Source: Pseudodesulfovibrio nedwellii (GTDB taxonomy: Bacteria > Desulfobacterota > Desulfovibrionia > Desulfovibrionales > Desulfovibrionaceae). Taken from it: DNA of 64,000 nucleotides. Within the stretch, counting starts at the first letter, position 1, and each line of letters begins with the position of its first letter. Positions 1 to 64,000 of this stretch are shown here, in pieces. The notes below the pieces were generated by a model. That model did not search any database and was not told the DNA's origin. It saw nothing but the letters and a program-made list of their open reading frames with translations. The DNA lies in the NCBI RefSeq assembly GCF_027923765.1, contig NZ_AP026709.1, positions 3,213,501 to 3,277,500 of the forward strand, in the 5' to 3' direction. The translations under genes were made by a program, and so were the position numbers.

Positions 1-2
1 AG

Positions 3-152
3 CGCTCCCAGCGCGCCGAGGAAAAGGCCGCCAAGATGCCGGTGTTGCTGCTTCTTCCCCTGATTGCGTTCATCCTTCCCGCTCTGTTCGTGACGATCCT
101 CGGACCTGCGGTAATTATGAGCATGGATATGTTCTCAGCGATGAACCATTAG
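3..152 (+). CDS. tadC: TadC-like pilus assembly membrane protein, C-terminal end (partial)
   Basis: The window opens inside this gene; only the last 49 codons are present, in frame 3, ending at the TAG at 150-152. The tail reads [20 protein letters not shown] and continues with one hydrophobic segment ending in a LGPAVI-type sequence. This is the usual end of TadC/GspF-family inner-membrane proteins, which form the platform of Tad (Flp) pilus machines. A TadD-like lipoprotein starts 25 bp downstream on the same strand, as in tad operons. The rest of the operon lies before the window. The family call rests on this short tail plus the neighbour. Confidence 0.7.
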
Positions 153-177
153 GCGTAACAAGCCAAGGAGAATTCCT

Positions 178-1530
178 ATGTATAAGATCACTATCATTGC
201 CATGACACTTATTGCCGGATTGATATTTTCCGGTTGCGCGGTCAAGTCCCAAGACGACATGACTTTTGACGAACTGGCTTACGGCGAGGAAAGTTCGGTC
301 AAGTTGTCCAGCGAACAACATGAGCAGGTGGGCGATGGATATATCCGTCGTGCCAAGCCGGAAATGGCACTCATGCATTACAACAAGGCCATCGAATTGG
401 ACGAGAACAATCTCGACGTTCGCGTGAAGCGAGGCCACATGTTGGTGACGGAAGGATTGGATGAGCAGGCTTTGGCCGAGTTTAACAACGTATTGGAACG
501 AAACAGCGACCATGCCATTGCTAATGAGGCTGCTGGCGGTGTCTACTTCCGTGCCGGGTTGTTTGACGAAGCTCAGACCTATCTGGAAAAAGCCGTGAAA
601 CTTAATCCTATGCTTTGGAAGGCGCATAACTATCTGGGCATTCTTATGGATCGGGACGCAGAGTATGACATGGCTGCCAAATATTTTGCCCGCGCTCTTG
701 AACTGCATCAGGGCAATGGGACCGATGAAATTTACAACAATCTTGGTGTGGTTCATATCGCTCGCAAACAGTATGGGCAGGCAATCGAGTCTTTCCGTCT
801 GGCCTTGAAGTCCGGTGGTGTTTCGGTGCGTACCTATAACAATCTCGGGTTGGCATTGACCCGCCTCGGGCGACTGGATGAAGCTTTGGAATCCTTCAAG
901 TATGCAGGTGGAGAGGCCAAGGCTTACAATAACCTTGGGTATGTTCTTTTGACCGATAATGAGCCGGGTAAGGCTGTTCCTTATTTCGAGATGGCTCTTG
1001 AGCTTTCTCCCACATATTACGTCAAGGCTGCCGACAACCTGAAGCGTGCCCGCCTCGCGGCTCGTTTTCAGAAGAATGGCACCAAGACACAATTAAGCGG
1101 TTCCACCCCGAACCCGCTGCTTCGTCAGTCTTTCCCCGACACGAAGCAGCTCCCCGGCGGGCCTGCGGCATCTCCCGCGTCCGCAGGCTCGCCACTTCCT
1201 ACCACTGATATTCAGAATGTATCACTGGAGGAGACGAGTGCCGGGGTTAACGATATACGAAGTGCGTCATACGGCCTGCATGTTAGTTCCTGGCGTGATG
1301 ACACCAGTGCTTTTGAACACTGTGCGACGCTGCGCAAGCAGGGGTTCGACACTTGGATTAACCAAGTGGACCTCGGTGAAAAGGGCATATGGTATCGTGT
1401 TTTGGTGGGTAATTTCGCTTCCATCAAAGACGCCAAAAATGAACGGTCTGACGTACTTGCCATTCTGAATCTCAAAAGAGCACCTGTATTTGAAAGGGTT
1501 ACTCCCAAGCCGGATGGATCACATTTGTAA
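178..1530 (+). CDS. tadD: TadD-like TPR lipoprotein with C-terminal SPOR domain
   Basis: 450 aa. The N-terminus is a lipoprotein signal with lipobox LIFSGC near residue 20, so it is probably membrane-anchored in the periplasm. Residues about 45-290 are consecutive tetratricopeptide repeats (AYNNLG and YNNLG motifs recur). A Pro/Ser-rich linker at about 300-345 leads to a terminal domain at about 360-440 (YGLHVSSW, WYRVLVGNF) that fits a SPOR peptidoglycan-binding fold. TadD proteins are TPR lipoproteins needed for Tad pilus assembly. The SPOR fusion is seen in sequence; denuded-glycan binding is inferred. An AGGAG ribosome site precedes the ATG. It is last in the operon, followed by a hairpin at 1600. 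Confidence 0.8.
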   Translation: MYKITIIAMTLIAGLIFSGCAVKSQDDMTFDELAYGEESSVKLSSEQHEQVGDGYIRRAKPEMALMHYNKAIELDENNLDVRVKRGHMLVTEGLDEQALAEFNNVLERNSDHAIANEAAGGVYFRAGLFDEAQTYLEKAVKLNPMLWKAHNYLGILMDRDAEYDMAAKYFARALELHQGNGTDEIYNNLGVVHIARKQYGQAIESFRLALKSGGVSVRTYNNLGLALTRLGRLDEALESFKYAGGEAKAYNNLGYVLLTDNEPGKAVPYFEMALELSPTYYVKAADNLKRARLAARFQKNGTKTQLSGSTPNPLLRQSFPDTKQLPGGPAASPASAGSPLPTTDIQNVSLEETSAGVNDIRSASYGLHVSSWRDDTSAFEHCATLRKQGFDTWINQVDLGEKGIWYRVLVGNFASIKDAKNERSDVLAILNLKRAPVFERVTPKPDGSHL

Positions 1531-1599
1531 GAAGAAAGAATTGTGTAAATGAGATCGGATATGATGTGATAACCGTGAAAAAAAGTGAAATACACAGCA

Positions 1600-1646
1600 C
1601 CCCGGTCGGGCAGGAGTATCCTGACCGGTCCGGGGTGTATCCTTTT
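1600..1646 (+). terminator. Rho-independent terminator after the tad operon
   Basis: A strong imperfect hairpin has outer arms CCCCGG (1600-1605) and CCGGGG (1630-1635) and an inner helix CAGGA/TCCTG, followed by a short TTTT run at 1643-1646. It lies between tadD and the sensor kinase. It falls inside the longest possible kinase frame, so it argues for the later start at 1698. Confidence 0.65.
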
Positions 1647-1697
1647 AATCGTAACCTTTCTTTTTCAAGCGGATTTCACTATATTCCTTTTAGAAAT

Positions 1698-3887
1698 ATG
1701 GCATCAATCAGGGACCTGAGCCAATTGGGGAGATACGACTTGGCAACAGAGAATACTACCCGTTTTCGCGTTCTCGCCGTGGATCACGACGAATCCATGC
1801 TCACGCTTTACCGCGATGTCCTTTGCTATGAAAGCGAGGAGCCATCGGCGTTGGAAGCCTTGTTCAGTGATGATGTCCAACTCCCGTCACGCGAAGAGAT
1901 AGACGCGGAAGCGATCAAGCCCGTGTTTGATGTCGAGCAGGCTTCCACCCCCAGAGAAGGGCTGACCGCTATGATGCATGCTCAGGAGCGGGGAGAGCCT
2001 TTTACCATTGCCCTTATTGATATCCATTTGTCAGTAGAAGAAGATTGTTTGGCTGGCCTGGACCTGGCTGCCCATATCCGTGCCATGGACCCTAATTTAG
2101 AGATAGTTCTGTTGTCGGCCAAGCATCATATTCCTTTGAAGGAAATTAATAGGCGTGTCCCTCCGCCAGAGAAATTGCTTTTTGTTCAAAAACCTTTTCG
2201 TTCGCCGGAGCTCAAACAGATTGCCATGTCTCTGTGTTCCAAGTGGGACGTGGAAAATCGGTTGCGTGATCTGAATGAGACGTTGGCTGTAAAAGTTGAG
2301 GCCAGGACCTCGGAATTGAATGCGGCCAACCGCCGGTTGAGATTGGATATTTCTAAACGTGCCGCCGTGCTCCGGCAATTGCAAGCCAGTGAAAAGCGAT
2401 ACCGTTTGCTGTTTGAGAAAGACATTACTGGTAACTTTGCCGCAGATAGTGATGGTTTGATTCTTGATTGTAATGTCGCATTTGCAGACCTCTTTGATTT
2501 TACTTCACCGCAGGATGCGCATGGTACGAATATCTTCAACGTGTGGGAGCGCGTGGGGGCTTCGGAGTCCTTACGTGATTTGCTTGCAGGGCTGGGGAGA
2601 CTCTCCAATCATGAAGTTGTTTTCCGTCATGGCGTTTTGCGAAGACACCTTCTTGTCAGTTGCGATACGGTTTTGGATGCTGAGGGGAACACTCTGGAGT
2701 ACAGGGGGTATATCTTCGATATTTCCGAGCCGAAGCGATTGGAAGAACAGCTTCGTCAATCGCAGAAGATGGAAGCTCTCGGGACATTGGCAGGTGGTAT
2801 TGCACATGATTTTAACAATATTCTTGGCGTGATTCTTGGCTACGCGGAGATTATTGAATCAAGTGCCGAACCGGAGTCCGGTCTGGATAGGCGAATCAAG
2901 GAAGTTTCTCGCGCAGGCAGGCGTGCCAGAGACCTTGTTACTCAGATTCTTAATTTTTCTCGTCAAGGTCCGCAGGAGCGTCACGCCATGATGCTTGCGC
3001 CGCTTATCAAGGAAGCCCTCAAGCTTCTTCGTTCCTCGGTTCCTACCAATGTTGAGATTATTTCTCGTATGGAGGCTGCTCAGGATAATGTTATGGCGGA
3101 CCCGACGCAGATACATCAGATTATGCTTAATCTGTGCGGTAATGCAGCTTTTGCCATGCAAGGGACTGGTGGGACGTTGACCGTTACCATGGCAGATGTT
3201 TCAGGCGCAGATGAAGTCGTGCCGCCGGAAGATTTGGGTAAACCGGAGCGTTTTTTACGATTGACTGTGGCTGATACTGGGCCTGGGATTGATCCGGCTG
3301 TGATTGATCGGGTCTTTGATCCTTTCTTTACTACCAAGAAGCAGGGCGAAGGGACTGGAATGGGGTTGGCCATGGTGCATGGCATTGTTAAACGACATGA
3401 TGGATACCTTGAATTGGAAAATAGGCCGGGCCATGGTGCCACTTTTCATGTCTTTCTGCCTAAGAATTCTGAAATTGGTCGTACGGACGTTGATACTCCT
3501 GCTGATCTCGTGTTTCGCGAGGGGCGTATTTTGTTTGTGGATGACGAGAAGCCGCTAGTTGATATCGGGCGGGAGATGCTTGAGTCTTGTGGTTTTGAAG
3601 TTGTTACTCGTACATCGAGTATTGAGGCTTTGGAGGCCTTTAAGTATAAAGCAAACGACTTTGATTTAGTGATAACCGATCAAACCATGCCGAATATGAC
3701 AGGTATGGAGTTTGCTCGGGAAGTGCTTAAGTTGCGGCCGAATATTCCTATTATTTTGTGTACAGGTTTTTCAGATGCTGTTTCGTATGATCGGTTGCGG
3801 GATGTGGGGATTGGGGATTTCATTATGAAGCCGATATTGAAGCATGACCTTATGGCGGCGATTAGTCGTTTGTTGGCGAAAGAATAA
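1698..3887 (+). CDS. Hybrid sensor histidine kinase (REC-PAS-HisKA-HATPase-REC)
   Basis: 729 aa from the chosen ATG at 1698; a frame open from 1566 is rejected because a terminator hairpin sits in it. Order of domains: N-terminal receiver-like region (FTIALIDIHLS), a coiled coil (LNETLAVKVEARTSELNAAN), PAS domain, HisKA with H-box GGIAHDFNNILG, HATPase (N-box LCGNAAFAM, DTGPGIDPA, GEGTGMGLAMV), then a C-terminal REC with DLVITDQTMPNMTG as phospho-acceptor. No membrane segment is evident, so it is probably cytoplasmic. It could self-phosphorelay from His to the terminal Asp. No partner regulator is adjacent and the signal is unknown. Confidence 0.85.
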   Translation: MASIRDLSQLGRYDLATENTTRFRVLAVDHDESMLTLYRDVLCYESEEPSALEALFSDDVQLPSREEIDAEAIKPVFDVEQASTPREGLTAMMHAQERGEPFTIALIDIHLSVEEDCLAGLDLAAHIRAMDPNLEIVLLSAKHHIPLKEINRRVPPPEKLLFVQKPFRSPELKQIAMSLCSKWDVENRLRDLNETLAVKVEARTSELNAANRRLRLDISKRAAVLRQLQASEKRYRLLFEKDITGNFAADSDGLILDCNVAFADLFDFTSPQDAHGTNIFNVWERVGASESLRDLLAGLGRLSNHEVVFRHGVLRRHLLVSCDTVLDAEGNTLEYRGYIFDISEPKRLEEQLRQSQKMEALGTLAGGIAHDFNNILGVILGYAEIIESSAEPESGLDRRIKEVSRAGRRARDLVTQILNFSRQGPQERHAMMLAPLIKEALKLLRSSVPTNVEIISRMEAAQDNVMADPTQIHQIMLNLCGNAAFAMQGTGGTLTVTMADVSGADEVVPPEDLGKPERFLRLTVADTGPGIDPAVIDRVFDPFFTTKKQGEGTGMGLAMVHGIVKRHDGYLELENRPGHGATFHVFLPKNSEIGRTDVDTPADLVFREGRILFVDDEKPLVDIGREMLESCGFEVVTRTSSIEALEAFKYKANDFDLVITDQTMPNMTGMEFAREVLKLRPNIPIILCTGFSDAVSYDRLRDVGIGDFIMKPILKHDLMAAISRLLAKE

Positions 3888-3904
3888 AGACAGAAATAAG
3901 GAAG

Positions 3905-3928
3905 GGCCGCTTTGGAAGCGGCCTTTTT
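3905..3928 (+). terminator. Terminator of the hybrid kinase gene
   Basis: Hairpin GGCCGCTT-TGG-AAGCGGCC followed by TTTTT. The same hairpin, with a different loop, opens the second repeat copy at 51753, so it belongs to the repeat boundary as well. Confidence 0.85.
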
Positions 3929-4399
3929 ATTTGAAATATGAGCCTTCGGCGAGAGTCATTGTTGGGGTGCTGGAGCACCCAACGTTTTCCATGCCCTGCG
4001 CGGGCGGCGGATCTTTTTGGCTGAGCCGCCCCAAAAAGAACCAAAAAACTCGGCTCACGAGCTTGGCCGCCCCCATGATTGGCGGTAAGAATCTGATCCA
4101 ATCGAGTCGGCTCCACCTGATTAAAAGTATAAGCCCTGCCTCTCCCGTAATCCCTCAGTTTAAGATAAGTTTCCTTATCCCCTGATTAGAGCCGCCTTCT
4201 TCGATTGGTCAGCTTCTAAGCCGCCGATCAAGGGCTGGGTCCCGTCTTCGTCTGGCTGGGAGGAAGAAAAAAGAAATTGTCTTCGGAGGGAGAGCGGTGT
4301 TGGGGTGTTGGAGCACCCCAAGGCCCTTTATGGATAACGAAGAGCCTAAAATCAAAAACGTTCACCTACACCGAAACTACCTTACAACGACGAACAATT

Positions 4400-4512
4400 G
4401 ATAGCGAACCTTAGAGCCTGTCCAGCGCGGCGAAACGTAGCCCGACCGAGTCTGTACCACAGACAATCCTGTCGGGCAGTAAAGCCGCGTACAGGCTCTT
4501 AGGTTCGCTATC
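4400..4512. repeat. Nested foldback inside repeat copy 1 (candidate structured RNA)
   Basis: Outer arms of 22 nt (4400-4421 and 4491-4512) pair with a single T-T mismatch. Inside are CGCGGC/GCCGCG (4426-4431 with 4484-4489), GCCCGAC/GTCGGGC (4440-4446 with 4471-4477) and an apical GTCTGT-ACC-ACAGAC hairpin (4450-4464). The coaxial arrangement of four helices is unusually regular for spacer DNA. The corresponding foldback in copy 2 keeps pairing through G-U changes. Confidence 0.75.
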
Positions 4513-4606
4513 AGGCTCACATCGAAAAGGCGTTTTTTGCCTCCTTTTTTTCGCCTCAAAAAAAGCAGGTCGCCGTAAAGGCGAAACCTTTGAAACAATA
4601 CCGTTT

Positions 4607-4706
4607 GCACTTTCACTGCGGATGCACGCAACGCCCTCCAAAAAGATAAGCCCCTCTCTTCTTCACGGCATTTTCATTGCGGATACACGCAACGCCCATC
4701 AAAAAA
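4607..4706. repeat. Partial tandem duplication of the repeat end
   Basis: The terminal segment of copy 1 (TCACTGCGGATGCACGCAAC at 4613) recurs 61 bp later as TCATTGCGGATACACGCAAC at 4674, and in each case CGCC and an A-rich stretch follow. The second unit runs directly into the TRAP operon terminator. Confidence 0.7.
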
Positions 4707-4728
4707 GCCAGTGAGTAATCTCACTGGC
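4707..4728 (-). terminator. Terminator of the TRAP transporter operon
   Basis: Hairpin GCCAGTGAG-TAAT-CTCACTGGC with TTTTTT on the minus-strand side, 31 bp beyond the dctM stop. A T-rich run on the plus side also exists, so it may work in both directions. Confidence 0.85.
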
Positions 4729-4759
4729 TTTCCTTTTTTCATTAAACCGCCGTCAGTAT

Positions 4760-6073
4760 TTAATACATCAACCCCGGCAGGAACAGAATAATCTGCGGGA
4801 AGATGAACAACAAGGCGATGCCGAGAATAATAGCCGCCATGAAAGGTAGAATTCCTTTGAATATTTCTTCCAGTGTGACGGATGGCGCGATCTTCTGACA
4901 CATTCCATACACGACATACACATTAATCCCTACAGGCGGCGTGATAACCCCCATCTCGGTGACAAGCACTATAATGATGCCGAACCAGATAGGGTCATAT
5001 CCCATTTCAGTGACCACCGGGAAAAACACCGGGATGGTTAGCATGATCAACGCGAGTGAGTCCATGAAACACCCACCGATGAAGTAGATCAGAATGATCG
5101 CTCCCATAATGGCGAACGGCGGCATGTCGAATGCAGACACCCAGTTGGCGATGTCAAACGGGATGCGTGTAACAGCAAGGAATTTGCCGAATACGACAGC
5201 CCCCGCGATGAGGACCAGTACCATGCAAGAGGTCCGTAGTGTTTCATTGAGTGAATTGACGAATGCCTTCCATGAAAGCTGACGTTTGATGACAGCCAGC
5301 GCGAGTACGCCGATAACTCCGATGGATGCGGCCTCGGTGGGCGTGAAAAGCCCCCAGAACAAGCCGCCGATAACCAGCGCGAAGATGAGCAAGGTATCAA
5401 TGAGATTGAGAAGTGACTTGAACTTTTCGCTCCAAGTGAAGGGGGTACCCTTGGGGCCGAGGTCCGGGTTGATTTTACACTGAAGGTAAATGCCGACCAC
5501 AAACAGTGCCGTGAGTAAAATGGCCGGTAAAATGCCGGACACGAACAATGCGCCGATAGATTGTTCGGTCAGGACACCATAGATGATAAGCACGACAGAA
5601 GGCGGCATAATCATGCCCAGTCCGCCACCGGACGCTACGGATGCGGTCGCCAGAGAGTTGGCGTACCCATAACGTTTCATCTCGGGGATGCCGACAGTGG
5701 ACATGGTGGCTGCTGTAGCCGGACTTGAACCGCAGACTGCGCCGAATGCGGTGCAGGCCGAGACCGTGGCCATGGCGAGGCCGCCACGAGTGTTGCCGAG
5801 GAATCTGTATGCGGTGTCGTACAGTCGTTTCGAAATACCGCAGTTAAAGGCTATTTGGCCCATGAGGATGAAGAGCGGGATAGTCGAGAGTTCATAGGAC
5901 GCGAATGCGTCGTACACATTACGGCTCATGAGGTTCAGGCCGCCTTTCCACGAGGTGAGGAGCGAGAACCCGATAAAACCTACGAGCATCATGACAAAAG
6001 CGACGGGCATACGGGTCATGAACAGGAATACCATGACGATGATGCCGATGATTCCGGCAGTGGTCGGATCCAT
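4760..6073 (-). CDS. dctM: TRAP transporter large permease (DctM)
   Basis: 437 aa, almost wholly hydrophobic, about 12 membrane segments. It shows DctM family features: FLFMTRMPVAFVMMLVGFIG near the start, GSSPATAATMSTVGIPEM around residue 120-140 and IMPPSVVLIIYG near 155-170. It is the ion-coupled transport channel of a tripartite ATP-independent periplasmic transporter for an organic acid; the substrate cannot be read from the sequence. It starts 2 bp after the dctQ stop, so translation is probably coupled. It is last in the operon tetR-dctP-dctP-dctQ-dctM. Confidence 0.92.
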   Translation of the reverse strand: MDPTTAGIIGIIVMVFLFMTRMPVAFVMMLVGFIGFSLLTSWKGGLNLMSRNVYDAFASYELSTIPLFILMGQIAFNCGISKRLYDTAYRFLGNTRGGLAMATVSACTAFGAVCGSSPATAATMSTVGIPEMKRYGYANSLATASVASGGGLGMIMPPSVVLIIYGVLTEQSIGALFVSGILPAILLTALFVVGIYLQCKINPDLGPKGTPFTWSEKFKSLLNLIDTLLIFALVIGGLFWGLFTPTEAASIGVIGVLALAVIKRQLSWKAFVNSLNETLRTSCMVLVLIAGAVVFGKFLAVTRIPFDIANWVSAFDMPPFAIMGAIILIYFIGGCFMDSLALIMLTIPVFFPVVTEMGYDPIWFGIIIVLVTEMGVITPPVGINVYVVYGMCQKIAPSVTLEEIFKGILPFMAAIILGIALLFIFPQIILFLPGLMY

Positions 6074-6075
6074 AA

Positions 6076-6561
6076 TTATCCCTCGCTCTTCTTGAAAAAT
6101 GAGAGAACGTCTGCGGCCAGACAGAGGGCGTAGATAAAGAAGCCGAAGGACAGGACGTAGACCACGTAGTATTCGGGCAGTTCCAGATTCATGGAAACTT
6201 CGCCCGATTCAGCCAGAGTCCCGGCATACATGAACATGCGCCAGGAGATGATGGATACCAAGGCCAACGTGGCGAGAGTGGTGATGAATTTGACGCGATC
6301 ACGAATTTTTTTGGAAAAGCGACGGATCAGGATTTCAACCCCGATGTGGCTCTTTTGATAATGCGTATATGGCAGGGCGAATCCCACGGCAATGACGCCG
6401 AGTATGGAGACAATTTCCTCGCACCCGAAAATTGGGGTGTTGAATGCGCCGCGCAGGAACACGTCTGTTCCTGTCATGACAGCCATGCCTGCCAGACAGA
6501 TCGCGGCGATGGTCCGCATGATCTTTTCTGTCAGGCCGAGCGGCCCTCGTGCTTCTTCCAT
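6076..6561 (-). CDS. dctQ: TRAP transporter small permease (DctQ)
   Basis: 161 aa with four predicted membrane helices (near residues 15-35, 50-70, 95-115, 130-155), the usual size and shape of DctQ proteins, which pair with DctM. The segment ALPYTHYQKSHIGVEIL between helices 2 and 3 is typical of the family. It lies between dctP and dctM with 2 bp to dctM. Confidence 0.88.
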   Translation of the reverse strand: MEEARGPLGLTEKIMRTIAAICLAGMAVMTGTDVFLRGAFNTPIFGCEEIVSILGVIAVGFALPYTHYQKSHIGVEILIRRFSKKIRDRVKFITTLATLALVSIISWRMFMYAGTLAESGEVSMNLELPEYYVVYVLSFGFFIYALCLAADVLSFFKKSEG

Positions 6562-6628
6562 TTCATAGTCCTTTGCGTCGAAAGCGCACGACAGAGCGGC
6601 CTTGAGGACCGCTCTGTCGTGGTAATGA

Positions 6629-7627
6629 CTATTTCAGTGTTGATTGGGTAAATTCCAGGATGGTCTTGCCATCAAGACCTTTCTTCGTTGTTTCGGCGAC
6701 ATAGCCGTCGAGAACAGGCTTGGCTGCTATGACCCATGCCTCGGATTCTTCGACGGATAGCTCCATGATTTCGCCACCCTTATCCATGAAGAACTGGCGT
6801 CCGGCTGCGTCTGCTTCATCCCAAGCTGTCGCGTGCTTGACCGCCCATTCCTCGTTGATTTTGCGAATGATCTGCTGGGATTCGGTATCAATGGCCGTCC
6901 ACTTGTCTTTGTTCATAACAATGAAGAACACTGTGGTGTAGGCCACGCTGAATGAGTCCGTGCCGTACTTGCAGACTTCGCCGAGCTTGAAAGATTTATT
7001 GGACTCGATGGGGTGCATGCTTCCGTCAACAACGCCTTTTTGCAGGAGTTGGTAGTTTTCGGGCATGGGTTTAGCCACAGGCGTACCGCCCAGAGCCTTG
7101 ACCAGCTTGGCGGAGTTGCCGGTGGCGCGAATCTTTTCGCCCTTGATGTCGGCCAGTGTTTTGACTGGTTTTTGGACCGTGAACAGCAGACCGGGGCCGT
7201 GGCCGTTGAAGTACATGACTTCCACGTCACTGAGTTCGGCTGGGTTGAATTTCTTATAGACAGCATTGGCCGTGGCAGTGGCCTGTGCTGCGGAGGTGTA
7301 TCCCAGAGGAAGATCAACGGCTGCCATGACCGGGAAGCGACCGCGTGAGTAGGCGAGACAGGATAACCCGACATCGGACATGCCTTCCACGACGCCATCG
7401 TAGCATTGTTTGGCTTTGGTCAGGGTGCCGCCGGGGTAATATTCGATAACCACTTTGCCGTTGGTCCTTTTCTCCACTTCCAGACACCACGCTTCAGCCA
7501 GTTTCGATTGATGGTTAGTGGTCGGGAAGAAATTGGAGTAGGTCAACTTTGTTTCGGCCTGACCTATGGTCGGCAGGGCAACGCACAGCACAGCTACGGC
7601 CATGAATGTTGTCAGCAGTTTTTTCAT
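6629..7627 (-). CDS. dctP: TRAP solute-binding protein (DctP), paralogue 2
   Basis: 332 aa with a signal peptide (VAVLCVALPTIGQAE). The mature protein is a DctP-family periplasmic receptor: RATGNSAKLVKALGG carries the conserved Arg region that in known DctP proteins binds a carboxylate, followed by QKGVVDGSMHPIES. It is closely related over its full length to the product of the adjacent 7730-8737 gene. Two receptors share one membrane pair here. Confidence 0.9.
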   Translation of the reverse strand: MKKLLTTFMAVAVLCVALPTIGQAETKLTYSNFFPTTNHQSKLAEAWCLEVEKRTNGKVVIEYYPGGTLTKAKQCYDGVVEGMSDVGLSCLAYSRGRFPVMAAVDLPLGYTSAAQATATANAVYKKFNPAELSDVEVMYFNGHGPGLLFTVQKPVKTLADIKGEKIRATGNSAKLVKALGGTPVAKPMPENYQLLQKGVVDGSMHPIESNKSFKLGEVCKYGTDSFSVAYTTVFFIVMNKDKWTAIDTESQQIIRKINEEWAVKHATAWDEADAAGRQFFMDKGGEIMELSVEESEAWVIAAKPVLDGYVAETTKKGLDGKTILEFTQSTLK

Positions 7628-7729
7628 TGTTTCCTCCGGGAATTTGCTCGGTTCCGAGGAAGGGCTTTCGCCCCACCTTTGTATAATGAGCCTGCGGTCA
7701 CGCCATATGACACGCAGGCCTGAAGCCCC

Positions 7730-8737
7730 CTATGGACTTTTTGTCATTTCGGTCTGGATGAATTCGACGACGGCATCGCCATGGACTTTTTTGCCTTGCT
7801 TGGAGTCGATATAGCCGTCGATGACAGGTTTGGCTGCTGCGACCCACTTGGCCGCTTCGGCTGTGTCGAGTTCCGTGAACACGCCGCCTTTTTCAGTGAA
7901 GAACGCTTTGCCTGCGGCATCAGCATCATCCCAGGCCTGACCGTGTTTGAGGGACCATTCAGCATTGATCTCCTGAATGATTTTTTGGGTCGTGGGATCG
8001 AGTTCGGACCATTTGTATTTGTTCATGACCACGAAGAAGGTAGTGGTGTAGGCCACGGGAATGGACACAGTGCAATGTTTGACCACTTCAGCGAGTTTCC
8101 AGCCCTTGTTGGACTCAATGGGGTTCATGGAACCATCGACAACGCCTTTTTGCAGGGACTGGTATGCTGTGGGCATGGGCTGAGCCACAGGGCTTCCGCC
8201 AAGGGCTTTGACCAGTTTGGCCGAGTTGCCGGTGGAACGGATTTTTTCACCTTTGATGTCATCCAGCGTGGCAACGGTCTTTTCGGTGGTGAAGAGCAGG
8301 CCCGGACCATGGGCATGGAAATACATGGGCTGCACATCACGGAATTCTCGGGGAGTGAACTGAGTGTACACTGCGTTGGCGATGGCCGTGGCCTGTGTGC
8401 CGGTCTCGTAGCCGAGCGGTAGGTCCACGGCAGCCATGACCGGGAAGCGGCCGCGGGAGTATGCCAGTACGGACATACCGATGTCGGAGATGCCTTCAAC
8501 GGTGCCGTCGTAACACTGCTTGGCTTTGGAGAGAGTGCCGCCGGGATAGTAGTCGATGACGACCGCGCCGTTGGTGCGGGCTTCAACTTCCTTGCACCAT
8601 TGTTCGGCCAGCTTGGACTGGACATGGGTGGGCGGGAAGAAGTTGGAGTAGCTCAACCGGACGGTTTCGGCGCAGGCCATGGAGGCCAGCCCGAAGGTCA
8701 ACAGAAAGAGAGCGGTCAGAGTCAGCAGTTTTTTCAT
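7730..8737 (-). CDS. dctP: TRAP solute-binding protein (DctP), paralogue 1
   Basis: 335 aa with a signal peptide ending near MACAE. DctP receptor features match its neighbour: YPGGTLSKAKQCYDG, YSRGRFPVMAAVDLPLGY, RSTGNSAKLVKALGGSP and QKGVVDGSMNPIES. Differences cluster in the C-terminal third and around the predicted pocket (CTVSIPVAYTTTFF versus GTDSFSVAYTTVFF), so related but different acids may be bound; that is inference. It is the first transporter gene after the regulator. Confidence 0.9.
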   Translation of the reverse strand: MKKLLTLTALFLLTFGLASMACAETVRLSYSNFFPPTHVQSKLAEQWCKEVEARTNGAVVIDYYPGGTLSKAKQCYDGTVEGISDIGMSVLAYSRGRFPVMAAVDLPLGYETGTQATAIANAVYTQFTPREFRDVQPMYFHAHGPGLLFTTEKTVATLDDIKGEKIRSTGNSAKLVKALGGSPVAQPMPTAYQSLQKGVVDGSMNPIESNKGWKLAEVVKHCTVSIPVAYTTTFFVVMNKYKWSELDPTTQKIIQEINAEWSLKHGQAWDDADAAGKAFFTEKGGVFTELDTAEAAKWVAAAKPVIDGYIDSKQGKKVHGDAVVEFIQTEMTKSP

Positions 8738-8779
8738 GATGTGTCTCGTTTGTATAAAATGATATTTGAACAGGAACGA

Positions 8780-9382
8780 CTACCCGAGGTGTCCCTGTCT
8801 GGTTCCGTTTCTCAAGGCCATGGCAATGGCGTTTTCCCGGATATCTTCAAGGGAAAGTTCTTCTGCGCCGAGTGCATGGTGAATAAGATATCCTTCGAAA
8901 AGGGCTGTGTTGAGTGCGCCGAGTTTTTCCGGTGGGAAATCGGTCTCCACATGGTCACGTACCAAATCGGCGAAGACCTTGTTGGAGAGCCGGTAGTCGG
9001 ATTTATTCATGAGTTTGCGCACAGGCTCGTTGGTCGCGGAGTAGACCGTGAATTCCAAGAAAATGGCTGACCAGTCCTTGTCACGGATGATGGTTTCCAA
9101 AAAATCCCAGATGATATTCATGGCCTGTTCGAGGTTTTTTGCTTCGCGCACCTTGCCATGGCGGGTGGCGCGGTATTGTTTGAATTTCCGTTCCACGATC
9201 TGCAGAAACAGTTCGTCCTTGGAATTCCAGTGACGGTAAAAGCTCCCCTTGGCATATCCCGCATTGTCGGTAATCTCTGCCACAGAGGTTGATGCGAACC
9301 CTTTGGATCCGAACAGTTCAATGGCTGAGTCCATCAGCTCCTGCATGGTCTGTTGAGATTTTTCCTGCTGTTTTTTTGCCAT
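8780..9382 (-). CDS. TetR family transcriptional regulator, probable TRAP operon repressor
   Basis: 200 aa. Residues about 12-60 are a TetR helix-turn-helix (ELFGSKGFASTSVAEITDNA, then YAKGSFYRHWNSKDELF). The rest is a helical ligand-binding domain. It heads the TRAP operon, and three phased palindromic sites lie 41-97 bp before its start codon, so autorepression together with control of the transporter is likely. The ligand may be the transported acid. Confidence 0.88.
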   Translation of the reverse strand: MAKKQQEKSQQTMQELMDSAIELFGSKGFASTSVAEITDNAGYAKGSFYRHWNSKDELFLQIVERKFKQYRATRHGKVREAKNLEQAMNIIWDFLETIIRDKDWSAIFLEFTVYSATNEPVRKLMNKSDYRLSNKVFADLVRDHVETDFPPEKLGALNTALFEGYLIHHALGAEELSLEDIRENAIAMALRNGTRQGHLG

Positions 9383-9422
9383 GTCCGTATCGTTTGTTTG
9401 TCGATATTATTGACGATAAAAA

Positions 9423-9479
9423 GTGACTTTCGGTCAAATTGTGACCTTTGGTCGAAAAGTGACCATTGGTCACTTTTCG
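9423..9479. promoter_or_regulatory. Three-site palindromic operator array before tetR
   Basis: The element GTGAC(C/T)-N3-GGTC(A/G) occurs at 9423-9436, 9441-9454 and 9459-9472, each exactly 18 bp apart. The third site sits in a perfect 27-bp palindrome (12-bp arms CGAAAAGTGACC and GGTCACTTTTCG around ATT, 9453-9479). The size and place fit a TetR-family operator; the spacing suggests cooperative binding. Confidence 0.8.
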
Positions 9480-9576
9480 TGAAAAACAGCTAGCATGCGT
9501 GTTTTTAAGTGTCAAGACGGGAGTGGCGTTTGGTCAGGAAATTACGAACAAGTTGGGGTAATTTTTACGTAGGCCA

Positions 9577-10500
9577 TCAACACTCGTGCGCTTCCTTGTT
9601 CAGAAAGTCGAAGCTTTGGTCGTGATCGACAAGATAGGTGTCAAGCGCGGGTTGGCCGATGAGTTGCGTCGGTGAAAGCGGAATCGGACAGACATCGTGT
9701 CGCTTCATGAGTGGTGATGAGGTGTCCCATTCACTGTTTTCAACAACTTTGTTCATGATGATGTGGGACAGGCCCATGCCCATTTCCTCAAGGGTGGTGT
9801 CAATGCGTTCGGCCTCGGCAAAGGAAAGACGGTCCGGATTGACCACGAGATTAATCGAGCAACGCGACGAGTCTTGAAAGACATTACGTAATTCAGTGAA
9901 GTGTTTTTGTTGTTGGTCGAGTTTGGTTGTGATTTTGTCACACTCGATTTCCTTAGTGCCGAGTTGGATTTTGGTGATGATTTTTTTCTTTTCCAGGATC
10001 TCGCATCGCAGGGCCAGAAGTTGTTCCAGCCAGACCAGCGACAGGGATGGCAGATTGAAAAATTTGGTGGTCAAAGCAGTTGGAGGCATGTCGAATACAA
10101 TGACATCCGTGTCCGTGAATGTCTTGCGATAATGCTGGAAGGCGAGCAGAAGCGCGTATTCTTCAATGCCGGGGGAATGTTTAACCACATTGAGGTGCTT
10201 TTCGAGATTAAAGGCCGTCTGGTACGCGTAATTGGCCCGAATTTGGTCTTCTATACCTTTGAGATATTGTTTGATCCATTTGTCGATGTCGGCCTGTGCA
10301 ACACGCAGGTTTGGTGCGATTTTTATTGGTTTGCCTGTAAATTTGGTGTCGAAGATGTCAGCCTGATTATGGGCGGGATCAAGTGAAACCAGCAGGACTT
10401 TCTTACCGGTGCGGGCCAGATGCAGGGCGGACAGGGAAGAGGTGGTGGATTTGCCTACGCCGCCCTTGCCTGCGTGGAAATAATAATGCTGATTCGACAT
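9577..10500 (-). CDS. ArsA-like P-loop ATPase
   Basis: 307 aa. The N-terminal deviant Walker A is HAGKGGVGKSTTSSLSALHL, followed by LLVSLDPAHNQADIF (switch I-like, as in ArsA/Get3) and VIVFDMPPTALTTKFFNLP. The MinD/ArsA/Get3 class couples ATP to dimer changes. No ArsB, ArsR or metalloid-binding Cys triad is evident, so an arsenite pump role is not supported. It is last in the cstA group, 12 bp after a small unknown gene. The role is unknown; a chaperone or maturation ATPase is possible. Confidence 0.8.
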   Translation of the reverse strand: MSNQHYYFHAGKGGVGKSTTSSLSALHLARTGKKVLLVSLDPAHNQADIFDTKFTGKPIKIAPNLRVAQADIDKWIKQYLKGIEDQIRANYAYQTAFNLEKHLNVVKHSPGIEEYALLLAFQHYRKTFTDTDVIVFDMPPTALTTKFFNLPSLSLVWLEQLLALRCEILEKKKIITKIQLGTKEIECDKITTKLDQQQKHFTELRNVFQDSSRCSINLVVNPDRLSFAEAERIDTTLEEMGMGLSHIIMNKVVENSEWDTSSPLMKRHDVCPIPLSPTQLIGQPALDTYLVDHDQSFDFLNKEAHEC

Positions 10501-10512
10501 TGGTGGCTCCGG

Positions 10513-10803
10513 CTAAAAGGCGTCAAACATGGAAAAGAGATCGGCCAGCGGGTCGTTGGCCGTGCATACGCGATTGGTCATGATGGTTAGTTCCTGTTCC
10601 ATTTCCGGCAGGAGTTCCAGTGAGATATGCATGGGTGGTGCCTGCATGCCCACAAATGCGCCAAGGGTGAGCAAACTGAAAATATTTTCCAGTTCACGTG
10701 TTTCCCATTCAAGCCGTTCCGTGGCCTTGCAGCGGTGTACTTCATCCGCGAAGCGGTAGGCCTTTTTTATGGCCTCAATGGCTTTTTTGCAGTGGCTCTT
10801 CAT
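10513..10803 (-). CDS. Small hypothetical protein between membrane protein and ArsA-like ATPase
   Basis: 96 aa from the ATG at 10803; a GTG at 10821 would overlap the upstream stop and add six residues. It is mostly helical and has no signal or membrane segment. Notable stretches are FADEVHRCKATERLEWETRE and a hydrophobic core LLTLGAFVGMQAPP. No family is recognised. Tight spacing on both sides suggests it acts with the ArsA-like ATPase or CstA. Confidence 0.65.
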   Translation of the reverse strand: MKSHCKKAIEAIKKAYRFADEVHRCKATERLEWETRELENIFSLLTLGAFVGMQAPPMHISLELLPEMEQELTIMTNRVCTANDPLADLFSMFDAF

Positions 10804-10810
10804 GTTTTTT

Positions 10811-11278
10811 TTATGCGTCACTGGTTACACGGAACAGACGCATTTCCTGCGTAATTCGTTTTTCTGACGGGAAATAATAATATACGGCGTACAATGAAGC
10901 CAGAAATGCTCCAGCGAAATGGAAGATGGTGACTCCTGTTATATAGCCGATGGCTGCGGCAAAGGGTGCTGCCAGCGCAATGGTCATGAGGTTCAACTGA
11001 AAAGTGCGGAAGCACGCAGCCTCGACGTTTTTTTGTCCTTCGACCGAGCGGACGAAACGGACTCTGTAGAGCAGGGGAAGTGCTACGGCCAGAATGATTG
11101 CCGCGATGAAGATGATGGGACCGATGATCGCCGCTGTACCGTTAGGCATTTGTGGGGTCAGTCCGACCTGTCGGCAGACAGCCCAAATACCGAAGATGAT
11201 GAGTGCAGGAACAAGCATCGTCAGGTAACGGCGAAAAAGTGTTTTTCGCAGGGGAGTGAAATCCGGTGCGTAAGCCAT
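10811..11278 (-). CDS. Four-helix membrane protein downstream of cstA
   Basis: 155 aa with four predicted membrane segments (about residues 18-38, 45-68, 95-115, 120-140) and a cytoplasmic Arg-rich connection (YRVRFVRSVEGQKNVEAACF). A GAGGA site precedes the ATG. No family is recognised. Its place directly after cstA, sharing an operon, suggests an accessory to the transporter. Confidence 0.7.
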   Translation of the reverse strand: MAYAPDFTPLRKTLFRRYLTMLVPALIIFGIWAVCRQVGLTPQMPNGTAAIIGPIIFIAAIILAVALPLLYRVRFVRSVEGQKNVEAACFRTFQLNLMTIALAAPFAAAIGYITGVTIFHFAGAFLASLYAVYYYFPSEKRITQEMRLFRVTSDA

Positions 11279-11294
11279 TGTAAATCCTCATGAA

Positions 11295-11322
11295 CCCTGG
11301 CCGAACGTGTGTCCGGCCAGGG
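11295..11322. other. Intercistronic hairpin after cstA
   Basis: Stem CCCTGGCCG/CGGCCAGGG. The T-run is on the plus-strand side only, so for the minus-strand operon it is not a classic terminator. It may protect the upstream cstA message and lower expression of the following genes. Confidence 0.5.
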
Positions 11323-11334
11323 AGGTTTGTTTTT

Positions 11335-13071
11335 TTACGGCGTGTCAGTAGTCGGGGTGGAAGCGTCGGTCTTGAAGAACTTGATCAGTCCTTCGCCAAC
11401 GACCCAGATGGAGACTACCAGCACGAGCAGGTTCAGGGACTGCAACAGAATGCTGCCTTTGTCCATGTACATGCCCTGGTTGATGAGGATAGCCCATACG
11501 GTCATTACGCCGAGGAATACGGCGGGAATACCGGAGATGAGCCAGCTCAGGCCTCCACGACCCTTGAGGTACACAGTGACCGTAGTCAGTACGAGTGCGG
11601 CCAGAATCTGGTTGATGCAACCGAACAGGGGCCACAGAGCCAGAGCGCCCTTGCCGTTACCACCGGACGAGAATGCCAGACAACCGGCCAGGAATACGGC
11701 CACGGCGGTGGCCACGTACTTGTTGTTGAAGATCTTGATGGGCGTGCCGCTGAACAGTTCCGTCAGAGCATAGCGCTCGATACGGGTGGCGGTGTCCATG
11801 GTGGTACCCGCAAAAGAGGCCACGAATACACCCATGACGGCCAGGGCGACGCTGTGGGGAATGCCGGCTGCTTCGATCATGTTGGCTGCGCCGTAAACAA
11901 AGGCTGCAACCTTGGAACCCAATCCCTTGGCTGCTGCCCAGGAGGAGTAATGGGATGACCATGCGTCGATGCCTGTCAGAGTCGCACCATCGGCGGTGTT
12001 GTAACCGAGACCGATGCCTGCTGCCACGGCCACGATGACCAGTGTGGACAAAGTGGCTTCTGTCAGCATGGAACCATAGCCGACGAACAGGGCGTCTTCT
12101 TCATTGGAGACCTGTTTAGCTGTGGTGCCTGATGAAACCAGAGAATGGAAACCGGAGATGGCACCGCAGGCAATGGTGATGAACAGGAAGGGCAGCATGG
12201 GCGGAGCACCTTCAGGGGAGGCTTGGATAGCTGGGGCAATGATGTGAAGCTGGGAACCTGAGAAGGTCGCGGCAAATACGCCGACAACCATCAGGGCCAG
12301 AGCCACGATGAGCTGGTGAGAGTTGATGAAGTCACGCGGCTGCAGCAGCGTGGTTACAGGCAGCGTGGATGCGATGAAGGCATAGATGAGCAGCAGGATG
12401 GTCCATGTGCCGGTAGGCGGCATGCTGCCGATCATTGGCATTTTTATTGGAGCGTACACGCCAATGACAACAGTGATATACATGGCAATCAAAGCGATGA
12501 TTGACCAAGTCATGGCGTTGCCGCCGCGTTTGTAAATGATGTAACCGAGCACCATGGCGATGGGCACTTCCAACCATACAGGCAGGACTGATGCCGGGAA
12601 CATGTTGAAGATAACCGCGATGACCAGACCGAAAATGGCTGTGATGATGAGCAGGTCAAGGAATACGACGATGAAGAAGAACAACTTGGTGCGCGGGTTG
12701 ATGTATTTAGCAGTGATTTCGGAAACGGATTTGCCCTGGTTACGCATGGACAGGATCAGTGCGCCGAAGTCATGCACTGCACCCATCATGATGGAACCGA
12801 CAAAAATCCAGATCATGGCCGGGACCCAGCCCCAGATGACCGCGATGGCTGGGCCGACAATGGGACCGGTGCCTGCGATGGATGTGAAGTGGTGGCCGAA
12901 GATGATTTCTTTTTTGGTTGGGACGTAGTCGACCCCATCTTCCATTTCTACGGAAGGTACCGGATTGGCACCCGACAGAGCGAAAATTTTCTTTCCGATG
13001 TAGCGACCATACAGGCGATACATTATGATGTATCCGCCAAAGGCCACCAGCATCATGAGCATGGCATCCAT
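11335..13071 (-). CDS. cstA: CstA family peptide/pyruvate transporter
   Basis: 578 aa with about 15 membrane segments. CstA hallmarks: GHHFTSIAGTGPIVGPAIAV near residues 58-77, GAVHDFGALILSMR near 97-110, SGFHSLVSSGTTAKQ near 300-315 and FAGTTMDTATRIERYAL near 400. The family includes E. coli CstA and BtsT, H+-coupled pyruvate and peptide importers of the inner membrane. This gene follows a LytS/LytR pair on the same strand, matching the BtsS/BtsR-BtsT arrangement, so pyruvate is the favoured substrate; that is inference. Length (E. coli CstA is about 700 aa) fits the shorter CstA subgroup. Confidence 0.92.
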   Translation of the reverse strand: MDAMLMMLVAFGGYIIMYRLYGRYIGKKIFALSGANPVPSVEMEDGVDYVPTKKEIIFGHHFTSIAGTGPIVGPAIAVIWGWVPAMIWIFVGSIMMGAVHDFGALILSMRNQGKSVSEITAKYINPRTKLFFFIVVFLDLLIITAIFGLVIAVIFNMFPASVLPVWLEVPIAMVLGYIIYKRGGNAMTWSIIALIAMYITVVIGVYAPIKMPMIGSMPPTGTWTILLLIYAFIASTLPVTTLLQPRDFINSHQLIVALALMVVGVFAATFSGSQLHIIAPAIQASPEGAPPMLPFLFITIACGAISGFHSLVSSGTTAKQVSNEEDALFVGYGSMLTEATLSTLVIVAVAAGIGLGYNTADGATLTGIDAWSSHYSSWAAAKGLGSKVAAFVYGAANMIEAAGIPHSVALAVMGVFVASFAGTTMDTATRIERYALTELFSGTPIKIFNNKYVATAVAVFLAGCLAFSSGGNGKGALALWPLFGCINQILAALVLTTVTVYLKGRGGLSWLISGIPAVFLGVMTVWAILINQGMYMDKGSILLQSLNLLVLVVSIWVVGEGLIKFFKTDASTPTTDTP

Positions 13072-13144
13072 AAACCTCTCCTTGTGAATCTGTTGAGCTG
13101 TTTCCCGAACCCCCCAGTCCGGGATTTGGCGCGTTGAAACACGC

Positions 13145-13234
13145 CCCCATTATGACAATGGGGTTCAGATACTATAGGAGAAGAAGGGCTGTCCTGAGTG
13201 TGGATGGTAATTGCACTTTTCAAGCGTGAATGGT
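13145..13234 (-). promoter_or_regulatory. cstA upstream region with candidate LytTR direct repeats
   Basis: On the minus strand ACCATTCAC (13234-13226) and ACCATCCAC (13208-13200) form a direct repeat 26 bp apart, about 130-165 bp before the cstA start. LytTR regulators bind direct repeats of about 9 bp, often two helical turns apart, so these are candidates only. Downstream, a CCCCATT/AATGGGG hairpin lies at 13145-13163. Confidence 0.35.
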
Positions 13235-13263
13235 CAAAATGAACGCCTGAGGTGCTTTGGTGA

Positions 13264-14982
13264 TCAGGCTGGGGCAGTCTCGACGTGAGGAATGGTGAAG
13301 GAGACGCGGGTCCCTTTGCCGGGATGACTAATGATGGAGAGCATATGTGACGGGCCGTAAATCTGCTCCAGTCGCTGGTTGCAATTGCGCACGCCAATGT
13401 GGTCTTCCCCGGAGAATTCGTTTTCGCTGTTCAGGACGCTCCAAAGCGTGGCTTCGTTCATGCCGACACCGTCATCTTCGATGTGGACATGTACCAAATT
13501 GTTGTCCCGTCCGATGCGGATGCGAATGGTCCCGCCGTCATCGCGGCCCAGAATGCCGTGTTTGACGCTGTTTTCTACCAGAGGTTGGATAATCAGGGTC
13601 GGAACTTCGATGTTTTCCACGCCGTCGTCCAGATTCCATTCACTTTTTACTCGGTCACCGAATCGGGCCTGTTCGATTTCCAGATAGGAACGGACCTGTT
13701 CCAGTTCTGAACCGATGGGCGCGAAGCCGTCTCCCGCATCGAGATTGCGGCGCATATACATTGCCAGTTCGGATAGGAGCGAGCGTGCCCGTTCCGGTTT
13801 GGTACGACAGAATGCGCCGATAGTATTCAGGGCATTGAACAGGAAATGCGGGTTGATCTGGGTCTGCAAACGTCGAATTTCCGCTTTGGCGAGCAATTGA
13901 TTTTTTGTCTGGATATCCTGTAATTCAAGCTGTGTTGAGAAGAGTCCTGCAAGGCCTTTAGCCAGTTCAAAATGGGTGGTGTGCAACGGGATACCGTCGG
14001 TTCCGTAGAATTTAAGACACCCTACGATGCGGTTGCCTTTACGCATGGGGACGATGACGGCCGATGTAAGCGGACAGTTCGGATCATCACATCCAATGGC
14101 CTCTTTGGAACGAAGAAAGGCTGGTTTTCCTGACAGGAGGACTTTCTTGGTGGCTGTGGTTCGTAAAGGTTCGCCGGGGAGATGGTGGTCGTCGCCAATT
14201 CCCAGATGCGTCAGGACTTTGGTGTTGCTGGCGATGTCAACGGCGGCGACAGGGACGCGTTCCCAGATGATTCGGGCGGTTTCCAGTGCAGAGGCTTCAT
14301 CCAGACCGGATCGAAGGTGGGCCACGGTCTTGTTGGCGATGGCCATAATCTGACTGATGCGGCTGGAATCGCGTTTGCTCCGGTATTCAAAAAGCAGGTG
14401 CAGGGTCTGCACGAACAACACCGCGCCGAACGTGTTCACCGCGATCATTGGCAATGCGATGACTTTGACCAGATCTACGGCTTGATCAAAAGGTTTGGCC
14501 ATGGTCAAAACCATCAACTGGTGCATGGTTTCACCCCCCAAACCAACAAAGAGTGCGGCTCGCCAGTTGAGATTGTTACCCTTGAGGTGAATGGAAACAT
14601 AGCCAGCTATGATACCTTCAAGGAAGGTCGCCAGCCCACAGGGGAGGGAGCTGAACCCGCCGATATCGATAAGCAATCGATGGCCGCCAGCGATAAGACC
14701 TGCTCCAAAGCCTACAAGGGGGCCGCCGAGCAGTCCGCCAGTGATGACATAGACACCGCGCAAGTTGGCGTACGAATCAAAGACAATGTCGCCGCTGTAG
14801 GTGCCCATGATGCCAAGCATGCCAAACAGCACAGCTAACAAGATTCTGTATTTCTTTTCAGGGCGGCGATTTACGCCGAGTTTGCCCAGCGGAGACAGCG
14901 TCAGCACGAACAGGCCGATGGCCATCATGGCACCGAATCGGCCAATCAGTGTGACCAGAAGATCGAGAATGTGTTCAAACAT
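13264..14982 (-). CDS. lytS: LytS-type sensor histidine kinase
   Basis: 572 aa. Residues 1-200 hold the 5TMR-LYT membrane sensor (six or so helices; GVYVITGGLLGGPLVGFGAG). A GAF-like region follows at about 215-345. The His_kinase block has QINPHFLFNALNTIGAFCRT with the phospho-acceptor His, and the ATPase has PLVENSVKHG, DDGVGMNEA and GKGTRVSFTIP. The same architecture is found in LytS, BtsS (YehU) and YpdA. It lies 21 bp after lytR and upstream of cstA, so it probably senses extracellular pyruvate or a related acid. Confidence 0.92.
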   Translation of the reverse strand: MFEHILDLLVTLIGRFGAMMAIGLFVLTLSPLGKLGVNRRPEKKYRILLAVLFGMLGIMGTYSGDIVFDSYANLRGVYVITGGLLGGPLVGFGAGLIAGGHRLLIDIGGFSSLPCGLATFLEGIIAGYVSIHLKGNNLNWRAALFVGLGGETMHQLMVLTMAKPFDQAVDLVKVIALPMIAVNTFGAVLFVQTLHLLFEYRSKRDSSRISQIMAIANKTVAHLRSGLDEASALETARIIWERVPVAAVDIASNTKVLTHLGIGDDHHLPGEPLRTTATKKVLLSGKPAFLRSKEAIGCDDPNCPLTSAVIVPMRKGNRIVGCLKFYGTDGIPLHTTHFELAKGLAGLFSTQLELQDIQTKNQLLAKAEIRRLQTQINPHFLFNALNTIGAFCRTKPERARSLLSELAMYMRRNLDAGDGFAPIGSELEQVRSYLEIEQARFGDRVKSEWNLDDGVENIEVPTLIIQPLVENSVKHGILGRDDGGTIRIRIGRDNNLVHVHIEDDGVGMNEATLWSVLNSENEFSGEDHIGVRNCNQRLEQIYGPSHMLSIISHPGKGTRVSFTIPHVETAPA

Positions 14983-15003
14983 GATGTCCCGGAGGTCAGC
15001 GGC

Positions 15004-15777
15004 TTATAAGCCGAGTCGTTTCTTGAATTCTTTGACGCGGCCTCGGGTCAAGGTGACTTCAGTGGAGCCGTCGTCGTCAAGGATAAGGCAGTACTTACCG
15101 CTGGTCCACGGGGTGAATTCGCGGACGTGGTTCAGGTTGACCACGGTGCTGCGGTTGATGCGCAGAAAAGGTTGTGAAGCAACCCGGTCTTCTACTTCGT
15201 CAAGGGATGTCAGGGCGTGGCAAAGGAGGCTCTCGTCAAGCGTGTTAACCATGATTTTGCGGTCCTGCAATTCAAAGTAGACGATGTCTCTAAAGTCGAT
15301 GAATTGAATGCGACCATTTCGTTCCACCGTGAAGCGAGGTAGAGGCCGGTCGCTGGAAACCGTTTTGAGCAGGTCACCCAACTCCGGTTGGGGATCGTTT
15401 GTTTTGTCCTGTTTGTCGAGTATTTCGCGGACTCGTTCCACGCTTTTTTTGAGTCGTTTGGATGAAACCGGTTTGAGGAGATAATCCACGGCATTTTTTT
15501 CAAAGGCCCGGACCGCGTATTGGTCGTAGGCGGTCACGAAAATGAACAGGGGAGGATTTGGTAGGTATCGGGCTTCGCGTAGTACGTCGAATCCATCCTG
15601 ACCCGGCATCTGAATATCCATGAATACGAGGTCCGGTGATTCGTTGCGGATGGCTGTCAGAGCCTCGCCAGCGGTTTGCGCTTCCTGAATGTCGAGATCG
15701 GGAAAGCTGGCCAGCAGGTAGGCTAACTCGTTGCGGGCCGGGGCCTCGTCGTCGACTATCAGAGTACGTATTTGCAT
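15004..15777 (-). CDS. lytR: LytTR-type response regulator
   Basis: 257 aa from the ATG at 15777 (MQIRTLIVDDEAPARNEL). The receiver has LVFMDIQMPGQDG with the acceptor Asp and LFIFVTAYDQYAV; the C-terminal LytTR DNA-binding domain spans about 150-255 (IVYFELQDRKIMVNT, FLRINRSTVVNLNHV). It is first of the operon with lytS and cstA. A 20-residue longer frame exists but runs into the preceding spacer and lacks a ribosome site. Confidence 0.92.
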   Translation of the reverse strand: MQIRTLIVDDEAPARNELAYLLASFPDLDIQEAQTAGEALTAIRNESPDLVFMDIQMPGQDGFDVLREARYLPNPPLFIFVTAYDQYAVRAFEKNAVDYLLKPVSSKRLKKSVERVREILDKQDKTNDPQPELGDLLKTVSSDRPLPRFTVERNGRIQFIDFRDIVYFELQDRKIMVNTLDESLLCHALTSLDEVEDRVASQPFLRINRSTVVNLNHVREFTPWTSGKYCLILDDDGSTEVTLTRGRVKEFKKRLGL

Positions 15778-15875
15778 GGCGGCAACAATGATCCTGAAGT
15801 TTTCATTTTTAACGGTGAAAACCCTATTCCAGCCCATGCCTCCCTGTCAATTCCGCCTTTTGTTGGCGGTATTGG

Positions 15876-17564
15876 TCATTTTTTCCAGTACGGGTGACTT
15901 ATATCTTCAAAAGCTGACATGGCCGCGATGGACCCTTCGCCGATGGCCGTGACGATTTGTTGCAGGCCTCCCGTCAGGTCTCCGGCGGCATAGACACGTG
16001 GCAGATTGGTGCGCATATCAGATTCGACTTTGACGAAGCCATCTTCCTTGAGTTTCACGCCAAGCGATTTTGCCAGCCCGGTAGAGGCTTCCTGACCGAT
16101 AGCGACGAATGCACCGTCCACCGGCATGTCCGTCACGGCGCGGGTCATGAGGTTCCGAATCTTGAGGTTGTTTACCCGTCGCCCGTCACCTTCGATTTCT
16201 TCAACAATGGTATTCCAGAGAATGGGAATTTGTTCGTGGTTTACGGAATCCTGAAGAGGTTTCTGTGCACGGAAGGTGTCGCCTCGATGGATGATGCTGA
16301 CGTTGACCCCGAGGTTTTTGAGATGCAGGGCATCGGTCAAGGCTGTGTTGCCGCCTCCGATGATGGCCACTGACTTCCCTTTGTAGAGATACCCGTCACA
16401 GGAAGCGCAATAATTGATGCCGCGACCGAAATACGTGTCCTCACCTACAGCACCGAGTTTGCGGTATGTCGCGCCGGTCGTCAGAATGAGGGCCTTGGCG
16501 GAATAGACACCTCGACTGGTCGTTACGATGATGGTTTCGCCTTCTTTCATATTACCCATTTGAATGGCGTCGACGCTTTCTCCTTCATGTACAGGGAGAT
16601 ATTCGCGAGCATGTTCGCTCATGATGTCCATGAGTTGTTTACCGGGAACAGAAACAAATCCCGGATAATTTTCGACAATCGGTGTCAATGCCACCTGACC
16701 GCCGACGATATGCTTTTCCAGTACTACGGCCTTGAGACCTGCCCGGACCGCGTAGATGCCTGCGGTCAATCCCGCGGGGCCTGCCCCAACGATGACGAGG
16801 TCGACTTCGCCGGGTTCAATGGTTCCGTAGCCGGAGGGCGTTTTGCCTTCTTCCATGCCGGGAAGACTGCCTTCGGCGAGCATGTCCTCTGCGGATTTGA
16901 GATAAACCATTTCCACAACAAATCGTTCTTCGGGTAAGAGCCCCATGACATCATGGGCTCCCTCATTGAAGATGGTATGTGGAACAGAACCGACGCCGTA
17001 GCGTTCCGTTAATTCAGGGTTTTCACTCATTTCGATACATTCGGCCTTGATTTGGCCGGGTTTTGCGATTGCGCATTTGATAGCGGACATGACCTGTCCG
17101 GGACAGTATGGTCAGGTTGGCGCGACAAAAACTTGAACCAATCGTTCGTCTTTGAGTTGTTCAAGGAGGGGAGTGGACATGTCAGACAGTCCGCTCTTGC
17201 CCAGCGAGACGAGCATGATGGCAGTGATGAAGGATTTTCCTTCTTCACCGATAGGCGCACCCAGAAAGCGGATATGGTAATCGTCGGGATTGACGCACAA
17301 GGTGGGCGAGGCTGTCACTTCCAGTTCTTTGGCGCGGTCGGAATCAATTTCATAACCGGTCACCAATATCTTGTCGGTCAGTCGAGCAAGATCCCAGCAG
17401 AATTTGGCTGTGTAGTCAGAGAATTCATCATTGACACCGGGCTGGGTGAAAACTTCCAGTGACACAGAGCCTTGGAGCGTCTTGAAGGTTTCGGTCAATT
17501 GCTTGCGAACATCGGCAGGCAGGAACCAGTCGTCCTTTGTATCGTCTTTGAACAGGGGAGCCAT
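15876..17564 (-). CDS. AhpF-like selenoprotein: tandem Trx folds fused to thioredoxin reductase, Sec at UGA codon 151
   Basis: 562 aa if the TGA at 17112-17114 is read as selenocysteine. Residues 1-140 are a first Trx-like fold without a CxxC pair. The second fold has FVAPT-U-PYCPGQ, so the expected CPYC motif of AhpF/PDO-type domains becomes UPYC. Beyond it the frame stays open for 411 codons: FAD-binding IVGAGPAGLTAGIYA, the reductase dithiol INYCASCDGY, NAD-binding AIIGGGNTALTDALHL and terminal VYAAGDLTGGLQQI. This is the AhpF layout. A hairpin with an AGGUCAU loop follows the UGA. The likely job is NAD(P)H-dependent disulfide or peroxide reduction in the cytoplasm. A gene finder would split it into two pieces (17112-17564 and 15876-17090). 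A GAGGTG site precedes the ATG at 17564. Confidence 0.88.
17084..17100 (-). promoter_or_regulatory. bSECIS hairpin of the AhpF-like selenoprotein
   Basis: Within the coding RNA, CGGAC-AGGUCAU-GUCCG forms a 5-bp stem with a 7-nt loop whose first base lies 20 nt from the U of the UGA. The loop begins AGGUC, nearly the AGGUCU loop of E. coli fdhF, where the G-U bases contact SelB. The distance and G position fit the published bacterial SECIS consensus. Confidence 0.8.
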
Positions 17565-17661
17565 GGATCACCTCGTATTGTCTGTGCTGGATGAAATTCC
17601 TCTATTTATAAAAATATGTGAGCTGGGTGCACGAGTCAAGTTGGTATAAGAATCGGATTTG

Positions 17662-20007
17662 TCAAATCACTACGCATCGATTTCGGCCACTGTTTTTGGC
17701 TTTGTAGAGGGCATCATCGGCTCGCTTGAGTAACGTTTCGATAGTTTCATCTTTTTCGTGAATTTCCGTTATTCCGATGCTGATGGTGTAAGAGATGGAA
17801 TGGCCATGTGTCTTTACACTTTCCTGCTCGATAAGTTGACGGAGTCTTTCAGCGGTCTTTTCTCCGGCAACGATGTTTGTTTGAGTCAGGGCGGCCATGA
17901 ATTCTTCTCCACCAACTCTGCCGAAGACATCCGTGGTACGCAAAGTGATTTTACACAGGGTTACCAAAGCCTTTAGGATCTCATCGCCTGCCGGGTGCCC
18001 GTAGGTGTCGTTGATCCTTTTAAAATGATCGATATCCAAGGAGAGCAGGACCATTGAGGTATTGTACCGTTTGCATCGTTCGAACTCAGCAGTCAGGCGT
18101 TCCATGAAATAACGTCGGTTGTGCGCTTCGGTCAGTGGGTCTGTAGAGGCCAGTCTGCGCAATTCGTTTTCCATTTGGCGCTGTTTGGTGATATCTCTGT
18201 TTACCCCGATCATGCGCTGAGGAATACCCTGACTATCGGTTTGGATAAGGCCAGCAGTTTGGATGACATGGATACTGTTGTCGGGGTGAATTATTCTGAA
18301 TTCAAAGTCGATATGCCCCTTCTGTTCTATGCAAGTGGCGAGTTGACGTTCTACTTCTACGAGATCCTCGGGATGAACACGCGATTTCCACGCTTCGTAC
18401 ATCCCGCTGAATTCATCAGGGCCGACGTTGTATAATTCCTTCATCTTTTGGTCCCAATGCAGGTCATCAGTGGCGAGGTCCCATTCCCAGATGCCGATGT
18501 TGCCGGCATTTGTGGCCAAAGCCAGTCTGTCGGCTACAACCCGGAGAGCCTCTTCGTTGGATTTGAGATCTGTCATGTCGCGGGCTTCGACGGAAATGTA
18601 GTCGATTTTATTTCCGTCCATGGACACCGGGTGATAGGTCACGGCCATGTATCGTTTGCCTGCTGCCGGTAAATCGAGCCAGGATTCTACCCGAGCAGTT
18701 TCTCCTGCTAATGCTTTGTCCATATTGGCTTTGGATACTTGTTCATAAACTTCAGGGCCGACTAACTCCTTGATGCTTTTGCCGATGATATCTTTCCGTT
18801 CTTTTTTGAACATTTTCAGATATGAATTATTGACGATCTTATACACGCCATTGCGATCAACAAGGGAGATGAGGTCGGGTGTGGTCGCGACGATGCGTTC
18901 ATAGCGAATCAAGGCTGTCTTTGCCTGTTCCCGCTCCCTGTCTTTTTTGACGAGATTGATGTTCAGGATTGCGAGTTCCTGATTGACCTCTTCCAGTTTG
19001 GCTGTACGCCGTTTGACCTTTTCTTCCAGTTCTTCGTGAGCCGCTTGGAGCTCCGCGTTAGACCTATGGCGTTGGATGATACCCCAGATTCCGTCCATGA
19101 CGAGTTGCACCTGACGGATGTCTTCCTCTTCATAGTCAGAGTCCTTGTTGCCGACCCCGGCAAGCATGACGATGCGGTCATCATCAAATATTGGGACATT
19201 TGCGTGGTTCCGTATGTATATATGTCCTTCAGGGTATCCTTTTTTTTCAGGATGATTTTGATAATCGTTGACGATGACAGCCTTGCGCTGTCTGACTGCA
19301 TCAGCCCACATGCCAACCCCGTCCACGGACTGCCCCTGCAGATTCCGTTCGATTGCACATTGCTTCATGACGGATGTTGACCATGCATGGAGTGTCAGCT
19401 CTGTCTCGCCGCGATTCAGGAAATAGATGTACCCGATGTCACTTGCGGACACTTTGGTGATCGCTTCCAGTGCAAAATTGAGGATTTCTTTTTCAGACCG
19501 ATTGGTCATCTCGGAAATGGTGTACAGTGCTTCAAAGCGGATCTCGGCAAGTTCAATTTCCTTAAGAGCCCGGCGGTGTTCCGTTATGTCGAAAAAAGAA
19601 GCTAGTGCCGCTGGTTTTCCATTGTATTCAATCGGTCGAGCATTGACACTGACCCATATAGTACTTCCGTCCATACGGGTGAGCGAAAGATGATGGTCTC
19701 TGATGGGCTGATCATTTTTGATACGGCTTCTCAGGTGCTCTCTGTCTGCCGGGTTGTTATAGAAGGAACCTGTATCACTTCCTTGAAGATCGGAGGGCGT
19801 ACATCCCATTATCATGGCGGCTTCGCTGTTGCATGCGATGATGTCGCCCGTCAGGGAAATAACGGCCATGCCACCGGGCGTCTTTTCAAAAATCAGCCGA
19901 TGAATAGTGCCGTCCAATTCATTCTTCATGAGTCCCAGATGTTTTTCCAGTTCGGCGACACGCTCTTGGGCAGCATCATATTTTTGTTGTAAATTCTTAT
20001 TGGCCAT
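17662..20007 (-). CDS. PAS/GAF sensor diguanylate cyclase
   Basis: 781 aa. In order: N-terminal coiled coil, PAS (about 40-150), GAF (about 155-315; FEALYTISEMTNRSEKEIL), a coiled coil (EEKVKRRTAKLEEVNQELA), PAS (about 365-480), PAS (about 495-615; IGIWEWDLATDDLHWDQKMK) and GGDEF (about 620-780) with active-site RVGGEEF. RTTD sits just before it, the RxxD inhibitory I-site, so product inhibition is likely. No membrane helix is seen; it is a cytoplasmic c-di-GMP synthase with unknown signals. The GAF contains HANVPIFDDDRIVMLAGVGN, a pattern common in these sensors. Confidence 0.9.
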   Translation of the reverse strand: MANKNLQQKYDAAQERVAELEKHLGLMKNELDGTIHRLIFEKTPGGMAVISLTGDIIACNSEAAMIMGCTPSDLQGSDTGSFYNNPADREHLRSRIKNDQPIRDHHLSLTRMDGSTIWVSVNARPIEYNGKPAALASFFDITEHRRALKEIELAEIRFEALYTISEMTNRSEKEILNFALEAITKVSASDIGYIYFLNRGETELTLHAWSTSVMKQCAIERNLQGQSVDGVGMWADAVRQRKAVIVNDYQNHPEKKGYPEGHIYIRNHANVPIFDDDRIVMLAGVGNKDSDYEEEDIRQVQLVMDGIWGIIQRHRSNAELQAAHEELEEKVKRRTAKLEEVNQELAILNINLVKKDREREQAKTALIRYERIVATTPDLISLVDRNGVYKIVNNSYLKMFKKERKDIIGKSIKELVGPEVYEQVSKANMDKALAGETARVESWLDLPAAGKRYMAVTYHPVSMDGNKIDYISVEARDMTDLKSNEEALRVVADRLALATNAGNIGIWEWDLATDDLHWDQKMKELYNVGPDEFSGMYEAWKSRVHPEDLVEVERQLATCIEQKGHIDFEFRIIHPDNSIHVIQTAGLIQTDSQGIPQRMIGVNRDITKQRQMENELRRLASTDPLTEAHNRRYFMERLTAEFERCKRYNTSMVLLSLDIDHFKRINDTYGHPAGDEILKALVTLCKITLRTTDVFGRVGGEEFMAALTQTNIVAGEKTAERLRQLIEQESVKTHGHSISYTISIGITEIHEKDETIETLLKRADDALYKAKNSGRNRCVVI

Positions 20008-20042
20008 ACATACGTCCGGTTGAGCTGTTGGTGTGCGTCGGG

Positions 20043-21185
20043 CTATATCTTTTGGGACACAGGAAGGAGTATGGTGAACGATGTCTTTCCATCACCGGAT
20101 ACGAAATGCACCTCTCCTTGAAGATATTTTTCAGTGAGTAGTTTTGTGACATAGTTTCCCAATCCTCTGTCTCGGGATTTTGTGGAAATGTATCATTTGA
20201 ACATCTGCTCGCGGATAATGGAAGGGATCTCTCCAGAGTTAGTCATTGAGATGGAAGGCCTTCCGTCATCCAGATAATTGCATTCCAGGGTGATTGTATC
20301 CGGGGAGCCTTCACTCGCCTCCAATGCATTGGACAACATATTGCGAATGACGTGCCCTAGCAGTCGTTTATCGCTTGTGAGCGTTTTGGTTTTAATGAGA
20401 ATGTCGACACCATTGTCCTGCATGTTCCTGAGAGCACATTCTTTGGCTATTATTTTATTGAAAAAAGGTTCTGCCGCGAAAGTCTCAAAATCCGGTTCCA
20501 GTTTTCCTTCTTCGGCTGCGGCTACATCTCTGGAATAGAGGACGTCCCTGAGTGTTCGTTGTGAGGATTCTATGAGTAGTTGAAACAGACCTGAGTCTTG
20601 AGGGTCGGCTTCTATCAGCTCAGAGAGAGTGGCGATACCACCTACGCCGTTGATAAGCCCGTGATGAAATGTACGGTTGAGGTAACGGAGTTTGAGTTCA
20701 TGACTTATATCGATGGTAAAGGCCAAGGTCATTGGCTTTCCCTCAAACTCAATGGGCTTGGTGTAAACTTGGAGGTCCAGTGGTTCTTCAGAGCCATGAG
20801 CGAGACGGACCATACGACATTCCTTGCAGTCGCTCGTCCCTTCCAGACTTTTGATGATTGCCTGTGCGGCTCCGCATATGTGGCAGAATTCCGAGCAACC
20901 GCAACCGGCTTTGACCAATTGTGAGTTGACACAGTTCAATGCCTCGCCGGGGCGTAAGCCGATGACATCTTCTCGTCGCTGCTTGAGCGCGAGTTTTTGG
21001 AATGCTTTGTTGCAGTGTACTATTTGCCTGTGTTTGTTGATGACGGTCATGCCCATGGGAACAGCATCAAACCAGGAAAGCATTGGTTCTTGCGTAAGTT
21101 TATCAGAAATATGACGGATGGTTTCTTGGGAGTCTCGTTGAGGGGTGGCATAGTGAGTGAAGAGTTCTGCCCCTATAGTCGTCAT
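20043..21185 (-). pseudogene. PAS-histidine kinase with in-frame UGA in the ATPase domain
   Basis: The ATG at 21185 opens a 330-codon frame ending in a TGA at 20193-20195. It encodes a PAS domain with a Cys-rich insert (GCGCSEFCHICGAAQ, CKECRM), an H-box-like FHHGLINGVGG and an N-box MLSNALEAS. After the TGA the same frame continues for 49 codons to a TAG at 20043 and encodes the rest of the ATPase domain: YISTKSRDRGLGNYVTKLL and FTILLP. Relatives usually carry Arg at the TGA position (F-RSFSTK type), so CGA to TGA is the simple explanation. The downstream part is undecayed, so the change is recent or UGA is read through. A weak SECIS-like hairpin at 20161-20179 leaves Sec insertion possible. 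Confidence 0.6.
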
Positions 21186-21362
21186 TATTCTGTCCTTGTT
21201 TGGAAACTTCGGCAAGGTGTGTCGTCCTCTTTGACTCTTTAATCAAATAGTACGGGATTTATTAGTCAGGTCAACACTCTCAGAGTGATTATATTGTAAA
21301 GGGCACAAAAATAAAGAGAGGGCGACATAGCGCCCTCTCTTTAGATTATGAGTGTATTCGGA

Positions 21363-22748
21363 TTACTTTTTGCCGAAGATCTCCACAGGTCTCGTGGTAT
21401 CACCGCCCGTATTCGGGAAGTCGGGATACTTATAGGCCTTGGTGTTGGTCTCGATTAGATGACGCGCTTCTTCCATGAATTTGTTGTAGCGATGTTTGCA
21501 TTCATAGAATCCGTGCCACCATGCGTAGTCCGGGGCCATCATGGCAGAACCCATGCGAGCACGACGGCCTTCATGATGCCAGAGTTCGTAGTACTCGACT
21601 TCCAGCCCTTCATCGAAGAACTTGGACTTATCAAGCAGACCCTTTTCGTACAATTCGTCGAGGACCTTCTTGGCTGGTTTGAAGTATGCTTCGTTGTATT
21701 CTTCAACAGCCTTGTCGGTTTGGGCGTAATGGTCATCGATCCATGCCGTACCATGGCATTGCCTGCAGATGTCTTTCATCTTGTCGCGTTCAACTTTCCA
21801 ATCGGTTCCCGATGGGAACGGTTTGAAGTCCTGCGGACGAACGGTCAGCGGGGCTTGAAGTTCCCAGGAGAGACGTTCAGTCACATCATGGGTGGTCGGC
21901 TGTTTGCCTGCACCTGACATATGACAGGACGCACAGGTCGGAGCACGGTAATCCACACCGGGGGTCCATGCGCCGGGAGCAGAGTCAAAGTTATACTCGT
22001 GCTTGAAGGCTTGATAGATGTCGCCGTGTTTTGATTCGTTGTAGATTTCGATTTGTGGATGGTCTGGGCCGAGATGGCATTGGCCGCAGGTTTCTGGTTT
22101 GCGAGCTTCCATAACCGAGAAACGATGGCGAGTATGACAGCTGGTACAGCTACCAAGGCTTCCATCGAGGTTCAGGCGACCGACACCTACGTTGGGCCAA
22201 GTTGTCGGATCGAGTTTGCCGTCCTTCATTTTGAGCACGGTGCCGTGACAGTAGTAACAACCTGTCTTGCGTTCGTTGTCGGAATTCATGCCTTTGTTCA
22301 GCCATGGGTCAAGCTTCCACATGATCTCAATGGTGTTGGCGTGTTTGCTCTTGGCGTATTGTTTGGCTTCATCAGGATGACAGCGAGAGCAGTCTTTAGG
22401 TGTGACGGGAGAGGCGATAGGGACGAAATACTGTTTTTCACCCATGGGCATATCACCCTTGGAGTAGTATTTTTCATGGTCTACCGCGATGTCCTGATCG
22501 CCGGGTTCGGCCTGGTGGCAGTCCAGGCAGGTAATCCCAGCCGATGCATGACGGCTCATTGCCCAGTCTGCAAAGATGCCGGGAGTTTCCTGTTTATGAC
22601 ATTCGATGCAAGCTGTGCCCTGAGGCGGTATGGCTCGGTCCATGCGGAATTCCCGTACTTTGGGGAAATTCTGTGCCCCGGCCACAGCAATGGACAGGAG
22701 CATGACCGCCATGATCATGGCGAGAAAGAGACTCAGTCGTCTATGCAT
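21363..22748 (-). CDS. Octaheme c-type cytochrome, hydroxylamine oxidoreductase (HAO)-like
   Basis: 461 aa from the ATG at 22748, which follows an AAAGGAGG site; a longer frame has no such site. The signal peptide is MHRRLSLFLAMIMAVMLLSI and then AVAGAQ. Eight CxxCH motifs are seen: CIECH, CLDCH, CSRCH, CYYCH, CTSCH, CGQCH, CASCH, CRQCH. There is no CxxCK, so it is not NrfA. The spacing and the long C-terminal helical region (WWHGFYECKHRYNKFMEEAR) fit HAO-family proteins; in anaerobes these are thought to reduce nitrite or hydroxylamine rather than oxidise it. The adjacent NrfH/NapC gene supports the reductive direction. It acts in the periplasm. Confidence 0.85.
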   Translation of the reverse strand: MHRRLSLFLAMIMAVMLLSIAVAGAQNFPKVREFRMDRAIPPQGTACIECHKQETPGIFADWAMSRHASAGITCLDCHQAEPGDQDIAVDHEKYYSKGDMPMGEKQYFVPIASPVTPKDCSRCHPDEAKQYAKSKHANTIEIMWKLDPWLNKGMNSDNERKTGCYYCHGTVLKMKDGKLDPTTWPNVGVGRLNLDGSLGSCTSCHTRHRFSVMEARKPETCGQCHLGPDHPQIEIYNESKHGDIYQAFKHEYNFDSAPGAWTPGVDYRAPTCASCHMSGAGKQPTTHDVTERLSWELQAPLTVRPQDFKPFPSGTDWKVERDKMKDICRQCHGTAWIDDHYAQTDKAVEEYNEAYFKPAKKVLDELYEKGLLDKSKFFDEGLEVEYYELWHHEGRRARMGSAMMAPDYAWWHGFYECKHRYNKFMEEARHLIETNTKAYKYPDFPNTGGDTTRPVEIFGKK

Positions 22749-22761
22749 TCCAAACCCTCCT

Positions 22762-23334
22762 TTAGATACCCAAGTTCGGCAGCCCTGTCGCCCGGTAAGG
22801 AGCGGCGAACTGCTTGTAGTCGTAGAATTGCCTGTCTTTGTGCACGAGGTCTCGATGGCAGTCGGTGCAGCGGTACTCTTCGCCTCCATTGGCATAGAGA
22901 ACCCTGCGATGTGCCAGCATGGCCCCTCGCTTGTCAGGCATGTGCAGCAGGTTGCGATGGCATTTCATGCATTGGTCATTTTTCATTGTTGACCAGATGC
23001 GCTTCTTCATGACGGTTCGATCATAGCTTTCGGCTCCGCCCGTAAAGTGGGCGAAAACGTCTTTTAGTCCGTGAGCTGTCTTGGCAAAGAAGAAATCGTA
23101 TGTGTCCTGTGGTGCAGGCAAGTGGCAGTCCATACAGTCGGCCACGAAGCCTTGCTCATTGTTGACATGGGTCGATGTCTTCCAGGCCATGACCGCCGGG
23201 CGGATTTCATGACAAGAGCCGCAGAACTCCGGGGTCGAAGTCCTGACCATGGTGTAGTAAGTCATACTGAAGAGCGGAAATGCGATCAGAATGCCGCACA
23301 AAACCAACAGAATCGACTTGGTTTTTCGCTCCAT
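22762..23334 (-). CDS. NapC/NrfH-type tetraheme quinol dehydrogenase
   Basis: 190 aa with one N-terminal membrane anchor (SILLVLCGILIAFPLFSMTY) and four CxxCH motifs (CGSCH, CMDCH, CMKCH, CTDCH), the size and pattern of NrfH/NapC proteins that pass electrons from menaquinol to periplasmic reductases. A strong AGGAGG site precedes the ATG. It ends 13 bp before the octaheme gene, so the two probably form a quinol-linked reductase, as with NrfH and NrfA. Confidence 0.9.
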   Translation of the reverse strand: MERKTKSILLVLCGILIAFPLFSMTYYTMVRTSTPEFCGSCHEIRPAVMAWKTSTHVNNEQGFVADCMDCHLPAPQDTYDFFFAKTAHGLKDVFAHFTGGAESYDRTVMKKRIWSTMKNDQCMKCHRNLLHMPDKRGAMLAHRRVLYANGGEEYRCTDCHRDLVHKDRQFYDYKQFAAPYRATGLPNLGI

Positions 23335-23724
23335 ACCTCCTCCTGGTTGCAGTACATCCTTTCAGGACCAAATGCCCCCGGTCCAGAAAAGAGGGATACG
23401 ACCAAACTAACAAATTCAGAGGGAAAAGCCATTACATTTTTGTGTTTTTCGCATGAACATTGATTCATGTGATTTCTCATTGATTTCACAACAGGATGTT
23501 TTGACAAAACACTCATCGTAAAAAGAACGAGTTCTGTACATGAATGGCCGTTTTTGAATCAGGGGAAAATAATTATTTGTCCATTTGTCTCCATGTGCAT
23601 GAAGGGCGTTTATAGTGAGAGCATGTTGTTGTCCTTTTGTGACATTATAATAGGTAACAATTACAACCTATGCCATGAATGGAGAGTCTGTGCAGGCCTA
23701 ATGTAAGGAAATGGGGAGAGAGGT
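23335..23724. other. Divergent intergenic region, cytochrome pair and chemoreceptor
   Basis: 390 bp without a gene. It must hold promoters for the minus-strand cytochrome operon and the plus-strand chemoreceptor. An inverted TGTGA-N13-TCACA lies at 23468-23490; its spacer is too long for a standard CRP/FNR or HcpR site. Otherwise the region is A+T-rich and featureless to the eye. Confidence 0.5.
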
Positions 23725-25749
23725 ATGAAGAATATTAAATTGAGTGTGAAATTGATTGGTGGGTTTATCGCGACAGCTCTTATTACTCTAGTTGTCGGTG
23801 TTATCGGGTATGTTGAGCTTGATTCTATGGAAGAACATGTCGTTACCCTTGGTGAAAAAAGCATGCCGAAAGTAGAAGCCCTTCTACAGATGGAATCCCA
23901 TTTGAATTCAGCGATGGTAGGTATGCGTACTTTGATGTCTCCGGGGCTTGATGAGGCGATGCGGAAGTCTCAGTATGAAGTACTTGCCACAAATCGGGCT
24001 GCCTATGGTGAAAATTTCAAAGTTTATTCCACACTGGACCGCTCCCCTCAAGAGGAGCAGTTGAGTAAGGCGTTTCTTGCCGAAGTTGGTGCGTGGTCTA
24101 AGAGTAACAATCAAGCGGTTGAGACATCAAAGAAGTTATTGGCACTCGATATTCTTAATCCTGAACAGTACATGAAGAATCTATGGTTATTTACGAGTGA
24201 TCATTACCAGTTGGCTGCCAAGGTCGGTGAATTGCTTGCTGCCGGAAGTTCGTTTGAGGGAGGGGATGACCCTGCTCAATGTCGTTTTGGTCAATGGCTG
24301 GCTTCATATACAACAACAAATCCTGAAATTGCCAAGATATTGAAAGAGGTGCGTAAGCCTCATGATCATTTCCATCAGGCTGTCGCCAGAATCAAAGAAG
24401 CGAGCAGACAAGGGCAAAATGGTGAAGCTTTTGAAGCGTATGAAGGGCAGATGATGCCGGCTGCTGAAGACGTTTTCGGGTATTTCGATAAGCTTCGCGA
24501 ATCAGCGCAACTGTCTGTTACCACCTTCGATGAAATGACCAAAGTCCTTATGGGTGAGTCCGCTGTTGGTCAGGAAAAGACCATGAATGTGATGGACAAG
24601 CTGGTTAAATTCAATTTGGAAGAATCCGACCGATCTGTTCATGAAGCTGAAGCCGGAGCTGAATCTGCCAAATTGTTGGCCGTAGTAGGAGTGATTGTGG
24701 GTGTCGTCATAGCCTTGTTCCTCGGTATACTTTTGACGCGTGGCATCACCGGACCGATTTTCAAGGGCGTTACTTTTGCTCAGGAAATGGCGAATGGCAA
24801 CTTTTCCGAAAAGCTTGATGTTGTTCAGAAGGATGAGATCGGTGATCTGGCTAATGCCTTGAATGAAATGGTCGATAAATTGCGGGGCGTGGTTCAGGAA
24901 GTTCAATCAGCCTCTGATAATGTAGCCTCAGGCAGTGAAGAAATGTCTTCTTCATCCCAGAGTCTGTCTCAGGGGGCTACCGAGCAGGCTGCCTCCATTG
25001 AGGAGGTGTCTTCCTCCATGGAAGAGATGGGGGCCAATGTTCGTCAGAGCGCGGACAATGCACAACAAACGGAAAAGATATCGAAACAAGCTGCTGTGGA
25101 TGCCCGGAAGGGTGGTGATGCTGTCTTGCAGACCGTTCAGGCCATGAAGGATATTGCCGAAAAGATTTCCATTATTGAGGATATCGCCCGGCAGACCAAT
25201 CTGCTTGCTTTGAACGCGGCGATTGAAGCAGCTCGAGCTGGTGAACATGGTAAAGGTTTTGCTGTTGTGGCCGCAGAAGTTAGAAAGCTTGCCGAGCGAT
25301 CCGGGACTGCTGCCTCAGAAATTAGCGAACTTTCGTCCTCAAGTGTGCAGGTGGCTGAAGGGGCTGGTGAAATGTTGCAGAAAATTGTCCCTGATATTCA
25401 AAAAACGGCTGAATTGGTTCAAGAAATTACCGCCGCATCCAATGAACAGGATGCTGGAGTTGGTCAAATCAACACGGCTATTCAGCAGTTGGATCAGATC
25501 ATTCAGCAGAATGCCGCGGCTTCCGAGGAGATGGCCTCGACTTCTGAGGAGTTATCTGGTCAGGCCACACAGATGCAGATGACCATGGGCTTTTTTAAAA
25601 TAGGTCAAATCGGTGGAGCAGCTCCCCGTTCCACGGCCGTAGCTTCTGCTTCACGCAAGCCTCAGGCCTTGCCACAAACTTCTCCAAAGGTTTCTGCGAG
25701 TCGAGGCGTTGATATGAACATGGATGACGAGGATTTTGAGCGTTTTTAA
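23725..25749 (+). CDS. Methyl-accepting chemotaxis protein with CZB-like sensor segment
   Basis: 674 aa. TM1 is at about 8-30 ([19 protein letters not shown]), a sensor region at 31-310, TM2 at about 312-335 ([20 protein letters not shown]), then HAMP and a long methyl-accepting coiled coil with the hairpin tip [20 protein letters not shown] and [17 protein letters not shown]. Within the sensor region, [10 protein letters not shown] followed by [14 protein letters not shown] resembles the zinc-binding CZB motif, which is more often C-terminal and cytoplasmic. Zinc or redox sensing is therefore possible. A GGGGAGAGAGG site precedes the ATG. Confidence 0.9.
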
Positions 25750-25773
25750 TAGTGTCTATTACGTCAAGAATTA

Positions 25774-25808
25774 GGCTTCTACCTTACGGTAGGGGCCTTT
25801 TCTTTTTT
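25774..25808 (+). terminator. Terminator of the chemoreceptor gene
   Basis: Hairpin GGCttCTACC-TTAC-GGTAGgGGCC followed by a long T-rich run (TTTTCTTTTTTTT). Confidence 0.8.
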
Positions 25809-25907
25809 TTGTGGTCAGCGACAGAAAGTTTTCTTTTTTGAAGACTTGTCATACAGTATAAATTATTCGGTAGGAGAGAGGAGTGACAGTTATTTTGTGA
25901 GGCGTAT

Positions 25908-26639
25908 ATGCGTTTTATTTCTTTTATTCTCGCATTTTCCATTTTTGTAGTCCCTTCTTTTGCGGCAGACATATCACAGCCATATACGATTGCGTGTTAC
26001 CATATCCCCTTACTTGTCGACGACGAAGAACATGGTGCTTTTATAGAGCTTTTTAAGGAAGCGGCTCAGAGAGCCGATATTCATTATACCATGCGTTTGG
26101 TCCCGGCAAAGCGGGCTATGCGGTATTTTGAAGATGGTGATGTCATAGGGATTATCCCGGCGTTACAGCCTACTCTCGCCCTTGATGCGGCATTGACTCG
26201 GCAGATTTTTTCCAAACAGGTGCACGCGTTTGTGAGAAGCGGCGATTCAATTCCCAAAAATGTTGATTCTTTGGAAGGGAAACGAATTGGTTTGACGCGA
26301 GGTTTTGCTTATCCACGTGCAATTTTGATGAATGAAAATATCGATATCGATTATGCCGATACGACAGAGGGCAGTTTGTTGAAGCTGTTTGAGGGGCGGA
26401 TTGATGCTGTTGTTGCCGATGGGTACACGGCACTATATGCCATTGAGAAAGTGGGATTGTCCGGTTTTCATTATGATCTTTCCGTCATTCTTGACGAGCA
26501 ACCTGTATATATCGCTTTTCAACCTTCAGATGAAGGGAGGGAGCTGGCTCGGAAAATTTCTCTCGCTCTTACATCAATGGAGTCGGATGGGACGATGGGG
26601 AAGATCCTCCCTGACATTACAGGGAATTATCGTAAATAG
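25908..26639 (+). CDS. Periplasmic family-3 solute-binding protein, orphan
   Basis: 243 aa. A signal peptide (MRFISFILAFSIFVVPSFAA) precedes an SBP_bac_3-type fold: YTIACYHIPLLVDDEEHGAF, LVPAKRAMRYFEDGDV and LEGKRIGLTRGF. No ABC permease or ATPase gene is near, as is common for such proteins in this group; it may feed a transporter elsewhere or act as a sensor partner. The preceding gene is a chemoreceptor. The ligand is unknown. Confidence 0.8.
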   Translation: MRFISFILAFSIFVVPSFAADISQPYTIACYHIPLLVDDEEHGAFIELFKEAAQRADIHYTMRLVPAKRAMRYFEDGDVIGIIPALQPTLALDAALTRQIFSKQVHAFVRSGDSIPKNVDSLEGKRIGLTRGFAYPRAILMNENIDIDYADTTEGSLLKLFEGRIDAVVADGYTALYAIEKVGLSGFHYDLSVILDEQPVYIAFQPSDEGRELARKISLALTSMESDGTMGKILPDITGNYRK

Positions 26640-26663
26640 ATTGTTGAAGAATATTTTTGTCAA

Positions 26664-26697
26664 AAAAAAGGCCCGCGCTTCTGCACGGGCCTTTTTA
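26664..26697. terminator. Bidirectional terminator between converging genes
   Basis: AAAAAAGGCCCG ... CGGGCCTTTTTA at 26664-26697, serving the plus-strand solute-binding gene and the minus-strand glutamate-synthase-like gene. Confidence 0.85.
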
Positions 26698-26714
26698 TAG
26701 TTTGAATGACGGTA

Positions 26715-28343
26715 TTACATATCCAGGATTTTCTTGGCGGTTTCATCCATGACGTCGGTGATGAACGGAATGCCAGTTTCCTTTTCTGTCTCACGGTTGC
26801 CTGAAGCGATATCATTACGGGTGATGTCGTCCAGATCGAATTTGCGTGCGCCAGCCATGAGCTGTTGCAGGCCAGCGGAGAGCTTGTCCACGAGACACCA
26901 GATGCCCAAGGCACCCAGAGGTACGCTTTTCATTTCTTCCTTGCCGACTTTCTTCTCCACATCCTGATAGCAGGCGAAGATCTTGTCGGCGGTATCGCCG
27001 TATTTGGCCACAGCTGCGGGGAGTTTGTCCCAGTTGCCGCAAACGGCTTCTTTACGTTCGGGGAAGAGGACACCTTCGATGTTGGAGCCGAGGAATCCGG
27101 GAATCATCATGGCGCGTCCCATGCAGATCAGTTTTGTGTAGGGAGCACCCATGGCAAGAGCCTTGAAGATGCTGCTTCCCTTGGCGAATCCGCCTGCGAA
27201 GGACATGTCGACGACATTCTTACCTTGAGCGGCCAGGTGGCTGGCGTATTCATGGGCCTTGGCATGCAGGAGGATGGAGGGGACGCCCCATGTTTCCATC
27301 ATGTTCCAAGGGCTCATGCCGGTACCACCGCCGGAACCATCCATGGTCAGCAGGTCAAGCTCTGCTTCGGAAGCGAATTTGATGGCCATAGCCAGTGCTT
27401 CCATGCCGTAGGAGCCGGTCTTCAGGGAAATGCGTTTGAAGCCGAGCTTACGCAGATAGTTGACCGAAGTCATGAAATCGTCGTGCACCTGCTCGTAGGA
27501 GCTGAGGTTGGTGTATCCTAGGCGACTGTGACGGGCGAAATGGGTGATTGCGCCGCGTTTGTAGCCTTCTTTGACTTCGGGTTTTGCCGGGTCCGGGTCG
27601 ACAAGGTAGCCGCGATCTTTCAGGAACTGGGCGTAATCAAGACTGGTGACTTCGATTTCGCCACCGATATTCTTTGCGCCCTGGCCCCATTTCAGTTCGA
27701 TGATGACCTTGTCACCATACTTTTCAGCCACGTATTCGGCAACGCCGTTGCGAGTGTCCTCAACGTTCATTTGGACGATGATTGCACCGTAGCCATCATA
27801 GTATCGCATGTAGGTGTCAATGCGGCGTTCCAGTTCAGGAGCCTTGACGATACGTCCGTCCTTGATCTCGGACTCGCGGTCCACACCAACAACGTTTTCA
27901 CCGACAACGATGGGAGCACCGACCAAGGCACAGCCTGCGGCAAATGCATCCCAGTATTTTGCGGCGATGAAAGTGGAGCCGAGTGCGCCGGTCATGAAGG
28001 GCACCTTGCACTTGGTTTTTTCCTTGGCTCCGAAAGATGTCTCAAGGTTGACGTCGGTGAACAGCAGATCCTGATCGGTATCTACAGAACCCGTGGCGCC
28101 GTAATTTAATCCTTGAATGCGCAGCGAGTTGTAGGAAACGCCTACGTGAGTCGTGTTGCCGCTGCCGGCGGTAACCAGTCCGAAATCTCTGGGATAGAGC
28201 ATTTCACGGCCTCGCAGAGACGAGAGCCATGTCTCACATTTGCCCTGACAATCCGCTCTGCACAATGTGCACAATCCAGACTCAATGGCATTTCCACGGT
28301 TTACACTTCCAAGCACATCATTACTTTTTGACCAATTTGTCAT
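26715..28343 (-). CDS. FMN-binding glutamate synthase-family protein
   Basis: 542 aa from the ATG at 28343 (MTNWSKSNDVLGSVNRG), preceded by AGGGAGAG; a longer frame reading into the leader is rejected. The N-terminus has a Cys cluster CTLCRADCQGKC. The body is the glutamate synthase FMN barrel: LLTMDGSGGGTGMSPWNMME, VVDMSFAGGFAKGSSIFKA and CMGRAMMIPGF. No glutaminase domain is present, so it resembles archaeal-type GltB or related FMN enzymes of uncertain substrate. It stands alone, with no GltD-like subunit in view. Confidence 0.85.
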   Translation of the reverse strand: MTNWSKSNDVLGSVNRGNAIESGLCTLCRADCQGKCETWLSSLRGREMLYPRDFGLVTAGSGNTTHVGVSYNSLRIQGLNYGATGSVDTDQDLLFTDVNLETSFGAKEKTKCKVPFMTGALGSTFIAAKYWDAFAAGCALVGAPIVVGENVVGVDRESEIKDGRIVKAPELERRIDTYMRYYDGYGAIIVQMNVEDTRNGVAEYVAEKYGDKVIIELKWGQGAKNIGGEIEVTSLDYAQFLKDRGYLVDPDPAKPEVKEGYKRGAITHFARHSRLGYTNLSSYEQVHDDFMTSVNYLRKLGFKRISLKTGSYGMEALAMAIKFASEAELDLLTMDGSGGGTGMSPWNMMETWGVPSILLHAKAHEYASHLAAQGKNVVDMSFAGGFAKGSSIFKALAMGAPYTKLICMGRAMMIPGFLGSNIEGVLFPERKEAVCGNWDKLPAAVAKYGDTADKIFACYQDVEKKVGKEEMKSVPLGALGIWCLVDKLSAGLQQLMAGARKFDLDDITRNDIASGNRETEKETGIPFITDVMDETAKKILDM

Positions 28344-28858
28344 AAACTCTCCCTTTATGCGTCTTTTGGTTTGAGGTTTTTGCCTATTATCAGCAGATTT
28401 TACCTTTGTCATCATTTATCGATAGTCAAAAATGACAAAGAAGCAGTATTTCTCTACAAAAATGTATTTTTATCGAAAAAGTTGACTGAATAAATATGGA
28501 ATGGCGAATTTTCGTCGGGATTGCCGACTTTTGAAGTGTGGAACAAGGCATAGCCCTTTGAAAAAGGAAAAGCCCCAATTCTGCCATGCAGAATTGGGGC
28601 CTTAGGTGATAATACTACTGAATGTCAGTCAGGCTAATTTTGAAGTGCGATTGGCGGAATTTTATAAAAGTCAGTCGCTACCTGTGGTGTGGTTCATGCT
28701 TATTGGTTCGTAATCGTTGACGATTGGCCTAATCCTTTGGTTATGTCGTCAATGCGACTTTGACCAAAAATCGTCCGCTTTTCAAGTGCGTCATAGTTTT
28801 TTGGACGATAGAGTGTCGTAGTCTTTCTAATATGCAAAAATGAGAAGTTTAATTTTGC
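28344..28858. other. Long A+T-rich spacer with a strong hairpin
   Basis: 515 bp without a gene, between the HxlR regulator and the glutamate-synthase-like gene, both on the minus strand. It holds the perfect hairpin at 28572-28600. The 230 bp between that hairpin and the downstream start probably carry that gene's promoter. No long frame is convincing. Confidence 0.5.
28572..28600 (-). terminator. Perfect 13-bp hairpin, probable terminator
   Basis: GCCCCAATTCTGC-CAT-GCAGAATTGGGGC. On the minus strand the T-rich CTTTTCCTTTTTC follows, fitting a terminator for transcripts from the HxlR gene 260 bp upstream, or an attenuator in a longer leader. Confidence 0.65.
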
Positions 28859-29200
28859 TCACGATTCTTCGGTCGGTTCAATTTTCAAATTATCCATTGC
28901 CCAGTTGTGCATCATTTCAAGTATCGGAAATACACTGTGCCCCAGTTCGGTCAATCCGTATTCGACTCGCGGCGGAACTTCCGGGAAGACAGTACGGGTC
29001 AACAGTTTGTCTTCTTCCATCTCTTTCAGCTGTTGGGTGAGCATCTTTTGGCTCACTCCAGGAACAATGCGTTCCAACTCTTTATATCGTATATTCCCAT
29101 CATGCAGATGCCATAGAATTAGGCTCTTCCATTTTCCACTGATCAGCCCAACTGTAACTTCGACCGGGCAGCGAAATTGTTTGTTTTTGAATGTAATCAT
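28859..29200 (-). CDS. HxlR family transcriptional regulator
   Basis: 113 aa from the ATG at 29200 with AAGGAA before it; a TTG 12 bp upstream is less likely. It is a winged helix of the HxlR type: FRCPVEVTVGLISGKWKSLI, IVPGVSQKMLTQQLKEMEED and RVEYGLTELGHSVFPIL. The Cys at about residue 11 sits where HxlR/HypR/QorR members sense electrophiles or oxidants. It is divergent from a VOC protein gene and probably controls it and itself. Confidence 0.88.
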   Translation of the reverse strand: MITFKNKQFRCPVEVTVGLISGKWKSLILWHLHDGNIRYKELERIVPGVSQKMLTQQLKEMEEDKLLTRTVFPEVPPRVEYGLTELGHSVFPILEMMHNWAMDNLKIEPTEES

Positions 29201-29345
29201 AATTTCCTTCAAAAAAGTTAATATGCAATCATGGCGAGATTACACTATTCTTACCAATTGGTTTGTCACGAAGGGGAAAGTGCCTTCTTGCGCAATAATT
29301 TTGAACGGTTATTGTTTATTGACCAAACACAACAAGGAGAAAATT

Positions 29346-29843
29346 ATGACCTATCCAAGAACTTTTTCTCATATTGGAATCACCGTGACAAACCTTGAAG
29401 AGGCAGTCAATTTTTATACCAAGGTGTTAGGGTGGTATCTGATTATGGAACCTACCGAAATCAAACAGGACGATTCTGCAATTGGTGTGATGTGCAATGA
29501 TGTTTTTGGCGAGGGGTGGGGAAGTTTCAAGATTGCCCATCTCTCAACAGGTGACAAGATCGGTGTCGAAATATTTGAGTTCCCCAACTCTGAACGCAGA
29601 GAAAATAATTTCGAATTCTGGAAGACCGGTGTTTTCCATTTCAGCGTGCAAGACCCGGATGTCGAAGGCCTTGCTGCCAAGATCGTCGCTAGCGGCGGTA
29701 GGCAACGTATGCCTGTGCGAGAATATTACCCCGGCGAGAAGCCATATCGCATGGTGTATTGTGAAGATCCATTTGGCAACATCATCGAAATCTATAGTCA
29801 CAGCTATGAATTGACGTATTCTGCCGGAGCCTATCAAGACTAG
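29346..29843 (+). CDS. VOC (glyoxalase/dioxygenase fold) family protein
   Basis: 165 aa from the ATG at 29346 with AAGGAG in front; the same frame is open further upstream but that part is antisense to the regulator. Features: FSHIGITVTNLEEAVNFYTK at the start, FHFSVQDPDVEGLAAKI and a final EDPFGNIIEIYSHS, with His/Glu metal-ligand positions of the VOC fold. The reaction cannot be assigned. The divergent HxlR gene suggests induction by reactive aldehydes or quinones. Confidence 0.85.
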   Translation: MTYPRTFSHIGITVTNLEEAVNFYTKVLGWYLIMEPTEIKQDDSAIGVMCNDVFGEGWGSFKIAHLSTGDKIGVEIFEFPNSERRENNFEFWKTGVFHFSVQDPDVEGLAAKIVASGGRQRMPVREYYPGEKPYRMVYCEDPFGNIIEIYSHSYELTYSAGAYQD

Positions 29844-29887
29844 TATGCTGGAGTTTTAGTTTATTTTAGACAAAAGCTATTTGTTCT

Positions 29888-29926
29888 AAAAGCCTCCCAC
29901 TTGTTATACACAAGTGGGAGGCTTTT
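29888..29926 (+). terminator. Terminator of the VOC gene
   Basis: AAAAGCCTCCCACTTG and CAAGTGGGAGGCTTTT form a perfect 16-bp stem with a 7-nt loop. It is symmetric enough to stop transcription from both sides, including minus-strand transcripts of selC. Confidence 0.85.
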
Positions 29927-30010
29927 GATGTTTATTTAGGGTATGGTCCGAGTGGATCACTCCTAAGGGCAAAACAAATTGTTATATGCAGATGAATTTA
30001 TTGATAACGA

Positions 30011-30104
30011 TGGCGGAAGCGTACAGGAGTCGAACCTGCCCAGGACATCACTGCCCAACATTGGTTTTGAAGACCAAGCGCCACACCGGTGACGAAACGC
30101 TTCC
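30011..30104 (-). tRNA. selC: tRNA-Sec (anticodon TCA), selC
   Basis: 94 nt including an encoded CCA (30011-30013). The acceptor arm is 8 bp (GGAAGCGT with ACGCTTCC) as in tRNA-Sec, the anticodon arm TTGGT-CTTCAAA-ACCAA shows anticodon UCA at 30068-30070, there is a long variable arm, and the T arm is GCAGG-TTCGACT-CCTGT. These are the diagnostic traits of the UGA-reading selenocysteine tRNA. It lies upstream of the VOC terminator on the opposite strand; selA and selB are not in the window. Confidence 0.95.
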
Positions 30105-30232
30105 ATGCAACGAATAGGGGATAACTTCTATCAAGTTTGACGGGTGCCGACAAGCGGGAAGGATCAACCCATGGTTTGGCCCTGAATGAGACTATTTGTT
30201 TTATTAAATGTACAAGTTGTTGGTCGTTTTTA

Positions 30233-31045
30233 TTATCCCACAAGGTTTTTCCATGCTGGTACGTGAAAGATGCAATCTTCAGCTTCTTTTTCCATTTGTA
30301 GGAAAAGCGGTATTGGCAGTGTGAGCGTTATTATATCATCTCGGAAGCGTTTGCGCATGACTTCCCGACCATCGGTGCCCATCATGCCCATCACGGCTCT
30401 GGGAGCATCCGATTCGGCTTCGGCATAGGCAAAGGCACTGATGCCACTGCAGTCTGTGCCTTGAGGGACTCGGACGGGGTCGGTTCCTTTCATGACAGAG
30501 CCTGCAAGTGTTACAAGTCCTGACAGTTCAAGTGGATTGACCGGAAAGATTATGGCGCGGATATTTTCATCATTTGAAGTCTCGTTCAGGGGCTTGAAAA
30601 GAACATATTTCTGTTTGATATCGTAGCGTGGCAATTCGTGGAGAATCCATTTTTTTGCAAGGTCCAGACTACAATGTCGACGTTCCCCATATTCAAACAT
30701 GTCCTTCCAACTTTTAGGAACAGAGTCGATCCGTTTTTGATAAGCAGTTCTGTCCTGTGCGGACTTCAGTCCCTTGCTGAATAATGCAGCATGGGTTTCA
30801 AGCATTTCTTCCGACGCGTCAAAGCCTGAACCGAAACCCAAGGCGGCTCGACCGCCGGTACACAGGACGGTTTCGCGGCTTCCTCCAGCGACTTTGCCTT
30901 GTGTAGAGGCGTGGGCAAACAGATAGAGGACGCAGCCAAATTTATCTTTTTTGAATTGGAAAGTGTTTGTGGGGATGGTATCACTCCACACTACTGCTAC
31001 CGGTGCAAATTCTGGCTTGAGGTTTTCGACGATGATGCTTTTCAT
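30233..31045 (-). CDS. DUF169 family protein
   Basis: 270 aa, cytoplasmic, no signal. It fits DUF169: an N-terminal FAPVAVVWSDTIP, a central GGRAALGFGSGF and a C-terminal VRVPQGTDCSGISAFAYAEA. Three conserved-looking cysteines (CVLYLF, LCTGG, GTDCSG) could bind a cofactor or metal. The family function is not established. It lies directly upstream of selC on the same strand (spacer about 128 bp), so co-transcription is possible but not shown. Confidence 0.75.
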   Translation of the reverse strand: MKSIIVENLKPEFAPVAVVWSDTIPTNTFQFKKDKFGCVLYLFAHASTQGKVAGGSRETVLCTGGRAALGFGSGFDASEEMLETHAALFSKGLKSAQDRTAYQKRIDSVPKSWKDMFEYGERRHCSLDLAKKWILHELPRYDIKQKYVLFKPLNETSNDENIRAIIFPVNPLELSGLVTLAGSVMKGTDPVRVPQGTDCSGISAFAYAEAESDAPRAVMGMMGTDGREVMRKRFRDDIITLTLPIPLFLQMEKEAEDCIFHVPAWKNLVG

Positions 31046-31188
31046 GCTTACTCCCGTGACGATGATTTCATAGTAGAGAAGGTGTTTCCCATGGTGAATT
31101 AAGGGGCGGGGGCCGCAATTTTTTTTAAGGCATTGCAGTTATTGAAGGCGAAGTACAACAAATGATGTGTTTATTTTGTCCTATGCCT

Positions 31189-31223
31189 AAAAAAAAGTCC
31201 GCCATGGTGCTTGCATGGCGGAC
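31189..31223 (-). terminator. Terminator of the ECF sigma operon
   Basis: GTCCGCCATG ... CATGGCGGAC (31197-31223) with an eight-base A run on the plus strand, so a U-run on the minus-strand RNA, about 70 bp beyond the last gene. Confidence 0.85.
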
Positions 31224-31295
31224 GGGATGGATGTGTTTTAAACAACATAAGTTTTTATTGAATAACTCATGGTTGGTGTCAGTTTTCGTGAGAGC

Positions 31296-31712
31296 CTAGG
31301 GGCCAGGCGGTGGCGGTGGAGGTAAACGAAATAGACTGAATTTACGATGACGATGGTTTTTGATCATCTCATCCAATTCTGTCTGCTTTTTCGGGGAAAG
31401 ATGAACTTTTACCCTGCTGATTCCGTCATCGAGAATGGCCTTGAGTTTGGGGCCATTTTGCATACGGAATTCATACATTTTATCCATGGTCTTTTCCACT
31501 TCAATAATAATGGGAGGCATTTGGCTGTCAGGAAGATTGAGTTCATCCTGCAAGTGGCCTATAATTTTCCCTTTCAATTTTTCTCGAAATTCAGGGCCTC
31601 GACCAAAGGAATCGAAATGGTGTTTAATGACCATACCTGTCCCAAGGATCCCGGAGGCTGCCCCGGCCACGAATATGGCGATACATGCGGTCCAAATTTT
31701 CCAGTTTTTCAT
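31296..31712 (-). CDS. Membrane-anchored periplasmic protein, Spy/CnrX-like sensor candidate
   Basis: 138 aa with one N-terminal membrane segment (IWTACIAIFVAGAASGILGT) and a helical periplasmic part (LNLPDSQMPPIIIEVEKTMD, LSPKKQTELDEMIKNHRHR) ending in a polyproline tail. Length and helical hairpin pattern resemble heavy-metal resistor/Spy-like domains (CnrX, ZraP, CpxP). It is third in an operon with an ECF sigma factor and a small membrane protein, the layout of CnrYXH-type regulation. Metal ligands are only suggested by His at MVIKHHF and KNHRHR. Confidence 0.65.
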   Translation of the reverse strand: MKNWKIWTACIAIFVAGAASGILGTGMVIKHHFDSFGRGPEFREKLKGKIIGHLQDELNLPDSQMPPIIIEVEKTMDKMYEFRMQNGPKLKAILDDGISRVKVHLSPKKQTELDEMIKNHRHRKFSLFRLPPPPPPGP

Positions 31713-31721
31713 GAGTATCTC

Positions 31722-32021
31722 CTAGATCATCGATTCCATGATAGTTGGCAAAACGGCCTGGTTGCTGAGGGCTGTGTAGATTTCGCCAGAAACATCAACC
31801 ATGGTCCATGTTGCAAAAACGCCGAGGACGATCGTCGCAGCAATGGCGGCAGCAGTGAGACGAAGTGCCAGTCGGTCGAATTCAAAAGTAATTCCGGTCT
31901 GACTTGTTCTACTGATCTCTGTCATGATGGAGTTACGCCATGCCGGGGTGGGGGTCCATTCCGGGCGGTTGGCATGGGCTTTTTTGAATAGCCGATGGAG
32001 ATGTTCGTTTTTACGCTTCAT
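31722..32021 (-). CDS. Small membrane protein, probable anti-sigma factor
   Basis: 99 aa from the ATG at 32021, overlapping the sigma gene end by 11 bp, so translation is coupled. A basic cytoplasmic N-terminal half (HRLFKKAHANRPEWTPTPAW) precedes a single membrane helix (LTAAAIAATIVLGVFATWTM) and a short periplasmic tail. This is the plan of minimal anti-sigma factors such as CnrY. The role is inferred from position and topology. Confidence 0.65.
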   Translation of the reverse strand: MKRKNEHLHRLFKKAHANRPEWTPTPAWRNSIMTEISRTSQTGITFEFDRLALRLTAAAIAATIVLGVFATWTMVDVSGEIYTALSNQAVLPTIMESMI

Positions 32022-32610
32022 GCGCCCCTCCTTGGATGTCACAGCGTTCCAGAAAAACTCTGAGTTTCCGTTTAGCTCGATAGGCGCGAATTTTGACGTT
32101 GGGGACGCTGATGTCAAGCATTTGAGCAGCCTCCTTGATCGTCCGTTCTTCCAGATAGGTCAAAGTGAGCACCATCCGGTCCATGGGCGACACATGTGCT
32201 AGCGCCATATCAAGAATTTCTCGGGCCTCGCGTTGCCTGGCTTGTGATTCAAATATTTCATTTGAACCGGGAGCCATTGCCGTTTCAAGCCATTGTTGAC
32301 CGTTTTCACTCATGTCGCAGACCGGAGCTTCCCTGTTCCGGTATTGCTTGCGCCAGAAGTCGTGACAACTGCGCAGGGCAATGGTGGTTAACCAGTTACG
32401 AAAGGGTTTGACCGGTGTGTACCCGTTCAGACTTTTATAAGCCCGGATAAAGGTGTCATGAGCGACTTCAGCCACGTGCTGCCCCGGTACATGGGCCGCA
32501 ACGATCCGTGAGACATGTCCCTCATGGCGTTCCAGCAGGAGCGCAAAGGCGTCGCGGTCGCCACCCAACACTTGGTCGATGACGAATGTGTCGTCCTGTT
32601 TTCCGGGCAT
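32011..32610 (-). CDS. ECF RNA polymerase sigma factor
   Basis: 199 aa. Region 2 is at about 15-80 (DAFALLLERHEGHVSRIVAA, EVAHDTFIRAYKSLNGY) and region 4 at about 130-185 (LTYLEERTIKEAAQMLDISV, VKIRAYRAKRKLR). It is first of a three-gene operon with a candidate anti-sigma and a periplasmic sensor, so extracytoplasmic stress or metal control is likely. Target promoters are not identified. Confidence 0.9.
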   Translation of the reverse strand: MPGKQDDTFVIDQVLGGDRDAFALLLERHEGHVSRIVAAHVPGQHVAEVAHDTFIRAYKSLNGYTPVKPFRNWLTTIALRSCHDFWRKQYRNREAPVCDMSENGQQWLETAMAPGSNEIFESQARQREAREILDMALAHVSPMDRMVLTLTYLEERTIKEAAQMLDISVPNVKIRAYRAKRKLRVFLERCDIQGGAHEA

Positions 32611-32714
32611 CTGACCCTTTTCGCAATAAATTTATCTATCTTTAACAGGGGGCATTGCGTGGATACAAGTACTTGGTCGACTGCGTCCCTGTTTTTGTTG
32701 GCGTTTAAGCCTGT

Positions 32715-32791
32715 CAGGTTTGCCGCCGCTGTCCGAATACATCTAGACAACACTCTTATCTCCTGAAATCAGACAGCGGCGGTAAAACCTG
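32715..32791. repeat. Long inverted repeat upstream of the ECF sigma gene
   Basis: Arms CAGGTTTGCCGCCGCTGTC (32715-32733) and GACAGCGGCGGTAAAACCTG (32772-32791) pair almost completely around a 38-nt A+T-rich loop. No T-run follows on either strand. It lies in the 331-bp divergent spacer between the sigma gene and the monooxygenase gene. It could be an operator, a small transposable remnant or a structured leader. Confidence 0.6.
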
Positions 32792-32941
32792 CTTTCACGA
32801 GTATAATCGTTGGTGCGAAGGCAGAGGTTACATTAATGAATGTTTTTTTGAAAATCGATTGTAAAGCCTATGGTTGCACATTGTTGACGAAAGAGAATGG
32901 AAAACTTACGTGGGATTTTCATCATAAAAAAGGAGTTTTTA

Positions 32942-33241
32942 ATGGCTTTGACATATGTATCCGCCACCGTGATGGCCAAGGACGGCTGCGAAGCCGCGCT
33001 GGAAGCGGAATTGGCGAAAGTTGTTTCAGTGGTTCGTACAGAAGACGGCTGCATCCGTTATGATCTGCATAAATCCGAATACGCCAATGTATTTCTGTTT
33101 TATGAAATTTGGGAAAGCCCGGCACATTTGGCGGCACATGGAAAGACTCCACATATGGCGGCCATGAGTCAGGCCACAGCGGACCTCGTGGCCGGTCCTT
33201 CTGAGGTCAATGTTTGGGAAGCCGTCGACGTCGCCAAGTAA
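32942..33241 (+). CDS. Antibiotic biosynthesis monooxygenase (ABM) domain protein
   Basis: 99 aa, with AAAAAGGAG before the ATG. A single ABM/quinol-monooxygenase ferredoxin-like fold: VRTEDGCIRYDLHKSEYANV, LFYEIWESPAHLAAHGKTPH. Homologues such as YgiN oxidise quinols without cofactors; many small members have no proven activity. It is monocistronic with its own terminator. Confidence 0.85.
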   Translation: MALTYVSATVMAKDGCEAALEAELAKVVSVVRTEDGCIRYDLHKSEYANVFLFYEIWESPAHLAAHGKTPHMAAMSQATADLVAGPSEVNVWEAVDVAK

Positions 33242-33261
33242 TCAGAACAATATACCCATAT

Positions 33262-33296
33262 AAAAAGCCCTGAAGTAAATACACTCAGGGCTTTTT
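33262..33296 (+). terminator. Terminator of the ABM gene
   Basis: AAAAAGCCCTGA and TCAGGGCTTTTT form a 12-bp stem with an 11-nt loop; symmetric, so possibly bidirectional. Confidence 0.85.
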
Positions 33297-33330
33297 ATAT
33301 ATGTATTTTCGCCGAAGGCGACACGGGATT

Positions 33331-33392
33331 CTCAAGGCCTTCGGCCTTGAGCCGTCGGAGACGAAATTATTTGAAAAATCCGCCAAAGGCGG
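33331..33392 (-). terminator. Hairpins after the nitrilase gene
   Basis: On the minus strand the nitrilase stop is followed by CCGCC-TTT-GGCGG and ATTTTTC (33392-33374), a short intrinsic terminator. A second palindrome, CTCAAGGCCTTCGGCCTTGAG, lies at about 33332-33352. Confidence 0.6.
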
Positions 33393-33403
33393 CATCTTCA
33401 AAA

Positions 33404-34342
33404 TTATTCAGTTGAATTGTCATTGGTAATACAAGAAATCGCAGGCCTGGGCCGTTCGTCCACTGTGAGTTTGAACACATCCGGGCGTGCGTAATGCCCT
33501 GCGATGTCCATGTCGTAACGTGCCCTGACAATGTCATCGAGATCAATCTCTGCGGAGATCAGGCCTTCTTCGCCGCGTAAAGGACCGGCCAGAATATCCC
33601 CCATGGGTGATATGATGATGGAGTTGCCGCGAATAAGAGGCTCGTCGGCAGGCCATGCCGGATCGAGATATGTTTTTCCGTTCGGCGGCCCTTGGTACTG
33701 ACATGCACTGACGAGGAAATTTCGGCCTTCATAGGCTATGAACTGCATGCTCGCCACCCAGATGTCGCGAGCGTCCACGGTGGGCGCACACCAAATGTCC
33801 ATGCCTTTGCCATACATAGTGGCGCGAAGCAAAGGCATGTAGTTCTCCCAACAGATGGCACCAGCCACGCGTCCGGCAGATGTTTCTACGACAGGCAGTG
33901 TGGAACCGTCGCCCTGTCCCCACACCAGTCGTTCTGTGGCTGTAGGCATGAGCTTGCGGTGTTTGCCCGCTATGGTGCCGTCCTCGGCAATGAACAGGGC
34001 GGTGCAGTATAAGGTGGAACCACCGCGTTCAATGATGCCGACGACCATGGTGGTTGTGCATCGTTTGGCCAATCCGCAGAGTTCGGCGACTTCTGGGCCA
34101 TTAATGTCAACCGCTTCATTCCAATATTCGAGAAAGTCTTCGCGTCCTTCAGGGGTACGATAGCCGAGCTTGGTGCCGAAATCGGCCCCTTTTGGGTAGC
34201 CGCCCAGGATAGCTTCGGGCAACACCAGCAGGCTGCACCCGGATTCTCGAATTTGTGTTTCATACCCCAATATCTTTTCAACTGTGGCCGCAGTACCTTG
34301 ATCCGAGCCGATCTGTAATGCAGCGACAATGGATTTCTTCAT
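33404..34342 (-). CDS. Nitrilase superfamily carbon-nitrogen hydrolase
   Basis: 312 aa from the ATG at 34342; a 27-residue longer frame is not supported. The Glu-Lys-Cys triad is visible: [15 protein letters not shown] (Glu), [17 protein letters not shown] (Lys) and [17 protein letters not shown] (Cys). The ICWEN context is that of true nitrilases (nitrile to acid plus ammonia) rather than amidases or NIT/Fhit proteins. Cytoplasmic. The natural nitrile is unknown. Confidence 0.9.
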
Positions 34343-34423
34343 GATGAATCTCCAGTGGTTTGGTCGAAAAAGTACGGCAGGCTGGCTGGTTATGCAAGAG
34401 AAGAGAGAGGGGACGTCGGGCAT

Positions 34424-34457
34424 AAAAAAAGAAGTAACTGCTTGTGCAATTACTTCT
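34424..34457 (-). terminator. Terminator of the first tRNA-Glu gene
   Basis: AGAAGTAA and TTACTTCT (34430-34457) with a seven-base A run on the plus strand, giving a U-run on minus transcripts. Confidence 0.8.
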
Positions 34458-34466
34458 GTTTTTTCG

Positions 34467-34544
34467 TGGCGTCCCCAAGGGGATTTGAACCCCTGTTAAC
34501 GGCGTGAAAGGCCGCCGTCCTGGACCAGGCTAGACGATGGGGAC
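34467..34544 (-). tRNA. tRNA-Glu (TTC), copy 1
   Basis: 78 nt with encoded CCA. Acceptor GTCCCCA/TGGGGAC, anticodon arm GCGGC-CTTTCAC-GCCGT (anticodon TTC), T arm AGGGG-TTCAAAT-CCCCT. Identical in sequence to the gene at 40181-40258. Confidence 0.95.
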
Positions 34545-34753
34545 GCACTATTTTCAAACGGATTTGCTGGTCAGCTCCAATCCGTGAAGGGCGTGTTTTA
34601 CATAAAACTGGAGGCTTGGCAAGCCCTAGCTGTATCTTTCTGCATTTTTTTTGAGAATGAATGATGGAGGTGTTTTTTTTCAATGTTTGATTATACGTTT
34701 TTTTAATGTATATCATTCAATAATTATTGGAATTACATATGCCGGAGGTGGCT

Positions 34754-35743
34754 ATGAAACGGGTATTGTGGATTGGTGCTTTATTTATTGCTTTTGTACT
34801 GTTGATACCTGTGTTGGGTGTTGCGGGACAAGACAATTTGGACTTGTGGCAGAAAGGGGAGATCAAGACTTCTATAGTTCAATTTGTGGAAGAGATCGTG
34901 GATGAATCGGGTCCGTATTATCTGCCGCCGGAGGACAGGATTGCGACTTTTGATATGGATGGAACAATTTTGTTGGAAAAACCGCAGTATGTTGTTTTTG
35001 ATTTTGCTGAACGTCAGTTACTCAAGCGCATAGAGGGCGATGCTTCTCTCAAGAACGTCCAGCCATATAAAGCTGTGGTTGAAAAGGATCTGTCGTACTT
35101 CAGTCACGATCCATATGCGGAGAACAGTTTGTATGCCATTTTGCTTTATGCCACGGACGGATTCACCGATGCGCAGTATAATGCTGCTCTTGCAAAGTAT
35201 TTTGCACAGGTGAAGGATAAACGGTTTGGTTTGAGCTACGATAGGCTGGTGTATGCGCCCGTGGTGCAATTGATAGATTACCTCAAGGCGCATCAGTTTA
35301 CCGTATATATTTGTTCCGGGTCTGATCCGCAGTTCACCCGCGGGTTCGCATTGGAGGCAGCACATATAACTCCGGAGAATGTTATCGGGACAACAGTGCT
35401 TACCACGTGGGACCGAGAGAGAAAGGACGCTGATTTTGTACGGCAGCATGAATTTGTGAAGCCAATCAACGATAAAGAGGGCAAACCTGTTAATATTCGG
35501 AACAAAATTGGCCGGGTTCCCGTGTTCGCATTGGGCAACTCCGGTGGCGATTTCCATATGCTTGAATACTCCAAGGCAGCGGCTCACAGTATTCAATTGA
35601 TCGTCAATCACGATGATCCCGAGCGGGAGTATCAGTACAAGGATGAGGAAATGAGAACCATGTGCCGCGAAAATGGATGGCATGAAATCAGTATGAAAAA
35701 GGATTTCAAGGTGGTTTTTGCGGAAGTTGATGCAAAAAAATAA
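34754..35743 (+). CDS. Secreted HAD-superfamily phosphatase
   Basis: 329 aa from the ATG at 34754 after GGAGGTGG. The N-terminal signal is RVLWIGALFIAFVLLIPVLG. HAD motif I is ATFDMDGTIL, motif II YICSGSDPQF, and the acidic motif IV GNSGGDFHM. The DMDGT nucleophile marks a phosphomonoesterase or related transferase, here exported or membrane-anchored. The substrate is unknown. Confidence 0.85.
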   Translation: MKRVLWIGALFIAFVLLIPVLGVAGQDNLDLWQKGEIKTSIVQFVEEIVDESGPYYLPPEDRIATFDMDGTILLEKPQYVVFDFAERQLLKRIEGDASLKNVQPYKAVVEKDLSYFSHDPYAENSLYAILLYATDGFTDAQYNAALAKYFAQVKDKRFGLSYDRLVYAPVVQLIDYLKAHQFTVYICSGSDPQFTRGFALEAAHITPENVIGTTVLTTWDRERKDADFVRQHEFVKPINDKEGKPVNIRNKIGRVPVFALGNSGGDFHMLEYSKAAAHSIQLIVNHDDPEREYQYKDEEMRTMCRENGWHEISMKKDFKVVFAEVDAKK

Positions 35744-35762
35744 CGTGTCGAAATAGATGAAA

Positions 35763-35796
35763 GGCCCCGGAGCATCGTGCACCGGGGCCTTTTTTT
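35763..35796 (+). terminator. Terminator of the HAD phosphatase gene
   Basis: GGCCCCGG ... CCGGGGCC followed by TTTTTTT. Confidence 0.9.
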
Positions 35797-35813
35797 GATG
35801 TTTTTCAGGTTGG

Positions 35814-38135
35814 TTATTGGAAGGCCTGTTTCAATCTGGCCCTGCTCGTTTTTGAGAGAGTGTGTGAAGACAGGGCTGTACCGATTAGGGCCTTTGCCTC
35901 AGCCTTTTGTTTATCCGTTTCGGCGATGTTAAGAAGGTACAAATAGGCATCAGTGAATTCCGGCCATGTCTGTATGGATTTTTTCAATGTGCTTCTGGCT
36001 TGTTCTGTCTGTCCATACCGGTGTTGGGCAAAGGCGAGGTTGAATGTGTATCTGGGGTTCGCGGTCAGATCGGAAGCAGTTTGAGCAAAAGTAACCGATT
36101 CTTTGGGGGATTTCTCCCCGAGAATAACCGACAGATTATATGCGGCACGAGCGAGTTGCGGGTCTGCTTTCAGGCTGGCACGCAAAAACTTTTCGGCTCC
36201 TGCCGTGTCTCCCATTTCGCTTTTGAGTAAACCGAGATTGTAGAGAATGGCCGGATCTTCTGGCGCCAGTGGTAATGCTTTCATGAGCAGTACCTCAGCA
36301 CCTTGAAGATCTCCGCCACGGGCGTGTGCCATGGCATTGTTCACCAGGGGCGGGACGGCTTGTGGGGCCAGTTCGTGCGCTTTTCCAAATGCCATACTTG
36401 CCTGTTTAAGATCCCGACCAAGCATGTAATAGTTCCCCAGATTGTAGTGTGATGTCCACATGTCAGGGCGTGCGGTCAGGGAAGTCAGATATTCCTTTTG
36501 GGCTTTATCCAGATTCGTTTTGTGTTTACCTTTGGTTATTTGCATTGGAACACCGTTTAGGGCTGCGGCAGCTCTGATACGAACCAGTCGGATTGGGTCG
36601 CCGGTTGCCACAACTAATGCCTGTGCCGCCTGAGGTGAAGGAGGTGGGCCGAGTGCGTCGGCTGCGGCAGAACGAACCAATGGTGAAGAATTCTCCAAGG
36701 CAGAGATAAGGGAAGGCCATTTTTTTGCATCTGGGCATGTTCGTAGCAAACGAATAAGCGATGTCACGAAGATGGGATCGCTTTTTTTGTTGGCAATATA
36801 AGTGGTCATTGCGGAGAGTTTGGTCCAGTCGCCCTTTCTAGCGGCGTCTACGAGCCCTGCCCGGTGAAGCACAGGGGCCTGGTAATCTCGTGTACGCCAT
36901 TCTCTGACGGTTTTGTCCGCCCATTTGGCCTCCTTATCCGTATGGCAGCCGTTGCATGCGTTAGGCGAGCCGTAGGCAATGGTTGTTGCCGGAGTCGGCG
37001 GGAGCATTGAATGGTCGCTACGATCCATACGGGCGAAATGAGTTTTATGCATATGGCAGGATATGCAGGTAGGTGTATCCGGTCCGGTCGTATGCATGGT
37101 GTGTTTTTCAGGCTCTGCGACTTTATTGTCGTGGCAGGGGGAACAGGCCGAATTCGGATCGTTTTTTTGGCGGAAGCGGCCACTAGAAGTATGACAATGC
37201 ACACATCCCAATTTGCCGGATTTGACACATGGGCTCAGGCTCCAGGTGGTGTGGGTATAGTTCTCGCCGAGGTCTCGGCCATCGGGATACCAGTCCGGGT
37301 CTTCCAGCGTGACAAGGTCGAAGTGGTCGTAAAATTCATCACCCGGCATGAATGCACCAGTGAGTGGGATCATCTGCGCATGACAGGGCGCGCAGGCGTC
37401 TGAGTTTTCTTTAGCTGTAAATTTCCCCTTGCCGCCGAGGATTTTTAAATCTTTGGGTACGTTTCCTTTACCGGCTTCGCGGCACACACGGTTGTGTTCC
37501 GAAGACGGGCCGTGGCAGGTTTCGCAATTGATGCCGGGTTCGGCCCAAGTGGTTTCGTAAATGCCGGTTTTCGGATCATAGTTGTTGCGCATCTGGCTGA
37601 CATGGCAACCGTGGCAGGATGTGTTGAAGGTGTATGCGGCATCAGTCCATGATACGGATTCTCCGCCTGTGTGGCGGATGCCGCTTCCTGCCATGTCGAA
37701 CCATTCCTTTTTGACGACATCATAGGCCAGAGGCAGCGTCTGCAGACGACCTTTGTCCATGGGGGTCAGGAAATAATAGACGTATTTGCCACCGAGAACG
37801 TGTTCAATGGTGAGTTTTTTTTGTCCCTGGTCTGTTTTCTCGATGATGTATCCTTGCCCTTTGCCTACATAAGCCTGGTAGTTGGCTTTCTCGATGGTCA
37901 GAGGGGTGGGATGTGGAGTGAGGTTCGTTTCGGCGAACACTTCGGTGTACGGTTGCATGGCGGTGCCATGGCGGGACGGTGCCCAAAGTTCGTAGAATCG
38001 TTCATGGCAGTCCCGACAGCTTTTGGACCCGGCAAAACTTTTGGCCCATGTTTGTGAAGGTGCAAGCAGCAAGATTGCGGTGATGATTGCTAACCATGTC
38101 AATGAGAAGTGTCGCTGGACTGTCGGGTATTTCAT
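35814..38135 (-). CDS. Octaheme cytochrome c with HEAT and TPR repeats
   Basis: 773 aa with a signal peptide (AIITAILLLAPSQTWAKS). Eight CxxCH sites: CRDCH, CHGCH, CETCH, CAPCH, CVHCH, CSPCH, CISCH, CNGCH, all within about residues 38-400. Around 480-545 a HEAT-like pair (SSPLVRSAAADALG, RLVRIRAAAALNGV) follows, then TPRs at about 555-740 (WTSHYNLGNYYMLGRDLKQA, AILYNLGLLKSEMGD). It is probably a periplasmic electron-transfer protein with a protein-docking tail. This fusion type occurs in anaerobic bacteria with unknown partner; it may receive electrons from the quinone pool or another cytochrome. Confidence 0.88.
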   Translation of the reverse strand: MKYPTVQRHFSLTWLAIITAILLLAPSQTWAKSFAGSKSCRDCHERFYELWAPSRHGTAMQPYTEVFAETNLTPHPTPLTIEKANYQAYVGKGQGYIIEKTDQGQKKLTIEHVLGGKYVYYFLTPMDKGRLQTLPLAYDVVKKEWFDMAGSGIRHTGGESVSWTDAAYTFNTSCHGCHVSQMRNNYDPKTGIYETTWAEPGINCETCHGPSSEHNRVCREAGKGNVPKDLKILGGKGKFTAKENSDACAPCHAQMIPLTGAFMPGDEFYDHFDLVTLEDPDWYPDGRDLGENYTHTTWSLSPCVKSGKLGCVHCHTSSGRFRQKNDPNSACSPCHDNKVAEPEKHTMHTTGPDTPTCISCHMHKTHFARMDRSDHSMLPPTPATTIAYGSPNACNGCHTDKEAKWADKTVREWRTRDYQAPVLHRAGLVDAARKGDWTKLSAMTTYIANKKSDPIFVTSLIRLLRTCPDAKKWPSLISALENSSPLVRSAAADALGPPPSPQAAQALVVATGDPIRLVRIRAAAALNGVPMQITKGKHKTNLDKAQKEYLTSLTARPDMWTSHYNLGNYYMLGRDLKQASMAFGKAHELAPQAVPPLVNNAMAHARGGDLQGAEVLLMKALPLAPEDPAILYNLGLLKSEMGDTAGAEKFLRASLKADPQLARAAYNLSVILGEKSPKESVTFAQTASDLTANPRYTFNLAFAQHRYGQTEQARSTLKKSIQTWPEFTDAYLYLLNIAETDKQKAEAKALIGTALSSHTLSKTSRARLKQAFQ

Positions 38136-38178
38136 AATTGAATTCGTACGCTATTTGTGAGTGTTTGGTAAGAAAGAG

Positions 38179-38205
38179 TGTGCCCGCTCAGTTTGAGCGG
38201 GCACA
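38179..38205 (-). terminator. Hairpin after the sulfatase gene
   Basis: TGTGCCCGCTCA and TGAGCGGGCACA around a 3-nt loop; on the minus strand CTCTTTCTTACC follows. Reasonable terminator with a weak U-run. Confidence 0.7.
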
Positions 38206-38225
38206 GTGTGTCAGAGCGTGTTGTT

Positions 38226-39917
38226 TTATTGAGTAGGCGGTGTCAGCTTTTTCATGACCTGATCGATGGTGAAGCTGGCTGCCTTCATTCGAGGCGGGTA
38301 TTCCTGGAATGTCTTCAGGAAATCCCCCACGGCGCTTTGTGCTGGGACCAGCAGGAAAGAGCGCTCAAGATACCAATCCCAATAGGAGTTGGAAGTAATT
38401 GGGGCCTGTTCATACGGGTCTGTACGAAGGTTGAACAACCAAGGGATTCTCGTGTTGACGAAAGGTTCGCTCCAGACTTTCAAAGTGCCGGGGGTGCGTT
38501 GCTGGGCAAAGACGATTTTCCAGTTGTCGTAACGCAAACCCAACAAATCGCCGTCATCCGAAAAGTAGAAGTACTCCTCGCGCGGAGGGGTTTCTATTTG
38601 ATCCGTCAGATATGGCAGGAAGTTGTATCCATCCAGATGGACCTTGAAATCTTTGCCATTTGCTTTGTGTCCGGTCAGGAGTTTTTCCTTCACATCGGTT
38701 TCGCCTGCGGCGGCAAGAAGCGTGGGCATCCAGTCCATGTGCGATATGATCTCGTTGGAAATGCTTCCGGCCTTGATGTGGCCGGGCCAGCGGACCATTG
38801 CGGGGACGCGGAATGCTCCTTCCCAGTTGGAATTTTTTTCGTTGCGGAACGGGGAGGTGCCGGCATCGGGCCACGTGTTCTTATGCGGACCATTGTCGGT
38901 CGAATAGAAAACGATGGTGTTGTCGGCAATGTCTGCCGTGTCAATAGCATCAAGGACCATGCCCACGTTCTTGTCATGCTGGACCATGGCGTCGTGGTAG
39001 ACTGATTGCCAGCGTCCGGCCTGCTCCTTGAGTTCTTCAGGGACATACGTTCTGAAATGCATGTGGGTAAAGTTGACCCAGACGAAGAATGGGGCGCCAG
39101 TCTTTGCCTGTTTCATGATGTAGTCGGCACTGCGCTTGGCAATGTCATCATCAATGGTTTCCATGCGCTTCTTGGTCAGCGGGCCAGTGTCTTCGATATC
39201 TTGACCATCTGCTGTTGCAAAGGAGTGGATTACGCCACGAGGACCGTAGTTCTTTTTGAAATTGGGGTATTCTTCGGGCTTTGGATAATCCGGGTGTTCC
39301 GGCTCTTCTTCGGCATTGAGATGGTAGAGGTTACCATAAAATTCATCGAAGCCATGGTTGGTAGGAAGGTGCTTGTCTTGATCACCCAAGTGGTTTTTAC
39401 CAAATTGGGCCGTTGCATAACCGTGATTTTTAAGAAGTTCGGCAATGGTCGGGTCAGCTTCATCCATGCCGAGTTCTGCTCCGGGCATACCCACTTTGGA
39501 CAGGCCTGTACGATATACGGATTGGCCTGTGATGAATGCGGAGCGACCGGCTGTGCAGCTTTGTTCTGCGTAGTAGTCAGTGAACATCATGCCTTCATTG
39601 GCCACACGGTCGATGTTGGGAGTCTGATAACCCATCATACCATGGGTATAAACGCTGAGGTTGCTTTGTCCGATATCATCACCCCAGATGACGACAATGT
39701 TCGGTTTGTCGGAGGAGGGCGTGACTGCTGTCGGGGCAGCTTCGGCAACAGGTTGTACCGAGTTGTCTGCCTCAGGTGTTTTGGGTTGCGTAGGAGCAGG
39801 GCTCGAAATAGTCGTTTCTGATGTTTTTTCTTCCTGCGTGTCGGAGTCAGATCCGCATGCGGTAAGCATCGTCAAAAAAAGCATAAGGCACAAAGAGGTG
39901 AGTAGCCATCGTTTCAT
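38226..39917 (-). CDS. Lipoprotein arylsulfatase (Cys-type)
   Basis: 563 aa from the second of two adjacent ATGs, which is better spaced from GGAGG. A lipoprotein signal (LMLFLTMLTACGSD) and a Ser/Thr/Pro linker precede a sulfatase domain: NIVVIWGDDIGQSNLSVYTH (metal site), EQSCTAGRSAFITGQ (CxAxR, Cys to formylglycine), FGKNHLGD, and FYSTDNGPHKNTWPDAGTSP. The protein is probably exposed on the periplasmic side of a membrane. Conversion of the Cys needs a sulfatase-maturating enzyme (anSME in anaerobes) encoded elsewhere. It may release sulfate from organic esters, useful for a sulfate reducer; that is inference. Confidence 0.9.
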   Translation of the reverse strand: MKRWLLTSLCLMLFLTMLTACGSDSDTQEEKTSETTISSPAPTQPKTPEADNSVQPVAEAAPTAVTPSSDKPNIVVIWGDDIGQSNLSVYTHGMMGYQTPNIDRVANEGMMFTDYYAEQSCTAGRSAFITGQSVYRTGLSKVGMPGAELGMDEADPTIAELLKNHGYATAQFGKNHLGDQDKHLPTNHGFDEFYGNLYHLNAEEEPEHPDYPKPEEYPNFKKNYGPRGVIHSFATADGQDIEDTGPLTKKRMETIDDDIAKRSADYIMKQAKTGAPFFVWVNFTHMHFRTYVPEELKEQAGRWQSVYHDAMVQHDKNVGMVLDAIDTADIADNTIVFYSTDNGPHKNTWPDAGTSPFRNEKNSNWEGAFRVPAMVRWPGHIKAGSISNEIISHMDWMPTLLAAAGETDVKEKLLTGHKANGKDFKVHLDGYNFLPYLTDQIETPPREEYFYFSDDGDLLGLRYDNWKIVFAQQRTPGTLKVWSEPFVNTRIPWLFNLRTDPYEQAPITSNSYWDWYLERSFLLVPAQSAVGDFLKTFQEYPPRMKAASFTIDQVMKKLTPPTQ

Positions 39918-40133
39918 CATATTGCCTCCCTTGTTTTTTCATTTTTAATCCGAAGTCGCCATTACGGCGGTCGGACGTCTGATATGGGATACTCTATGCT
40001 GTACACGTGTCAGCCGAATGAGTCCACTCTGTTTAGGAAAAAGGGAAAAGAATTTTTGGGGAGGGAGAGAAAGGCGTTTCGTGTGTGCGTCTTAGAAAGA
40101 CAACCGGGCTGGTGCCTGGAAATGCGTAGGGCA

Positions 40134-40170
40134 CAAAAAAAAGAAGCAACCACATTTGTGATTGCTTCTT
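40134..40170 (-). terminator. Terminator of the tRNA-Gln/tRNA-Glu unit
   Basis: AAGAAGCAA and TTGCTTCTT (40141-40170) with a nine-base A run on the plus strand. Confidence 0.85.
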
Positions 40171-40180
40171 ATTCTGGTCT

Positions 40181-40258
40181 TGGCGTCCCCAAGGGGATTT
40201 GAACCCCTGTTAACGGCGTGAAAGGCCGCCGTCCTGGACCAGGCTAGACGATGGGGAC
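40181..40258 (-). tRNA. tRNA-Glu (TTC), copy 2
   Basis: 78 nt, identical to the copy at 34467-34544. It is 11 bp from tRNA-Gln and probably on the same transcript, with the terminator just beyond. Confidence 0.95.
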
Positions 40259-40269
40259 GCATATTAAAT

Positions 40270-40344
40270 TGGCTGGGCTGCAAGGACTCGAACCTTGATT
40301 AACGGAGCCAGAACCCGTCGTCCTGCCAATTGAACGACAGCCCA
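40270..40344 (-). tRNA. tRNA-Gln (CTG)
   Basis: 75 nt with encoded CCA. Acceptor TGGGCTG/CAGCCCA, anticodon arm ACGGG-TTCTGGC-TCCGT (anticodon CTG), T arm CAAGG-TTCGAGT-CCTTG. Confidence 0.93.
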
Positions 40345-40404
40345 GCAGCGAGAAGATGATTTAAGAGCTAGGCCCCGTAATGTCAACTTCTTTTTTGCTT
40401 TTTT

Positions 40405-40755
40405 TTAGATTGCGCGGGCGAGCTTGCGGGTACGTTTCTTCAGTTTGTTGATTTTGCGGCGAATGTAGTCACGCTTGTTGCGATCTTCCAGGGCCTCTTT
40501 TTCAACACGCAGAGCTCGAATCTGCTTTTTGATTTCGCCAATCTGTTTCTTGTAAGGGGAAACCTGTTCTTCTTCGACGAAGCCGAAGACATCCTTAATT
40601 TCCTGAACCAGTGCGTCCTTGTCTTTACCGGATGCGCCGGAAATCATGGGAAGCTTGGCCACGCACATAGCACGCAGCTCTTTTGCGGTCATTTTTTCCA
40701 GGGGCTTGGTCAGGCCAAGTTCGTCAAAGGAAATTTCTTTTACGTCTTCACTCAT
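40405..40755 (-). CDS. Small basic coiled-coil protein, unknown function
   Basis: 116 aa with GGAGTACACC before the ATG. The N-terminal half (EKMTAKELRAMCVAKLPMIS, KDKDALVQEIKDVFGF) resembles a SAP/Rho-N-like helix-extended-loop-helix found in nucleic-acid proteins. The C-terminal half is a Lys/Arg-rich coiled coil (KRDYIRRKINKLKKRTRKLA). Nucleic acid binding is plausible. It follows a DUF721 gene on the same strand with a 33-bp gap. Confidence 0.7.
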   Translation of the reverse strand: MSEDVKEISFDELGLTKPLEKMTAKELRAMCVAKLPMISGASGKDKDALVQEIKDVFGFVEEEQVSPYKKQIGEIKKQIRALRVEKEALEDRNKRDYIRRKINKLKKRTRKLARAI

Positions 40756-40788
40756 GGTGTACTCCTTAAAATGTACTGAGGCGAAATG

Positions 40789-41280
40789 TTATTCCGAATC
40801 GTCAAACATTCGCCGGTAGGCCCGGTAACATCTCCCCACGGGGGAGTTCGGGTCTAGCTCATCTTTTAATCGACCTAAATTCTTAGGTCTTTTAAGTTTC
40901 CTCGGAGGCTTTGGAGCCTCCGGCCGAATATCTTCGTCCAAAGGAACTCTGCCGTTTAGCAGCTCGAATACGACTTTGTCAAAGACTTCTTCGCCCAGAA
41001 ATGCGTTTATTTTTTGGAGCAACATCGGAGCCAAGTATTGGGCTTCCTGCATAATGATGGGATCTCCGGCCGCGAGGATGATTTTGGTACCCCGGTGTCC
41101 GAGAGGGCGGGCCATCGGCGCCATTTCACCCATGATATCATCCCATGCACGCCACAGCCTAACCAGAGCAGCTCCACCTGTGGTGTCCAGCTTGTCCAGA
41201 AAACGCGGCATCAGATCGCTTGTCTTTTTCGGACCAGCCTTGGGAGTGTACTCGTTGTATTTTCTCCGGTTGCGTCGCAT
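40789..41280 (-). CDS. DUF721 (DciA-like) domain protein
   Basis: 163 aa from ATG 41280; a GTG four codons earlier is also possible. It matches the DUF721 pattern: LVRLWRAWDDIMGEMAPMA, HRGTKIILAAGDPIIMQEAQ, LNGRVPLDEDIRPE. DciA proteins load replicative helicase in many bacteria. The C-terminal LGRLKDELDPNSPVGRCYR tail looks lineage-specific. The helicase link is from the family only. Confidence 0.75.
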   Translation of the reverse strand: MRRNRRKYNEYTPKAGPKKTSDLMPRFLDKLDTTGGAALVRLWRAWDDIMGEMAPMARPLGHRGTKIILAAGDPIIMQEAQYLAPMLLQKINAFLGEEVFDKVVFELLNGRVPLDEDIRPEAPKPPRKLKRPKNLGRLKDELDPNSPVGRCYRAYRRMFDDSE

Positions 41281-41440
41281 TGTGGTGTTCACTTTTTGTT
41301 GAATATCGTGATCCGTTGGTGAGTCAATTCCATAGTATTACAAAAAGTGAGAAAACAAACAATGAGCGGAATAACCATTGATTTGATTACAGACTGTAGC
41401 AATTTCAGGTTGAACGGCTTTTCTGTGTTCGCATGAAAAT

Positions 41441-41845
41441 TTATTTTTGATGCAAGTCGATGATGATAATAGACGGTTTCAACTCGTACGCTTCGCCGGA
41501 TCGTTCCTGTTCGTCTATCTCTTTGGCTGTCTCTTCAGCCACATCTTTGGGGTCGCCGCCTTTGATAATGCCGGAGATGACACCGTCTCGTATGGCGCGA
41601 TCCGGTTTAAATTGCCGACGGACGATGATCTCTTCTTGTGCATATCCTTCCTTGACGATGGTAATGAGATGATCCCCTTGTTTGTCGAGGCTGACTGAAC
41701 AGGGGCTGGTGCATGTCTTTTTGCCATCGGCGTACACGTCAGCACCGATGGGGTCGGTGCTGACAGGTATTTTTTGTTTGGGCGGGCCGCAGGCTGCCAA
41801 TATGCACAGGCAGGCCAAGGTCGAAATGATGCCAAGTGCTTTCAC
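41441..41845 (-). CDS. PEGA-like lipoprotein, short paralogue
   Basis: 134 aa from GTG at 41845, preceded by GAGGAG; the ORF continues upstream without a start site of quality. Lipobox ILAACG. The body has IPVSTDPIGADVYADGKKTC followed by TSPCSVSLDKQG, a PEGA-type motif with a Cys pair, then an acidic tail. The 42945-43718 protein shares the same motif. The pair brackets the UspA gene. The role is unknown; it is probably outer-membrane or cell-surface anchored. Confidence 0.75.
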   Translation of the reverse strand: MKALGIISTLACLCILAACGPPKQKIPVSTDPIGADVYADGKKTCTSPCSVSLDKQGDHLITIVKEGYAQEEIIVRRQFKPDRAIRDGVISGIIKGGDPKDVAEETAKEIDEQERSGEAYELKPSIIIIDLHQK

Positions 41846-41858
41846 TTTTTTCTCCTCG

Positions 41859-42749
41859 CTACATGCATACTCTGGCGCGGTAATTGACGATAATGGCCGG
41901 GCATCCCGGGGACAGTGCGACTTGAATAGTTGTAGAACCAATTGAAGGCTGCGCTGGTTCCTCGCTGGAGGAATATTGCGCCATAATAATGATATCGGAT
42001 TCATCCCATCGTGCCTGCTTGAGAATTTCCGTGTACGGGATGCCTTCCCAACAATGATATGTGTGGCTAATTCCGTCCAAGGCTTTTGCATACCGTTTTT
42101 TCATGCGTTCCATGGCTTTGTCGATGAATATGTCCATTTTCTGCATGTAGTATTTAGGATTGGGACGAGTTTGGCCCACGTCGAGCACATGGAAGATATC
42201 CAGATGCGCGCTGTTGGTGCGGGCGAGTTGTGTCGCATAGCAAAGAGCCGAATCCGAGGGTGTTGAGAAGTCGGTCGCCATGAGGACGCGCTTGATATCC
42301 GCCCCCTTGGGCATTTCATTGGTCACCACCATGACCGGACAGAAGACGTTAGCGCAAACTTTACGGATGGAGGTGTCCACCACCCCCCACATGCGATCAG
42401 GACGGTGCATGCCAGATGTGTGATGCCCCATGACGATCAGGTCTATGCCTTCCGAATGGATGATCTTGAGAAGTTGTTCGTCCACGGTGCCGGCAACTAC
42501 TCTGATGGAGTGGTTGGGGATATCCTTGAGATCTTCGGCATAGTACTTGGCTATCTTGTTTCGAGTGGATTCGATGAGTTCCTTTTCCGGGATGGTCTCC
42601 TCAAAGGAACACCATGCGTCTTTGCCCAGAGGAAGGGCGTGGAACAGGATTAATTCGGCCCCGCGTTTTCGGGCAAGATCAAAGGCCGCTTTGGGCGCGG
42701 TTTGTGTATCGATCTGAGGGGTCACTGCCAGAAGTATTTTCTTGAACAT
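41859..42749 (-). CDS. Tandem universal stress protein (UspA)
   Basis: 296 aa from ATG 42749 with GGAGG before it. Two Usp domains: residues 1-145 (MFKKILLAVTPQIDTQTAPK, LIVMGHHTSGMHR) and 150-290 (IKRVLMATDFSTPSDSALCY, IIIMAQYSSSEEPAQPSIGS). The first has a GHHTSG variant of the ATP-binding GX2GX9G(S/T) motif and the second a weak one. It probably binds nucleotide under stress. It ends 13 bp before the short lipoprotein start. Confidence 0.88.
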   Translation of the reverse strand: MFKKILLAVTPQIDTQTAPKAAFDLARKRGAELILFHALPLGKDAWCSFEETIPEKELIESTRNKIAKYYAEDLKDIPNHSIRVVAGTVDEQLLKIIHSEGIDLIVMGHHTSGMHRPDRMWGVVDTSIRKVCANVFCPVMVVTNEMPKGADIKRVLMATDFSTPSDSALCYATQLARTNSAHLDIFHVLDVGQTRPNPKYYMQKMDIFIDKAMERMKKRYAKALDGISHTYHCWEGIPYTEILKQARWDESDIIIMAQYSSSEEPAQPSIGSTTIQVALSPGCPAIIVNYRARVCM

Positions 42750-42890
42750 ATTGCCTCCATCGCGTCGCCGAGGTGTCGTTTCTACATACCGCCAATCGGC
42801 TTTGACGGTGTCCATTGTTACTGTCGCAATTCCATAGGAGTAGTACAAACATTATCAGATGATTGCGGCCAATGTCACCCACGATGCCTA

Positions 42891-42923
42891 AAAAAAAGAA
42901 AGCCCTGCCGAAGCAGGGCTTTC
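42891..42923 (-). terminator. Terminator of the long PEGA-like lipoprotein gene
   Basis: GAAAGCCCTGC-CGAA-GCAGGGCTTTC with a seven-base A run on the plus strand. Confidence 0.85.
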
Positions 42924-42944
42924 CCTTGATATTGATTAATTTTT

Positions 42945-43718
42945 TTATTGTGAGCTGTCAGTAGCCTCTTCTGCTTCGTGCTTCTTTTCAGCTCCTTCCA
43001 GAAATTCGAGAGCATCCAATCCGGCTGCAACGGGATTGACGTGCACACCCACGCTGGTGGAACTGGATGAGGAATGCTGCGACATGGACCCATCCTTGTT
43101 GTAATGAGTGGAAGTATGCGAATGGTGGCTCACTTCTTTTTCAGTACCAACGGTTGGTGCAGCAATGGCGGCTTCTTTGAGGACCTCTTCGCCAACACCT
43201 GCGGGGTCATCTTCAATGGCGGAGCCGATGGTGACCGGTTCAGTGGTTTTTACCGTCGCCTGTTGGGATTGTGTGGCGGCAGTGGCCGGAGCCGTTCCGT
43301 TTTCTGGGACCAGAGAGACGACGACAGAGCTTGGGGTCAGGACATATGCGTTGCCGCTTGCCTCATCCTGTTCCGCTGTAAGGAGTGCGTTGGTAATAGA
43401 GCCTTCGACAGAGCTGCCCATGGATGAACTGGACATGCCAGATTGGACGGCATCGCGTGTCACGCCGCCTGTGTCGTATTTCTGAGATATTTGAACATCG
43501 GCCTGTTTGTAACCGGATTTCTTTAAAGTAAGGATGTGTGCCTGGGTTTTTTCCAGTTCTACGGAACACGGAGTGGTGCACGTTTGCATACCGTCTGCGA
43601 AAACCTGAGCACCACTGGGGTTGCTGGACACTGGGATGTTTTGTGTTGCGACGCCACAACCCATAAGGGGAAGTGCTGCCAGAGTAAGGGACAGGGCAAT
43701 TCGAGTGTATCTTTTCAT
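42945..43718 (-). CDS. PEGA-like lipoprotein, long paralogue
   Basis: 257 aa from the second of two ATGs. Lipobox LPLMGCG. Residues about 25-70 (IPVSSNPSGAQVFADGMQTC, TTPCSVELEK) match the short paralogue including the TC-TxPCSV cysteine pair. The rest is low-complexity, rich in Ser, Ala and His (SHHSHTSTHYNKDGSMSQHS). Function unknown; the His-rich stretch could bind metal. Confidence 0.75.
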   Translation of the reverse strand: MKRYTRIALSLTLAALPLMGCGVATQNIPVSSNPSGAQVFADGMQTCTTPCSVELEKTQAHILTLKKSGYKQADVQISQKYDTGGVTRDAVQSGMSSSSMGSSVEGSITNALLTAEQDEASGNAYVLTPSSVVVSLVPENGTAPATAATQSQQATVKTTEPVTIGSAIEDDPAGVGEEVLKEAAIAAPTVGTEKEVSHHSHTSTHYNKDGSMSQHSSSSSTSVGVHVNPVAAGLDALEFLEGAEKKHEAEEATDSSQ

Positions 43719-43836
43719 CATTCCTCCGGTAGTAGTATAGAACCCCTATAGTCTATGCCACTGAACAGGGCAACGGAAAGTCTCTCATCAGGACTTGACC
43801 GGCTGCCGCTACTTGGGGTAGGTAGTTTTTATTCCG

Positions 43837-43858
43837 TATATCAAGATATCCTGATATA
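43837..43858. promoter_or_regulatory. SahR operator before sahR-ahcY
   Basis: TATATCA-AGATATCC-TGATATA, a near-perfect palindrome 11 bp before the start codon, of the type ATATCA-N8-TGATAT described for SahR in Desulfovibrionales. Its position over the ribosome-binding/promoter region implies repression relieved when SAH rises. Confidence 0.85.
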
Positions 43859-43869
43859 GAGCAAAAGAC

Positions 43870-44781
43870 ATGGAAATTATTAAATATTGCAAAGCATTAT
43901 CTGACGACACTCGGGCGCGGCTGGTCAACGTTCTTTTAGAATATGAATTGAATGTTGGTGAAATCGTGCAGGTTATGGAGATGGGACAGTCCCGGATTTC
44001 CCGGCATCTTAAAATTTTGTCTGAGTCTGGCTTGGTGGACGTACGCCGTGATGGACTTTGGGCTTTTTACAGAGCCAGTGAAGAAGGTCAGGGGCGTATG
44101 TTTCTTGACGGTATCAGTCTCTTGATGGCTGAAGAATCCGACTTGCAGCGTGATCAAAATCGAGCTGACAAAGTTATTCGTGAGCGGACGGCCGCTACTC
44201 GTCAGTTCTTCGACGACATCGCTTCTGATTGGGACCGTATGACAGCCGAAGTCCTTGGCGACCTCAATTTGGGCAAGGAGATTCAGGCTCGATTGCCTCA
44301 GTGTTCCTGTGCAGCCGATATTGGCTGTGGACCGGGGGATATGCTCGAAATTTTGTCCAGAACATCGGATTCTGTTATCGGTGTTGATAACTCGCCCAAG
44401 ATGTTGGAACTGGCTGAGGAACGGTTTTCGGAAGACGCGTCCATGTCCTTGCGTATTGGTGAGATGACCCATCTGCCTTTGCGTGATTGGGAAGCGGACT
44501 GTACTGTTGTATCTCTGGTGTTGCACCATTTGGCGCGGCCCATTGATGCTCTCAAGGAAGCCGGACGGGTTCTCAAGATTGGTGGACGACTGATCATTGC
44601 CGAATTTGATCAGCATGAGAATGAACTCATGCGGAGCGAATACGGCGATCGTCGACTCGGTATCCCCCGTGAGAAGATGGTCGGTTGGTTGGAAAAGGCG
44701 CGGTTTGACGTGAAATCCGTCACTGAATTTGAAGTTAATATGGGACTCGTGGTTGTACTCTACGAGGCCGAGAAAAAATAA
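43870..44781 (+). CDS. sahR: SahR: ArsR-type regulator fused to a SAM-dependent methyltransferase domain
   Basis: 303 aa. N-terminal winged helix at about 1-90 (VMEMGQSRISRHLKILSESG), then a class I methyltransferase fold at about 105-290 (AADIGCGPGDMLEIL, VIGVDNSPKMLELA). In Desulfovibrionales this ArsR-methyltransferase fusion is SahR, which binds S-adenosylhomocysteine and controls methionine cycle genes. Here it is followed 27 bp later by ahcY, and a matching palindrome precedes it. Confidence 0.88.
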   Translation: MEIIKYCKALSDDTRARLVNVLLEYELNVGEIVQVMEMGQSRISRHLKILSESGLVDVRRDGLWAFYRASEEGQGRMFLDGISLLMAEESDLQRDQNRADKVIRERTAATRQFFDDIASDWDRMTAEVLGDLNLGKEIQARLPQCSCAADIGCGPGDMLEILSRTSDSVIGVDNSPKMLELAEERFSEDASMSLRIGEMTHLPLRDWEADCTVVSLVLHHLARPIDALKEAGRVLKIGGRLIIAEFDQHENELMRSEYGDRRLGIPREKMVGWLEKARFDVKSVTEFEVNMGLVVVLYEAEKK

Positions 44782-44808
44782 AAATCAACACTCTATTTGG
44801 AGGAAGTA

Positions 44809-46239
44809 ATGTCCAAGAACGTTATGCCCGTTGACCCGAAGTGCGAGAACAAGGTCGCTGACCTGTCTCTGGCCGAATGGGGTCTCATGGAAATGCAGTT
44901 GTCCGAGCGTGAAATGCCCGGCCTGATGGCTCTTATCAATAAATATGGTGAGGAAAAGCCACTTAAGGGTCTTAAGATCATGGGTTCTTTGCACATGACC
45001 ATCCAGACTGCAATGCTCATCAAATGCCTGTACGAACTGGGTGCCGACTTGCGTTGGGCATCTTGCAATATTTTTTCTACTCAGGACAACGCTGCCGCAG
45101 CCATTGCCGAGTCCGGTATGGCCAAGGTTTTCGCATGGAAGGGCGAGACTCTTGAAGAGTTTTGGTGGTGCACCGAGCAGGCCCTGACTTGGCCTGATGG
45201 TTCCGGTCCTGATCTTATCGTTGATGACGGTGGTGACGCGACTTTGCTCGTCCATCAGGGCGTGAAGTGCGAAAAAGATCCCAGCCTGTTCGACAAGAAA
45301 TACGATGTTCAGGAATTTCAGATTGTCATGAATCGTTTGCAGGCATCCTGCGCTGCTGATCCGCAGAAGTGGACCAAAATCGCCAAGGTTATCCGAGGCG
45401 TGTCCGAGGAGACCACGACCGGCGTGCACCGTCTCTACGAGATGCAGCGCAACGGCGAGCTGCTCTTCCCGGCCATCAACGTTAACGACTCCGTGACCAA
45501 GTCCAAGTTCGACAACCTCTACGGTTGCCGCGAGTCTTTAGCTGACGGTATCAAGCGTGCTACCGATGTCATGATCGCGGGTAAGGTTGTGGTTGTTATC
45601 GGTTACGGCGATGTTGGTAAGGGCTGCGCTCAGTCCATGCGCGGTTTCGGTGCTCGTGTGCTCGTCACCGAGATTGATCCTATTTGTGCACTTCAGGCTG
45701 CCATGGAAGGTTTTGAAGTCACCACTATGGATGACGCGGCCTCCCGTGGTGATGTCTTTGTCACCTGCACAGGCAACTATCATGTTGTCACTGGTGCTCA
45801 CATGGACGCCATGAAGGACGAGGCAATTCTTTGCAACATCGGTCATTTTGATTCTGAGATCGAAATGTTGCACCTTGAGGGGAACCCCGAGTGCATCAAG
45901 AAAGAAGTCAAGCCGCAGGTCGACAAGTGGACCCTGCCTTCCGGCAAGTCACTCATCGTTCTGGCCGAAGGTCGTTTGGTCAACCTTGGTTGCGCTACAG
46001 GTCACCCCAGCTTCGTGATGTCCAACTCCTTCACCAACCAGGTGTTGGCACAGCTTGATCTGGCCAAGAATGAATACGATCCCAAGGTGATGATCCTGCC
46101 CAAGAAGTTGGACGAAGAGGTTGCTCGCCTGCACCTCGAACGCCTTGGTGTGAAGCTTGAAAAGCTGTCCAAGGAACAGGCCGATTACATCGGTGTGGAA
46201 GTGGAAGGCCCGTTCAAGCCGGATCACTACCGCTACTAG
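44809..46239 (+). CDS. ahcY: Adenosylhomocysteinase (S-adenosylhomocysteine hydrolase)
   Basis: 476 aa from the ATG at 44809 with GGAGGAAGT in front. It hydrolyses SAH to adenosine and homocysteine with bound NAD, clearing the product of methyl transfer. Features: [36 protein letters not shown]-binding [17 protein letters not shown], and the C-terminal KPDHYRY. Slightly longer than E. coli-lacking families, normal for bacterial AhcY. It is co-transcribed with sahR. Confidence 0.96.
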
Positions 46240-46264
46240 TTTCGACAGATATAATGAATATGAA

Positions 46265-46291
46265 GGGGAGCCATTTGGCTCCTCTTTTTTT
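46265..46291 (+). terminator. Terminator of the sahR-ahcY operon
   Basis: GGAGCC-ATTT-GGCTCC followed by TCTTTTTTT. Confidence 0.85.
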
Positions 46292-46316
46292 GTGGCATGT
46301 GGGCGAAAAAGGATGG

Positions 46317-47099
46317 CTACCGGTATTTGTCTAGAATCGCCTGAAGTCTTCCGTCTTTTTGCATGGTTTTAAGAGTCTTGTTGAACTCTTTGATGAAGGG
46401 TTGCCAGTGTCCTTTTCTGGTGAAGGCGAAACGATAGCTGGCGCTGTCACACGGTGTGTCGTCAAGGATGAAACGGTTAGGGTTGAGTTCTGGCTTGTTA
46501 CGCATCAACCATTGTGTCTCAACTCGATTGACCAGAGCCGCATCTGCCCGGCCAAGGGTAAGAAGTTCCAGCATGGCGTAGGGAGAAGTGACATCTATTC
46601 GTTCAATTTTATTCGGACCGAAGTGTGGTTCGAATACTGGATAGATGAACCCTTTTATTGTGGCTATTGATTTGCCATAGAGCTTTTGGGGCGAAGAATA
46701 TTCCAGTGGTTTGTCGGTTGGATAAAGGAGTACGTCTTCGCTTTGCATGAAAGGTTCGGTCCACAGGAAGTCCTCTGCATTTGGCACCCATTCAATCGCC
46801 TTGGCATGAACATCAACTGAGCCGTTTTCAAGCATCATCCATCCCCGTTGGTTGGGAAGGGGAATGGTCTTTACGGAGTGTCCGAGTGGTGCGGCGACAG
46901 CCCGTAAAATTTCAACGAATACGCCTCCGTCAGGATATTCCGGGTTATCCATCAGATAAGGTGGCCAGTCTGTGTCAGGAACAAACATTGTGATCGTTGT
47001 CTCAGCCGCTTCTACAGGAAAACAGGAAATATCAAATCCTGTTCCGATCCCAAAGGAGAGGGTGAGGACAAAAGCCAGTATGAGGAATCTACACTTCAT
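46317..47099 (-). CDS. Periplasmic family-3 solute-binding protein, orphan
   Basis: 260 aa. Signal MKCRFLILAFVLTLSFGIGT. SBP_bac_3 fold: DTDWPPYLMDNPEYPDGGVF, IPLPNQRGWMMLENGSVD and LGRADAALVNRVETQWLM. No transport permease nearby. It resembles the amino-acid-binding type but the ligand is unknown. Confidence 0.85.
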   Translation of the reverse strand: MKCRFLILAFVLTLSFGIGTGFDISCFPVEAAETTITMFVPDTDWPPYLMDNPEYPDGGVFVEILRAVAAPLGHSVKTIPLPNQRGWMMLENGSVDVHAKAIEWVPNAEDFLWTEPFMQSEDVLLYPTDKPLEYSSPQKLYGKSIATIKGFIYPVFEPHFGPNKIERIDVTSPYAMLELLTLGRADAALVNRVETQWLMRNKPELNPNRFILDDTPCDSASYRFAFTRKGHWQPFIKEFNKTLKTMQKDGRLQAILDKYR

Positions 47100-47223
47100 A
47101 AGAATGTATTATAGTAACAGAGCCCATTTTACAAAGGAATACATGGCAATGTATTTTAATAATGGGTGGTTTTGTATGAAATTTCGCGCAAACAGGTGTG
47201 TTTTTTGTGCAGGACTGGCTGCT

Positions 47224-48195
47224 ATGAGTTGTGTTATGAGTCCTCGCATGCGCTATCTTATTTTTCTTTCGATATTTTTTGTTTTGTTTGCGGTGTCCAC
47301 TCCTGTTTTTGCATTGGAGGTCGAAGTTTCGGTCTCCAGTTTTAAGGTGGATCATGCGTTTTCATATGCTCCCGGTAATCTTCTGGACGGAGATCCCTCG
47401 ACGGCCTGGGTTGGCGGAAGTATCAGTTCCGGGACTGGCCAGTGGATGGACTTTGCGTTTCCCGTACCGGTCAGGGTGACTCGGCTCGGTATCTTCAATG
47501 GTCATCAGGAAGAAGGGCGTTTCAAGGAATTTCGGCGTATTCGTTCCGGGCGTATTGTGTATCCCGATGGATCGGAAAGTCCGTTTTGGCTGCGAGATGA
47601 GGCTGGCAAACAGATTATCGAATGTCGATCCAAGCCGGTTAAATCCTTCAGGGTGATCGTGGATGAGGTATTTCCCAAGGGCGGAGCTGTTGGTAAGCAG
47701 AAATTGGCGGTTTCCGAGATCAAATTTTATTTGACCCTTATGGCGGTTCCTACAGAAGGAGTTTCTGGGGAGAGCGCAGAGAAAGTTCGAGTTCCGGTGT
47801 TGCCCCCAGCGGATTTGACCAACGAAGTTCCAGATGAAATCAAGGAATTACTTCGGACTTTTTATGTAATGCAGAGTTCTCTTGCCGACGACTATCACAC
47901 TTTGTTCGCACAGCATGTGCGTGATCGGTTTGATTTTCAGTTTGAGGTGTTTAAGCAGATACAGCGTCAGCGTGGGACCTATAAGATTTTACGCACCGCA
48001 CAGGTGGATCCGGCAGGATTGCGTTTTGATTTGGTCTATTTACAAGAAGATGTGGCCGAGGTTCGTGTATTTGGAACCTATCGGGTACAAGTGGCTGATT
48101 TGGATCAGAACCTGGAAGAGGATTCCGTGTTTGCCCTGATGAAAGGGAACGACGGGTGGAAGATCCTCGAGTTGGACGGACAAAAAGATTTTTAA
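47224..48195 (+). CDS. Exported protein with discoidin-like (NADase-type) glycan-binding domain
   Basis: 323 aa from an ATG at 47224 with AGGA nine bases before; 47236, 47248 and 47176 are alternatives. A signal peptide (RYLIFLSIFFVLFAVSTPVF) precedes a beta-rich domain at about 45-185: APGNLLDGDPSTAWVGGS and VRVTRLGIFNGHQ, typical of discoidin/NADase-type glycan-binding domains. The C-terminal part (DLTNEVPDEIKELLRTFYVM onward) is helical then beta-rich and not recognised. Confidence 0.7.
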   Translation: MSCVMSPRMRYLIFLSIFFVLFAVSTPVFALEVEVSVSSFKVDHAFSYAPGNLLDGDPSTAWVGGSISSGTGQWMDFAFPVPVRVTRLGIFNGHQEEGRFKEFRRIRSGRIVYPDGSESPFWLRDEAGKQIIECRSKPVKSFRVIVDEVFPKGGAVGKQKLAVSEIKFYLTLMAVPTEGVSGESAEKVRVPVLPPADLTNEVPDEIKELLRTFYVMQSSLADDYHTLFAQHVRDRFDFQFEVFKQIQRQRGTYKILRTAQVDPAGLRFDLVYLQEDVAEVRVFGTYRVQVADLDQNLEEDSVFALMKGNDGWKILELDGQKDF

Positions 48196-48218
48196 TCAGT
48201 AATATTGATGGCAACTGC

Positions 48219-49472
48219 TTAAATAATCCACACGTCAATCAGTTCTCCGTGGTACAATCCTTCGGAGTCTGCTGGAATAGCGGCCAACCCTTGAGCTTGG
48301 ACAATGGTTCGGAGCAGACCTGATTTGCCGAGGACCGGATGGGCCAGAGGCAGTTGTCCGTCCCGTTCTTCCAGTTTGATACGGATGTAATCTTCCCGTC
48401 CCGGTTTGGATGCCACATTTCGAGCCAGTTCGGCCTTGCGTTTTGTACGGTTCATTGCCGTGAATCCCTTGTCATCACCTTGGAGATGACGAATGAGCGG
48501 CAAGATCAATACGTGCATGACTACCAGGGCGGATGTCACTTGTCCCGGCAGGCCTAAGACTGGCTTATCTGCTACGCGTCCCAAAATGGTCGGTTTGCCC
48601 GGACTAAGGGCCACGCCATGTGCCAGGATTTCGGCGTTTTTCATGGATTCGATGGCTTGCACCGTCAGGTCGCGGACGCCGATGGAGCTGCCGCCGGACA
48701 ACAAAACCATATCATTGTCTTCGATGGCCTTTTTTAAGGCACGACTCAAGCTTTCAAGATCATCTTTGATGATGCCGTAGCGAGTCGGCTTGCCGTTGGC
48801 CTGTTTCACCAGTGCGGCAATAGTGAGGGAGTTGACGTCTCGGACCTGTCCCGGTTTCGGAATTTCTTCGATTTCGATGAGTTCGTCGCCAGTGGACAAT
48901 ATACCCACACGGGGACGGCGGCACAGAGAAATTTCTTCAAATCCCAAGGCTGCGGCAAGGCCAATCTCCTGTGGACGAATGATAGTGCCTGCGGCTAGAG
49001 CGACCGCTCCATTTTTAGCGTCTTCACCCCGTTGCATGACGTTTTCGCCGGGGGCCGCGCTTTTGCGGATTTCAATGGTGCCCATGTCAGTATTGGCTTC
49101 CATGGTTTGGGTGTGTTCCACCATGACCACGCTGTCCGCGCCGTTTGGGAGTACGCCACCTGTGGCAATTCGAGCACATTCGCCGGGATTCAGTTCAATC
49201 TCGGGCATTTTGTCGATGGGCAGGGCTGCCACACATTCCAGATAACCGGGGTTGGATTCCGTGGCTCCGAATATGTCCCGTGCATTGACGGCGAACCCGT
49301 CCATGCAGGACCGGTCGAGCAGAGGCCAGTCGTGTTTGGCAATGATGTCGTCAGCCAGAACGCGGCCGGAAGCACGTGTCAGGCTTTTGGTCTCTGGTGC
49401 GAGCGGAGAAAATCCTTTGAGCAGGCCGACAAATTCTTCTCGGCTGATAATAGTGAAGAAACCGTGGTTCAT
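48219..49472 (-). CDS. moeA: Molybdopterin molybdenumtransferase MoeA
   Basis: 417 aa from ATG 49472. It inserts molybdate into adenylated molybdopterin. MoeA signatures: DRSCMDGFAVNARDIFGATE, VLPNGADSVVMVEHTQ, RPRVGILSTGDELIEIEEIP, VLLSGGSSIGVRDLTV and VLGLPGQVTSALVVMHVLIL. It is 7 bp after argB, so the two are co-transcribed, although their pathways differ. With moaE, moaA and the MOT1-like gene it shows molybdenum or tungsten cofactor use. Confidence 0.95.
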   Translation of the reverse strand: MNHGFFTIISREEFVGLLKGFSPLAPETKSLTRASGRVLADDIIAKHDWPLLDRSCMDGFAVNARDIFGATESNPGYLECVAALPIDKMPEIELNPGECARIATGGVLPNGADSVVMVEHTQTMEANTDMGTIEIRKSAAPGENVMQRGEDAKNGAVALAAGTIIRPQEIGLAAALGFEEISLCRRPRVGILSTGDELIEIEEIPKPGQVRDVNSLTIAALVKQANGKPTRYGIIKDDLESLSRALKKAIEDNDMVLLSGGSSIGVRDLTVQAIESMKNAEILAHGVALSPGKPTILGRVADKPVLGLPGQVTSALVVMHVLILPLIRHLQGDDKGFTAMNRTKRKAELARNVASKPGREDYIRIKLEERDGQLPLAHPVLGKSGLLRTIVQAQGLAAIPADSEGLYHGELIDVWII

Positions 49473-49479
49473 GAATATC

Positions 49480-50469
<990 letters not shown>

Positions 50470-50527
50470 TCATTGTGTCGAATCTGTAAATTCCTCATAC
50501 CATATGAAAAATAAGCAGGATAATACC

Positions 50528-51721
50528 ATGAAAATCAGCTTCAACAGAATGGAATGGGCCGGTTCGGTGGGGGATTTGGGGACATTATTGCCTCTGGCTT
50601 TTGGTATGATTATGATCAATGGTCTGTCTGCTACAGGCCTTTTTTTGACTGTGGGACTTATGTACGTCGTGGTCGGTTCCTATTATCGGGTGCCTATAGC
50701 CGTACAGCCCATGAAGGTTATTTCTGCCTATGGTATCGCGTTGGCCCTGACCCCTGGCGTGATTACTGCTTCCGGCATGCTGCTGGCCGCGCTCCTGCTT
50801 ATTCTCGGTGCGACTGGGTTGGTCAAAGTTGTTGCCAAAATCGTTCCCAAGTCCGTTATTCGTGGTGTTCAGCTTTCAACAGGTGTGTTGCTTTTATCCA
50901 AAGGCGCATCTCTGGTTGTCGGGTCCAATTCATTTCAGACCATGCGTGGAGCTGTCGAACCGTTCATGACCATTCAAAGCCTCGGTCCGGTACCTATGTC
51001 GGTGGTGTCGGGAGTGATTTTTGGAATCATCACACTCTTCTTGTTGCGGAGTCATCGGTATCCGGCCGGATTGGTAGTCGTTGTATGCGGGGCGATTTTT
51101 GGAGCCGCTTTTGGTGCATGGCGGGAGTTGACTTTGATCCAACCTGGCTTGCATTTCCCGGAGATATTGCCTTTCGGATTTCCTACGGGTGTGGATTTCT
51201 CGTATGCCTTGTTTGCTCTGGTTTTGCCCCAGATTCCCATGACTATGGGGAATGCGGTTATCGCCAATCGGGATTTGAGTTTCGAGTATTTCGGCGAAGA
51301 AAGCCGTCGGGTCACTGACCGCGCCCTGTGTATTTCGATGGGGTTATCAAATGTCTTTTCGGCTTTGGTTGGTGGTATGCCTGTTTGTCACGGAGCAGGG
51401 GGGCTGGCTGCTCATTATGCCTTTGGCGCACGGACACCCGGTTCGAATCTTATTATCGGCGGTTTTTTTGTGGCGTTAGCCGTGTTGCTTGGAACGGGTT
51501 CGGTCAACGTGCTTCATCTGCTTCCAATGGGAGTGCTTGGGGTGTTGTTGTTTTTTTCGGGGACGCAGCTTGCCTTGACCATACAGGACGTAGAAGCGCG
51601 GACTGATCTTTTTATTATTATCATTATGCTGGGGATTACATTGGCCGCTAATTTGGCTTGGGCTTTTGGGGTTGCCATTGCCTTGGAATATTTGCTTCGT
51701 AAAGGACGGATTACTGTATAG
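50528..51721 (+). CDS. MOT1-like molybdate/sulfate transporter
   Basis: 397 aa from ATG 50528 with AGGA eight bases before; an upstream ATG at 50504 is less well placed. About 10-11 membrane helices. MOT1 family signatures: WAGSVGDLGTLLPLAFG at the start, VPIAVQPMKVISAYGIA, PQIPMTMGNAVIANRDLS and GMPVCHGAGGLAAHYAFGAR. Plant MOT1 members carry molybdate at high affinity. The moeA gene is divergent, sharing the upstream region with argB, which supports molybdate. Confidence 0.85.
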   Translation: MKISFNRMEWAGSVGDLGTLLPLAFGMIMINGLSATGLFLTVGLMYVVVGSYYRVPIAVQPMKVISAYGIALALTPGVITASGMLLAALLLILGATGLVKVVAKIVPKSVIRGVQLSTGVLLLSKGASLVVGSNSFQTMRGAVEPFMTIQSLGPVPMSVVSGVIFGIITLFLLRSHRYPAGLVVVVCGAIFGAAFGAWRELTLIQPGLHFPEILPFGFPTGVDFSYALFALVLPQIPMTMGNAVIANRDLSFEYFGEESRRVTDRALCISMGLSNVFSALVGGMPVCHGAGGLAAHYAFGARTPGSNLIIGGFFVALAVLLGTGSVNVLHLLPMGVLGVLLFFSGTQLALTIQDVEARTDLFIIIIMLGITLAANLAWAFGVAIALEYLLRKGRITV

Positions 51722-51752
51722 ATGTTTGTTGAGGTGAGGGAAAAATAAGGAT

Positions 51753-51776
51753 GGCCGCTTAAAAGCGGCCTTTTTT
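51753..51776 (+). terminator. Terminator of the MOT1-like gene
   Basis: GGCCGCTT-AA-AAGCGGCC followed by TTTTTT; equivalent to the hairpin at 3905 at the front of repeat copy 1. Confidence 0.85.
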
Positions 51777-52295
51777 ATTGGAAGATGCGCCTTTGGCGAG
51801 AGTCATTGTTGGGTGCCGGGCGGGCTTCCTTTTTTGGCAGCGCCCAAAAAAGGAGCAAAAAAGGTCGCTTGCACTAGTTTGGCCGCCCTCATGGTAGGCG
51901 GCAAGAATCTGATCCAATCGAGTCGGCCCCACCCGATTAAAAGTATAGGTTCTGCCTCTCCCGTCACCTCTCAGTTTAAGGCAAAGCATTTGATTTTCTT
52001 ACAAGAGCCGCTTCCTTCGGTTGGTCAGTTTCTAAGCTGTCGATCAAGGGGTGAGCTCGGTCTTCGTCTGATTGGGAGGAGAAAATTGTCTTTGGAGGTA
52101 GAGCGGTGTTGGGGTGTTAAACACCCCAAGGCCTTTTATGGTGAGCGAAGAGGTTTAATCCAAAATGGATATTGCTACCGAAAACAAATTTACAGCAATG
52201 AAATGTAAAATCCAAAAGTTATGTATGGATAGCGAAGATCCTTATATCAAAAATGAACACCTACACCGGAAAAGTCCTTACAACGACGAGCAATT

Positions 52296-52407
52296 GATAG
52301 CGGGATTTAGAGCCTGTCCAACCCGGCGGAGCGTAGCCCGACTGAGTCTGTGTCACTGGCAATCGTGTCGGGCAGTGGAGCCGCGTACAGGCTCTTGGGT
52401 CGTTGTC
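52296..52407. repeat. Nested foldback inside repeat copy 2
   Basis: Outer arms 52296-52317 and 52387-52407. AGAGCCTGT/ACAGGCTCT is retained exactly and the outer part pairs by many G-U wobbles where copy 1 has G-C. The T-T mismatch next to AGAG is at the same place as in copy 1. GCCCGAC (52336-52342) and GTCGGGC (52367-52373) are kept; the apical hairpin is eroded. Confidence 0.7.
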
Positions 52408-52594
52408 AGGCGCACAATGAAAAAGGCGTTTTTCGTCTCGAAAAAAGCAGGTCGTTGTAAAAACGGAACACAAAGTAAGAAAAACGAATGAACTTTCACT
52501 GCGGATGCACGCATTCCATAAAGAAAGGAAATGTCCACACTTCACAAATAAAAGAAACTTGCACCCCAAAGCCCTCCGTGGCAGGCTCCCCTCC

Positions 52595-53023
52595 ATGTTG
52601 CGCATTACTGATAAAATAATCATCCCGTATGAAGAAATACGGTTTATCACGAGTCGAAGTTCCGGCCCGGGCGGCCAACACGTGAACACGACTGATACGC
52701 GGGTAACCCTACTTTTCAATGTGGATAAATCCTCAAGTTTGACCCAATTGCAGAAGGTGGCTGTTAAGGGCAAATTGCGTCGGCGAGTGGATAAACGTGG
52801 TGTTTTGCGTGTGACCAGCCAGAAGTTTCGCAGCCAGAAATCAAACAAGGATTCCGCTATCGAGCGGTTCATCGAATTGATGCAGTGGGCGGTCAAACCC
52901 GTGATTCCCCGCAGGAAAACAGCAGTTCCCAAGTCGTCCAAGCGGCGGAGGATGGAGCGGAAGCAACAAACCAGTCAGCGGAAAAAGCAAAGAAAAATGC
53001 CGAATTTGAACGGCGAATATTAA
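52595..53023 (+). CDS. ArfB-like peptidyl-tRNA hydrolase (class I release factor domain)
   Basis: 142 aa from ATG 52595 (MLRITDKIIIPYEEIRFITS). It carries the catalytic GGQ: SSGPGGQHVNTTDTRVTLLF, and a Lys/Arg-rich tail (KRRRMERKQQTSQRKKQRK) like that with which ArfB (YaeJ) enters the mRNA channel of stalled ribosomes. It is probably a ribosome-rescue factor. Length agrees with ArfB (about 140). The frame extends upstream into repeat copy 2, which is rejected as coding. Confidence 0.88.
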   Translation: MLRITDKIIIPYEEIRFITSRSSGPGGQHVNTTDTRVTLLFNVDKSSSLTQLQKVAVKGKLRRRVDKRGVLRVTSQKFRSQKSNKDSAIERFIELMQWAVKPVIPRRKTAVPKSSKRRRMERKQQTSQRKKQRKMPNLNGEY

Positions 53024-53030
53024 AAGCGGC

Positions 53031-54020
53031 CTATTTTGTCAGGGCCGCTTTCAAGTATGCTTTACCGAGTTCTGTATCTGTATAGGCCTCGGCCAGATGC
53101 AGGTAGAGCAGTTTGAGATATTTGGCGTGGATGTGTCCGGCTTCCTTGAGTCGAGTCTGGACCGTTCCAATCGGGATGGAATCCAGAGCATCCATGAGCG
53201 TTTTGAATCGGTGCGTAGGGCGATGCTTGGCATTTATTTCATCCAGTCCGGCCTTGGCTATGGCCTTTCTACGTGCATCATTATCCAATAATTCACAGAC
53301 CGTTTGAATGAGTTGATCCATGTCATCAGCCGGATAGGTCACGAGATGCTTACCGTTTGTGAACAGGAGTGATTGTCCGTGTCCGACTTCCGGTGTGACC
53401 AGGCAGGATCCTGTGGCCAACGCCTCAAACACACGAAAATTCAGATCGCCATGTTCGGCGATGTTTAAGACGACCTTGGCGCGTGGAAAGAGTTCTCCAA
53501 ATGTTCCTTGCCGGACTTCGAGATTGGGAAAGCGTGCCTTGAGTTCTTTGAGGAATTCATACCGAGCCGGTGTTGTCTCCTTGTTCACATTACCCGCAAA
53601 CAGTAGGTCCCAGTCTTTTTTTGGCGGCTGAGTCGGTGGGTGTTCTTCTCGTATGGGATATGGCGGCAGCCAGAGAACCTGCTCGTCGGTCAGCCGTTGG
53701 CGGAAACGGGGCATGTGATCGCGCAGGCTGACTATAGTCAGATCGAAGGCCTGCGCATACATGGGATACCAGGAATGGATGTGGGAATCGATGGCATAAA
53801 AAGCCGTCGGACACGGAAACTTTTCGATGCCGAGCAGGGGCGGTGGTACACTTCGATCTGCGTACAGTAGAATATCCGGTTCACCGTTGCAATGGTTGAG
53901 GATTGTGTCCCAAGTCATGGTCGTGGGATCAGTGATGGGGATGTTGACGACATCCACACCCCGTTCTTCGGCATTATGGGGCCTGAAATAATATCCACCG
54001 ACCCAGGCTATGCGCTTCAC
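53031..54020 (-). CDS. CgeB-like glycosyltransferase
   Basis: 329 aa from a GTG at 54020 that overlaps the upstream stop as GTGA, so translation is coupled to the previous gene. GT-B-like features: [55 protein letters not shown], and the CgeB/spore maturation pattern [20 protein letters not shown] with the donor Glu. The acceptor is unknown. Confidence 0.82.
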
Positions 54021-55231
54021 TTCCCACCCTCTTGGCGAACCATGTGCAATACTCTTCGCGGCCCGATACAGGACTGCTGTCGATGGGACGGTATATTCCG
54101 TTTCAGTTTGAATCCTTGACGGGTGCCTTCACCGATGATGATAGGTAACTGCGATTCTCCCACTTCAAGAATGCATTCGTTGCAGTGTCCGAACATGATC
54201 TTGGTGGTCAGCTCGAATTTTCCTGTCCGGTGCAAGACGTTCAAAGCGAGGATTATGTCGTATTTCTGGCTGAGTGGCGTGGTAATGTCGTAGACCATGA
54301 AATGGCAGTTCGATTTTTTAACCGAGGCCAGATAGTTGGACAGATCCACAGCGCCTTGATCCATATCTACGCCAATGCCTACCGCGCCCTCTTCCTCGGC
54401 TTTGAATGTGTAATAGCCATGCATGCAACCATAGTCGCACAGGCTCTTCCCGTTGAAGTCAACGTCAAGCTTGAGGATGTTTTGCCAAGCCAGTGGAGAC
54501 AGGGTGAAACCGGGAACAAGGGTGCGTCCATTGTACTCGATTGTCTGGTAAAAAGGGTTGAAGGATTCGGCTTCGGCAACCGTTTTGAAAACTTCGTAAT
54601 CTTCTTCGGGGATTCCGGGGTGGACAACATCCTGATTATCGATAGCCCATTGGGTGATGGCCTCGGAATCTTCTGTCTCGGAGAAAGAGGGGAGGACCGG
54701 CTCCAGCATGTCACAAAACACCTGTGTGGTATTTACGTTTGTATTACCGCCCTTGATTGCCTGCTTGGCCTGTCGGATTTTGCGGAGGAGAAAATGCTCC
54801 ATGCGGACTTCTCTGGATGGATTCAGATAGAAATTTTGAACAATGGTATATGGCGAATATATATCGTGCAGAGCATCTATGAATCCTTGGTGGATATGCG
54901 GGTGGCTCATACGACAGCCTTCAAGAACAATGTTTTGATACCGATGTTTTCTCAGGAGTTGGGCAAAGTGGTCCTTGAAATCTTGATAAGTGCCGGGCTG
55001 ACGAACCGTTTCAATATCCCCTCCATATTTGTTGGCGACCAGCGGCGTGATGGCATCCAGTCGTAACAAAGCGTAGCCGTGATTTTCGGCAAGGAGTTTG
55101 GCCGCATAACTTTTCCCGCCAGCTGGTGGTCCGGCGATGACGACGATCTTGGGGCTGAATTGGTAGTTCAATCCGTGGACAGCTTGATTGCTCTTGGTGG
55201 TATTCGAAGCAGGGCTATTTTGCTGTTTCAT
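54017..55231 (-). CDS. P-loop kinase and SAM methyltransferase fusion
   Basis: 404 aa. Residues about 27-190: P-loop [20 protein letters not shown], a zeta-toxin or shikimate-kinase-like fold with [20 protein letters not shown]. Residues about 230-400: methyltransferase core with [20 protein letters not shown] and [19 protein letters not shown], then [19 protein letters not shown]. It is the first of a pair with the glycosyltransferase (4-bp overlap). The order suggests phosphorylation and methylation of a sugar or glycan, but no substrate can be stated. Confidence 0.7.
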
Positions 55232-55412
55232 GAAAATAATCCAATATATTCAAGTTTTTGCATTCAAAAGTTCGCCATAGTCTGTCATGAAAATGGCGAG
55301 AGCAGGGTATGATTTACCTATTTGAAGAAAGATTGCACGTAATATGCCATAGCCTCTCCCCCGTTTGTGGAGAGAGGTGTTTTGCGAAAGGTAAGGCGAA
55401 GCGAAGATGGGA

Positions 55413-56027
55413 TTATGTCAGGCCTAATTCATCCAAAGCGACATAGAGTTCTCGGCTAATCCAGGCGTCGGTGGCTGCATAATTGACTTGTTGCGGCGTG
55501 AGCTTTTCTTTGGCCCAGTTGGAACATTGCGCAGATTTGGAAATACGAAATCCCAGAAGGTTGGCTGCCATGTTGCGCAAGCCGTGCGTTTGCATTCTGG
55601 CTTTGGCGGACACATCGGACAGATCAATAAAACCACTTGGTTTGAATTTGGCAAGGCGTTGCAGGCCAAGGATGTCGTCACGTACAGCAACACCTGTCTT
55701 GAGGATGTTCTTGTTAGCCAATAAGTTACACAAATCTTCATCCATGGGGAGGATGTTGATTTGAAAAACATAGGCACAATCAGCTGTTGCCAGTTGAAGC
55801 AGAGAGGGTGGGCCTGGTTTTTTGCCTTTCTTGAACACGGGGCGTGTTTCAGTATCGAAACCAAGGAGATCATGTCTTGCCATTTCTTTCAGGGCTTGGG
55901 CACGTTGTTTTTCCGTGCGGACAACCTTGATTTCCCCTTCGTATCGACGAAGGGGCATGGAGTTGATCTCATCCTTTGTAAAGGCGCGGAGGTATTCCTG
56001 CGATATGTCTGTGGCGTCCGTGGTCAT
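55413..56027 (-). CDS. RNase D-like 3'-5' exonuclease (DEDDy)
   Basis: 204 aa. Exo I motif LGFDTETRP (Asp and Glu), Exo II LKTGVAVRDDILGLQRLAKF, Exo III NYAATDAWISRELYVAL (Tyr and Asp). No HRDC domain, so a minimal exonuclease; it may act on RNA ends or small nucleotides. Function in this organism is unassigned. Confidence 0.88.
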   Translation of the reverse strand: MTTDATDISQEYLRAFTKDEINSMPLRRYEGEIKVVRTEKQRAQALKEMARHDLLGFDTETRPVFKKGKKPGPPSLLQLATADCAYVFQINILPMDEDLCNLLANKNILKTGVAVRDDILGLQRLAKFKPSGFIDLSDVSAKARMQTHGLRNMAANLLGFRISKSAQCSNWAKEKLTPQQVNYAATDAWISRELYVALDELGLT

Positions 56028-56130
56028 TGGTGCAGTGCTTTGCTGTTTGAAGTTGCGCGATATTTGTACATTACAGCCCGTTCGTCAAGCCTTGGTTCCG
56101 CTGAATATGATTTTCAATAGGTGTTTGCCG

Positions 56131-56793
56131 TTAATCCGACACGATGCCGGAAGAGTGACATGGTGCCATGTTCCTGCGCCACCAGTATGCCCCGTTGCAT
56201 CGTTCGGCGGTCAGGCCAATATCTCTGGGGCTGTTGTTGCGGCTGATATTTTCAATAAACTGTTTTTGTGTAGCGGCATCCAGTGCGTCAGCCACATTGT
56301 CAAGATTTGCAGTGCCCGCTTCCAAATCCTTGACCTGCAAAACCGCAGCATCGCTTATGATGCGCTGGGAGGAAAGGGATGTGACAAAAGTCTGTAATGT
56401 CTTGATCGTATTTTCGGAGTCTCCAAGGCGGGCGTATGATAAAGCCGTATAGAGGGCTGGCTCCCACATGCGTTTGTCTCTGGTCAGTGTTACTTTCATG
56501 GTGTCCACGCATTCCTGATAGCGTTTTGCGTAGTAAAAGGAGATGCCGGCTTTGGCCAGAGTAGAAGGGAACCGAGCGGTCCTACTCGGTGGATCTGCTT
56601 TTAGGCCGTCACTGTATGCATCTGCCGATCTGACAAAATATCCGTCTGACTTGGCTGTCTGCTGAGTTGTATATGTACGCCATGCGCGTTCGAAGTTTTT
56701 GTCGCCATTTTGGATTGATCTCCAGGCTTGTGCCGGAGCAACGGTGGCGAGCAGCAGGATTGCTGTAAGGATGGTTATGGTGAATCTGTGCAT
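56131..56793 (-). CDS. Exported TPR-type protein, unknown
   Basis: 220 aa from ATG 56793 (AAAGGAGTA before). Signal MHRFTITILTAILLLATVAP then AQAW. Helical repeats (ARFPSTLAKAGISFYYAKRY, LYTALSYARLGDSENTIKTL). The C-terminal RCNGAYWWRRNMAPCHSSG has two Cys, perhaps a disulfide. It is 17 bp after the unknown gene upstream. Function unknown. Confidence 0.7.
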   Translation of the reverse strand: MHRFTITILTAILLLATVAPAQAWRSIQNGDKNFERAWRTYTTQQTAKSDGYFVRSADAYSDGLKADPPSRTARFPSTLAKAGISFYYAKRYQECVDTMKVTLTRDKRMWEPALYTALSYARLGDSENTIKTLQTFVTSLSSQRIISDAAVLQVKDLEAGTANLDNVADALDAATQKQFIENISRNNSPRDIGLTAERCNGAYWWRRNMAPCHSSGIVSD

Positions 56794-56810
56794 ATTGTAC
56801 TCCTTTCTGA

Positions 56811-57557
56811 TCAAGGCATGTATGCCCTGGCTATGCGAAAAATGTCGTCGTAAGCATACTTGTTGCGGATTGCCAGAGCCATTTCCATGGCCATGTCCAT
56901 TTTGCGTCCGGTTTCCACCAACACTCGGTCCCTGATACCTTTCATGTGGTAGGTCAGGAAGTCCGCTTCAAAGTTGTCGATGGCTAGTGATACGCCTTCG
57001 GAAAAAAAACGGGAACCTGTATGCGGTATGAATTGTTCCAAATTCTGTCGTCCTTCCCGGCGTGCGAACATGACGAAGAACAGGAGTTTGACCAGCAGTC
57101 TGTCTGCTTGGAGTTTGTGGTCCACGGATAATAGCGTGTCGAGATTGACGCCTCGTGGTCGGATAGCGTCAAACATAGCGGTGGCCATGTCGAAAGCCCG
57201 ATCCTCGGTCATGAGCGGATGGGCAAATTTGGAATCCATCCGTACCAGTGTTATGCGGGGGTTCTCGCCGGATGCGATGGCATATATGGCGAGACGCATG
57301 AGGTCAATTTTGGTACGATAATCATCGAGCTGGATTTCCCGTTTGGCTTGCGTCAGGCGACGGATCAATGGGATATCGAGATTGGAGAAAGCCGTTTCAA
57401 GTAGATGCAGAATGAACGGTTCAACAGTGTTGGCGATCTCTTCATCCAGAATGGCACGGCCTTTTTTGGCATCCATTATCTTTTTAATGGACAACCAATA
57501 GGCGGCCAGCCCTTCGACGGGCATCTCTAGTATATCAAGTTCCTGAGGCTTTTCCAT
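56811..57557 (-). CDS. Hypothetical cytoplasmic protein
   Basis: 248 aa, no signal or membrane segment, mostly helical. Stretches such as EGLAAYWLSIKKIMDAKKGR and DHKLQADRLLVKLLFFVMFA recur as amphipathic helices. No family recognised. It sits upstream of the exported TPR protein, possibly one operon, and divergent from lgt. Confidence 0.65.
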   Translation of the reverse strand: MEKPQELDILEMPVEGLAAYWLSIKKIMDAKKGRAILDEEIANTVEPFILHLLETAFSNLDIPLIRRLTQAKREIQLDDYRTKIDLMRLAIYAIASGENPRITLVRMDSKFAHPLMTEDRAFDMATAMFDAIRPRGVNLDTLLSVDHKLQADRLLVKLLFFVMFARREGRQNLEQFIPHTGSRFFSEGVSLAIDNFEADFLTYHMKGIRDRVLVETGRKMDMAMEMALAIRNKYAYDDIFRIARAYMP

Positions 57558-57676
57558 GGTGGTGCGCTTTTGGGTTGACGGGGCAATAAAAAAAGAGACA
57601 CCCTGTCGATTACACGCGAGTGTACCTGAATTTCAGAAGAAAACAAAGAGACATACCGCATACGGAGAGCACTTTT

Positions 57677-58459
57677 ATGTTGGAATACCCACAATTCGAC
57701 TCGGTCATGGTGTCCATCGGGCCGCTTGAGCTTCGCTGGTACGGCATGATGTACATCTTCGGCATCGTGTCCGGCTGGCTGCTTGGTCGGTACAGGGCGA
57801 CCAAGCCGTGGAACAAGATGACACCCAAACTCATGGATGATTTCATCACCTGGGCGATTCTCGGTGTCGTGCTCGGTGGTCGTATCGGGTATGTTCTGTT
57901 TTACAATGCGAGTTTTTATTTTTCCAATCCGCTTAAGATATTCGCGGTATGGGAAGGCGGTATGTCTTTTCATGGCGGCATGCTTGGTGTGCTGGTGGCC
58001 ATTTGGCTGTTTGGTCGGGCCAACAACATGACGTTTATGGAACTGGGCGATTTTGTGTCCCCATTAGTTCCTCCCGGACTTTTCTTTGGTCGTATTGGCA
58101 ATTTTATCAATGCTGAATTGTGGGGCCGCTATACAGATTTGCCTTGGGCCATGCCTTTTCCCGGCGCGGGAGGACTGCCCCGTCATCCTTCTCAGCTTTA
58201 TGAAGCCGCTCTCGAAGGACTCGTCCTTTTTGCTGTGGTCTGGTGGTATTCTTCCAAGCCGCGTCCCAAGGGATGCGTTGGTGCGTTGTTCCTGCTCGGT
58301 TACGGGTGTTTCCGTTTTCTTGTGGAATTTGCCCGCGAGCCGGATAGACATCTCGGTTTTATCGCTTTGAACTGGATGTCTATGGGTCAATTGTTGTGCA
58401 TGCCAATGATCCTTTTCGGTATTGGCTGGATATGGTGGTCCTATCGGAATGATGTGTAA
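57677..58459 (+). CDS. lgt: Prolipoprotein diacylglyceryl transferase
   Basis: 260 aa from ATG 57677; a longer frame is discarded. Inner-membrane enzyme that moves diacylglycerol to the lipobox Cys. Seven membrane helices; signatures ELRWYGMMYIFGIVSGWLLG, VLGGRIGYVLFYN, FFGRIGNFINAELWGRYTD (conserved Arg, Asn, Glu) and LPRHPSQLYEAALEG. Essential to lipoproteins seen elsewhere in the window. Confidence 0.96.
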   Translation: MLEYPQFDSVMVSIGPLELRWYGMMYIFGIVSGWLLGRYRATKPWNKMTPKLMDDFITWAILGVVLGGRIGYVLFYNASFYFSNPLKIFAVWEGGMSFHGGMLGVLVAIWLFGRANNMTFMELGDFVSPLVPPGLFFGRIGNFINAELWGRYTDLPWAMPFPGAGGLPRHPSQLYEAALEGLVLFAVVWWYSSKPRPKGCVGALFLLGYGCFRFLVEFAREPDRHLGFIALNWMSMGQLLCMPMILFGIGWIWWSYRNDV

Positions 58460-58623
58460 CTCGGTTTGCGATAGCGGCGCATCTTCATGGTTGGGGAAGT
58501 TGCGCTTGTCCTCGTTGTACTGGAGTACGGCTGTGGGAAACGCGAACTTTTTCGTCGAGGACCTGCATCACTCTCACAAACTTCACGACAAGTTTCTATG
58601 ATGCCGTTAGCGGGCGGTCTCTT

Positions 58624-59400
58624 TTAGAACTTTGGGATTTCAATTTCGAATAATTTGTTCCAATGCTTGCCCGTGACATACAACCGACCAGTCTGCGCGT
58701 TGAGAGCAATGCCGTTGGCGACACCGCTGTCTTCTGACAGTCGTTGTCGCAGGGGGGACAGATCAATACGCCCTTGAACCAGACCTGATTCCGGGTCGAT
58801 GATTACCATGATATCGGATTTCCAGATGTTGGCGTAGAGCAGACCATTTACGTACTCAAGCTCATTGAGAAATCGGACCGGTGTGTTGTTGTCAGTAACA
58901 GTGACTGTCTTTATCTGGGCGAAGTCTTCAGGGGCGTGAAAGTGCAGTGAGGCTGTGCCGGACGAGAGGATGAAATCTGTCCCATCAAAGGCTAGTCCCC
59001 ATCCTTCGGTTTTTTCGGATTTTTTGCGATAGGCGAAGGATGTACGTTTTTTCATGTCATCCAAACCATAGATGAAACCAGTGCCGGAGCGCCATGTGAG
59101 CAAACGAAAAGTGTCTCCGCATGGAGCCATGCCTTCGGCAAAGTATCTATTTTTTAGCGGAACAGTTTGCAGGTGGCGGCCTGTTTTCAGATCAACTTTT
59201 GCCAGAAAAGAACGTCCATAGCCTCCAGATGATTCGTAGAGTGTTCCTTCATGGAAAAAAAGACCTTGCGTCGACGTCGCCGGATTATGTGGAAATTCCG
59301 TAATAAGAGTGCAGGCGTGAGCCTCTGTTTCGGCATAGGTTGTATGTGGGCAAATCAGAAAAGACAGAATAATCAGTAGTATGAAGGTCGATCGGCGCAT
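58624..59400 (-). CDS. Glutaminyl-peptide cyclotransferase family protein
   Basis: 258 aa from ATG 59400 with a signal peptide (STFILLIILSFLICPHTTYA). Beta-propeller of the glutamine cyclotransferase type: FPHNPATSTQGLFFHEGTLY, SSGGYGRSFLAKVDLKTGRH, GWGLAFDGTDFILSSGTASL, FLNELEYVNGLLYANIW and VANGIALNAQTGRLYVTGKH. It would form pyroglutamate at N-terminal Gln in the periplasm; the true substrate is unknown. Confidence 0.88.
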   Translation of the reverse strand: MRRSTFILLIILSFLICPHTTYAETEAHACTLITEFPHNPATSTQGLFFHEGTLYESSGGYGRSFLAKVDLKTGRHLQTVPLKNRYFAEGMAPCGDTFRLLTWRSGTGFIYGLDDMKKRTSFAYRKKSEKTEGWGLAFDGTDFILSSGTASLHFHAPEDFAQIKTVTVTDNNTPVRFLNELEYVNGLLYANIWKSDIMVIIDPESGLVQGRIDLSPLRQRLSEDSGVANGIALNAQTGRLYVTGKHWNKLFEIEIPKF

Positions 59401-59424
59401 TGAGTGGATATCCTTACGAATGGC

Positions 59425-59464
59425 AGGTCGGAAAGAAACATCAGAGGATGTGTCTTTCCGACCT
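59425..59464. repeat. Strong inverted repeat between TetR and cyclotransferase genes
   Basis: AGGTCGGAAAGA and TCTTTCCGACCT pair perfectly; the inner ACATC/GATGT extends the helix. No T-run follows, so it is not a standard terminator. It lies 25 bp before the cyclotransferase start and 70 bp after the tetR stop on the minus strand; an operator, processing site or attenuator is possible. Confidence 0.6.
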
Positions 59465-59533
59465 GGGGGAAAGGAGGCAGGAAGTCGGGTCTCGTAGTGG
59501 GAGGGTGGACCCGGAAGGCTGCTTCCTAACGTG

Positions 59534-60160
59534 CTATTGTTTGACGGCATTGATGCCGCCGAGTGCAAATTTAACGACGTGGTCAACAAATGCGTCAATG
59601 TTTTCATCCATGCTTGGCCGGTTCGGCGTCAACCGTTCCAGAATGGGCTGGATGAGCAATTGGTCGAGTATCAAGGCCCAGACGTTGGCACTGCAAAAAG
59701 CCATGGTCATTTCAGGAGTATCAGGTCCCATGATGTCTTTCATGATTTGGCGCAGTTCGTTGGCGCGAGCCTGCACCTGTCGGCGGACAATGAAGTCGAG
59801 ATGTTTGCTCGGTTTGGCCATTTCTCGCAGAAAGATCGACCATCTATGCGAGGTCATGCCATTGCCCATTCGATAGATTTCTGCGATCAGACCGCGAACG
59901 AATTCATGGAGTCTTTCTTCTGGTTGCAGGGCATCACTGCCAACTTTTTGCCAATCTTCTCCTTTGGGGAAAATTTCTTCCAGTACGGTGGCATACAGGC
60001 CGTTTTTGCTGCCGTAGTGATAATTGACTGCGGCGACATTGGCTTTGGCACGACCACATATGTCTCGTACGGTTGCCGAGTCGAAACCCTTGTCTGCAAA
60101 AACTTCAATAGCTGCGGACAAAAGTGCTGCCTTGGTGTTGACGTCTTGTGGTTCGTTCAT
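59534..60160 (-). CDS. TetR family regulator (CecR-like)
   Basis: 208 aa from ATG 60160. HTH at about 10-55 (AIEVFADKGFDSATVRDICG, ANVAAVNYHYGSKNGLYATV), followed by a C-terminal domain of the DUF1956/CecR type (TSHRWSIFLREMAKPSKHLD). CecR members control efflux and transport genes; the target here is not evident, though it is divergent from ispH. Confidence 0.85.
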   Translation of the reverse strand: MNEPQDVNTKAALLSAAIEVFADKGFDSATVRDICGRAKANVAAVNYHYGSKNGLYATVLEEIFPKGEDWQKVGSDALQPEERLHEFVRGLIAEIYRMGNGMTSHRWSIFLREMAKPSKHLDFIVRRQVQARANELRQIMKDIMGPDTPEMTMAFCSANVWALILDQLLIQPILERLTPNRPSMDENIDAFVDHVVKFALGGINAVKQ

Positions 60161-60306
60161 ATCTTTATTATCTGTTTGGCGTATTTGATTTTGGATTGCT
60201 TGAAACAGTTGTTTTAATTTCCATAGCAAATACAGGGTTTAAGTCAAGCGTATTTTGTCGACGATATTTTGTCGGATGTTGCATAGTGTGAGGCAAGGAG
60301 AAGATT

Positions 60307-61155
60307 GTGGACGTTGTTTTGGCTGAAACAGCCGGGTTTTGTATGGGAGTCGATCTCGCGCTGACGCGGTTGGATGAATTGATCGCCAATGCGAATGGGA
60401 GGCCAATTTATATTTTGGGGCCTATTATTCATAATCCGCAGGTGCTCAAGCAGTACGCCGAAAAGGGCGTAGTCATGGTGGATACCCCCGAGGAAGTACC
60501 GAGTGGCGCATATGTTGTTATTCGTGCCCATGGCATCACCCGGCAAGTCGAGGAAGGACTCAAGTCTCGCGATGTACACATCAAGGATGCCACATGTCCT
60601 CGGGTTAAAAAAGCGCAATTGCTTATAGCGCGTCATGCTGACAAGGATTCAGTCCTGTTGTTGTATGGTGAAGCGGACCATGCAGAAGTCGCTGGCTTGG
60701 TTAGTTATGCAGGCAATGGATCTTTCGTATTTAGCACTCCTGAAGAGCTTGAACAGTATGAGCTGGCTAAAGATAAAAGATATGTTTTGGCCGCACAGAC
60801 CACACAGGATCGTGTTTTATTTGACAAGATTTCCGAACGGTTATCTTCGGATGAAGATGTTGAAGTGACCGTGCTCAGTACTATTTGTGACGCTACCAAG
60901 CTCAGGCAGGCCGAAGCAAAAAAGCTCGCCTCTGAAGTTGATTTCATGGTTGTCGTCGGAGGATATAACAGCGGCAATACCCGCCGATTGGCTCAGGTTG
61001 TTTCCGATGCGGGGACGCCGTGTAAGCATATCGAAATATTGAGCGAACTGCCGTTGAAGGATTTGGTCGGCTATTCTCGGATAGGGGTTACCGCTGGAGC
61101 ATCCACTCCGCGAGTCCTCATTGATGAGGTGCTTGATGGCCTGGGTTCTTTGTAA
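60307..61155 (+). CDS. ispH: 4-hydroxy-3-methylbut-2-enyl diphosphate reductase
   Basis: 282 aa from GTG 60307 with AAGGAGAA before it. It is the last step of the MEP isoprenoid pathway and uses a [4Fe-4S] cluster. The three cluster Cys are in AGFCMGVDLAL, KDATCPRVKKA and LSTICDATKLR. Also HNPQVLKQYAEKGVVMVDTP and the C-terminal GVTAGASTPRVLIDEVLDGL. Standard length. Confidence 0.96.
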   Translation: MDVVLAETAGFCMGVDLALTRLDELIANANGRPIYILGPIIHNPQVLKQYAEKGVVMVDTPEEVPSGAYVVIRAHGITRQVEEGLKSRDVHIKDATCPRVKKAQLLIARHADKDSVLLLYGEADHAEVAGLVSYAGNGSFVFSTPEELEQYELAKDKRYVLAAQTTQDRVLFDKISERLSSDEDVEVTVLSTICDATKLRQAEAKKLASEVDFMVVVGGYNSGNTRRLAQVVSDAGTPCKHIEILSELPLKDLVGYSRIGVTAGASTPRVLIDEVLDGLGSL

Positions 61156-61557
61156 TCGAGTTGAGTAATTTTGTCCTTGATGAGCAAAAAGCAGGGACCA
61201 GGCGGTCCCGGATGGAAAGAGCTTTCCGGAAGCTGACCCTGGTCCCATGCCCTATGCCACGCCACACCAATCCGTCCTTTTTTGTCGACCAGGGCAGTGG
61301 AGGGCGTTGGTCGACGGACCGCACTGGTCGCGGTCATGAGGATGCGGCGGTGGCGGCTTCGATGAGAAAAAATTGTCATGCGGTGGAATTCCTTCGCATG
61401 CTGTAGATATACGCCTTTCCTCTCGTGCTGGTATTATTTTTATGTCCTTGAAAAGGGACGGTGCCTGACCGGGGGTAAAAGGAAATGGCTTGTGGTCGAG
61501 GGCTGCAAGGCATACCGTCGCGACGAGAACATTCTATGATCAAAAAAGGAGCATGCC
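61156..61557. other. Structured intergenic region ispH-moaE
   Basis: 402 bp without a credible gene but rich in hairpins. GGGACCAGG/CCTGGTCCC (61194-61246) encloses a GGAAA-GAGC-TTTCC hairpin. GTCGACCA/TGGTCGAC is at 61284-61291 with 61308-61315. The candidate leader fold is at 61421-61528. The first hairpins may hold the ispH terminator (no strong T-run) or a small RNA. Confidence 0.55.
61421..61528 (+). ncRNA. Candidate structured leader (possible Moco riboswitch-like) of moaE-moaA
   Basis: TCTCGT (61421-61426) pairs with ACGAGA (61523-61528) to close a branched fold. One branch is GTCCTT-GAAA-AGGGAC with a GNRA tetraloop (61444-61459). A second has CGGT+GCCT (61459-61466) with AGGC+ACCG (61508-61517) and inner GACC/GGTC (61467-61470 with 61494-61497). 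It ends 29 nt before the moaE start. Moco/Tuco riboswitches often precede moa genes and have GNRA hairpins, but I cannot match the known consensus by eye. Confidence 0.4.
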
Positions 61558-61920
61558 ATGGACATCAACAAGGCGCTTGAAGACCTGAAAAAAGAACCCG
61601 GTTTTGCCGACAACGTGGGAATGGTACTTGTTCATAATGGTATCGTGCGCGGCTGGTCTCGTAAGGATCGGAGCGAAGTTACAGCCATTGAAGTGACACC
61701 TGATCTGGAAAAGATCGAGGAAATTCGCAAAGAGATCGAAGCTTATGAAGGCATTTTCAGAGCCAAGGCATTCGCTTTGTCGGGTCGTATGCAGCCCGGC
61801 GACGATGTGCTGTTTTTGATCGTGGCCGGTGATATTCGTGAAAATGTGAAAGCAGCCCTCGCTGACTTCCTTGATAGGGTCAAGGCAGAGGCTGTTACCA
61901 AGAAAGAGATTTTTGCCTGA
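61558..61920 (+). CDS. moaE: MoaE-like molybdopterin synthase large subunit
   Basis: 120 aa, AAAAAGGAG before ATG. Short MoaE: NVGMVLVHNGIVRGWSRKDR, EIRKEIEAYEGIFRAKAFAL and GDDVLFLIVAGDIRENVKAA. MoaE (with MoaD) makes molybdopterin from cPMP. It is 9 bp before moaA. At 120 aa it is shorter than the usual 140-150, so a divergent or partial function is possible. Confidence 0.8.
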   Translation: MDINKALEDLKKEPGFADNVGMVLVHNGIVRGWSRKDRSEVTAIEVTPDLEKIEEIRKEIEAYEGIFRAKAFALSGRMQPGDDVLFLIVAGDIRENVKAALADFLDRVKAEAVTKKEIFA

Positions 61921-61929
61921 GGAAATTCC

Positions 61930-62934
61930 ATGCACGCTCCTATTCAAGACAGTCATGGCCGTACGGCCAGCTACATGCGCATCAGTGTCACGGACCGTTG
62001 TAATCTTCGGTGTACCTATTGCGCCGGGGAGGGAATGGAATTCATTCCTCACCCTGACATTCTGCGATACGAAGAAATTCTGGATCTCATTTCTCTGGCC
62101 GAGGGATTTGGTGTTGAAAAAGTTCGTTTTACCGGTGGTGAACCTTTTGTCAGAAAAGGATTCGCAGATTTTATGATGAAAGCGGCCCAGCGTTTTCCTG
62201 AGGTCGATATGTGCGTGACAACCAACGGCACATTGATCGGTGATCATGTTGAACGCCTTGCCAAGGCCGGTGTGAAACGGATGAATATATCTCTGGATAC
62301 CATGGATCGGGCGAAATTTGAGAAAATTACCGGGCGGGATGAGTATAATACGGTCCGAGAAAATATTGATCGCTGTCTGGATGCCGGAATGACCGTTAAG
62401 GTCAACAGTGTGGCCATGAAGGGAGTCAATGACAATGAATTGCCGGGATTCGTGGAATTTGCTTCGGAACGGAATCTTGATTTTCGGTTTATCGAATTTA
62501 TGCCTGTGGGCACGGAAACGGGTTGGAAGGATGATCTTGTCTGGACCGCAGATGAGATATTGAACGAGGCCAGTGAACTGACTGAATTGCGGCCTTCCGT
62601 TAATGGAAGCAAGCACGGGCATGGACCTGCACGTATGTTTGATATCGTGAACGGTAAAGGACGCATCGGTCTGATCTCGCCATACACCAATCATTTTTGC
62701 GCCACCTGCAACCGATTGCGTATTACTTCGGATGGGCTGCTCAGGACATGCCTTTTTTCGGACAAGGTGTACAATCTTCGTCCAGCTCTGCGTAATTCCA
62801 AACTCGGTGTAGAATTTGTGGAGCGTATTATTCGTGCCGCGAATCGAAATAAGCCTATCGGTCATGAACTGCTCAAGAAAATGCCCGCAGGGCAGGGTGT
62901 CTGCCAAACTCGTATGGCTTCCATCGGCGGATAG
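61930..62934 (+). CDS. moaA: GTP 3',8-cyclase MoaA
   Basis: 334 aa. Radical SAM enzyme for the first step of molybdopterin synthesis. The SAM cluster Cys are in DRCNLRCTYCAGEG; KVRFTGGEPFVRKGF follows; the second cluster is NHFCATCNRLRITSDGLLRT with a third Cys in LRTCLFSD. The usual C-terminal GG is present (IGG). Operon with moaE. Confidence 0.95.
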   Translation: MHAPIQDSHGRTASYMRISVTDRCNLRCTYCAGEGMEFIPHPDILRYEEILDLISLAEGFGVEKVRFTGGEPFVRKGFADFMMKAAQRFPEVDMCVTTNGTLIGDHVERLAKAGVKRMNISLDTMDRAKFEKITGRDEYNTVRENIDRCLDAGMTVKVNSVAMKGVNDNELPGFVEFASERNLDFRFIEFMPVGTETGWKDDLVWTADEILNEASELTELRPSVNGSKHGHGPARMFDIVNGKGRIGLISPYTNHFCATCNRLRITSDGLLRTCLFSDKVYNLRPALRNSKLGVEFVERIIRAANRNKPIGHELLKKMPAGQGVCQTRMASIGG

Positions 62935-63006
62935 GAACCGAATCTGTTTCGTTGACCGGGGATTGCAGTAGTATAAGGCTACAGTTTTTCCCTAGGTATT
63001 AATGAT

Positions 63007-63044
63007 AAAAAAGACCTGCTTTCAAATGAAAGCAGGTCTTTTTT
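63007..63044. terminator. Bidirectional terminator moaA/DUF748
   Basis: AAAAAAGACCTGCTTTC and GAAAGCAGGTCTTTTTT with a 4-nt loop between converging genes. Confidence 0.9.
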
Positions 63045-63059
63045 ATATGTCCCAGCGGG

Positions 63060-64000
63060 TTAATTGATGCCGAGGTCCGCCCTGTGGGCCGGGACGCCGG
63101 TTTTGCCTTTGGCATCTTGCCGGTCGAGAAGGAAAACACGCTCTTTCAACTCCGGCTGTTTTTCGATGATGTAGCCTTTGACAGTGTTGGCCCGATCCAT
63201 GGCAAGATTATGGAGCAGTTCGTCGGTGATCACGATGCGGTCACGAATGAATTTTTCCATGACATCAACTGGTTGTAAGTCTGTCATGAACAGAGTCGTC
63301 GGTTTGATATCTTCTTCGTCCGGTTCGTCTGCATACGCTTCAAATAGGAGGGCTTCATATTCTTCGGGTGTTATGACCATGTCAGCCACGTTTTGTTCAG
63401 CTTGTTCGGAACGGGTGAGTGTGTCGTATTTTTGTTGTTTGATCTTGTCTTCGAAGATTGCTGCGATCAAGCCATTTTTGTCCGCCATCGGATCAATGAC
63501 GCCGTCAACTTCCAGCGTGAGTTTTTTACGTTCACTCAACGCCTTGATGATGGTCTCCATTTTTTCTACCCCACCGGCATCCAATGCGTGTCTGCCGGGT
63601 TCAAAGACCACGAAATCCATATTTTCACCACCGCCGAACATGGAGCCGATCAGGGTGAATGGCGATGCCAAAGCCTTGAATAACAGGCTGACAATGGCCT
63701 TGAAAACAATACCGCCGATACGGAAATCCGGGTCGTTCAGTTCTCCGCGAATGGGCAGGTTCAACTCCATGTTGCCATTGCCATCTTGAAGCAGGGACAG
63801 ACCGAACTCTACGGGAACATTGGGTGCATCAGGGCGTTTGTCTTTGGCTCCCAGCACCAGTTGTTCAATGTAGAATTTGTTTTCAGCGTTGAGTACCCAG
63901 TTTTCAGTCTTGAAGGTCACGTCCGCATAAAGTCGCCCTTTCTCGATTGGGTAGGCAAGGCTTTTGAGCGTGTAGGGAGTGAGCGGCACAAGTTCCATGC
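63060..64000 (-). CDS. DUF748/AsmA-like protein, C-terminal part (partial)
   Basis: At least 313 aa, running off the window end so the N-terminus is missing. The DUF748 pattern is seen: ELVPLTPYTLKSLAYPIEKG, DVTFKTENWVLNAENKFYIE, FGLSLLQDGNGNMELNLPI and FRIGGIVFKAIVSLLFKALA. The C-terminal region (MDFVVFEPGRHALDAGGVEK) is like OmpA-type or DUF748 tails. These large proteins bridge the periplasm and may move lipids between membranes; that is family inference. Confidence 0.75.
   Translation of the reverse strand, partial: MELVPLTPYTLKSLAYPIEKGRLYADVTFKTENWVLNAENKFYIEQLVLGAKDKRPDAPNVPVEFGLSLLQDGNGNMELNLPIRGELNDPDFRIGGIVFKAIVSLLFKALASPFTLIGSMFGGGENMDFVVFEPGRHALDAGGVEKMETIIKALSERKKLTLEVDGVIDPMADKNGLIAAIFEDKIKQQKYDTLTRSEQAEQNVADMVITPEEYEALLFEAYADEPDEEDIKPTTLFMTDLQPVDVMEKFIRDRIVITDELLHNLAMDRANTVKGYIIEKQPELKERVFLLDRQDAKGKTGVPAHRADLGIN

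Follow-up and report, generated by a model that had tools for sequence, protein, structure and literature searches.

A very probable selenoprotein in Pseudodesulfovibrio nedwellii: an AhpF-like PDO-thioredoxin reductase fusion with an in-frame UGA in its redox motif

The window, by which we mean the whole stretch of 64,000 nucleotides analysed here, carries on its minus strand a reading frame for a fusion of a PDO-type double thioredoxin fold with a thioredoxin reductase (PDO-TrxR), interrupted once by a TGA, as well as selC, the gene for tRNA-Sec. The features concerned are the following.

17571-17574, minus strand: GAGG 5' of the start ATG, putatively Shine-Dalgarno-like from a reading of the sequence
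17562-17564, minus strand: ATG, start of the PDO-TrxR frame
15876-17564, minus strand: predicted full PDO-TrxR selenoprotein frame, 562 residues with selenocysteine (Sec) at 151; the frame is continuous in Cys relatives
16905-17522, minus strand: double thioredoxin-fold domain (PDO / AhpF N-terminal), residues ~15-220, from TIGR02187, Thioredoxin_3, PDB PDO chains and the structural model
17112-17114, minus strand: UGA taken as the Sec codon, U151, from the aligned codon in 74 usable loci
17103-17114, minus strand: U-P-Y-C redox motif (U151, C154); residues 151-155 are invariant in 43 aligned proteins, with Sec written as C
17084-17100, minus strand: putative bSECIS hairpin CGGACA-GGUCA-UGUCCG, with a 6-bp stem, fitting the published model
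15897-16805, minus strand: FAD/NAD(P) thioredoxin reductase domain, residues ~254-556, from Pyr_redox_2, TIGR01292 and a fold search
16398-16409, minus strand: CASC redox motif of the reductase domain, C386-C389; both Cys are present in 43/43 aligned proteins
15876-15878, minus strand: TGA, final stop of the PDO-TrxR frame
30011-30104, minus strand: selC, tRNA-Sec, from ARAGORN and Rfam RF01852 (78.7 bits)

The window also holds two tRNA-Glu(ttc) genes (34467-34544 and 40181-40258), which are of equal length and equal Rfam score and lie ~5.7 kb apart.

The sole interruption of the 562-residue frame is the TGA at 17112-17114, which occupies codon 151 and hence the first position of a [U/C]PYCP sequence; the [U/C]PYC motif sits in the second thioredoxin fold of a PDO-thioredoxin reductase fusion with the architecture of AhpF. 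An earlier note on this DNA had described a TGA that splits an otherwise continuous AhpF-type frame at the first Cys of CPYC, with 411 in-frame codons to its 3' side, and both points are confirmed here. Its statement that no start codon lies near the break is wrong: an in-frame ATG (17088-17090) occurs eight codons past the TGA, and it is from this ATG that plain ORF calling begins the second of the two ORFs, of 150 and 404 residues, into which it splits the gene.

Profile searches place the product near three equivalog families and within the cut-offs of none. TIGR03140 (AhpF) aligns with residues 15-555 at 277.9 bits, under its equivalog cut-off of 502.9; TIGR02187 (PDO) and TIGR01292 (TrxR) likewise remain under theirs, with 164.4 bits against 185 and 317 bits against 343.45, respectively. 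The TIGR01292 cut-off is exceeded by L079, a Sec form from another family (347.8). Of the earlier designation as an AhpF-type peroxiredoxin/thioredoxin reductase, the AhpF-like architecture therefore stands, while membership of the AhpF, PDO or TrxR equivalog is not borne out by the scores; the name 'peroxiredoxin reductase' is one that we infer for the window protein. The Thioredoxin_3 match spans residues 143-220, and solved PDO chains such as 1a8l match the N-terminal part. An AlphaFold2 model built from 43 aligned proteins reached a mean pLDDT of 87.1 and a pTM of 0.53, the latter leaving the arrangement of the domains open, and its three best PDB matches are all AhpF (4o5q, 4xvg and 1hyu, with 551-557 columns aligned). 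Residue U151 lies in the model between strand 141-147 and helix 154-167, where thioredoxins, as we understand it, usually have their active site. C386, C389, C154 and U/C151 are invariant in the 43 aligned proteins. The first thioredoxin fold, by comparison, lacks a CxxC in 41 of the 43 rows, the window's included, and the two rows that have one (L084 and L090) are more classically AhpF-like. From residue 426 the reductase domain reads HRGDTFRA, a sequence that resembles the NADPH motif of TrxR, with Gly in place of the second Arg, which is present in 34 of the 43 rows.

Termination at the UGA followed by a restart at the ATG of 17088-17090, so as to yield two separate proteins, would make use of that in-frame codon and of an AGG shortly upstream of it. 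However, such a break would cut through a thioredoxin fold at the active-site helix 154-167 of the model; the Met is not conserved, being Leu in L012, Gly in L046 and Val in L047; and Cys relatives read continuously through the site. We consider two separate proteins very improbable.

Codon 151 was compared across relatives at several taxonomic depths. Among 98 relative genomes searched, 55 contained a match, and the codon, read in all 55, was TGA in nine, among them that of the window, and a Cys codon (TGC or TGT) in 46. Twenty further loci picked from order and phylum searches contributed seven TGA, 12 Cys and one unusable case, L083, whose frame is broken at the site and which was excluded from the count. 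The codon is consequently TGA in 16 and TGC/TGT in 58 of 74 usable loci, with no TAA, TAG or other codon, which supports the earlier proposal of Sec at the first Cys of CPYC in a PDO/AhpF-type homologue. One of the 16 TGA loci, L078, belongs to the window's species. As the TGA recurs in this second assembly (G314) and in 14 other genomes, of which one has it in a standalone PDO, it is no assembly slip. No match to the PDO-TrxR gene was found in 43 of the 98 relatives, four of which are of the same genus, and the gene is therefore dispensable.

The order search gave matches in 142 of 348 genomes and 12 rows with TGA; the codon was read in 61 of the 142 (55 + 6), and the others were judged from the fact that no stop was reported for them. 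At phylum level, TIGR02187 matched 256 of 395 genomes. Among the matches listed, full-length TGA fusions outside the order came from three genomes of one genus (G401, G364 and G464), a standalone TGA form came from G630, and the remaining TGA rows comprised G517, whose frame is broken, and weak matches of short length. When the DNA of the 395 phylum genomes was scanned for UPYC-like sites, 22 sites turned up in 20 genomes, four of the sites being genes already read; the reversed control had hits in five. In the standalone PDO (L082, G630:C46) the first fold has CQYC and the second UPYC, and no hairpin of the common type follows the UGA; with the same UPYC this protein scores 262.7 bits for TIGR02187, above the cut-off. 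In L083 (G517:C879), a PDO-TrxR homologue, the frame break adjoins the active site. L076, L077 and L095 (G340, G345 and G341) form a divergent group within the same family, with two Sec forms and one Cys form and a longer linker between PDO and reductase.

The part of the gene past the UGA also bears on its integrity. Against the TGA relatives L010, L011, L012 and L018, dN was 0.017, 0.054, 0.123 and 0.112 and dS 0.66, 1.46, 1.35 and 1.85, respectively, with the nearest relative providing the pair 0.017 and 0.66; dS exceeds 1, and is thus near saturation, in three of the four comparisons. The resulting dN/dS lies at ~0.03-0.09 against the four relatives, and from the low dN relative to dS we conclude that the post-UGA part is under purifying selection. 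A nonsense mutation in a decaying gene, leaving a C-terminal pseudogene or a protein that ends at 150 residues, would account for the TGA as the regular stop codon which it otherwise is, and for the 150- and 404-residue ORFs. It is at odds, however, with purifying selection downstream, with the occurrence of TGA, never TAA or TAG, exactly at a Cys codon in 16 of 74 usable loci, and with the full Sec machinery of the genome (below). There is, in our estimation, only a very slight chance that the gene is decaying; judged from sequence, it is very probably a selenoprotein gene rather than a broken one, encoding a full-length Sec enzyme.

A fdhF-like SECIS hairpin at a proper distance from the UGA had also been proposed for this locus, and our results support it. 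The hairpin CGGACA-GGUCA-UGUCCG starts 11 nt after the UGA, with its loop 17 nt after it, and has an energy of -7.9 kcal/mol when folded alone. In the available text of a 2026 review, the bSECIS model prescribes a loop of 3-9 nt, a stem of 4-16 bp and a G in the first two loop positions, together with a spacing of 16-37 nt and an MFE of -7.5 or below (PMC13188914). With 6 bp, the loop GGUCA, a spacing of 17 and -7.9 kcal/mol, the window hairpin satisfies every constraint published there.

The hairpin follows the TGA across relatives. By a gapless measure (L078 and L083 left out), at least five effective pairs were found in 11 of 15 TGA loci vs three of 58 Cys loci (Fisher p 1e-7, Mann-Whitney p 1e-5, kinship being ignored in both the counts and the tests). 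A looser scan found model-like hairpins in 13 of 15 TGA and 23 of 58 Cys loci. Stems of differing sequence occur in other genera (L046, L077 and L079-L081): at the same place L046 has CCTGGCCA/TGGCCAGG, L077 has CCGGGGC/GCCCTGG, and L079 (CCGCAGC/GCTGCGG) vs L080 (CCACAGC/GCTGTGG) amounts to a paired change. Three TGA loci, L015, L020 and L082, showed no such hairpin by the gapless measure, and L047 scored 4.5; in the looser scan L015 and L082 were again without one and L020 had a different one. The window stem was equalled by 77 of 2000 synonymous shuffles, the corresponding figures elsewhere ranging from 2/2000 (L046) to 299/2000 (L077), with nothing in L015, L020 and L082. A 50-nt fold, in which the loop is paired with UGACC, does not exceed shuffled sequences in stability (z -0.45). 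For the window gene alone, the hairpin is thus modest evidence. The three other TGA genes inspected in this genome likewise form a hairpin past the UGA, its loop being GGA in selD, GGUC in L098 and AGUU in L099.

The means to insert Sec are present. The genome has selA, selB and selD above cut-offs in profile searches, whereas their absence had been named as grounds for abandoning the proposal, and selC lies in the window as the earlier note had reported. Its selD carries an in-frame TGA, as do two AhpC/TSA proteins. Among the 98 relatives selA is above cut-off in 88, all nine TGA genomes included, and with the seven others it is found in 16 of 16 TGA genomes. The residue at 151 is deduced from the sequence, and this leaves room for a UGA read through mainly as another residue by near-cognate suppression, with no Sec involved. 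Yet all 74 usable loci have either a Cys codon or TGA at this position, the hairpin accompanies the TGA, and every TGA genome has selA; we find such suppression scarcely credible. On the comparative evidence, SelB and tRNA-Sec would instead insert Sec at codon 151, the hairpin at 17084-17100 acting as SECIS. Taken jointly, one 562-residue PDO-TrxR selenoprotein with Sec at UGA151, a hairpin serving as SECIS and an AhpF-like electron path is the best explanation, and we hold it to be highly probable.

Sec and Cys forms appear to have exchanged at this gene more than once. The neighbours, which we take to be genes for CstA, LytS, LytTR, a GGDEF protein, a kinase, NrfA, NrfH and an MCP, were compared in 14 loci: L112 and L113 (both Sec) and L120 (Cys) retain the gene order on both flanks; L114, L115, L121 and L123 retain it on one flank, as does L119 through the GGDEF gene only; and L116, L117, L118, L122, L124 and L125 do not retain it. 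Since L120, a Cys form, shares the window's neighbour genes on both sides, Sec and Cys forms are orthologous there. A functional link with the neighbour genes was rejected, as order kept on both sides in three of 14 loci marks orthology among close species. A quick tree of 70 rows (L078, L082, L083, L085 and L092 left out) demands at least eight changes of the Sec label, at least five of them forced by well supported branches, with gain and loss indistinguishable by count. Three Cys loci, L014, L017 and L095, show a strong hairpin. On the tree L017 has L018, a Sec form, as its sister (support 99); L095 clusters with two other Sec forms, L076 and L077 (support 100); and L014 shares an unresolved group with the clade of the window. 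In L014 and L017 stem and loop are identical to the window's. From these sequences, the hairpin in L014 and L017 is likely a remnant SECIS, retained when Sec gave way to Cys. Remnant SECIS-like structures have been described, in the available text of one study, for some Cys homologues that were probably once selenoproteins (PMC1794560). Repeated switching between Sec and sulfur at one gene looks new. It supplies natural pairs that differ at the catalytic residue, such as the Sec form L018 and its Cys sister L017, still with the hairpin, and these make the long-standing question of Sec retention or loss directly testable.

By analogy with AhpF, from which we take the order NAD(P)H, FAD, two dithiols and partner, electrons would pass from NAD(P)H, more likely NADPH, to FAD, then to the C386-C389 dithiol and on to the U151-C154 pair. 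This pair would then reduce a separate partner, which could be PrxU, a peroxiredoxin of AhpC type or some other disulfide protein; a path through U151-C154 to a peroxiredoxin or thioredoxin-like partner is likely on this analogy. Candidates in the same genome are L097, of AhpC type (TIGR03137, 215.4 bits, the cut-off of 272 not being reached), the selenoperoxiredoxin L098 (NF040737, PrxU, 386.8 bits, above the cut-off of 270) and the thioredoxins. In this genome no AhpC/TSA gene lies within ~87 kb of the PDO-TrxR gene, the nearest match being ~87 kb off. PrxU itself (L098:1492-2100; G000:C1:1921484-1922092) has its TGA at DFTFVU, and TPSGW where L097 has CPARW. A further AhpC/TSA protein, L099 (G000:C1:773258-773632), has an in-frame TGA in a U-P-F-C motif.

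TGA-bearing PrxU relatives of L098 occur in 37 of the 98 genomes. Scoring G025, a genome with a C-terminal fragment of the gene, as lacking PrxU, we found the TGA-bearing gene in 7/9 Sec-form vs 16/46 Cys-form genomes (Fisher p 0.026). Allowing for the tree, this reduces to three independent pairs on well supported branches, too few for significance in a sign test, and PrxU is also present in 14 of the 43 genomes that lack the PDO-TrxR gene. The link was set aside on both grounds, and an association of PDO-TrxR with PrxU is a hint at most.

Compared with AhpF (4o5q, 1hyu), the window protein has the same domain order, a double thioredoxin fold whose first fold is inactive, a full-length fold match and a CxxC-type motif in both redox centres. 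It differs in having Sec for Cys, in its score (277.9 vs 502.9 bits) and in the lack of an adjoining ahpC; its HRGDTFRA is, we assume, of NADPH type, whereas AhpF is of NADH type. With TrxB it shares its C-terminal 300 residues with the CASC centre, but it adds an N-terminal relay of its own, thioredoxin-like and with Sec; the same genome has a separate TrxR-like gene, L105, with 42% identity.

Animal thioredoxin reductase, a flavin disulfide reductase of another class, likewise has a Sec relay in the same chain, with the Sec in a C-terminal tail, and any likeness of the window protein to it would be convergent. It is possible, though rather doubtful, that the window protein is a bacterial counterpart by convergence: an FAD reductase with a built-in Sec relay, broad substrates and a locus prone to Sec/Cys swaps. 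If so, its substrates would be peroxiredoxins including PrxU, and perhaps selenium compounds or peroxide, and the repeated swaps would allow the gain from selenium to be measured between natural orthologues.

The nearest known selenoprotein is a Sec 'AhpF N-terminal domain homolog', a TIGR02187 PDO with UxxC, which the available text of three sources presents as an already catalogued family (PMC1794560, PMC9312934, PMC13188914). The window protein belongs with it in domain family and in the UxxC placement of Sec, and differs in that its first fold has no CxxC and that it scores 164.4 bits against the cut-off of 185. The available text of the 2026 review counts 119 selenoprotein families or subfamilies, and its table, in the same portion, lists no flavoprotein of the AhpF or thioredoxin reductase type that bears Sec in a fused thioredoxin domain (PMC13188914). 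None of the titles returned by our literature searches concerned the whole PDO-TrxR fusion in a Sec form. The fusion of the Sec domain to a flavin reductase looks new, although some catalogued members of the domain family may be such fusions. The protein is very probably a real selenoprotein of a mostly expected kind, in a full-length architecture that we have not found described. Whereas the catalogued entry is named for the domain, the window protein is that domain fused to an FAD reductase, and it extends the catalogued Sec domain to a complete flavoenzyme.
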